The position numbers and the translations under genes are program-made. A DNA stretch of 32,161 nucleotides from Candidatus Scalindua arabica. GTDB lineage: Bacteria > Planctomycetota > Brocadiia > Brocadiales > Scalinduaceae. Under the pieces are notes generated by a model. That model was not told the DNA's origin and did not search any database. It was given only the letters and a program-made list of their open reading frames with translations. Shown one piece after another: positions 1-32,161 of this stretch; the first letter of the stretch is position 1; each line of letters starts with the position of its first letter. Location: assembly GCA_018263435.1 (NCBI GenBank), contig JAANXD010000042.1:12198-44358 (forward strand), given 5' to 3'.

Positions 1-52
1 CGTCAGCTGCGCATGTAGACAACACGGTAAGGGTGCAGACGGTCAGGAAAGA
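1..52 (+). repeat. Identical tract shared with 1632-1683
   Basis: These 52 bases match 1632-1683 exactly (constant offset 1631). From base 53 to the stop codon the two carbamoyltransferase copies differ at about 28 of 187 aligned positions, mostly silent. The identical tract may continue upstream of the window. Confidence 0.9.
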
Positions 53-239
53 AGTTGCCCCCAGATATTGGGAATTAATCAACGAATTCAAAAAGATAAC
101 GGGAGTACCGGCACTTCTCAATACCAGCTTTAACGTGGCAGGTCAGCCTATTGTATGTTCACCCCGAGATGCCATAATGACCTTCTTTGGCTGTGGCCTC
201 GATTATCTTGCGATAGAAGATTATCTGGTATGGAAGTAA
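1..239 (+). CDS. Carbamoyltransferase (NodU/CmcH family), C-terminal part only
   Basis: The reading frame is open from base 3 to the TAA at 237-239, and its start lies before the window. The 78 visible residues are the end of the C-terminal domain of O-carbamoyltransferases, which move a carbamoyl group from carbamoyl phosphate to a sugar or antibiotic hydroxyl. The LLNTSFNVAGQPIV stretch and the closing GLDYLAIEDYLVWK are both present. The protein is almost identical to the end of the next gene (296-1870), so the two form a tandem pair. The GTG at base 33 is an internal valine, not the true start. Substrate unknown; a surface-polysaccharide sugar is likely from the neighbours. Confidence 0.9.
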   Translation, partial: SAAHVDNTVRVQTVRKEVAPRYWELINEFKKITGVPALLNTSFNVAGQPIVCSPRDAIMTFFGCGLDYLAIEDYLVWK

Positions 240-295
240 ATTTTGTATAGTGAAGATGTCTCTACATAAATGAAGATTAAAGTCAGGAGCAATAT

Positions 296-1870
296 ATGAT
301 AATTCTGGGAGTAACACATCCTATTTCGTGGAACAATGGGGCATGCATCCTTGTAGATGGCAAGCTGATTGCCATGGTGGAGGAGGAGCGGTTCAGCAGA
401 TTTAAGCATGCGCCCAGGGTGTCTGCTGACATGTCTATAGAATTTTGTCTCAAGAGAGCCGGGGTGACACTGGATGATGTTGGTTATATTGCCATAGGAT
501 GGGAATCTGCTAAACGTCAGAAGAAGAAGAAGAGGTATCCCTGGGACTTCCTCCTGAGACAGCTTCCATTCAGACATGAGGAAGAGAAGATGAGGTTTGT
601 AAATCATCATGTTGCTCATGCATTAAGCTCTTATTATGTTTCAGGATATGATCATTCAAATATCGTATCACTTGATGGCTATGGCGGTAGTGAGTCCGGC
701 ATCCTGGCAATTGGAGAGGGTGACGAACTCAGGGTAGTTAAGTCAATACCCAACAGAAATAGTTGGGGACACCTGTACGGTGAGATTACAAGGATGTTGG
801 GTTTTAAATCTCATAGCGATGAAGGAAAAGTTATGGGCTTGGCTGCCTATGGACAGCCGATTGAGAATGAATATAATTTTATTGACTGGGATAGGGATAT
901 ACCGGTGATCGATAAGAAAGGTTTTAAGAAATACCTTTCCGGTCTTACACAAAGGAAAAATGGGGAAGAATTAAACCAGCATCACAAAGACCTGGCTGCT
1001 ACCGTACAGCATACACTTGAAAGAGCTACACTCCAGATGAGTTCTTATCTCCACAATATAACGGGTTATAAAAATCTGTGTGTATCTGGTGGATGTGCCT
1101 TAAACTGTTCAATGAATGGTGTGCTCTTAAGATCAGACCATGTTGACAATATATTTGTCCAACCCGCAGCTCACGATATAGGCACGGCATTAGGGGCCGC
1201 CGTAAGTGTTTACAAAGATGTTGTGGGGCACAGGCCTGATATTGTCCTTGAGCATCCATATTATGGGCCAGATTACACCAATGAGGAAGTTGAATTTGAA
1301 TTAAAGAAGTATAAGCTGAATAATTTCAAGCGTTGTAATGATATTGCTAAAGAGACTGCTACATTGATTGCGGACAATAAAATAGTTGGCTGGTTTCAGG
1401 GCAGGATGGAATTCGGCCCCAGGGCGCTTGGAGGTAGAAGCATACTTGGCAATCCGAAGAATAAGGATATGAAGGATATTGTAAACAAAAGCATAAAGGG
1501 AAGAGAACCATGGAGACCATTCGCACCATCATTCCTGGCAGAGGATGCTGCTGATTATGTAAAACAGCCTTACAAATCCCCATTCATGATAATTGCATTC
1601 CAGGCTGTTGAGGAGAAGGTTTCTGAGATATCGTCAGCTGCGCATGTAGACAACACGGTAAGGGTGCAGACGGTCAGGAAAGAGATTTCCCCCCGGTATT
1701 GGGAACTAATCAATGAATTCAAAAAGATAACCGGAGTACCGGCCCTTCTCAACACCAGCTTTAACGTAGCAGGCCAGCCCATTGTCTGTACGCCACGAGA
1801 TGCAATAATGACCTTTTTCGGTTGCGGCCTCGATTATCTGGCGATTGAAGACTATCTTGTGTGGAAGTGA
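296..1870 (+). CDS. Carbamoyltransferase (NodU/CmcH/TobZ family), full length
   Basis: A 524-residue O-carbamoyltransferase that would use carbamoyl phosphate and ATP to carbamoylate a hydroxyl, here probably on a surface sugar. The N-terminal Kae1/TsaD-like domain starts ILGVTHPISWNNGA and holds the HHVAHA metal/nucleotide motif at residues 104-109, followed by a DGYGG turn. The C-terminal domain has GRMEFGPRALGGRS at 369-382 and LLNTSFN at 484-490. An AGGAG Shine-Dalgarno sequence at 285-289 supports the ATG at 296. The length is slightly below the usual 550-600 residues, but all family motifs are present. It lies 56 bp after a paralogue and 24 bp before the DUF1566 gene, so all three may be cotranscribed. 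The exact acceptor cannot be told from sequence. Confidence 0.92.
   Translation: MIILGVTHPISWNNGACILVDGKLIAMVEEERFSRFKHAPRVSADMSIEFCLKRAGVTLDDVGYIAIGWESAKRQKKKKRYPWDFLLRQLPFRHEEEKMRFVNHHVAHALSSYYVSGYDHSNIVSLDGYGGSESGILAIGEGDELRVVKSIPNRNSWGHLYGEITRMLGFKSHSDEGKVMGLAAYGQPIENEYNFIDWDRDIPVIDKKGFKKYLSGLTQRKNGEELNQHHKDLAATVQHTLERATLQMSSYLHNITGYKNLCVSGGCALNCSMNGVLLRSDHVDNIFVQPAAHDIGTALGAAVSVYKDVVGHRPDIVLEHPYYGPDYTNEEVEFELKKYKLNNFKRCNDIAKETATLIADNKIVGWFQGRMEFGPRALGGRSILGNPKNKDMKDIVNKSIKGREPWRPFAPSFLAEDAADYVKQPYKSPFMIIAFQAVEEKVSEISSAAHVDNTVRVQTVRKEISPRYWELINEFKKITGVPALLNTSFNVAGQPIVCTPRDAIMTFFGCGLDYLAIEDYLVWK
1632..1683 (+). repeat. Identical tract shared with 1-52
   Basis: Second member of the 52-base identical tract, inside the C-terminal half of the full-length carbamoyltransferase gene. 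Similarity drops sharply at 1684. Confidence 0.9.
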
Positions 1871-1894
1871 TAGAATTACTTCTAACAACTTATT

Positions 1895-2488
1895 ATGATA
1901 AAATACTTCCTGGTACATATCTTAATCATATCATCTGTACTTCTTTCAGCCCCTGTAGTACTGGCCAAAGAAGAGCCGGCCATAACCCTGCGGTCATCTT
2001 ACATGGATTTATCTCTTACTCAGGTGCAATCAATGCATAATATTTCTATACGCAAGAAGGATGAGTGGGGATTTTATGGGCACAGCACAATCCGCCACAA
2101 CTATGAGAAGAGGTCTATAAATGGAGACGGTGTGGTAATAGATCATGCCACCGGCCTGATGTGGCACCCGTCAGGTTCGAGTGATTATATGAGGTGGAAT
2201 AATACAAATAATTGGATCAGGAGTCTGAACTATAAAGAATATGCAGGTTATAATGACTGGCGATTGCCGACTTTAGATGAGGCGGTATCACTGCTTGAGC
2301 CTAACAGGATGAATGGTGGCCCATACATAGACCCGGTCTTCAATGGTGAACAGTGGGGGATCTGGACAGGTGACATACATGGTTCGAGAGGGGTATGGAG
2401 TGTCTATTTCAGCCTTGGCAATGTGCGTTGGAACGTTAAGAACCGCTATGTCCGCCCTGTTCGTTCATTCAATGATACATATCGGTAG
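1895..2488 (+). CDS. Secreted DUF1566 (Lcl C-terminal domain) protein
   Basis: A 197-residue protein with a hydrophobic N-terminal signal peptide (about residues 1-24, ending near VVLA-KEE), so it is exported. Residues 75-190 match the DUF1566 pattern: VVIDHATGLMW, then NDWRLPTLDEA, then WTGD and a final NRYVRPVRS. DUF1566 proteins are extracytoplasmic and of unknown biochemical role; some are linked to fimbrial or cell-surface structures. No good Shine-Dalgarno sequence precedes the ATG, which lies 24 bp after the carbamoyltransferase stop. The last 24 bp overlap, in antisense, the end of a truncated TauE/SafE fragment, which suggests a recombination junction just after the final conserved residues. 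Confidence 0.85.
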   Translation: MIKYFLVHILIISSVLLSAPVVLAKEEPAITLRSSYMDLSLTQVQSMHNISIRKKDEWGFYGHSTIRHNYEKRSINGDGVVIDHATGLMWHPSGSSDYMRWNNTNNWIRSLNYKEYAGYNDWRLPTLDEAVSLLEPNRMNGGPYIDPVFNGEQWGIWTGDIHGSRGVWSVYFSLGNVRWNVKNRYVRPVRSFNDTYR

Positions 2489-2635
2489 GACTATTGGAAG
2501 TACAAGTGTGAGTTTCTCATATTGTAAAAGGAGTAAAGGCGTACCAAACAGTAAAACTCCAACTCCGAAAACTGATTGAACAGTTGCTGTTACAATAATT
2601 ACTATCAAAGTATATATTGAGATGTCTAGCGGCAT
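2465..2635 (-). pseudogene. TauE/SafE-family permease, N-terminal fragment
   Basis: A 56-residue minus-strand frame starts at ATG 2635 with AAGGA about 8 bases upstream and ends at TGA 2465-2467. The peptide has a hydrophobic first helix, then VQSVFGVGVLLFGTPLLLL, the glutamine/glycine-rich first repeat of TauE/SafE sulfite or anion exporters. Those proteins are about 240-270 residues with 7-8 helices, so only the first two helices remain. The frame dies where it enters the 3' end of the oppositely oriented DUF1566 gene. Read as a gene broken by rearrangement; family assignment from the short motif is moderately sure. Confidence 0.65.
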
Positions 2636-2653
2636 AGAAAATATCCTTGCATG

Positions 2654-2767
2654 TTAGCCTCCGTTCATCATATATTTTTCATTAACAAGTATTATCCCTG
2701 CCATAACCAGTCCCATTATGGCGATCTTAATTAATATTTTTAGTAATTTTACAAATCTAGTTCCCAT
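2654..2767 (-). CDS. Small single-helix membrane peptide (37 aa)
   Basis: The minus-strand ATG at 2767 lies one base after the TAA of the glycosyltransferase (2769-2771), and TAA at 2654-2656 ends it. The peptide starts MGTRFVKLLKILIKIAIMG, continues as one hydrophobic helix (about residues 8-28) and ends KYMMNGG. The tight spacing implies translation coupled to the glycosyltransferase. The function is unknown. It might be a small membrane partner or just a fragment left by the rearrangement that truncated the TauE/SafE gene downstream. Confidence 0.45.
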   Translation of the reverse strand: MGTRFVKLLKILIKIAIMGLVMAGIILVNEKYMMNGG

Positions 2768-2768
2768 T

Positions 2769-3917
2769 TTATTTTGATAAAAGCTCTTCATAAACTCTCT
2801 CAACTTTCTCAGTCATAGATTCCTGAGAAAATACATCTTGTGCTTTTTTCAGCGACGCGTCGGCCATTCTCTTCCTCAGTTCAATGTCATTTGCTAATTT
2901 TACAGTGGCCGCTGCCAGGTTTTCCGGTGTATCGTCAATGACGAATCCGGTAACGTTGTTATCAACTATTGTAGATAACATTCCTCTGTCAGCGGCAATT
3001 ACAGGTTTTCCCATTGCCATTACCTCTCTGACCGCACGGCATGAGCCATCCGTACCTGGCATCAGGAATATATTAAAATCCATACATGAGACGGTTTCTA
3101 CATAATCACCTGTTCGGTAACCGGTATGGACAACGATGTCTTCCAGTCCCATAGTCCTGGTGGGTTCTGTCAAAAGCTGCTTTTCCTTAGTCCCTCGGCC
3201 TATAACCAGTAACTTTAATCTTGGAACTTCTTTAGACGCGATCTTTATTGCCTGCAGAAGTATATGAAACCTTCGATGGGTCTGTATCCTGGCGATAATA
3301 CCGACTACTATATCGTCTTCCTTCATTCCAAATTTCTGCCTGTGGGTGAGAGGCCCATCTCCAGGGTTGAAACGGTGACAATCAATAGAAGCATTGATCA
3401 TAATTGTCTTATCTTCGCTTAGTCCAAAGTTTTTCATATCCGCCACCCTTGCCTCTTCTGAGACTTCAATTAATTTGTCAGTGAGCCTGGTTATACATTT
3501 CCTATTCCTCAGGGTTTTTTTCAACGCAACTCCGTCATGATTTGTGCGTACAACAGGTAATCTCATCCCGGTACGTCTGGCGGCCATTCCACCAACTAAA
3601 TGGTCCTGATTTCGATGAACGTGGACTATATCATATGCCTCTTCTTTCATAAAAACCGAAAGATTCTTGATGTCAGAGATGTACTTGAAAAGACTGAAAT
3701 GTTTGCTTAAATGAAACCTGGTGACCGGTACAAGGCCACGTTCGTATGTGCTCTTTTCAACTGATTCTGAATCCGGTGGGAAAGGGTAATCATCCATTGC
3801 CTTGCCACATGCAAGGGTGACGTCATGTCCACGTTTCTTTAATTCTACACAAAGGTTTAGCGCCGGTTCTGCCGGACCTGTCCATTTCCAATCACTGAAT
3901 AGGTGGAGTATTTTCAT
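2769..3917 (-). CDS. Glycosyltransferase family 4 (GT-B fold)
   Basis: A 382-residue cytoplasmic GT-B glycosyltransferase. The N-terminal half starts MKILHLFSDWKWTGPAE and contains VHVHRNQDHLVGG. The C-terminal nucleotide-sugar half has VGIIARIQTHRR (about residue 205) and the acceptor/donor loop EVMAMGKPVIAADRG (about residues 297-311), a GT4 hallmark. The sugar donor cannot be named. It is the fourth gene of the minus-strand operon, 104 bp after the GT2 gene; the spacer holds a small hairpin at 3944-3959. Probably adds one residue of a lipopolysaccharide or O-antigen chain. Confidence 0.88.
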   Translation of the reverse strand: MKILHLFSDWKWTGPAEPALNLCVELKKRGHDVTLACGKAMDDYPFPPDSESVEKSTYERGLVPVTRFHLSKHFSLFKYISDIKNLSVFMKEEAYDIVHVHRNQDHLVGGMAARRTGMRLPVVRTNHDGVALKKTLRNRKCITRLTDKLIEVSEEARVADMKNFGLSEDKTIMINASIDCHRFNPGDGPLTHRQKFGMKEDDIVVGIIARIQTHRRFHILLQAIKIASKEVPRLKLLVIGRGTKEKQLLTEPTRTMGLEDIVVHTGYRTGDYVETVSCMDFNIFLMPGTDGSCRAVREVMAMGKPVIAADRGMLSTIVDNNVTGFVIDDTPENLAAATVKLANDIELRKRMADASLKKAQDVFSQESMTEKVERVYEELLSK

Positions 3918-3943
3918 TTATTAATAATATCCGACGATCAACC

Positions 3944-3959
3944 AGTACTGAAAAGTACT
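3944..3959. other. Intercistronic hairpin AGTACT-GAAA-AGTACT
   Basis: Two copies of the self-complementary AGTACT are separated by GAAA, giving a 6-bp stem with a four-base loop between the GT2 and GT4 genes of the minus operon. There is no T-run after it on the minus strand, so it is not a clear terminator; it could be an RNA processing or stability element. Confidence 0.35.
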
Positions 3960-4021
3960 TTCGGACGGGAGCAGAAATCTTTCTGAACACCGAGAATTAA
4001 GCCAATAATAAAACTTGCAAG

Positions 4022-4810
4022 CTATCTTTCGTGTTTATTCGTGTCAATATGTGTTTTGTTTTTTATACGTAATTCCCACAATTTTGCATATTTCATAAAG
4101 ACGTAAAATGACGTTGTTGTTGCAGCTACTAAACCCGGTACTCCATCCAGAAATCCACGTTTGAAGAAGTATCCTTTGATAAATCTGAAAAGTGGCCTAA
4201 AAATGAGTTGAAAGGTGAGAAACCCTACACCTTCTTTGTCCATTTCTACAGCACTCATGTCTGTATAATTGTCGATAGTTTCAAGCTGGTGCGAAAGATT
4301 TCTGTATGTATAGTGAAGGCAATCATTCTTCAGGTATTTTGCCTTTCCGTTTAACTCCAGTGTCGCATGTGGTTCCTTTACCCACGTACCCTTATCTTTC
4401 TTATAGAGAAGGAGGTCGTATGCAGGATACCATTCTCCATGATTAATCCATTCTCCAAGATAATGCGTTCTGCGCGGGAAGTAAAAACCGTCCCAGCTAT
4501 TTGAATTATTATTTAAATGTGATTGAATTTCTTCATAAAGTTCGGGAGTAATTATTTCATCTGCATCTGTAAAGAGAATCCATTCATATTTGGCAAGACT
4601 GGCAATATAATTAGACTGATCCTGAAACCCCGGCCATTTTCTTTGATAAACTCTGTCTGTATATTTACGGCATATGTCAACCGTTTTATCAGTACTGTAA
4701 GAATCAACTACGATGACCTCATCAGCCCACTTAACATTCTCCATACAGTCCCGGATTAAATCTTCATTATTAAAAGTCATTACACATGCTGAAACCCTGG
4801 CTTTAGCCAT
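4022..4810 (-). CDS. Glycosyltransferase family 2, WaaE/KdtX-like
   Basis: A 262-residue GT-A glycosyltransferase. ACVMTFNNEDLIRDCM opens the fold, VDSYSTDKTVDI follows, and FTDADE (about residues 92-97) is the metal-binding DxD. The WPGFQDQSNYI stretch is typical of the WaaE-like lipopolysaccharide core glucosyltransferase group. The C-terminal part carries a hydrophobic amphipathic segment (about 205-240), so peripheral membrane binding is likely. The ATG at 4810 is chosen because GGGAG lies 7 bases upstream; an earlier ATG at 4837 abuts the preceding gene's stop but lacks such a site. The last codons (KTHIDTNKHER) are made of an intergenic repeat (see 4026-4057), so the native C-terminus has been replaced or extended. 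Confidence 0.85.
   Translation of the reverse strand: MAKARVSACVMTFNNEDLIRDCMENVKWADEVIVVDSYSTDKTVDICRKYTDRVYQRKWPGFQDQSNYIASLAKYEWILFTDADEIITPELYEEIQSHLNNNSNSWDGFYFPRRTHYLGEWINHGEWYPAYDLLLYKKDKGTWVKEPHATLELNGKAKYLKNDCLHYTYRNLSHQLETIDNYTDMSAVEMDKEGVGFLTFQLIFRPLFRFIKGYFFKRGFLDGVPGLVAATTTSFYVFMKYAKLWELRIKNKTHIDTNKHER
4026..4057 (-). repeat. 'Formula' repeat copy forming the 3' end of the GT2 gene
   Basis: On the minus strand this reads as ACACATATTGACACGAATAA followed by ACACGAAAG: an iterated CACxxATTxACACGAAT-like pattern. Related sequence occurs at 21951-21973 and 18380-18402. It encodes the final residues of the GT2 protein. Confidence 0.6.
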
Positions 4811-4837
4811 TATGATACTCCCTGGTGTTAATTGCAT

Positions 4838-5941
4838 CTATATATTCTGAAATTTAGTGATTAAACCGGCAACAGTTTCTATCTCTTCTGTTGTCAGTTC
4901 CGGATAAATGGGTAAAGATAATATTTCATCGGCATTCCTCTCACTTATTGGAAAATCTCCTGCTTTATGCCCAAGCTTTTTATAAGCTTCCTGCAGATGG
5001 ATTGGAATGGGATAATGTATTTGTGTGCCAACACCTCGTTCCTGTAGATAATCTTTTAAATCATTTCTTTTGTTTACCCTGATTACAAAAAGGTGATATA
5101 CGTGTTTTGCCCATTGCCTTTTGCATGGAAGTTGTACATTTGAATTATAGAGTAGTTGTCGGTATTGTGTGGCTATTTCCATTCGTCTGTTTGTCCATTC
5201 ATCTAAGTACCTTAATTTAACTCGAAGTACAGCGGCCTGAATCTCATCGAGTCGAGAATTAAACCCCTCAATTTTTGACGTGAACTTTTCCACTTCTCCA
5301 TAATTCCTGAGCATAATCAGTTTTTTATATAATTCTTCATTGTTAGTAACTATTATTCCGCCATCACCATATGCTCCCAGGTTTTTTGTTGGATAAAAAC
5401 TAAAGCAGCCCATATCTCCAATAGCTCCTGCATAGTTATCATTATATTTTGCACCATGAGCCTGGCATGCGTCTTCAATGATTCTCAAATTATGCGCATC
5501 TGCCAATTTTATTACTTGATCCATTTCCGTAGTGTGGCCATAAAGATGTACAGGCAGAATAGCTCTTGTTTTATCTGTAATCTTTTCCTCTACTTTTTTC
5601 AAATCCATAGTGTAGGTATCTGGCGTGATATCAACAAATACAGGTTTAGCCCCGGTAAATGATATGGCAGAGATAGTAGGAACTGCCGTATTTGGAACAG
5701 TAATTACTTCATCTCCGGCTCCGATATCATAAGATTTTAAAGAAAGATGCAAGGCTTCCGTACCTGAACCCACTCCTACGGCAAATCCGGCACCAATATA
5801 TTTTGCAAATTCCTCTTCAAACAATCTGACGTTTTCACCCAAGACAAAAATTCCTTTTTCGAAAACACATTTAAAGGCATTATCAAGCTCTGCCTTCAGC
5901 TGTTCATATTGTCTTTTAAGGTTGAAGACGGGAATTTTCAT
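4838..5941 (-). CDS. DegT/DnrJ/EryC1/StrS-family sugar aminotransferase
   Basis: A 367-residue PLP enzyme of fold type I that would transaminate a nucleotide-linked keto-sugar, with glutamate as the usual donor. PLP-binding features are SGTEALHLSL (about 59-68), EDACQAHGA (156-164, Asp157 holding the pyridine nitrogen) and SFYPTKNLGAYGDGG with the Schiff-base Lys186. The ATG at 5941 lies one base after the epimerase stop (TAACATG) and begins MKIPVFNLKRQ, the usual family N-terminus; a longer frame from 5980 would overlap the upstream gene by 38 bp. With the epimerase it should make an amino-deoxysugar nucleotide. WecE- or WlbC-like specificities are possible but cannot be separated here. Confidence 0.9.
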   Translation of the reverse strand: MKIPVFNLKRQYEQLKAELDNAFKCVFEKGIFVLGENVRLFEEEFAKYIGAGFAVGVGSGTEALHLSLKSYDIGAGDEVITVPNTAVPTISAISFTGAKPVFVDITPDTYTMDLKKVEEKITDKTRAILPVHLYGHTTEMDQVIKLADAHNLRIIEDACQAHGAKYNDNYAGAIGDMGCFSFYPTKNLGAYGDGGIIVTNNEELYKKLIMLRNYGEVEKFTSKIEGFNSRLDEIQAAVLRVKLRYLDEWTNRRMEIATQYRQLLYNSNVQLPCKRQWAKHVYHLFVIRVNKRNDLKDYLQERGVGTQIHYPIPIHLQEAYKKLGHKAGDFPISERNADEILSLPIYPELTTEEIETVAGLITKFQNI

Positions 5942-5942
5942 G

Positions 5943-6926
5943 TTACCAATAATGCTCTCTGTATTTCTCATAGTAATCAAATGACGATTGAAGTCCTTCT
6001 TCTAACGAAACCTTTGGTTTCCACTCAACAGCACTCTTAATCTTTTCAAAATTTGCAACGTAATCTCCAATTTCTATCTTTTTAAGTTCATCCTTGAATG
6101 GTATAAGTTCGTAGTTGCCCTTACCATAAACATCTATCATTGTTTCTACCAAATCTATCAGGTTTTTCGGAATGCCACCAAGGTTAAAGACTTCACCGTT
6201 GGTCTTCTCATTACAAGCTACCAGTAACAATGCTTCAATAACATCATCAACATAATTGATGTCTCTGATCTGTTTGCCGTCACCGTATAACTTTATTGTC
6301 TGACCCTCTATTAATTGCCTTATAAACCAGTTGATTATTCCCTGCTTGTGGTGTTTCATCTGGTGTCTGGGCCCATAAGTATTCGTTAATCTGAGAGAAA
6401 CAGCTCTTATACCATAAATATTATTGTACAGAATGTGATATGATTCTCCTGCAATATTATTTATCCCGTTAACATCTGTCGGGTGCATCAGGTGCTTTTC
6501 GTCTACGGGCAGGTGGTCTGCTTTTCCATATTGTCCTCTCGTGCCGGCGAAAATAATCTTGACATCTTTGTTGTTTTTGCGGCAAGACTCCAGGATTGAT
6601 AACTGGCTCATACAATTAATTTCCAAATCAGTAAACGGGTCATTCATGCTGTCAATGTGGCTTAATGTCCCTGCAAGATTGAAGATGATATCCTTGTCCT
6701 TTACAAGATAGTCCATACTATGCTTATCTCTGACATCGGCGATGTTTACCTTTACCCTGCCCTCAATACCATTAATATTAAAATTATTTCCTCCATATTC
6801 CGGTATCAGGGAGTCGATGAGATATATATCTGCTTCTAACTTCACAAGCTGGTGTGCCAGTGAGCTTCCAATGAAACCCAAGCCCCCGGTTATCAATATT
6901 TTTTTGTTTTTGAAATAATTTTCCAT
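5943..6926 (-). CDS. NAD-dependent nucleotide-sugar epimerase/dehydratase (extended SDR) with altered catalytic site
   Basis: A 327-residue extended SDR protein. The NAD-binding GGLGFIG sits at 14-20, followed by the acidic DSL after beta-2, NLAG at 83-86 and the C-terminal sugar domain with LRLTNTYGPR (178-187) and RDINYVDDV. Normally a Tyr-x-x-x-Lys pair lies in the helix before AGE; here the segment is VNGINNIAGE, so both Tyr and Lys positions (153 and 157) are Asn. It therefore may not do the classical 4-oxidation alone. As the first gene of the minus-strand operon it likely acts on the sugar passed to the aminotransferase at 4838-5941. No convincing Shine-Dalgarno sequence precedes the ATG. 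Confidence 0.85.
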   Translation of the reverse strand: MENYFKNKKILITGGLGFIGSSLAHQLVKLEADIYLIDSLIPEYGGNNFNINGIEGRVKVNIADVRDKHSMDYLVKDKDIIFNLAGTLSHIDSMNDPFTDLEINCMSQLSILESCRKNNKDVKIIFAGTRGQYGKADHLPVDEKHLMHPTDVNGINNIAGESYHILYNNIYGIRAVSLRLTNTYGPRHQMKHHKQGIINWFIRQLIEGQTIKLYGDGKQIRDINYVDDVIEALLLVACNEKTNGEVFNLGGIPKNLIDLVETMIDVYGKGNYELIPFKDELKKIEIGDYVANFEKIKSAVEWKPKVSLEEGLQSSFDYYEKYREHYW

Positions 6927-7200
6927 AATACACTAAGAACTGAGATCACTCCTCATAGCATAACTAACAAGCATTCATAAGGTGGATTAATAGATTACAG
7001 AACTAAACCAAAAACCGACCTCAGGTTAGCTCTTGGGGTACATAACCCCTAATATTAAATATTGTCAAGTAAAATTCCAATTCTTGAGTAGACAATAACT
7101 TTACTTAATATAAGTATTTCAAATATATAACTTGAATTATTTAATAATCTGAATCATAATAATAAACGGCAAAATTTTCAATCAATTTACTTAAAGATAG
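6927..7200. promoter_or_regulatory. Divergent intergenic region between two sugar operons
   Basis: 274 bp, strongly AT-rich, between divergently transcribed genes, so it must carry promoters for both directions. It contains an inverted repeat GGGGT-acata-ACCCC at 7035-7049, a possible operator or hairpin, and TATAAG at about 7119-7124 as a weak -10 candidate for the plus strand. No gene was seen in it. Confidence 0.4.
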
Positions 7201-8448
7201 ATGACGCTAAGCTCAGACACGATAAAGGAAGTTTCAGTTAAGAAAAGAATTTCTGTTGGTGATTTTCAGATCAGCACAGAAGAAAGAGCTGCCATTAATG
7301 AAGTGTTGGATGCTGGGAGGATTTCAGAATGGAAGAAAGTTAGTGAGTTTGAAAGACTATTTGCTGATTACATTAATACGAAACATTGCGTAGCTGTTCA
7401 CTCCGGCACATCTGCCTTGATAGTAGGGCTGTCAGCATTAATATATGACTCTCGATTTCCAAAAATTAAAAAAGGTAGTAAGGTAATAACAACACCATTG
7501 ACTTATGTTGCAACAATAAATGCTATTGTATTAACAGGCCTGGAGCCGGTTTTTATAGATGTTGATCCCTATAGTTTTTCAATATTACCTCAAAAGATAG
7601 AAGAACATCTGAGAAGCGTAAATGATCCAGAAAATTATTCTATTATATTACCAGTACATCTTATGGGTTATTCCTGTGATATGGATGAAATAAATAGAAT
7701 TGCCAGGAAATATGATTTGGTTGTCCTTGAAGATTCTGCTCAGGCTCATGGTTCGCTATATAAAAGGCAGAGAACTGGGTCATTATCCTTACTTTCTATT
7801 TTTTCCTTTTATATTGCACATAATATACAGGCAGGAGAGATGGGGGCAGTAATGACAGATGATGAAAAGCTGATAAACCTGATGAGAAAATTGAAGGCTA
7901 ATGGGAGAGTATGTGACTGTTCTGTTTGCACGAGACCAAATGGTTATTGCCCTTACTTTCCCCAGGATGATGATTTTGATCCGCGTTTCGTTCATGATGT
8001 TATAGGTTATAATTTTAAAGTAATGGAGTTTGAGGCTGCACTGGGAGTAAGCCAATTAAAAAAAGCAGATCTTATATTCGTTAAAAGACAAAATAATGTA
8101 CGTTATCTTAATGAACATTTAGATAAATATTCAGATGATTTGCAATTACCGGCATTCTCAGAAAACATAAGCTATCTGGCTTATCCAATTGTAATAAAGG
8201 AACATAGCAAATATTCCAGAAAGTATTTACGTGAAGAACTGGAGAGAAATGGTATTGAAAGCAGACCTCTCTTTGGATGTGTCCCCACTCAACAACCGGC
8301 ATATAATTATCTTAAGGGTGAATATGAGGGTAAAATGCCAAATGCAGAATATGCCGGTAAGAATGCCTTTTACATTGGTTGTCATCAGTATCTTCACAAA
8401 GATGACATCGAGTATGTAGTTTGCATATTCGACAAGATATTATCTTAA
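7201..8448 (+). CDS. DegT-fold PLP protein with His in place of the Schiff-base Lys; ColD/RfbH-like C-3 dehydratase
   Basis: A 415-residue DegT/DnrJ/EryC1/StrS protein. HSGTSALIVGL (67-77) and LEDSAQAHGS (176-185) are the cofactor sites, but the lysine position reads SFYIAHNIQAGEMG, with His207 instead of Lys. Family members with this exchange (ColD, and RfbH/DdhC 'E1') remove the C-3 hydroxyl of 4-keto-6-deoxysugars rather than transaminating. A cysteine group CDCSVCTRPNGYC lies at 238-250, the place where E1 carries most of its [2Fe-2S] ligands, but the fourth E1 cysteine in the EDxxxA segment is Ser here. It is first of the plus-strand operon and probably makes a 3-deoxysugar. Confidence 0.85.
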   Translation: MTLSSDTIKEVSVKKRISVGDFQISTEERAAINEVLDAGRISEWKKVSEFERLFADYINTKHCVAVHSGTSALIVGLSALIYDSRFPKIKKGSKVITTPLTYVATINAIVLTGLEPVFIDVDPYSFSILPQKIEEHLRSVNDPENYSIILPVHLMGYSCDMDEINRIARKYDLVVLEDSAQAHGSLYKRQRTGSLSLLSIFSFYIAHNIQAGEMGAVMTDDEKLINLMRKLKANGRVCDCSVCTRPNGYCPYFPQDDDFDPRFVHDVIGYNFKVMEFEAALGVSQLKKADLIFVKRQNNVRYLNEHLDKYSDDLQLPAFSENISYLAYPIVIKEHSKYSRKYLREELERNGIESRPLFGCVPTQQPAYNYLKGEYEGKMPNAEYAGKNAFYIGCHQYLHKDDIEYVVCIFDKILS

Positions 8449-8532
8449 CAAATACATACCTAACATCTTCTTTTACCGTTGAATCAATAGAAGATTTAAT
8501 TTATCCTAATTATCGTTTTACCATTTAATACT

Positions 8533-8628
8533 GTGTTAAAATCCAGCTTATCTATAATCTTACCTACCTACAGTGAAAGGGATAAGATTAAAATCCTCAT
8601 TCCAGAAATTGAGAAAACACTCGAGTAA
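8533..8628 (+). pseudogene. GT2 (dolichol-phosphate-mannose-synthase-like) N-terminal remnant
   Basis: From GTG 8533 the frame reads LKSSLSIILPTYSERDKIKI and LIPEIEKTLE before TAA at 8626-8628. SIILPTYSERDKI is the opening strand and loop of DPM1-type GT2 enzymes (consensus ...LPTYNERENI). A shifted frame at about 8638-8652 reads EIVII, the strand that should follow, directly before the ATG at 8653. So about 40 codons of a lost gene, with a stop and frameshift, fill most of this 204-bp gap. Not expected to make an active enzyme. Confidence 0.65.
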
Positions 8629-8652
8629 AAAATTTAAGAAATTGTAATTATC

Positions 8653-9597
8653 ATGTTAGATAGAAATACCATATATGCAATTACTATTATAGTCTCAGGC
8701 TTCCTGACGAGGCTGATAAACATAACAAAGCCAATACTTGAGGTTGCCATGTGGAGACAATGTGATACCGCGTCTATTGCCCGCAACTTTTATTACAACG
8801 GAATGAATATCTTCTATCCTCAGGTAATGCAAGGTGGTGCCACCGATGGGTATATAGGAGGGACGGAGTTTCAGATATATCCGTTTACTGTTGCAATATT
8901 ATACCAGATATTTGGTGTACATGAGTACCTGGGTAGATTAGTTTCTATATTCGCTTTCTGTGGAGGGGCATTCTTTTTGTACAAGTTGTCAAGGAAATAT
9001 GTAGGCGAAACAACAAGCCTGATCGGTTTGCTCTTTTATACATTCAATCCTTATATCTTCTTTTATTCAAGGTCTTTTCAGCCGGATTCCAGTATGTTGT
9101 TCTTTTCGATCGCCATGCTTTATTTTTTCTCAGAGTGGATAGACAAAGAAGGGTGGAGAAGGTTTGCATTAATGACATTATGTGCAACTCTCGCATTTCT
9201 TATAAAAATCCCAACAATTTGCTTAGGACTACCGCTGCTATATCTTTGTTTAATAAAATACAAACATAGTTTTGTAATGCAATGGCGATTATGGCTTTTT
9301 GCTTGCCTAAGTATTATACCGACTTTTCTGTGGTATAGACACTCACACTATCTGGTAAGCATAAACAATCTCACATGGAGTGGACTTAAACTAAGCAGCT
9401 ATACAATTTATTTAGATTTCTCTTTTTATTGGCGGGTTTTTTTCACTGAAATATTTGAGAGAGACCTCATATATGTTGGGGGTATATTTCTGGTATTAGG
9501 GATAATATTTACATTTAAGAAGAAGGAGTTTGGTTACATTCGGTATTGGTTACTTGCCATAATTATATTCTTCTTTTTAGGGGCAGAGAAAAGATAA
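8653..9597 (+). CDS. GT39/ArnT-like polytopic glycosyltransferase, short (possibly C-terminally truncated)
   Basis: A 314-residue integral membrane protein with about nine hydrophobic segments. WRQCDTASIARNFYYNG near residue 34 matches the first periplasmic loop of the PMT/ArnT family, which use polyprenyl-phosphate sugars to glycosylate lipid A or proteins. NPYIFFYSRSFQPDSSMLFF (about 136-155) is the next conserved block. Family members usually run to 450-550 residues with a C-terminal periplasmic part; this frame ends in a transmembrane helix followed by GAEKR, and the GT2 gene starts on the very next base. Truncation by fusion to the next gene is likely. The upstream DPM1-like remnant may once have supplied the lipid-linked sugar. 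Confidence 0.75.
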   Translation: MLDRNTIYAITIIVSGFLTRLINITKPILEVAMWRQCDTASIARNFYYNGMNIFYPQVMQGGATDGYIGGTEFQIYPFTVAILYQIFGVHEYLGRLVSIFAFCGGAFFLYKLSRKYVGETTSLIGLLFYTFNPYIFFYSRSFQPDSSMLFFSIAMLYFFSEWIDKEGWRRFALMTLCATLAFLIKIPTICLGLPLLYLCLIKYKHSFVMQWRLWLFACLSIIPTFLWYRHSHYLVSINNLTWSGLKLSSYTIYLDFSFYWRVFFTEIFERDLIYVGGIFLVLGIIFTFKKKEFGYIRYWLLAIIIFFFLGAEKR

Positions 9598-10458
9598 ATG
9601 GCAACAGTAAGCGTAATAATACATACTTTCAATAACGAAAAGTTTATTGGAGAGACTATAGAGTCTGTCCTTAAGCAAACATATGACGACTATGAAATCA
9701 TAGTCATTGACGACGGTTCCGTGGATGGTACACGTGATGCGCTTCAACCATATATGCAAAGAATAAGATATCATTACAAGGAGAATGGTGGGATTGCAAG
9801 TGCCAAGAATGCAGGCATAAGTTTGTCTGAAGCTGAGTTTATTGCGTTTCTTGACCATGATGATTTGTGGGATCCCGATAAACTCAAGCTACAGATGGAA
9901 CATTTCAACAGTAATCCACAGATAGGATTAGTTTATGCTAAATATACCAGTTTCAGGAATGATAAAGAGCTGAGAACAAAACCTGATAAAGGATACAGCG
10001 GTTGGATATTTAAAGAACTTCTTTCCAAAAGCTTTATCCAGACTTCAACCGTGATGGTAAAAAGAGAATGTCTCAATGAAGTAGGACCGTATGATGAATC
10101 ATTTTCTCTTGGAGACGAATATGATATGTTCTTACGTATAGCTCGAAAATTCCAATGTGGTTTTATTGATAAAGGGCTTACTCGGTACAGGGTCCATGAT
10201 AGAAATGCATCAAAAGACGATCTTCTTTTTGATAAGGAGAATCTAAGAGTTTTCAAAAAAGTTTACAATGGATATACAGACCTTGATGAAAAAGAGAAAA
10301 AGATATTAAGGAAAAGAATTGCCATGTACAGTATCAGAGTTGCCAAAGGCCTTTACAACCAGGGTCAACTGGAAGAATCAAAGGAATATCAAGAAGAAGC
10401 ACGTGAGTATCTACCGTTCTACAAGAGAATTACCAGCAATCTGACCTTCAAGACCTGA
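9598..10458 (+). CDS. Glycosyltransferase family 2
   Basis: A 286-residue GT-A glycosyltransferase. The fold starts VSVIIHTFNNEKFIGETI, then IIVIDDGSVDGT (about 34-45), and FLDHDDLW (about 83-90) carries the DxD metal site. SLGDEYDMFLRIAR (about 175-188) is the usual acceptor-side ED motif. The C-terminal 60 residues are charged and helical. The ATG directly follows the previous stop codon (TAAATG). Probably adds one sugar of the repeat unit; donor unknown. Confidence 0.88.
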   Translation: MATVSVIIHTFNNEKFIGETIESVLKQTYDDYEIIVIDDGSVDGTRDALQPYMQRIRYHYKENGGIASAKNAGISLSEAEFIAFLDHDDLWDPDKLKLQMEHFNSNPQIGLVYAKYTSFRNDKELRTKPDKGYSGWIFKELLSKSFIQTSTVMVKRECLNEVGPYDESFSLGDEYDMFLRIARKFQCGFIDKGLTRYRVHDRNASKDDLLFDKENLRVFKKVYNGYTDLDEKEKKILRKRIAMYSIRVAKGLYNQGQLEESKEYQEEAREYLPFYKRITSNLTFKT

Positions 10459-10489
10459 CTGCATCGCTAATTCTTCAAATAAGTAACAT

Positions 10490-11674
10490 ATGAAAATAGC
10501 CTTAAACATATATAAATATTTGCCGGTAAAAGGAGGAGGGGAAGGTTATCTCTCCAATTTTGCAGATCAGCTGGCAGAGAGAGGGCACGAGGTACACATA
10601 TTTGCCAGTGAGTGGGAGAACAACAATAGCCGACTGCACTACCATTCTATTCCGGTTATAAGATATCCTAAATTCCTTAAAGACGTCTCATTTGCCATAA
10701 ACAGTTGGCGAAAGATGTCAGGCAGCGGTTTTGATATAGTACATGTTGTCGGCAGGGCACTTGGGATGAATGTATTTAATCCACACTGCGGAGTGGAAAA
10801 GGCATGGCTGAAACAGGATATCCTGTCAGTAAGTTGTCCTTTTTACAGATTTCTGAAACAGATAACGAGATTTTTCAGCCTCAGACAGAATTTTATTTTG
10901 TGGTTGGACAGAAAACAGTATACGGATAAAGGTGTATCCAGGATTATTGCCATATCTGACATGATAAAGAATGATATTATTGAGCGCTACAATATAGACC
11001 ATCAAAAGATAAGAGTAGTCTATAATGGTGTAGACCTTCAGAAATTCACTCCTGACAACAGAAACAAATACAGAAAAGCTGTGAGAGAAAAACTCTCTTT
11101 AGGTGAAGAGTTTGTAATCTTATACATAAGTAATAACTTCAGGCTAAAGGGCCTTCTCACACTGATAAAGGCACTGGGAGAACTTAAGAAATTACGTAAT
11201 GATTTTAAAGCCTTAATAATAGGAAGAGGCAGAGATTCTTCATACCATAAAATAGCGAAAAAACTTAATTGCCTGGAGAATCTGATATTTTTAGGACATG
11301 TAAATGAGATTGAGAAATATTATGCAGCATCGGACATTTATGTGCATCCAACATTTTACGATTCGTGCTCTTTGGTGGTTACTGAATCTCTGGCTAGTGG
11401 ACTGCCGGTGATTACTACAAGGTACGATGGTGCAAGCGGCGTAATAGATAATGGCATAGAGGGCTTTGTGATGGGGAACCCAATGGATTACGAAGCTTTA
11501 GCGGAGAAGATAAGCCTTTTTTTTGATGATGAATTCAGGGAAAAGGTGTCCATTGCCGCACGTGTAAAAGCCGAAAAATATCCTGCTGAGAAAAACTGTG
11601 AAGAGATTCTAGAAATATATAACGAAGTTGTGGCAGAATCTAATGAAGATATTATTCTTAGTTCAAGGTCTTGA
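10490..11674 (+). CDS. Glycosyltransferase family 4, WaaG-like
   Basis: A 394-residue GT-B enzyme resembling the lipopolysaccharide core glucosyltransferase WaaG. It has GGGEGYLSNFADQLAERGHE (about 16-35), then LGMNVFNPHCGVEKAWLKQ, a WaaG-like block that follows the family's HGG/HCG turn. The donor domain has VVYNGVDLQKF, LYISNNFRLKG, and the E-x7-E region TESLASGLPVITT (about 301-313). It overlaps the next gene by 32 bp, so translation is coupled. Likely role: adding a hexose to the lipopolysaccharide core or O-chain at the inner membrane. Confidence 0.88.
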   Translation: MKIALNIYKYLPVKGGGEGYLSNFADQLAERGHEVHIFASEWENNNSRLHYHSIPVIRYPKFLKDVSFAINSWRKMSGSGFDIVHVVGRALGMNVFNPHCGVEKAWLKQDILSVSCPFYRFLKQITRFFSLRQNFILWLDRKQYTDKGVSRIIAISDMIKNDIIERYNIDHQKIRVVYNGVDLQKFTPDNRNKYRKAVREKLSLGEEFVILYISNNFRLKGLLTLIKALGELKKLRNDFKALIIGRGRDSSYHKIAKKLNCLENLIFLGHVNEIEKYYAASDIYVHPTFYDSCSLVVTESLASGLPVITTRYDGASGVIDNGIEGFVMGNPMDYEALAEKISLFFDDEFREKVSIAARVKAEKYPAEKNCEEILEIYNEVVAESNEDIILSSRS

Positions 11675-12635
11675 TGTGGCGGCGAGCAGATACAGGGTAC
11701 TTCAATATCTTCCGTATCTAAAGGAGCATGGAGTGGAGGCAACTGTCCTGCCTTTTCAGAAAGGGTTCCTTAAGAAACTAAAGCTGTTCAAGAGTGCAAA
11801 CGAATATGATATCCTGTTTATACAGCGAAAGAGATTTCCCGTTCTCTGGCTTAAATATATAAGAAAGAATGCAAGAAGAATCGTTTATGATTTTGATGAC
11901 TCCATAATGTACCGTAATTCAAAAGCCTCTAACCCGGAATCAAATACCCGGATTAAAATGTTTAAAAATATGGTTAATGCCTCTGACTATGTCATAGCAG
12001 GAAATGAATATTTACAAAAAAATACTACACCCTTAACACATAATGTTACAATCATACCATCTCCCATAGACATGTCCTTTTATCCTCCAAAGAAATATTC
12101 AGAGAATAACGATAATATAACTCTGGGTTGGATTGGCGCTACCGGTAGTATTCATTATTTAGAAAAAATGAAGCCTGTGTTTGAGGTTCTCGGTGAAAAA
12201 TACAAAGACTTAAGACTGAAGATTATATGTGATACATTTTTTGATTGTGAAAATATTACTGTAGAAAAGAAACTCTGGAATGAGAAAGAGGAAGTTGCGG
12301 ACATTCAAAGCCTTGACATCGGCCTGATGCCGCTCATGGACGATCCATGGTCGCATGGGAAGTGTGGACTGAAGATACTGCAGTGCCTTGCAACGGGAGT
12401 TCCGGTAGTTTGCAGCCCGGCAGGAATCAACAGGGAAATAGTCGAAGATGGTGTACACGGCTTCTGGGCAAACACACAGGAAGAGTGGATAGAAAAACTG
12501 GAAATCCTGATAAATGACCATGACCTTCGGAAGAGAATGGGAATGGAAGGACGAAAGAGGGTTATTGAGCATTACTCACTTGAGGCAAACGCACCCAGAA
12601 TACTAAAGATATTTCATCAATTATCATCCCACTAG
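11643..12635 (+). CDS. GT-B glycosyltransferase (GT4-like)
   Basis: A 330-residue GT-B protein. The N-terminal half begins MKILFLVQGLDVAASRYRV and has YDILFIQRKRFPVLWL and RRIVYDFDDSIM. The C-terminal half has LGWIGATGSIHYL and the donor loop GLKILQCLATGVPVVCSPAG, then GINREIVEDG. The ATG at 11643 gives the standard N-terminus and overlaps the preceding gene by 32 bp; an upstream in-frame start at 11628 would add five residues. This is the last gene of the plus-strand sugar operon. Donor and acceptor unknown. Confidence 0.85.
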   Translation: MKILFLVQGLDVAASRYRVLQYLPYLKEHGVEATVLPFQKGFLKKLKLFKSANEYDILFIQRKRFPVLWLKYIRKNARRIVYDFDDSIMYRNSKASNPESNTRIKMFKNMVNASDYVIAGNEYLQKNTTPLTHNVTIIPSPIDMSFYPPKKYSENNDNITLGWIGATGSIHYLEKMKPVFEVLGEKYKDLRLKIICDTFFDCENITVEKKLWNEKEEVADIQSLDIGLMPLMDDPWSHGKCGLKILQCLATGVPVVCSPAGINREIVEDGVHGFWANTQEEWIEKLEILINDHDLRKRMGMEGRKRVIEHYSLEANAPRILKIFHQLSSH

Positions 12636-12679
12636 ATAACCACCCTTTGTCTCAAAAGCTTTACAATTATTATGCCTTT

Positions 12680-12874
12680 TTATAGATTAAACTCTTTAGC
12701 AATCCTATCAAGAGGAGTAGTAGGCTGATCCTTAGCATCTTCTTTCTCTTTTCTAAGTTCTTTTAGATCTTCAAAATCTTCTAATGCCTCCTGAATTTGC
12801 TAAAATTCATTGTAGGGCGATACAACAAATTCTTTTTTACCTTCTTTTTCTATAATTTGTGGATGAATGGTCAT
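12680..12874 (-). pseudogene. Type II antitoxin (Phd/YefM-like) with in-frame TAG
   Basis: A minus-strand frame from ATG 12874, with a perfect AGGAGG at 12880-12885. It reads MTIHPQIIEKEGKKEFVVSP, then YNEF, a TAG at 12800-12802, and then QIQEALEDFEDLKELRKEKE and a tail ending RIAKEFNL-TAA at 12680. The YNEF-x-QIQEALED joint matches the usual Phd/YefM antitoxin helix, so a sense codon mutated to TAG at codon 25. It follows the toxin frame by 2 bp, in toxin-first order. Confidence 0.65.
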
Positions 12875-12876
12875 GA

Positions 12877-13020
12877 CTACCTCCTATTATATGCTTCTTT
12901 TCGATGACGAATACGATAAACAATTATTTTTTCTTTCTCTATCTCGAAAAGAATACGCCAATCTCCTACTCGCATTCTATACTCTGGAGCATAATTAGAT
13001 TTTGTTATTTGGTGCTTGCT
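12877..13020 (-). pseudogene. RelE/ParE-type toxin, C-terminal fragment
   Basis: The minus frame ends at TAG 12877-12879. Its last 40 or so codons read YRMRVGDWRILFEIEKEKII then VYRIRHRKEAYNRR, the beta-strand core and C-terminus of RelE/ParE mRNA interferases. An in-frame TAG at 13021-13023 and no recognisable N-terminal helices upstream show the 5' half is gone. Together with the stopped antitoxin it is a dead toxin-antitoxin module. Confidence 0.7.
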
Positions 13021-13096
13021 CTACCCACTTCTTGCTTCTAACGTCTTAGAGGCTTCAATTATCAATCATCAATCTACAATCGAAAATCAATATACC

Positions 13097-14056
13097 TCAC
13101 ACCAACCCCTTATGAGTAAGCCATCTTTCTGCTTCGAGTGCAGCCATACAGCCTGTACCAGCGGCAGTGATCGCCTGCTTGTAGTATGGATCCATAACAT
13201 CGCCGGCAGCAAAGACACCCTCTACACTTGTCGCCGTTCTCCATGACTGACGAGTACCTATAAAACCCTTCTCGTCTAATTCTAAACTATCACCGAGAAA
13301 AGAAGTATTCGGGGTATGACCAATTGCCATAAACAACCCTCCACAATCCAGGTCTGATTCCTCTTTGCTAATAGTACTTTGTAAACGCACACCGGATATC
13401 ATCTTGTCTCCCAGGACATCTACAAGAATGGAATTCCATTTGAACTCTAACTTTGGATTAGCTATAGCACGCTCCTGCATTATAGGACTTGCCCTTAGTT
13501 TATCACGACGATGTACCAGAATCACTTTGCTTGCAAACTTTGTAAGATATAAGCCTTCTTCAATTGCCGAATCACCACCTCCGACAACAACTAGAACCTT
13601 GTCCCTGTAAGCTGGAAGCGCACCATCACATATTGCACATGCACTCACTCCTCCTCCGGAGTGTGCAAGTCTTTGTTCGTTTGGCAAATTCAGCCAATTT
13701 GCCCTTGCACCTGTAGCAATAATAACGCTTAACGTCTCTACATCATTATTTTCAGAAGTTTTTAATTGAAATGGATGCGAACTGAAATCAACAGACGTAA
13801 TATCTTCTGTGAATATTTGAGTATCAAACCTCTTTGATTGCTGCTTAAACAGATCCATCATCTCTGCCCCTTGTATACCCGAAGGAAATCCAGGATAATT
13901 CTCTACCTCGGTAGTATACATAAGCTGGCCGCCCGGCACCATAATGTTTGAAGGTTCTCCCTCATAAACAATTGGATTCAAGTTGGCTCTCGCTGCGTAA
14001 ATGGCTGCAGTCCATCCGGCCGGGCCGGAACCAATGATTATTATCTTTTCTGCCAT
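13097..14056 (-). CDS. trxB: Thioredoxin reductase
   Basis: A 319-residue low-molecular-weight thioredoxin reductase, which passes electrons from NADPH through FAD to thioredoxin in the cytoplasm. FAD site GSGPAG at 9-14; redox cysteines in SACAICDG (Cys140 and Cys143, CAIC instead of the commoner CATC); NADPH-domain GGGDSAIEE (159-167) followed by HRRDKLRA; and the C-terminal FAD motif FAAGDVMD. The ATG at 14056 is preferred because GGAG lies 6 bases upstream; an ATG at 14068 adds four residues. It is divergent from the flavoprotein gene at 14374 and apparently monocistronic. Confidence 0.95.
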   Translation of the reverse strand: MAEKIIIIGSGPAGWTAAIYAARANLNPIVYEGEPSNIMVPGGQLMYTTEVENYPGFPSGIQGAEMMDLFKQQSKRFDTQIFTEDITSVDFSSHPFQLKTSENNDVETLSVIIATGARANWLNLPNEQRLAHSGGGVSACAICDGALPAYRDKVLVVVGGGDSAIEEGLYLTKFASKVILVHRRDKLRASPIMQERAIANPKLEFKWNSILVDVLGDKMISGVRLQSTISKEESDLDCGGLFMAIGHTPNTSFLGDSLELDEKGFIGTRQSWRTATSVEGVFAAGDVMDPYYKQAITAAGTGCMAALEAERWLTHKGLV

Positions 14057-14068
14057 ATCTTTCTCCAT

Positions 14069-14373
14069 TTAACTTTGAATGTCCGCCAAACCGATAGGTG
14101 AACTCCCCCTACATGTTAAAGAAAGATTTTATCATGCATGCCCTTAAAATGCAAATGCGTATCAGAATAAAGGTTGAATCCACTAACAATATTTTAATAG
14201 GCTTTTAAGTAATTGATTTATAAGTGGTATCTCAGTAAGGGTTTTGATATATTTATGATTCAAAAACTGTAGAGATATACCAACTGTTACCTATTTCTCT
14301 AGATCTGTACTTTCAGGATAACATACTCTTTTACAAAGCATGATATTCCTTATTCTTTCCTGAAAACATAAAT
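14069..14373. promoter_or_regulatory. Divergent intergenic region, trxB / flavoprotein
   Basis: About 305 bp, AT-rich, between divergent genes. No open frame of note, no hairpin with T-run, and no strong sigma-70 box pair was seen; promoters for both genes must lie here. Confidence 0.35.
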
Positions 14374-15768
14374 ATGACTGAAAACCGTTTACGTTTAAGA
14401 AACAATTCAAATATCGCCATAATCGGTGGTGGCCCGGCAGGTAGTTTCTTTGCGAATGATGCAATTAAAAATGCAAAGAAACTTGGAATAAACATCCAGA
14501 TAACAATCTTTAACGGTAAGGATTTCAGTCAGAGGGGTCCCAGTGGATGTAATATGAGTGCTGCCGTAATTGCAAGTACATTACATGCAAAACTCATAAA
14601 AGACGGTATTATATTACCGAAACGCATTATACGCCAGGAGATAAAGGGATATTATTTCCATACTGAGGAATACGGTATCGAGTTGTACAAGCCAGAACAG
14701 AGTGATAAAAGTAGTATCCTGGCAGTATACCGTGGCAATGGCCCACTTTACAGCACCCACACGGAGAGTCACAGCTTTGATGACTATCTATTAAGGCACG
14801 TCATCGATCAAGGTGTAAGCTTAATCTCAGAACCGGTACTGGATCTAAATCTATCTTCCAACCTTGATACCCCCGCAACCATAATCTACGGAAAAAGTGG
14901 TCAGCAAAATAAAATGGAAGCTGATCTTGTGGTAGGCGCATTTGGTATTAATTCAAGAATGATAAATAAAATTGAAGGATTAAATTTTGGTTACATACCT
15001 CCAAAAACTATTAGGACGTGTCAAATGGAGATACCATTAGATGCCACTTTTATAAAGAACTCTTTCAAGGATAACATACAGGTATTCGCGCTTGGAATTA
15101 AGCCCTTCAGATTTGCATCGATGGTTCCAAAAGACAATTATGTTACTGTAAGCCTGGTGGGTTCAAGAGATTTGACAAGCAATGATCTTGTTGATTTCAT
15201 AAATCACCCGGTTGTCCGTAAGAACTTACCTCATGACTGGAAATTGCCTGAAAAATTCTGTAAGTGTTTACCAAAAATTGCACTTTCACATGCAAAGAAG
15301 CCGTTCGCTGACAGGTTTGTTATTGTAGGTGATGCAAGTATAACAAGGATATTCAAGAACGGACTTGAATCAGCATATATAACTTCACAGCTTGCCGCAC
15401 GGGCAGCTTTTGAAAATGGTATCTCAAATGAAGATTTTGACAAGCATTACTATAAACCTGCCCATAAACTACTTGCTATGGATAATAAACTTGGAACAAT
15501 AATTCTGGCTATCAGCGATTTTGTCACAAAACAGAACTGGCTGGTAAAGGCACGTCTATCATACGTAAAAAGCAGAAAAGGCTCCTGGATAGCAAATCAC
15601 CTTAACAAACTTCTGTGGAACATGGCCACTGGAGACGCCCCTTATAAAATAATATTAATGCAGGCACTTAATCCGGTTTTTCAAGTTATATTAATTCCAG
15701 TAACAATTAAGGCACTTATCAAAGATATCCTAGGATTAATTGCTCGCCGCTTCGGATTGAAGAAATAA
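14374..15768 (+). CDS. FAD-dependent oxidoreductase, geranylgeranyl-reductase family
   Basis: A 464-residue flavoprotein of the GR2/geranylgeranyl reductase (p-hydroxybenzoate hydroxylase-like) family, which reduces isoprenoid double bonds or hydroxylates aromatic or lipid substrates. FAD-binding IIGGGPAGSFF lies at about 16-26, RGPSGCNMSAAV holds the flavin-adjacent cysteine region, and FVIVGDASITRIFKNGLESA (about 315-334) is the second FAD motif. The C-terminal 90 residues are basic and partly hydrophobic (VFQVILIPVTIKALIKDILG), so it may bind the membrane. No Shine-Dalgarno sequence is evident. In an anammox-type host a lipid-modifying role is attractive but unproven. Confidence 0.8.
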   Translation: MTENRLRLRNNSNIAIIGGGPAGSFFANDAIKNAKKLGINIQITIFNGKDFSQRGPSGCNMSAAVIASTLHAKLIKDGIILPKRIIRQEIKGYYFHTEEYGIELYKPEQSDKSSILAVYRGNGPLYSTHTESHSFDDYLLRHVIDQGVSLISEPVLDLNLSSNLDTPATIIYGKSGQQNKMEADLVVGAFGINSRMINKIEGLNFGYIPPKTIRTCQMEIPLDATFIKNSFKDNIQVFALGIKPFRFASMVPKDNYVTVSLVGSRDLTSNDLVDFINHPVVRKNLPHDWKLPEKFCKCLPKIALSHAKKPFADRFVIVGDASITRIFKNGLESAYITSQLAARAAFENGISNEDFDKHYYKPAHKLLAMDNKLGTIILAISDFVTKQNWLVKARLSYVKSRKGSWIANHLNKLLWNMATGDAPYKIILMQALNPVFQVILIPVTIKALIKDILGLIARRFGLKK

Positions 15769-15820
15769 AGATGAAAAGTAATCCGGAAAGAGGCAATTAG
15801 TTGTTATCCATAATCAGTTA

Positions 15821-15833
15821 CCGGCCAGGCCGG
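15821..15833. other. Short GC-rich hairpin after the flavoprotein gene
   Basis: CCGGC-cag-GCCGG forms a 5-bp perfect GC stem about 50 bp past the stop at 15768. No T-run follows, so it is only a weak terminator candidate. Confidence 0.3.
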
Positions 15834-15922
15834 CTGCGCTGTTTGGACAGATCAACCTTAATTCTTCATATCAATCAAACAGCTTAACAAATTATTCATA
15901 CAGGTATAGAGCAGAATATCAA

Positions 15923-17227
15923 ATGGACAGTGTTGAAGAAGAAAGAAAAAGACTTAGTCAAGAGCTAAAGAAAGAAGTTGAAGAACGCGAGCGTGTAGAG
16001 AAAGCATTTGAAGTATACGTTCACCAACAAAGAACTGTTGCCTTCCTTGGGCAGAGAGCACTGGAGAACCGTTATCTGTCTGACCTGATGAACGAGGTGG
16101 TAAGAAAAGTTGCAGAGACACTGGACAATGAATACTGCAAGGTACTTGAACTACTGCCTGATGGTAAAGAAATGCTGTTGCGAGCCGGTGTGGGCTGGAA
16201 GGAAGGCCTTGTGGGAAACGCCACAGTCCATGCAGGATCAGATTCACAGGCCGGTTACACCTTAAATACTAATAAACCTGTAATCGTGGAAGATTTGAAG
16301 ACTGAGACGCGATTTTCAGGCTCTTCGCTTTTAAACAAACATAACGTAGTCAGCGGCATGAGTATTGCCATTCATGGCCCCGATGGCCCCTGGGGAGTAT
16401 TGGGTACACATACATCCAAGCATGTAAAATATACTAAGGATGATATCAATTTCCTCCACTCCGTGGCACATATCCTTTCCAATGCGATAGTCCGTAAGAG
16501 ATCAGAAGAACAATTAGTTGAAACGGCAATGGAAGTAGAGAATGCACATAAGGAATTAAAGGACTTTATTTACACGGTATCGCATGATTTAAAGGAGCCG
16601 CTGTTTTCAATAGACGGTTATTTCACCAGGTTATATGAGAGCAACAAGGACACATACGATGAAAAGGACAAGCGTTACTCAAACAGAATAAAATTAAACA
16701 TAAAGCTGATGTCTGACAGGATTTATGAGATCCTGGAAGTTGCAAAGATAGGGTTAGTTACTTACAACTTTACTGATAATGCCAGTGAAGATATTGTTAA
16801 GGATGTAATAAAGACGCTGGAAGGCAAAATTGAGTCAAACAATATTAATGTCTTAATCAAACGCAACCTGCCAAATGTCTCGTGTGACGGAAAAAGAATG
16901 AGAGATGTGTTCTTTAATTTAGTTACTAACGCAATTAAATTTATGGGCGACGACAAAGAAAAGCAGATCACGATCGGGTGTGACAAAAATGGAGATTATT
17001 ATAAATTTTTCGTAGAGGATACTGGTATTGGTATACGAAAGGAATACCAGAATAATATTTTCAAGATATTCTGCAGGCTTAAGGATATAGAAGTAGAGGG
17101 TACTGGCGTAGGGTTGGTAATAGTTAAGAAGATTATCGAGGTTCACAGAGGGAAAATATGGATAGAAAGTCCAGTCGCCAGAGGAAAAGGTTCACGGTTT
17201 TGCTTTACCATGCCTATATCCAGGTAG
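15923..17227 (+). CDS. Soluble GAF-domain sensor histidine kinase
   Basis: A 434-residue sensor kinase without transmembrane helices, hence cytoplasmic. Residues 1-32 are a charged coiled coil. A GAF domain spans about 35-190 (VIVEDLKTETRFSGS is its typical end). A HisKA region has the phosphoacceptor YTVSHDLKEPL with His221. The HATPase domain has N box NLVTNAIKFMG, G1 VEDTGIGI and G2 GTGVGLVIVKKI. The pattern resembles phytochrome-like kinases of planctomycetes and cyanobacteria, but the GAF domain lacks an obvious chromophore cysteine. No response regulator is adjacent, so it is an orphan kinase. Confidence 0.9.
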   Translation: MDSVEEERKRLSQELKKEVEERERVEKAFEVYVHQQRTVAFLGQRALENRYLSDLMNEVVRKVAETLDNEYCKVLELLPDGKEMLLRAGVGWKEGLVGNATVHAGSDSQAGYTLNTNKPVIVEDLKTETRFSGSSLLNKHNVVSGMSIAIHGPDGPWGVLGTHTSKHVKYTKDDINFLHSVAHILSNAIVRKRSEEQLVETAMEVENAHKELKDFIYTVSHDLKEPLFSIDGYFTRLYESNKDTYDEKDKRYSNRIKLNIKLMSDRIYEILEVAKIGLVTYNFTDNASEDIVKDVIKTLEGKIESNNINVLIKRNLPNVSCDGKRMRDVFFNLVTNAIKFMGDDKEKQITIGCDKNGDYYKFFVEDTGIGIRKEYQNNIFKIFCRLKDIEVEGTGVGLVIVKKIIEVHRGKIWIESPVARGKGSRFCFTMPISR

Positions 17228-17377
17228 TACCCTTGTCAAAAACATGATGATCCCAATTATGGAGGACACCAGTGGTATTATTGAATTGGACTGCCAGATA
17301 AAACCGCTTGATTTGTGAATACCACTTTGTCATTACAGATACCAATTGATTTTTTCTTAGTTAGCCTGCTAATTATT

Positions 17378-17857
17378 TTAGTTAGCAAACGGATTAATAT
17401 CACTTTTTTCAATATACTTTATGCTATCACTCTTTTCATCATCCTTTTCGAATTCGTCATAATCAACTGAGCCTACCCTGTAATAACCACCGTTATGATC
17501 CTGGGCTCCCTCATCACGTTCCTCTGCCTCTTTACATTTGAGACAAAGCCTGACGAAAGGAATAGCCACCAGACGCTGTTTGTTTATCTTCTTGCCACAA
17601 CATTCGCATACACCGTACTTCCCCTTCTTTATCTGGCTTAAGGCATTGTCAATTTCCTCTATTTCTCTTGCCTCACCTTGTGCAATAGACATTACTATTT
17701 CATCATCTACAAGGTTAGACGCAATGTCTGCCGTATCTGTAAGCCTGTACCCACCAGAGTCCTTAAACTCTCTTAATCTCAGTTTAACTTCCTTCAAAAG
17801 ATGGTGTCTTCTATCCTTAAGTTGGTTCCTTAATTGATTTATGAATTTTCTATCCAT
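17378..17857 (-). CDS. DksA/TraR-family C4 zinc-finger protein
   Basis: A 159-residue DksA/TraR-like protein expected to bind RNA polymerase through its secondary channel. An N-terminal helical region (1-80) includes LTDTADIASNLVDDE. The zinc finger uses Cys84-x2-Cys87 and Cys105-x2-Cys108 (CECCGKKI...RLCLKCKE). A 45-residue acidic tail ending SDINPFAN follows, longer than in proteobacterial DksA. The ATG at 17857 with AAGGA upstream gives the standard N-terminus MDRKF; the frame open to 18013 is not supported. A GCTAACTAA direct repeat overlaps and follows the stop codon. Confidence 0.88.
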   Translation of the reverse strand: MDRKFINQLRNQLKDRRHHLLKEVKLRLREFKDSGGYRLTDTADIASNLVDDEIVMSIAQGEAREIEEIDNALSQIKKGKYGVCECCGKKINKQRLVAIPFVRLCLKCKEAEERDEGAQDHNGGYYRVGSVDYDEFEKDDEKSDSIKYIEKSDINPFAN

Positions 17858-18215
17858 TTTGATATATCCTTTTAAATTAAATCTACATTTCCACTCTTGT
17901 GTAAGCAACAAGATATCAATGCCTATTGAATTACCTTGGTTACATATGAATCTGTTTATAAAAGGCGCAATCTTTATACCAAATTCTACCATAATAACCC
18001 AAATACAACACAAAAAGTTTCCTGAAATCCAACAAAAAATCCCATGCCATACAAGTCCTTGTACTACTATAATTTAAGTCTTTGCCAAATCATTTTATAC
18101 TTCAAATTTAACGCCGACTCAATATAATCTAAATAATCTAATACATTTTTTTCGTTTTTATTTAAGCAAAACAAAGGTGAAAACGAAAATATTTTGAGAA
18201 ATGTTTTCGCTCAAG

Positions 18216-18337
18216 TGGTAAATAAATAACAAACAAATTCCAATGAAGAAATCCAAAATATCAAGCAAACTGATTCTGGTCATTTGGGCATTGTATTTTG
18301 TGGTTTATTTGTAATTTGCTATTTGAGATTTGTAGTT
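18216..18337. repeat. AT-rich imperfect inverted-repeat element
   Basis: The left arm reads GTAAATAAATAACAAACAAA and continues with TTCCAAT. The right arm contains TTTATTTGTAATTTGCTATT followed by TGAGATTTG, which approximates the reverse complement. Between them lies ...TTCTGGTCATTTGGGCATTG... The composition of short ATTTG/CAAAT words is typical of dispersed intergenic repeats in environmental genomes (my recollection, not checked). Confidence 0.45.
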
Positions 18338-18339
18338 TT

Positions 18340-18405
18340 TGTCCTTTGCGCTCCTTGCGTTAAGATTTGTTATTTTTAGTGTTAATCCGTGAAATTTGTG
18401 TCTAA
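18340..18405. repeat. 'Formula' intergenic repeats
   Basis: The run includes CCTTTGCGCTCCTTGCGTTA and, 20 bases further on, GTTAATCCGTGAAATTTGTG. The second resembles TTAATCTGTGTTAATCCGCG at 21950 and the antisense of the 4026-4057 copy; the first resembles the reverse complement of the CGCAGAGGCGCAGAG sequence at 21784. Confidence 0.55.
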
Positions 18406-18434
18406 ATCCCTCAATTCTTAAATTCCTAAATTAT

Positions 18435-19544
18435 TTAAAGCAATTTCTGTTTCAAATAAAGCTCATATATTCGATAGAACGTCTCCATAGATACGATATC
18501 GATCCATTCATCTGTAGAATGTAATTCGTCAACAATAGGCCTGGAAACAATTACGGGGATGTTAAGGCGCCCAACAAAGCGGGCATCACTTCCACCATCT
18601 TCCTTTTCCTGACTGGTAGGTTTTCCGGTTACTTCTTCAGTGACTGAAATGTAGAGTGGGTCAGGTGAGAGGAGTGTCGGTTCTGCACTGATTAGTGTAT
18701 GCGTATTGATTTCTTCACCTAACAAACTGCGAACATGGTTTAACATTTCCTTTACGGTGTATGGTGCTGGGAATCGTATGTCAAGAGTAGCTTCAGCTTC
18801 CGATGGTACACGGTTAACGGTTTGATTTGCTGTCTTAACGATTGTCAGAGCGCAGGTAGGATGCCAATGGTATTCATCCGTCTTTAAAGAATCAAAGTTT
18901 TCCCGTAGGCGGACAGTTGCGTCTATAAGACGCTCCAGTGGATTGTTTCCCAGCCATGGACGTGCAGCATGTGAAGAGTGTCCATTACACTGGATATTTA
19001 GATGAAGTATCCCTTTTTCTTCCACAGTTATCTCATTTAAAGAGCCTCCGTCAGGAATCATAGCAACATCGCACCTGATCCCCACTTCATCAAATAGAAA
19101 ACGCATACCTGAGTTACCGCCACGTTCTTCGTCAGATGTGATAGCCAGTCCAAGTGGGAGGTCATCATATTGCATATGTAAATTCCTGAAGATCTCCAGA
19201 AGAATTGCCAGAGGGCCTTTCATATCTGCTGACCCCGGACCAACTATTCTGCCATCAGCTATTTGTGAACGGTAGCTATGGGCATCCGGATGTGTAATGA
19301 CATCAATATGGCCGCAAAGGAGGATTTTAGGGTGCTTTACATCTTTAGGAAGGGCAACTAATGATGGAATATCACTATGGTAATATTTGTTTACTACTAT
19401 GTTATCAAGTGACTCCACGTGGTTGGTAATAAACTCAAGACCCCGTTCGATATCGTCCGGACGGGACGCATCGCTGGGTATCAGTATTAAGTCCCTTGTC
19501 AGTGCTACGAGCCTTTTCTGTAAATCTGTCGAAGATTGCGTCAT
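18435..19544 (-). CDS. M20-family metallopeptidase/deacylase (ArgE/DapE/CPG2-like)
   Basis: A 369-residue M20 dizinc hydrolase cleaving an amide or peptide bond. Metal ligands and catalytic residues are visible: GHIDV (His79, with Asp81), GSADMKG (Asp107), TSDEERGG (Glu139/Glu140), PDGG (Asp165) and ELHSTDEWI (His342). The lid domain spans about 178-285 (NGHSSHAARPWLGNNP). AGGTG lies 6 bases before the ATG. It is 15 bp downstream of the ATP-grasp gene and surely cotranscribed. ArgE, DapE or a dipeptidase are all possible, but no arginine or lysine pathway gene is near, so a role tied to the ligase product (trimming or recycling a peptide) is inferred. Confidence 0.85.
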   Translation of the reverse strand: MTQSSTDLQKRLVALTRDLILIPSDASRPDDIERGLEFITNHVESLDNIVVNKYYHSDIPSLVALPKDVKHPKILLCGHIDVITHPDAHSYRSQIADGRIVGPGSADMKGPLAILLEIFRNLHMQYDDLPLGLAITSDEERGGNSGMRFLFDEVGIRCDVAMIPDGGSLNEITVEEKGILHLNIQCNGHSSHAARPWLGNNPLERLIDATVRLRENFDSLKTDEYHWHPTCALTIVKTANQTVNRVPSEAEATLDIRFPAPYTVKEMLNHVRSLLGEEINTHTLISAEPTLLSPDPLYISVTEEVTGKPTSQEKEDGGSDARFVGRLNIPVIVSRPIVDELHSTDEWIDIVSMETFYRIYELYLKQKLL

Positions 19545-19559
19545 TTTTTCACCTGATAT

Positions 19560-20924
19560 TTAATCTCTGTCATAATGCCATTTTAATGGAAGTATTGATT
19601 CGATTTGTTCCAGCATGTTCAGGCAATCATCCATTACTTTCCCAAGACATAGAAACTGTCCTTTTTGTACACTGCCATCCTCGTTGAGGTTGAAGTTTAT
19701 GGGTATAACACCTTCCTGCATGTCAGGATGGTAAAGGTAGCCTGCCTGGTCGAGCATCTTCAGCAGGCTTGTATCCCTCAGTGGCTTGGCAAACCGTACG
19801 TTTCTCATTAACCAGGCATCATGTGGAAGGAAATGCCTCGCAATAACAGATGGATAGGTAGCGCCGGTAATTCGTGCATTTATTTCACACACTCTGACTT
19901 CTGTATTACCATGATGTTCAACAATAAGAAAGTCAACACTTGCCGTACCTCTGTATCCCTGATCATGAAGCCATGAGCCGGAAGTAGAAGCTTGGCGAAA
20001 CAATTCTTCGTATACCGGATCTTCCTTGCAGAAATAAGATGGAGGGGAGAGGTTGCCCTCATGGACGCTGTCCTCATTTAGAATTTGTTCAGTAATATCA
20101 TAGAGAGATACTGTATTGTCATCTAGAAACATTTGAATACTGGGTGATCCTACATGGCGTACATTTGTTACTGTTTCATCAAGCCATCCCTGTACCATAC
20201 AGGGACCTTCAAAGAAAAAGTGTTCTGGGATTGAGTTTACATTGGTGGCGGTCGTAGGAAAACTGGTCATGCCTATACCAGAAGCTCCGATTTGGGCTTT
20301 CACCACTGCCTTTTTGTATCCCTGGCTGTGTAGCGTAGAAAAACAAGCGTGAACTTCGTCAGGTGATGCTGCCGGTATAGTATCGAATACAGGAAATCCC
20401 TGCTCAGAAAGATGATTATGAAGCAGGAATTTATTGTTACCTCTCCTACTACCTTTCAGACTGCTTATGGTTGGTTTATTCAGGGCCTTTGCTATATTCA
20501 TGAGTACGTTATCACTGACAAACCCATCTATCCAGGCGGCATCATGTTGGTGGATTGTGGTTACTGTTGGATTAATTTCGTCATGGAGTAATTTGTTCAC
20601 CTGAGCAATAAGACTATCGTAAACCTTATGCGATAAAATTACAATGTTTGGCAGGCTCAAGCCAAGGTCGTCCTGGAAATAACGTATCAGGGTTTGATCA
20701 GGAGGCTTTTCCAGTACAAGCAGATTATTGTCTCCCTTGAATATGAGATTAATAATCGGGATGAGCCTTCCTCCATAGGTTTCCACGCCCATTACATGTT
20801 GCCTGAGTCTTTCCAGCTCATCATGGTTATCATAAAAAATAGATAGCATGTTAGCGAAATAGATAACGTCTCTATCCCAGAATGTTGGCAGCTGTCCAGG
20901 CCTGGTCATAACTTCAGCAGTCAT
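19560..20924 (-). CDS. ATP-grasp ligase, PGM1-like
   Basis: A 454-residue ATP-grasp enzyme that would join a carboxylate, activated as acyl phosphate, to an amine. ATP-binding lysines fall in GNNKFLLHNHL (Lys165) and KAVVKAQIGASGIGM (Lys209, with the flexible glycine loop). The metal/ATP end is CEINARITGATYPSV (Glu347, Asn349, Arg351), and the N-A-R-x-T-G-x-T-x-P form resembles the PGM1 peptide ligase of pheganomycin synthesis. The first 140 residues are a non-ATP-grasp domain with HQHDAAWIDGF. It is first of a two-gene operon with an M20 hydrolase. ATG 20924 has no clear Shine-Dalgarno sequence; ATG at 20909 is possible. Substrates unknown. Confidence 0.8.
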   Translation of the reverse strand: MTAEVMTRPGQLPTFWDRDVIYFANMLSIFYDNHDELERLRQHVMGVETYGGRLIPIINLIFKGDNNLLVLEKPPDQTLIRYFQDDLGLSLPNIVILSHKVYDSLIAQVNKLLHDEINPTVTTIHQHDAAWIDGFVSDNVLMNIAKALNKPTISSLKGSRRGNNKFLLHNHLSEQGFPVFDTIPAASPDEVHACFSTLHSQGYKKAVVKAQIGASGIGMTSFPTTATNVNSIPEHFFFEGPCMVQGWLDETVTNVRHVGSPSIQMFLDDNTVSLYDITEQILNEDSVHEGNLSPPSYFCKEDPVYEELFRQASTSGSWLHDQGYRGTASVDFLIVEHHGNTEVRVCEINARITGATYPSVIARHFLPHDAWLMRNVRFAKPLRDTSLLKMLDQAGYLYHPDMQEGVIPINFNLNEDGSVQKGQFLCLGKVMDDCLNMLEQIESILPLKWHYDRD

Positions 20925-21241
20925 AGTCTTTTTGTAATTTAGTTAGAAATAATATATCTGATTATTTTGTTTGATAACGTACAAATTAACTATTTCATTA
21001 TAAATTATAAGGATAGGGGGAATCAATGAGAAAGTCAGGAACAAGCCTGGCTTCGCTCCGCTTCAATGAGAAAGGAATAATGGTTTAGTGGCAGAATTTT
21101 CTAGCGGGGAGATTAATGGTATTATTCAAAACAGTTTGAAAATAACTTGATATTGTTGTATGATGGGTTTTAACAGCAACAGATTAGCGTCGGCAAATTA
21201 ATGTTAATTTTATGTCTCAATAATTGTTATTTAATATAAAT
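20925..21241. other. Divergent intergenic region, about 317 bp
   Basis: AT-rich region between the ATP-grasp operon and the orphan gene at 21242. It contains a 12-bp direct repeat TCAATGAGAAAG at 21023-21034 and 21063-21074, bracketing a GC-richer 28-bp insert with GCCTGGCTTCGCTCCGCTT. A possible 20-codon frame at 21026-21088 looks like chance. No promoter could be fixed. Confidence 0.35.
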
Positions 21242-21769
21242 ATGAATACATCTTGCGAGAAATTACCTCTGGTCGATCTTAACGCGCAAAAGGCTGAAAG
21301 TCACAGAAGTAGGGCAGGAAAAGTTCTCACAGAGGAGTCTATTGAACAGGACCAGAAAGACGCTGAAGGGATAATGAGTTTAACCGGCCTGGACCAGCAT
21401 GTGAGTTTAGATAATAAGATCGAAGCCAGAGAAAAGTACATGATTGAAACAAGGCCCAATGAATCAAAATCTCCTACTTCCAAAACAACAGGTATGGGCA
21501 TGAAGGTGAATATGCGCAAACCGCACTATACATTTCTTTTTGCGTTTGATAACAAAATGGTCTTTCAAGCTGCCTGCTGTTTACCTTTAAAGGTTATTGC
21601 TGCCAGTCTGGATGGTGATATTGTATTCGGGAAGGCCTTGTACGACAGTCACTCAGGAAACGAAGGTGGGAAATTAGTCTATGAGTTTCAGGGAGAAGGT
21701 TCTGAATTAATTATAGATGTAAGACGTGGTGAAAGTACAAAGGCGCAACGTCTGACTTTTAAGATTTAA
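21242..21769 (+). CDS. Hypothetical protein, 175 aa
   Basis: Not recognised. The predicted cytoplasmic protein has no signal peptide or transmembrane helix. Residues 1-85 are polar and charged, probably disordered or helical (many Glu, Lys, Ser). The C-terminal part from about HYTFLFAFDNKM to the end is alternating hydrophobic/polar with GKLVYEFQGEGSELIIDVRR, suggesting a small beta domain. The ATG at 21242 is chosen over TTG 21224 by codon preference only; neither has a strong Shine-Dalgarno sequence. Formula-repeat sequence follows within 15 bp of the stop. Confidence 0.6.
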   Translation: MNTSCEKLPLVDLNAQKAESHRSRAGKVLTEESIEQDQKDAEGIMSLTGLDQHVSLDNKIEAREKYMIETRPNESKSPTSKTTGMGMKVNMRKPHYTFLFAFDNKMVFQAACCLPLKVIAASLDGDIVFGKALYDSHSGNEGGKLVYEFQGEGSELIIDVRRGESTKAQRLTFKI

Positions 21770-21779
21770 AAAACAAATC

Positions 21780-21804
21780 TTAACGCAGAGGCGCAGAGAA
21801 AAAC
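21780..21804. repeat. 'Formula' repeat (CGCAGAGGCGCAGAG type)
   Basis: TTAACGCAGAGGCGCAGAGA and the following AAAAC. This is the iterated CGCAGAG pattern, near-complementary to CTTTGCGCTCCTTGCGTTAA at 18343-18362. A further run with the repeating word (A)CTCAGGAAA/ATCAGGAAA lies at about 21851-21880. Confidence 0.55.
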
Positions 21805-21949
21805 TAATATATATGGTCAAAAGCAAAAGAAGAAGAATACTAATTCACCGCTGAGGAAATCAGGAAACTCAGGAAAAAAGCTAAAAGACCACTCTTTGGG
21901 TTTTATTACTAACTTCCTGCCGTTCATGCCTTCCTAAGATGTATTTCTT

Positions 21950-23278
21950 TTAATCTGTGTTAATCCGCGTCCCATTATCTTTTACAAAGTATAAAAGCAC
22001 AATTCCAGTAATAAAGAAGCCAACCAGTGACAATATAGCAAGACGGGATGTCCCTGTAATCTGGCGAATAATGCCAAATACAAACGGTCCCCATATAGCC
22101 GAGAATTTTTCAAAAACAGAATAAAAGCCAAAAAACTCAGCCGATTCCTTCACGGGAACCATTGAACCATATAAAGACCTACTTATGGCTTGGGAACCGC
22201 CAAGAACCAATCCTACTGCTATCCCCAAAATCCAGAAATCAAGTGCACTGGTCATAAGATATGCATAGCACAATATGCCCAACCAGAGAAACAGAACAAA
22301 AATCAAAATTTTTTTAGATCCGAAGGTTTTGGCAATACGGCTAAATAACAGTGCGCCACCTATCCCTATAAATTGTACCAGTAAAAGTGTACCCATGAGG
22401 GTATGATTTTTAAGCCCCAGTTCATCCTTTCCGTAAATGGCGGCCATTCTGATAACGGTTTGTATGCCGTCATTATAGAACATAAAGGCTAAGAGGAAGA
22501 TAGTAAGGTTCCGGTATTTCTTAACATTTAAAATGGTGTGCCATATTCGTGATATGCCTGATCTTATATATGTCCATGAATTGTTCTTACCTGGATATTG
22601 CTGAGGGGAGGTTTCGTTGTTCCCGGGTTCATGCAGCCAGACAAGTGTGATTATCGAAAAGCCTGCCCACCAGGCTCCTGAGAACAACAAGCTTATTCTT
22701 ACTGCCATTGTTTTCTCAATGCCGAACTTATTGTGTATAAGAATTAAGATTATGCAGATTAGGAACTGCAGGCCTCCCCCAAGGTATCCATAGGCATAGC
22801 CTCTGCCTGAAACTTGATCTATCTCATTCCTTGAAGCAATGTGAGGTAGAAAAGAGTCGTAAAAGATATTTGCACTGATAAAGCAGGTATTTGCAATAAA
22901 GAAGAAAACCATCGTCATCCACACATCACCGCTACGGCTGAAAAACAGAAGTGTGGTAAATAAACTTCCCCCAAAGCAAAAGGCCATCAAAAACCTCTTT
23001 CTTGATTCTGTAATATCGGCGATTGCACCAAGGATAGGGGCCGTCAAGAACACAAAGAGAGCTGTAGTTCCGGAGAGAAATCCCCATAGTGTGGTCGCAT
23101 TGGTTGGTATTTCGATACCACCGAATCTGAATGTCCACCCGCTCTGAGGGACAACAACTGTTGCAAAGTATATGGGCAGGAGGGCGGCTATAATGGTTGT
23201 TGCAAATGCAGAATTAGCCCAATCGTACATACACCATGCAAAGATACTTTTGTCTTTCTGGTTCTTCATGGAAGCCAT
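21950..23278 (-). CDS. MFS transporter, UMF1/Atg22-like family
   Basis: A 442-residue major facilitator protein with about 12 hydrophobic helices. WCMYDWANSAFATTI (about 15-29) is the signature of the UMF1 family related to yeast Atg22 vacuolar amino-acid exporters. GAIADITESRKRFL (about 84-97) is the cytoplasmic loop 2-3 motif A, and a long cytoplasmic loop follows helix 6. LVLGGSQAISRSLYGSMVP lies in helix 10-11. The substrate is unknown; amino acids or peptides are plausible. The final GTRINTD is encoded by formula-repeat sequence at 21951-21973, so the natural C-terminus may have been replaced. It converges on the orphan gene at 21242-21769. Confidence 0.85.
   Translation of the reverse strand: MASMKNQKDKSIFAWCMYDWANSAFATTIIAALLPIYFATVVVPQSGWTFRFGGIEIPTNATTLWGFLSGTTALFVFLTAPILGAIADITESRKRFLMAFCFGGSLFTTLLFFSRSGDVWMTMVFFFIANTCFISANIFYDSFLPHIASRNEIDQVSGRGYAYGYLGGGLQFLICIILILIHNKFGIEKTMAVRISLLFSGAWWAGFSIITLVWLHEPGNNETSPQQYPGKNNSWTYIRSGISRIWHTILNVKKYRNLTIFLLAFMFYNDGIQTVIRMAAIYGKDELGLKNHTLMGTLLLVQFIGIGGALLFSRIAKTFGSKKILIFVLFLWLGILCYAYLMTSALDFWILGIAVGLVLGGSQAISRSLYGSMVPVKESAEFFGFYSVFEKFSAIWGPFVFGIIRQITGTSRLAILSLVGFFITGIVLLYFVKDNGTRINTD
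21951..21973 (-). repeat. 'Formula' repeat copy forming the 3' end of the MFS gene
   Basis: Plus-strand TAATCTGTGTTAATCCGCGT and the following CCC; on the minus strand it codes for GTRINTD and the stop. It has the same CGxATTAACACxGATT pattern as copies at 4026-4057 and 18380-18402. Confidence 0.6.
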
Positions 23279-23437
23279 TACTCAAAAAGGGTTTTTATAG
23301 CAATAATATAAGAACACATAATTTCTTTACAATCTTGTTAGAAAATAGTAGATTTCACTAAGTATTATCTGTAAATGCTAGTCAGAATTATAATCAATTT
23401 TACACACTTAACATCTGAAAAATTAAGAGTTGCGGGC

Positions 23438-24193
23438 ATGAATAAAAAGAAGTATGAGAGCAAAAACGTTGTTTCAAGCTATATCAAAATGACATTACAG
23501 AATCCCGAAGTGATGATTCTTGTAAAACACAGGGGGAGCATAGTAAACAAACACATACTCGACATCGGATGCGGCAGTGGCAGGACAACAGCGATTTTAA
23601 AGAATTTGAGCAATGGCTATATCGGCATTGATTACTCAATGACAATGATCGAATCGTGCAGAGAAAGATTTAAAGACGTCAGTTTTGCCTGTGGAGATGT
23701 AAGGAAAATGAGCGAGTTTCGCGATGATGAATTTGATTTCATAATGTTCTCATTTAACGGCCTTGATTCAATCAATCACAAGGACAGACTGCAGGGGTTA
23801 AGTGAGATACACAGAGTACTCAAACAGGACGGGCTGTTTGTCTTTTCTTCACATAATAGGAATCACAGATATGCCATCTCACGTCCGAAAATTAAATTTT
23901 CAACGATGCCGTGTAAGCAAGTCGGGAATTTTATAAAATTTTTCAAGTCCACGCGTAACCGCTTAAGGAATAAGAACCATCAGGTGTTTAATGAGCAATA
24001 TGCAATCATAAACGATGTAGCACATAATTATGCCATGCTAACGTATTATGTTGATAAAGTGAATCAGACAAAACAACTTGAAGATATGGGCTTTGAGACT
24101 ATCGAAATGTATGACACTTCCGGCAATATGATGAACATTGATAGTGATGATAAGGGCAGTGCATGGATATATTACGTAGCGAGAAAGAAATGA
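23438..24193 (+). CDS. Class I SAM-dependent methyltransferase
   Basis: A 251-residue class I methyltransferase. SAM motif I ILDIGCGSGRTT lies at about 40-51, the acidic motif II position at YIGIDYSMTMI, motif III at ACGDVRKM, and FDFIMFSFNGLDSI is the post-motif strand. HRVLKQDGLFVFSSHN is the usual beta-5 region. The ATG at 23438 gives the compact form; the frame is open to 23375 (ATG) but that start adds a poorly conserved, hydrophobic 21 residues. The substrate is unknown. It is convergent with the TIR gene with an 11-bp gap. Confidence 0.78.
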   Translation: MNKKKYESKNVVSSYIKMTLQNPEVMILVKHRGSIVNKHILDIGCGSGRTTAILKNLSNGYIGIDYSMTMIESCRERFKDVSFACGDVRKMSEFRDDEFDFIMFSFNGLDSINHKDRLQGLSEIHRVLKQDGLFVFSSHNRNHRYAISRPKIKFSTMPCKQVGNFIKFFKSTRNRLRNKNHQVFNEQYAIINDVAHNYAMLTYYVDKVNQTKQLEDMGFETIEMYDTSGNMMNIDSDDKGSAWIYYVARKK

Positions 24194-24204
24194 CTGTTAA
24201 CAAA

Positions 24205-24486
24205 TTAATAGACAATATTATAGAGATCATTAAGTTTTGTATCCAGAAAACCCTTATTCCCACCGGATGGATATACTAGAGCTTTCTTACTGATACAGAT
24301 TACAAGAATCTGACTTCTGCTGATGGCCTTCTTAACCTGAGCCTCCCATTTTTTTGGGTTGATGTCGACCCTGTCAAAAGTCACATTCAACTCTCTTTCC
24401 TTCATACCCTCGTACAACCTTTTGGTCGTATCCGTATCCTCTGCGGCACAGCTCAGAAAAATAGTGTAATCTCTTGATTTACCCAT
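24205..24486 (-). CDS. Short TIR-domain protein, probably truncated
   Basis: A 93-residue TIR-fold protein. YTIFLSCAAEDTDTTKRLYE (7-26) is strand A and the box 1 region, FDRVDINPKKWEAQVKKAI (about 37-55) the BB loop and helix B, and ILVICISKKALVYP strand D. Bacterial TIR domains are about 130 residues and hydrolyse NAD in anti-phage defence. Here the frame ends soon after GFLDTKLNDL, where NADase family members usually have a catalytic Glu (GF-x-x-K-E-type); Lys appears instead. No effector partner (SIR2, Argonaute, SAVED, STING) is adjacent. Interpreted as a decayed or shortened TIR protein. Confidence 0.6.
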   Translation of the reverse strand: MGKSRDYTIFLSCAAEDTDTTKRLYEGMKERELNVTFDRVDINPKKWEAQVKKAISRSQILVICISKKALVYPSGGNKGFLDTKLNDLYNIVY

Positions 24487-24838
24487 ATGACAGACTGTTT
24501 AAAATTTCATTTCTGATATTGATATAGTGTGAATTACTTATATCAGAGTTCTAAACCTAAGTCAATATACTAGGTATGAAGTCATAAAGAAATAGAAGTA
24601 GATAGAATACTGCATCCCGAAGCGGTAGGGGGGGTAACCCTTTACTCCAAACTGAAACTAATAGGACTCCGAAACTGGAAGCTGAGAAATTGTAGAATAC
24701 AGGAATTTCATTTGCTTTAGTAATTTTAGTGTTGATAATATTCACTCATTAACGATCCACTAAGTCCATGTGCATTGTTATGTCTTGGAAGTATATGCGT
24801 TGTTTGATACCTATTATTACTTGTGAGGCCGTATTATA
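24487..24838. other. 352-bp intergenic region with a degenerate tandem repeat
   Basis: No convincing gene. Around 24644-24660 and 24666-24680 the words ACTCCAAACTGAAACTA and ACTCCGAAACTGGAA repeat imperfectly, and a G7 run lies at about 24628-24634. A 62-codon minus-strand frame here looks like translated repeat rather than protein. The promoter of the cNMP-FHA gene must lie at the right end. Confidence 0.4.
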
Positions 24839-25600
24839 ATGAGTATAACTTATAAAAAGGGAGAAGTAATAATTCAACAAGGCTCACATGAAACCTGTGC
24901 CTATATCATTGAGTCCGGCAGGGTTGAAGTATCGTGCATGGTCAATGAGAAGAAAACTGTACTTGCGACCCTAGGGCAGAAACAGCTTGTTGGTGAAATG
25001 TCTTTGATGGAAGACAAACCCAGATCTGTAACGGTTACGGCTATTGAAGACACACGGGTGTCTATAATTGACCGTAAGCAATTTAATAAACTATTAACAG
25101 AGAATCCCAGGAAATTATTCCCAATCATTAAGGCACTCTTTGAAAGGTTGAGAACCGCTAACAAGGATATTGTCCTTATGGAGCGTGTTGATCCTCAAAA
25201 GAAGAAAGCCAAACAGGGTAATATAGTAGGAAAAGGACCTATTGTCCTTACCGCCGTAAACGAATCAAGCATAAAAGCTTTGGGCAGTGTCACGGTGGGG
25301 ATAGCAGATTTCCCCTGCAAAATAGGCCGCTCGATCACAATCGGAGAGGACGATGTCTTTGCAGACAATGACATATCACTTGAAGATAGTACCGGAAAAC
25401 CTCCTTATAATATCTCCTCAAACCATTTTCTGATAGACCGGGTAGACGAGGACTTTATCGTTATAGATAGAGGAAGTAGTCTTGGGACGATCGTCAACGG
25501 TACAAAGGTAGAAGGGTCATGCATTCTGGACGAAAAGGTAAACAAACTGGTGGTTGGAGCACAAGACTCTCCATATGTATTTACACTTGAGATTAAATGA
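24839..25600 (+). CDS. Cyclic-nucleotide-binding / FHA fusion protein
   Basis: A 253-residue cytoplasmic protein. The CRP-type cyclic-nucleotide domain (1-115) has YIIESGRVEV and a phosphate-binding cassette GEMSLMEDKPRSVTV (52-66) with the conserved Arg62, so ligand binding is plausible. No helix-turn-helix follows; instead a linker (VDPQKKKAKQG) leads to an FHA domain with CKIGRS, ISSNHFLIDR and DRGSSLGTIVNGTKV, which binds phosphothreonine. It may link a nucleotide second messenger to Ser/Thr kinase signalling. GAGG lies 10 bases before the ATG. No kinase gene is adjacent. Confidence 0.88.
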   Translation: MSITYKKGEVIIQQGSHETCAYIIESGRVEVSCMVNEKKTVLATLGQKQLVGEMSLMEDKPRSVTVTAIEDTRVSIIDRKQFNKLLTENPRKLFPIIKALFERLRTANKDIVLMERVDPQKKKAKQGNIVGKGPIVLTAVNESSIKALGSVTVGIADFPCKIGRSITIGEDDVFADNDISLEDSTGKPPYNISSNHFLIDRVDEDFIVIDRGSSLGTIVNGTKVEGSCILDEKVNKLVVGAQDSPYVFTLEIK

Positions 25601-25679
25601 AGATTCAGAAATACACGCAATATATATAGCAACATCAGAATCTCAAGCCTGCTAATAGCCTTACTGGGAATTATACTTC

Positions 25680-26561
25680 TTATTGTTTTCGCCTTGCAGA
25701 GATTATGCGTTCTTTTCCTTGCAGGTCTTTGGATATTTCAATATCTCCGTAATGCCTCTCGCTTTCCACAAGCATTATAATCGTATCTGACTGTGTTTCT
25801 CCAATCTCAATAACCAGGTACCCGTCAGGCATTAACCAATCAGAGGCGTCTCTGATTATACGTCTGTAGAAACATAATCCATCCTTTTCGGCAACTAATG
25901 CTTCCCGTGGCTCATGATCCCTTAGCTCAGGTTCCAGATTCTTCCACTCCGATTCGCTTACGTAAGGAGGATTTGAGACAATAAAGTCTACGCTTCCTTG
26001 GTCAATATGACTGATGAATGCACCGGAGAGGTCTCCATGCAGGAAATGTACTTTGTCAACGACGTTGTGTTTCTGGGCATTTGCCTTCGCTATTTCAAGT
26101 GCTTCCTGTGATATATCGCTTGCATATATTTCTACATTACTGAGGTTTTTGGCTAGAGACACGGCAATGTTGCCTGAACCGGTTCCTATGTCCATAATGG
26201 TTATCTTCCTGTTTGAATACCGTTTGTCTTGTGCGTTTTCCAGGACTGTTTCTACAAGTATTTCTGTTTCCGGCCTGGGTATCAGGACACATTCATTTAC
26301 GAAAAAGTCAAGTGACATAAACTCTACTCGGTGTGTAATATATTGAAGGGGAACATGTCTTATCCTTTCATTGATTAGTTCCTTGTACCAGCTGATATCG
26401 GCATCACTAATAATTTCATCAGGATTTGTGTAGAGTCTTGTCCTGTCGCATGATAGTACAAAGGACAGTAGAGTATCGGCATTTATACCGGGGGGATCTA
26501 TATCCGCCTCTTTTAAAGTGGTTATTGCCCATTTCAGTATATTGCGAATAGTATTTCTCAT
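25680..26561 (-). CDS. prmC: Peptide chain release factor N5-glutamine methyltransferase
   Basis: A 293-residue HemK/PrmC enzyme that methylates the glutamine of the GGQ loop of release factors. The N-terminal helical substrate domain (1-75) is followed by IPRPETE (94-100), SAM motif DIGTGSG (124-130) and the substrate glutamine motif NPPY (197-200). It lies downstream of its substrate gene prfA in the usual rpmE-prfA-prmC order. The 129-bp spacer is almost filled by a palindromic element, and no Shine-Dalgarno sequence precedes ATG 26561 (upstream minus-strand bases are CCCCTTTTATCTTTT), so its translation is probably affected. Confidence 0.95.
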   Translation of the reverse strand: MRNTIRNILKWAITTLKEADIDPPGINADTLLSFVLSCDRTRLYTNPDEIISDADISWYKELINERIRHVPLQYITHRVEFMSLDFFVNECVLIPRPETEILVETVLENAQDKRYSNRKITIMDIGTGSGNIAVSLAKNLSNVEIYASDISQEALEIAKANAQKHNVVDKVHFLHGDLSGAFISHIDQGSVDFIVSNPPYVSESEWKNLEPELRDHEPREALVAEKDGLCFYRRIIRDASDWLMPDGYLVIEIGETQSDTIIMLVESERHYGDIEISKDLQGKERIISARRKQ

Positions 26562-26567
26562 AAAAGA

Positions 26568-26685
26568 TAAAAGGGGACAGGCTACTTTTTTGATAAAGGT
26601 AAAATGTCTGGACTTGGTTTTTCTACAGATAACTGGAGTGGAAGTAATAAGATATATTAGGCATAAAGTAGCCTGTCCCCTTTTA
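26568..26685. mobile_element. MITE/REP-like element with 21-bp perfect terminal inverted repeats
   Basis: The left arm 26568-26588 begins TAAAAGGGGACAGGCTACTT, and 26665-26685 is its exact reverse complement, with 76 bp between. The arms carry the core GGGGACAGGCTAC. It sits between the prfA stop (26691-26693) and the prmC ATG (26561). From memory, this GGGGACAGGCTAC word recurs at ends of small non-autonomous elements linked with RAYT/IS200-like transposases; that link is not checked here. No transposase is in the window. If transcribed, the arms would form a long hairpin. Confidence 0.75.
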
Positions 26686-26690
26686 TGGTA

Positions 26691-27788
26691 TTACAGGGTG
26701 GCAGCTAATTCCTTCATCTTCTCTTGCTTACCGTAATTTGTCATTGCCTCAATCAATTCGTCTATTTCACCAAGCATGATTTTTTCCAGATTGTATAGAT
26801 TGAGATTTATTCGGTGGTCGGTTACCCTGTTTTGTGGAAAGTTGTATGTACGGATCTTTTCGCTTCTGTCGCCGGAGCCTATCTGGGTGCGCCGTGTCTT
26901 GTCACGTTCATCCTTTTTTTGATCCTGCAGAAAAGTATAGAGACGGCTTCGCAGTATACGCATTGCCTTTGCACGGTTTCTGTGTTGTGATTTTTCGTCC
27001 ATGCACTTAACAACCAGTCCGGTGGGAGAATGGGTTATTCTAATGGCAGAACTGGTTTTGTTGACCTTCTGTCCTCCCGGTCCGGAAGAACGAAATGTGT
27101 CGACGGCGATATCCTTGGGGTCTATCTTGATTTCAACATCTTCAACTTCCGGCAAGACAGCGACTGTTGCTGCTGAGGTGTGTATCCTTCCACTTGTTTC
27201 TGTGGTAGGAACCCTCTGTACACGGTGGGTTCCACTTTCAAAACATAATTTGCTATAAACTGATTCTCCAGAAATAGAGAAGGTTATTTCTTTGAAACCT
27301 CCAATTTCAGTATAGCTGGAATCTAATATTTCAGTTTTCCATTTCTGCTTTTCGGCATATTTTGTATACATCTTGAAGAGATCGGCAGCAAACAGCGCTG
27401 CTTCGTCGCCACCGGTTCCAGCCCGAATCTCCATTATCGCATTCTTGTCAGAATCATCACCTTCTGTAAAGAAACATCCCTTAACCTCTTCAAACAGCTC
27501 TTGTTCTTTTTCTTCAAGATTGTCGAGTTCGTCCCTGGCCATGTTGTTTAAATCTTTATCGCCATCATTTTCGGCAAGAATGGCCCTGGCGTCTTCCTTT
27601 TGTTTTAGTGTTTCGTCCAGTTGGAGATATTTGGCTACGAACTTTGAAAGCCTGCCGTGCTCTTTAACGTAGGATGTATATCTGATATTGTCGGATATAA
27701 CCTCCGGATCAGACAAATGCTTTTCCAGCTCATTATGACGTTCAAACATCTCCTTCAGCTTCTTTAGGAGTTTGTCATTTATCTGCAC
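26691..27788 (-). CDS. prfA: Peptide chain release factor 1
   Basis: A 365-residue class I release factor that reads UAA and UAG stop codons. The tripeptide anticodon region is [13 protein letters not shown] (PTT at 194-196) and the catalytic GGQ is at 238-240 within [11 protein letters not shown]. The acceptor-independent N-terminal helices (1-110) and the C-terminal [14 protein letters not shown] match the family. The start is GTG at 27788 with GGAG 7 bases upstream; it overlaps the end of rpmE by 14 bp, so the two genes are translationally coupled. Confidence 0.96.
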
Positions 27789-28083
27789 TACTATTCTCCG
27801 GTTTTTCTTCTACTGCAACTGCACTCTGGTCATCCGTCCCACTATCACCGGTAGGCTTTGTCGAATCGCCTTGAGCAGAATCTTTAGTCCATTTGAATTT
27901 CTGCTTAAAGCGTTCAACCCTTCCGGCGCTGTCAACAAATTTCTGCTTTCCGGTATAAAACGGATGGCACTTGGAGCAAACCTCTACTGCAATCTTACTT
28001 TGTGTTGATCGTGTTTTAAAAGTTTCTCCACAGCCGCAGGTAACAGTGGTCTCTACATATTCTGGATGAATTCCTTCTTTCAT
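27775..28083 (-). CDS. rpmE: 50S ribosomal protein L31 (zinc-ribbon type) with acidic tail
   Basis: A 102-residue protein. Residues 1-70 match the C+ form of L31 with [20 protein letters not shown], then [20 protein letters not shown]; Cys16/18 and Cys37/40 are the zinc ligands. The last 30 residues (after [11 protein letters not shown]) form an acidic, Ser/Asp/Glu-rich extension not found in short bacterial L31. The ATG at 28083 is the natural start with GGAGA about 10 bases upstream; an upstream in-frame ATG at 28113 adds ten unlikely residues. First gene of the rpmE-prfA-prmC operon. Confidence 0.94.
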
Positions 28084-28569
28084 TGATAATCGTCTCCATT
28101 CAATAAAACACATTTTAAAAAATTAATAATCTAAATATCATTTATAATTGCACGTTTGTAACTATTTTGCGTGAGTTTACGTAACTATTCATGATATCAG
28201 AGAACATAAACTACTGCAACACAAAAAACATTAGAGAACCTGCCATTAGCGGTTATCTTATTGTTAAATTACAATACTTTAAGGCGTGGTTTCATTTATA
28301 TAAGCCAACTTGATGATTTATCTACTATTTATTGCTTTCATTATTTTGGTAATATTACCCACATTATCCACAAAATTGATTATTCTAAAAGTATATGTGT
28401 GAGGCTAGTTTGTATTTGACACTATAGCCTTAAACTGATATCCTCACTGCACTTATTAAGAAAAGGGTAGTATTTCGCGTTAATGTTTTGTAACATCTTT
28501 GCTCCATATTTACAAAAGGCACGGTTTTTGATAACTGTATGTAGATTATCAAAAGATAATGCAATCTAG
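28084..28569. promoter_or_regulatory. 486-bp intergenic region with rpmE and plus-strand promoter candidates
   Basis: AT-rich. The word GTAACTATT is repeated at 28158-28166 and 28181-28189 (23-bp spacing) upstream of rpmE. On the plus strand TTGACA at 28416-28421, then 17 bp, then TATCCT at 28439-28444 form a good sigma-70-like pair directed towards hldE. No intact gene was seen. Confidence 0.45.
28416..28444 (+). promoter_or_regulatory. Candidate sigma-70-like promoter for the hldE-gmhA operon
   Basis: TTGACA (perfect -35) and TATCCT (four of six to -10 consensus) with 17-bp spacing, 333 bp before the hldE ATG. The remnant gene lies between, so this may originally have driven that gene. Confidence 0.4.
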
Positions 28570-28761
28570 TATGGAGAGTGTGCACTTGAGTTAGGTTATT
28601 CTTTCTTTAATTCTAGGGTATTGCGAACAGCAGTCAGCTATGTATTTGCGGAAAGCGGACGTACACATTCATTTAATGAGATTGAAGGATGGCTTAAGGA
28701 AGCCGGGTTCTGTGACCGAGCGAGGATGGATTTAAGCTTCCCAGGTTCATTTCTGTTTTGA
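28570..28761 (+). pseudogene. O-methyltransferase C-terminal remnant
   Basis: A 63-codon frame between TAG 28567 and TGA 28759-28761. It includes FNEIEGWLKEAGF and ends LSFPGSFLF, the last helix and strand of HIOMT/acetylserotonin-type O-methyltransferases (consensus T-x-x-E-[FW]-x-x-W-L-x-x-A-G-F and P-x-S-[LF]). No start or SAM site remains, so it is a gene end left by rearrangement. Its stop is 15 bp before the hldE ATG. The similarity is a short motif, hence the moderate confidence. Confidence 0.5.
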
Positions 28762-28776
28762 CAGGAAGGAAATAAT

Positions 28777-30276
28777 ATGTCTGAAAATCTTGTACATATC
28801 CTATCAAATATCGGTAAGCCAGATATCATTTTGGTAGGTGATTTTATGCTGGACAAGTATGTCTGGGGCGAAGTCAACCGTATATCGCAGGAAGCTCCAA
28901 TTCCTGTATTGAATGTAACATCTGAGGAGGTAAGACCGGGTGGGGCTGGAAGTGTTGCAAACAACCTTGCACACCTTGGAGCTAATGTTTCCTGCTATGG
29001 GGTTATTGGTAATGACAATGAAGGCAAACTGCTGTTAGACAACTTAAATAATTTAGGAGTCGATACAGAAGGAATTGTTCAAGATTCGGACAGGCCAACA
29101 ACCGTAAAGGTCAGAATGATGGGACATCTTCAATCTGCAGGAAAAGGTATTCAACAGCTTTTGAGAATTGATTATGAAAAGACTGATGATATTGAAAAGG
29201 AAAAACAGGAAGAAATTATAAACAAGATTGAAGGCAGAATTCAGCAAGTTGATATAGTACTGATTTCTGATATGAACAAAGGATTGTTATCCAGACGAAT
29301 CCTGGACGCTGTTATCAAATCATGTAAAGACCACAAAGTGCCCGTTATAGTAGATCCGGGGCTTACTAAAGACTATGAAATATATAAAGGTGCGACTGCG
29401 ATAACACCTAACCGGTTTGAAACAAAACTGTCAGCCGGGATTAAGATAACGGATGTTAACAGTATGAAATCTGCCGGAAAGAAATTGCTGGAAGAGAATT
29501 CATTTGAGTACGTTATTATAACTGCAGATAAGGATGGAATGTTTTTATACAGTAGGGATGGAGAATGCAAATTGATTCCTACCGTACCCAAAGATGTCTA
29601 TGATGTCAGTGGTGCGGGGGATATGGTTCTGAGTGTTTTCGGATTTGTTGTGGGAAGTAAAAACAGTTTTGAGGATGCCGCCATGATTGCAAACGTTGCA
29701 GCCGGGGTTGAGGTGGGAAAGATTGGTGCCGTACCTGTCAGTAAGAGTGAGGTATTGAGTGAACTTATGGGAGGGTCAAATCCTCTTTACGCAAAGATTA
29801 AGGTACTGGATGAGCTTGAAGAAATACTTGATGGACACAGAAAAGAAAACAAAAAGATTGTGTTTACAAATGGATGTTTTGACATACTTCATATCGGTCA
29901 CATAGAATACCTTAAATTTTCCAGGAAACAGGGTGATGTACTGGTAATTGGGCTTAATACTGACAGATCGGTAAGAGAGCAAAAGGGTGACAAAAGGCCA
30001 TTTGTTTCAGAGGATGAAAGGGCGAGGCTGATATCTGCACTGGAAGATGTGGGTTATGTAATCCTTTTTGATGAACTAACACCTGATAAACTTATTAGAA
30101 GGATAAAACCTGACGTTCTTGTAAAAGGGGAAGACTGGAAGGAAAAGGGAGTAGTAGGACGTGAATTTGTCGAATCTTATGGTGGTAAAGTGATCTTAGC
30201 ACCCTTAGTGAAAGATGTTTCCACAACTGATATTGTTTCAAGGATTTTGGAAAGAAGTGGGCAAGCCCTGTTATAA
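28777..30276 (+). CDS. hldE: Bifunctional D-glycero-beta-D-manno-heptose-7-phosphate kinase / 1-phosphate adenylyltransferase
   Basis: A 499-residue fusion. Residues 1-325 are a PfkB-type kinase phosphorylating D-glycero-D-manno-heptose 7-phosphate at C1, with GGAGSVANN (about 54-62) and the catalytic DVSGAGDMV (Asp282). Residues 345-499 are the adenylyltransferase with TNGCFDILHIGH (364-375, HxGH). The products feed ADP-heptose for the lipopolysaccharide inner core. An AAGGA sequence lies 7 bases before the ATG, and it is followed after 2 bp by gmhA. Length and domain order match the proteobacterial enzyme. Confidence 0.96.
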   Translation: MSENLVHILSNIGKPDIILVGDFMLDKYVWGEVNRISQEAPIPVLNVTSEEVRPGGAGSVANNLAHLGANVSCYGVIGNDNEGKLLLDNLNNLGVDTEGIVQDSDRPTTVKVRMMGHLQSAGKGIQQLLRIDYEKTDDIEKEKQEEIINKIEGRIQQVDIVLISDMNKGLLSRRILDAVIKSCKDHKVPVIVDPGLTKDYEIYKGATAITPNRFETKLSAGIKITDVNSMKSAGKKLLEENSFEYVIITADKDGMFLYSRDGECKLIPTVPKDVYDVSGAGDMVLSVFGFVVGSKNSFEDAAMIANVAAGVEVGKIGAVPVSKSEVLSELMGGSNPLYAKIKVLDELEEILDGHRKENKKIVFTNGCFDILHIGHIEYLKFSRKQGDVLVIGLNTDRSVREQKGDKRPFVSEDERARLISALEDVGYVILFDELTPDKLIRRIKPDVLVKGEDWKEKGVVGREFVESYGGKVILAPLVKDVSTTDIVSRILERSGQALL

Positions 30277-30278
30277 AA

Positions 30279-30848
30279 ATGAAAAGTGAAATAGAAGAAT
30301 CACTGGCAGAAAGTATAAAGCTGAGGACAGAACTGCTCTCTGATAGTGTTGAGACTATTATTCAGGTTGCAAACGTATCTGTAGATGCGTTTAAGTCCGG
30401 CCATTCATTATACCTCATGGGTAATGGTGGGAGTGCTGCAGATGCACAACATATAGCCGGGGAACTTGTGGGCAGGTTTAAAAAGGACAGAAAACCGCTG
30501 CCAGCGCTTGCGTTAACTACTGATACGTCAGTGTTGACGGCAATTGCCAATGATTATGGATATGATCACTGTTTTGAGAAGCAGGTAGAGGCATTTGTTA
30601 AAGACGGCGATGTTGTTTTTGGATTAAGTACAAGTGGTAATTCCACGAGTATCATCAATGCCATAGTATCAGCTGGTAAAAAGGGAGCGAAGACTATAGC
30701 CTTTACCGGGGAAGATGGAGGCAAGCTTAAAGAATTGGTGGATGTCTGCCTGATGATTCCATCCTCAGATACAGCTCGCATACAGGAATGTCATATAACT
30801 ATTGGTCATATTCTGTGTTCAATAATAGAAAAAGAGTTATTTGGATAA
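30279..30848 (+). CDS. gmhA: Sedoheptulose-7-phosphate isomerase
   Basis: A 189-residue SIS-domain enzyme, the first step of ADP-heptose synthesis. The phosphosugar-binding NGGSAADAQHIAGE (49-62) contains His58 and Glu62, the zinc ligands in the E. coli enzyme, and STSGNST (117-123) is the second phosphate loop. RIQECHITIGH (167-177) supplies the equivalents of Gln172 and His180 (Gln169, His177). The ATG lies 2 bp after the hldE stop, so the two are coupled. It overlaps the next frame (30788 onward) by 61 bp if that start is right. Confidence 0.95.
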   Translation: MKSEIEESLAESIKLRTELLSDSVETIIQVANVSVDAFKSGHSLYLMGNGGSAADAQHIAGELVGRFKKDRKPLPALALTTDTSVLTAIANDYGYDHCFEKQVEAFVKDGDVVFGLSTSGNSTSIINAIVSAGKKGAKTIAFTGEDGGKLKELVDVCLMIPSSDTARIQECHITIGHILCSIIEKELFG

Positions 30849-32056
30849 TATACCTGAATACTTTAAATATACTTAATTTGGAAAACATTAAGACAGGTGA
30901 AGATCTAAATATTTTCCTTATTAATAATAAATTTGCTGATTGTATGAATAAGGAAATGTCTGAGTTAATAGCTTGTCCAGACTACTCCAGTGCGATTATA
31001 TTTATTAATGGAGGCCAGAAGCAAAAGAGTAATAAAATATGTGATGATGAGAAAGTATTTTTCTACCTGAAAGAACCAATTGAAGAATATGAATTATTAA
31101 AAGCTATAAAGAGTGGCTTTAACTATCTTAACTCAACCTATGAGTGTAAATGGTTATATTCAAAAGTGGATTATCAAACAAGGGAATTAAGCAGTCTTAA
31201 TGAAATTGGTATGACCCTTTCTTCGGAACAGGATTATGACAAACTGTTGGATTTAATTCTTTCAAAAAGCAGGGAAGTAACTAATTGTGATGCAGGAAGC
31301 CTGTATCTACTGGAAGAAAATGATGATACAGGGAACAGGTTAATATTTAAACTAGTACAAAATGATACCCTTGCCAATCTGGAATTTGAGGAATATTCCT
31401 TGCCTATTACGAGGACAAGTTTGGCGGGATATGTTACTCTCACCGGAGAATTTCTCAACCTGGAGGATGCCTACAAAATACCCAAAGATGTAGATTATAC
31501 ATTTAATAAGACTTTTGATAAGAAATTTAACTATCGTACGAAGTCAATGCTGATGGTACCAATGAAAGATCACAGGAATAAGACTATTGGTGTACTGCAG
31601 TTAATAAACAGGAAGAAATCAAAAGACGTTATACTGGCATCTGATTCGGTTGTTGAGAATGAGGTCATACCTTTTAATGAGAAAACCTTCGGGCTGATAA
31701 GTTCACTTGCCAGCCAGGCTGCCGTGTCTATCGAAAATAATTTATTGTACCAGAGCATACAGAACCTGTTTGAAGGATTCGTCAAGGCTTCCGTACTTAC
31801 TATTGAGCAGCGAGACCCCACAACCTGTGGTCACTCTGAAAGGGTTTCTGTATTGACCGTAGGCCTGGCAGAGGTGGTTAATAGGACAACAAGCGGGAAG
31901 TACGGGGACATACATTTTACCAGTGACCATCTGAGGGAATTAAGATACGCTGGCTTACTGCATGATTTTGGTAAGGTAGGTGTGCGTGAAGGTGTACTGG
32001 TAAAGGCAGACAAGCTGTATCCTGGAGATCTGGAATATATGACTCTGTTGATTTAA
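30788..32056 (+). CDS. GAF / HD-GYP cyclic-di-GMP phosphodiesterase-like protein, disrupted
   Basis: The visible 422 residues are a partial receiver-like N-terminus (about 1-115, ending YLKEPIEEYELLKAIKSGF), a GAF domain (about 138-320) and the start of an HD-GYP domain. CGHSERV (His349) and LLHDFGKVG (His392, Asp393) are present, but the GYP signature and the remaining third of the domain are absent. The frame ends in MTLLI, coded by an inverted-repeat element that begins at about 32039, so the gene is interrupted and the product inactive unless the rest is restored. The start at ATG 30788 overlaps gmhA by 61 bp and lacks a Shine-Dalgarno sequence; a later start is possible. Confidence 0.8.
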   Translation: MSYNYWSYSVFNNRKRVIWIIYLNTLNILNLENIKTGEDLNIFLINNKFADCMNKEMSELIACPDYSSAIIFINGGQKQKSNKICDDEKVFFYLKEPIEEYELLKAIKSGFNYLNSTYECKWLYSKVDYQTRELSSLNEIGMTLSSEQDYDKLLDLILSKSREVTNCDAGSLYLLEENDDTGNRLIFKLVQNDTLANLEFEEYSLPITRTSLAGYVTLTGEFLNLEDAYKIPKDVDYTFNKTFDKKFNYRTKSMLMVPMKDHRNKTIGVLQLINRKKSKDVILASDSVVENEVIPFNEKTFGLISSLASQAAVSIENNLLYQSIQNLFEGFVKASVLTIEQRDPTTCGHSERVSVLTVGLAEVVNRTTSGKYGDIHFTSDHLRELRYAGLLHDFGKVGVREGVLVKADKLYPGDLEYMTLLI

Positions 32057-32161
32057 TCAGTTTTCGCTAAATAGCCAATTTCCCAGCCTAATGATAGCAA
32101 TAACTTACGACAACAACTTTTCAGAAAATTGGCAAATTTCGGACTTTATCAACAGGGTCAT
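32039..32161. mobile_element. Short inverted-repeat element (MITE) or insertion-sequence end
   Basis: ATGACTCTGTTGAT (32039-32052) and ATCAACAGGGTCAT (32148-32161) are inverted repeats with 13 of 14 positions matching. Inside, AAATAGCCAATTTCC and the complement of GAAAATTGGCAAATT extend the symmetry. The 123-bp span has no open frame, as expected of a MITE, but the right end coincides with the window end, so a longer insertion sequence cannot be excluded. The target is the HD-GYP gene. Confidence 0.65.

Follow-up and report, generated by a model that had tools for sequence, protein, structure and literature searches.

Two adjacent genes of Candidatus Scalindua arabica, encoding a predicted ATP-grasp ligase and an M20-family metallopeptidase, are supported as a real functional unit by their distribution and order across genomes. 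Scalindua are the main marine anammox bacteria. The pair was interpreted as a make-and-break module of two genes that handles a single small metabolite of amide or dipeptide-like nature, a reading to which a probability of about one half was given. The ATP-grasp enzyme would spend ATP to turn the carboxylate of a first small molecule, probably an amino acid, into an acyl phosphate and would then join this to the amine of a second. The M20 enzyme, acting as a two-metal dipeptidase, would hydrolyse the same amide when the compound is reclaimed. We infer that the bond made by the ligase is the one cut by M20, that amino acids from primary metabolism serve as substrates, and that hydrolysis by M20 is for turnover and not for biosynthesis, although the two enzymes could instead act on different molecules.

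Both genes are located on the minus strand of the window (the whole stretch of DNA analysed, 32,161 nucleotides). The features referred to below, in window positions, are as follows:

18435..19544, minus strand: M20-family metallopeptidase, second gene of the pair, 369 aa, with a metal site of the dipeptidase/aminopeptidase type (Asp165)
19545..19559, minus strand: intergenic gap of 15 bp between the ATP-grasp and M20 genes
19560..20924, minus strand: predicted ATP-grasp amide/peptide ligase, first gene of the pair, 454 aa, with a PreAtp-grasp-like N-terminal region
21224-21769: orphan of 181 aa, between the pair and the UMF1 gene, with only an insignificant Pfam match
21950-23278: UMF1/Atg22-type MFS transporter (PF11700, 260 bits)

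The 15-bp spacing given in the first-pass annotation is borne out by these coordinates of the two open reading frames (ORFs). Most homologues had a gap of between a few and about 130 bp, and the two genes overlapped in several Verrucomicrobiota and in the locus L068. No terminator-like site was found at positions 18100-21300 around the pair, and promoter and terminator scans gave a result no better than chance. An RNA element upstream of the pair was rejected, the window having no Rfam match.

Whole-phylum surveys covered an evenly drawn sample each of Planctomycetota and Verrucomicrobiota, and close-relative patterns were used for a single scan of an index of species genomes. The nearest homologues of the window ATP-grasp protein were found in Scalindua assemblies (73-87% identical). 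A near-full-length ATP-grasp gene was detected in 12 of the 17 genomes of the window's family, Scalinduaceae, and was absent from all 42 other Brocadiales genomes. Each of these 12 ATP-grasp copies was immediately followed on its 3' side by the M20 gene, which was a remnant in one case. Two of the 12 ATP-grasp genomes (G013 and G015) had one in-frame TGA per gene in otherwise intact ATP-grasp genes (L017:8001-9362 and L025:8977-10335). The TGA in L017 falls at the position of a Trp codon, L025 has a short out-of-frame stretch, and the TGA in these genes could represent sequencing error or recent decay.

The ATP-grasp family profile matched 6 of 392 Planctomycetota genomes (five of the window's family and one, G114, of another family) and 10 of 388 Verrucomicrobiota genomes. 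At the 11 distant loci outside Scalinduaceae, the ATP-grasp protein was 41-50% identical to the window protein, and the M20 gene again followed directly 3' (11/11), so that gene order was constant. The reverse search recovered the M20 subfamily in 10/388 Verrucomicrobiota and 8/392 Planctomycetota genomes. Both genes were found in nine Verrucomicrobiota genomes, and in the tenth genome with an ATP-grasp gene (G474) the M20 gene is cut by the contig end. Co-occurrence gave hypergeometric p values of 2e-16 (Verrucomicrobiota) and 6e-12 (Planctomycetota), which overstate the significance because genomes were treated as independent. The adjacency of the two genes is far beyond chance. Protein distances of the ATP-grasp and M20 families were correlated (r=0.97 overall; r=0.88 outside Scalindua, Mantel p=0.0002) and the trees agreed; therefore, the pair has travelled together. 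The first-pass annotation had proposed a survey of genomes for co-occurrence, with an absence of co-occurrence to count against its proposal; the survey found the two genes together and adjoining in two phyla. A mobile origin of the pair was rejected, since searches of plasmids and viral contigs with the ATP-grasp protein returned no match. A search of the open-access literature for reports of this pair in Planctomycetes or Verrucomicrobia returned nothing relevant, which is not proof that the pair is undescribed.

Each of the two genes has been lost separately from the other. In S. rubra (L015), the ligase gene is intact (80% identical) and has a dN/dS of 0.08-0.15, reflecting purifying selection, and the M20 gene has lost most of its coding region, with the rest frameshifted. 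An element of approximately 107 bp with 14-bp inverted ends (GGTCAGGTCTTGCA) takes the place of the lost M20 sequence of S. rubra (L015:1979-2085) and was absent from the window. In G001 (L061), only the first 67 codons of the ligase are left, with an internal stop, and are fused to the start of the M20 gene, which reads through to the contig end; this deletion probably occurred via recombination between short similar sequences at its two ends. In G004 (L059), the M20 gene is intact and has no ligase upstream. The M20 dN/dS was 0.11-0.12 for G001 or G004 compared to the window and 0.31 for G001 compared to G004, and therefore M20 is still constrained where the ligase is gone. An M20 gene without the ligase was observed in G001 and G004, in G481, and as a second copy in G603; given that it survives in this way, the M20 enzyme can have another substrate. 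The loss-case assemblies are metagenome-derived and single cases need caution, but taken together the losses argue against a strict dependence of either enzyme on the other. The M20 genes without ATP-grasp in G481 and in the second copy of G603 (L095:2935-6042 and L096:5297-8331) are oriented divergently beside two consecutive transglutaminase-like genes (Transglut_core), possibly a second partnership of the M20 subfamily.

Because the ligase and M20 were lost separately, a make-and-break module is a better fit than a pathway in which trimming must follow synthesis. The pair had earlier been proposed to make and process, or recycle, a small dipeptide or acylated amino acid; of these two options for the predicted product, separate loss favours recycling or turnover. 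The retention of M20 in genomes without the ligase would also suit peptide scavenging, in which M20 splits imported dipeptides and the ligase re-uses a residue in a storage compound, a cofactor tail, or a protein tag. A weak match of the ATP-grasp protein to RimK-like ligases points the same way, as do the Dpp, Opp, and OPT peptide transport genes of S. profunda, which are moderately expressed and for which peptide use was proposed (PMC3655542). However, scavenging leaves the tracking of the M20 subfamily with the ATP-grasp family in two phyla unexplained, and outside the Scalindua genus no peptide transporter was linked to the pair. It was considered a credible but unlikely explanation.

The ATP-grasp protein contains the complete ATP/Mg-binding set of its superfamily (Lys, Lys, Arg, Asp, Glu, and Asn; K165, K209, R325, D331, E347, and N349). 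Positions K165, K209, D276, R325, D331, E347, N349, and R351 were identical in all 22 aligned members, confirming the intact ATP-grasp residues recorded at first reading. The C-terminal motif is CEINARITGATYP (E347, N349, R351, G354, P358). Pfam ATP-grasp_3 fell just short of its cut-off on the window protein (22.9 vs 23.2 bits, E=1e-4) and matched 16/21 members at E<0.1. PreAtp-grasp (PF18604) reached 18.5 bits vs a cut-off of 27.5 (E=0.003), and PGM1_C (PF18105) matched a single member of the 21 (E=0.057). With both of these domains below cut-off, the protein falls short of assignment as a PGM1-type peptide ligase by domain score. The best solved relatives, both weak, were an "ATP-grasp peptide ligase" (8ynd; E=0.075 with the profile and 4e-4 with the single sequence) and PGM1 (3wvq; E=0.04 with the family profile). 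The AlphaFold model was too poor (pLDDT 44.7) for a fold comparison with 3wvq or for a reading of the substrate pocket. The likeness to PGM1 that had been drawn from the NARxTGxTxP end is weakly supported: PreAtp-grasp matches 17/21 members at E<0.1, but the scores checked fall below cut-off and the solved relatives are marginal. On these profile matches, the protein is likely to be distantly akin to PGM1-type peptide ligases, with membership below threshold.

PGM1 is the ligase of a peptide natural product, and this relationship, together with the fixed order and coupling of both genes, would agree with biosynthesis with trimming, in which a peptide is extended or capped by the ligase and then loses an end residue to M20 to yield the final product. 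However, the neighbourhoods compared contain no recurring gene for a precursor, a tailoring enzyme, or an exporter, and an obligatory two-step pathway forbids both the S. rubra ligase without M20 and the M20 without ligase of other genomes. Trimming was therefore judged to be rather improbable.

Neighbouring genes were compared at the 11 distant loci using ORFs of at least 90 aa, and no third gene recurred in more than two of them. A RiPP or graspetide cluster was rejected, as no recurring precursor or tailoring gene was found beside the ligase in this comparison; the earlier remark that no precursor peptide gene was seen also holds at these loci. Within Scalindua, TrxB and geranylgeranyl-reductase-like neighbours are widely kept, and UMF1 and the orphan less so, with the 181-aa orphan kept between the pair and UMF1 in several genomes. 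Three loci (L017, L024, and L025) have only the pair in common with the window locus. UMF1 and the orphan were rejected as parts of the module given that they are near the pair within the Scalindua genus only and are absent in these three loci and in all Verrucomicrobiota loci. Export of the product by UMF1, as had been suggested, was not borne out, since neither the other genera nor Verrucomicrobiota have the transporter next to the pair.

An anti-phage defence role of the pair was rejected with no PADLOC match. Elsewhere in the window, a 93-aa TIR-domain ORF (PF13676), probably a truncated gene, was located at 24205-24486. A glycosyltransferase/sugar-aminotransferase-like cluster was located at 2769-12635, with a carbamoyltransferase (Carbam_trans_N and C domains) upstream at 296-1870.

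The M20 protein exceeds the Pfam gathering scores for both Peptidase_M20 (80 vs 24.6 bits) and M20_dimer (58.6 vs 21), and the His, Asp, Glu, Glu, Asp/Glu, His metal and catalytic set of M20 metallopeptidases is complete. H79, D81, D107, E139, E140, and D165 were identical in 24/24 aligned members, and H342 in every member reaching this position (one sequence ends early at a contig end). The description of a fully equipped M20 enzyme is thus upheld. The closest solved relative was 2rb7 (E=2e-61 with the family profile), a structural genomics entry from Desulfovibrio desulfuricans G20 that is approximately 27% identical to the window M20 and has Asp at the same metal position. The AlphaFold model was moderate (pLDDT 66.6), and Foldseek returned 2rb7 as the first match and only expected M20 relatives, with LysK among the weaker ones. 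No substrate is assigned to the window M20 by 2rb7, which is itself without known function.

Known systems were compared to the pair. Carnosine synthase CARNS1 (ATP-grasp) and the M20 carnosinases CN1/CN2/PepD make and break the same dipeptide, with Asp in the metal site (PMC6271292). The window pair resembles this system in combining an ATP-grasp ligase with the dipeptidase type of M20 and in the Asp of the M20 metal site, but the ligase is of another ATP-grasp family, the window M20 is much smaller, and the carnosine genes are unpaired in animals. PGM1 (pheganomycin, 3wvq), KtmD (ketomemicin), and 8ynd share with the window ligase a length of approximately 450 aa, a PreAtp-grasp-like N-terminal region, and a similar C-terminal half with the E-x-N-x-R-x-T-G motif. 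These similarities stay below threshold, however, with profile E values of 0.04 to 0.08, and the window-type ligase usually occurs with M20; in contrast to PGM1 and KtmD, no aldolase, amidinotransferase, dehydrogenase, or precursor peptide is found beside it. The NAGGN osmolyte trio is composed of an asparagine synthase-like gene, an Ngg GNAT/ATP-grasp fusion, and an M42 peptidase. It is comparable in that a peptide-osmolyte synthase is kept beside a metallopeptidase, whereas the window pair has two genes instead of three, M20 instead of M42, and neither a GNAT domain nor an asparagine synthase.

In LysX/ArgX and LysK, an ATP-grasp ligase and an M20 hydrolase likewise act on one amide bond. 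This known couple, with LysK among the structural relatives of the M20 enzyme, would allow for a carrier- or protein-bound substrate (a LysW-like amino-group carrier or a C-terminal tag) to which the ligase adds a residue that M20 removes. However, the window proteins scored only 50.3 vs 363 bits for LysK (NF003367) and 21.2 vs 143.4 for the RimK family (TIGR00768). No LysW carrier is present near the pair, and no small carrier gene recurs near it among the ORFs of at least 90 aa compared. A LysW/RimK-type system was rejected with both proteins far below the LysX/RimK and LysK cut-offs, and a bound substrate of any such kind seems very unlikely. The simplest account is a make-and-break pair that would work like carnosine synthase and carnosinase or like LysX and LysK, while falling outside the sequence definitions of either.

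In the account of Lindner et al. given in PMC6271292, Asp is found in proven dipeptidase and aminopeptidase members of M20 and Glu in aminoacylases and carboxypeptidases. By this rule, which is a correlation only, the window enzyme is of the dipeptidase/aminopeptidase type, with Asp165 present in 24/24 members and DapE having Glu in the same alignment column; the residue is suggestive of a dipeptide-like substrate. The rule discriminates unreliably, because a second, TIGR01910-family M20 of the host genome (G000:C13:10827-11459; L088:1109-2278) also has Asp and not Glu at the discriminating metal position. This second gene, at 269 bits, is above the ArgE/DapE subfamily cut-off. The window M20 reached none of the listed curated NCBIfam cut-offs, including those of the ArgE/DapE models TIGR01910 (108 vs 217.6 bits), TIGR01246 (104 vs 362), and TIGR01892 (89 vs 298). 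Ordinary amino-acid biosynthesis, with M20 as ArgE or DapE and the ATP-grasp gene as a chance neighbour, would suit an enzyme within the broad ArgE/DapE superfamily, but can be set aside given the missed cut-offs, the separate gene that passes, the Asp in place of Glu, and a pairing that is not incidental. ArgE/DapE orthology, raised in the first-pass annotation as an outcome that would undo its proposal, was accordingly ruled out.

Returning to the make-and-break module, a doubtful extension is that the product is a new dipeptide-type compound that marine anammox bacteria use as a compatible solute or to store nitrogen, and that some Verrucomicrobiota share through transfer or old inheritance. 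In a published analysis, S. rubra was inferred to rely on compatible solutes, although no synthesis genes for betaine, ectoine, glycerate-derived solutes, mannitol, or sorbitol were found (PMC5486813). The broken M20 and intact ligase of this one genome would then be expected, because a solute would be kept and not degraded.

No curated model with a named function is reached by either protein, yet distant bacteria have kept the pair together as a minimal module. Because it has just two enzymes, with probably ordinary metabolites as substrates, the product could be found by a single in vitro ligation screen. In Scalindua, it could bear on salt adaptation or nitrogen handling, for which no clear synthesis genes were reported in the published S. 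rubra genome analysis.
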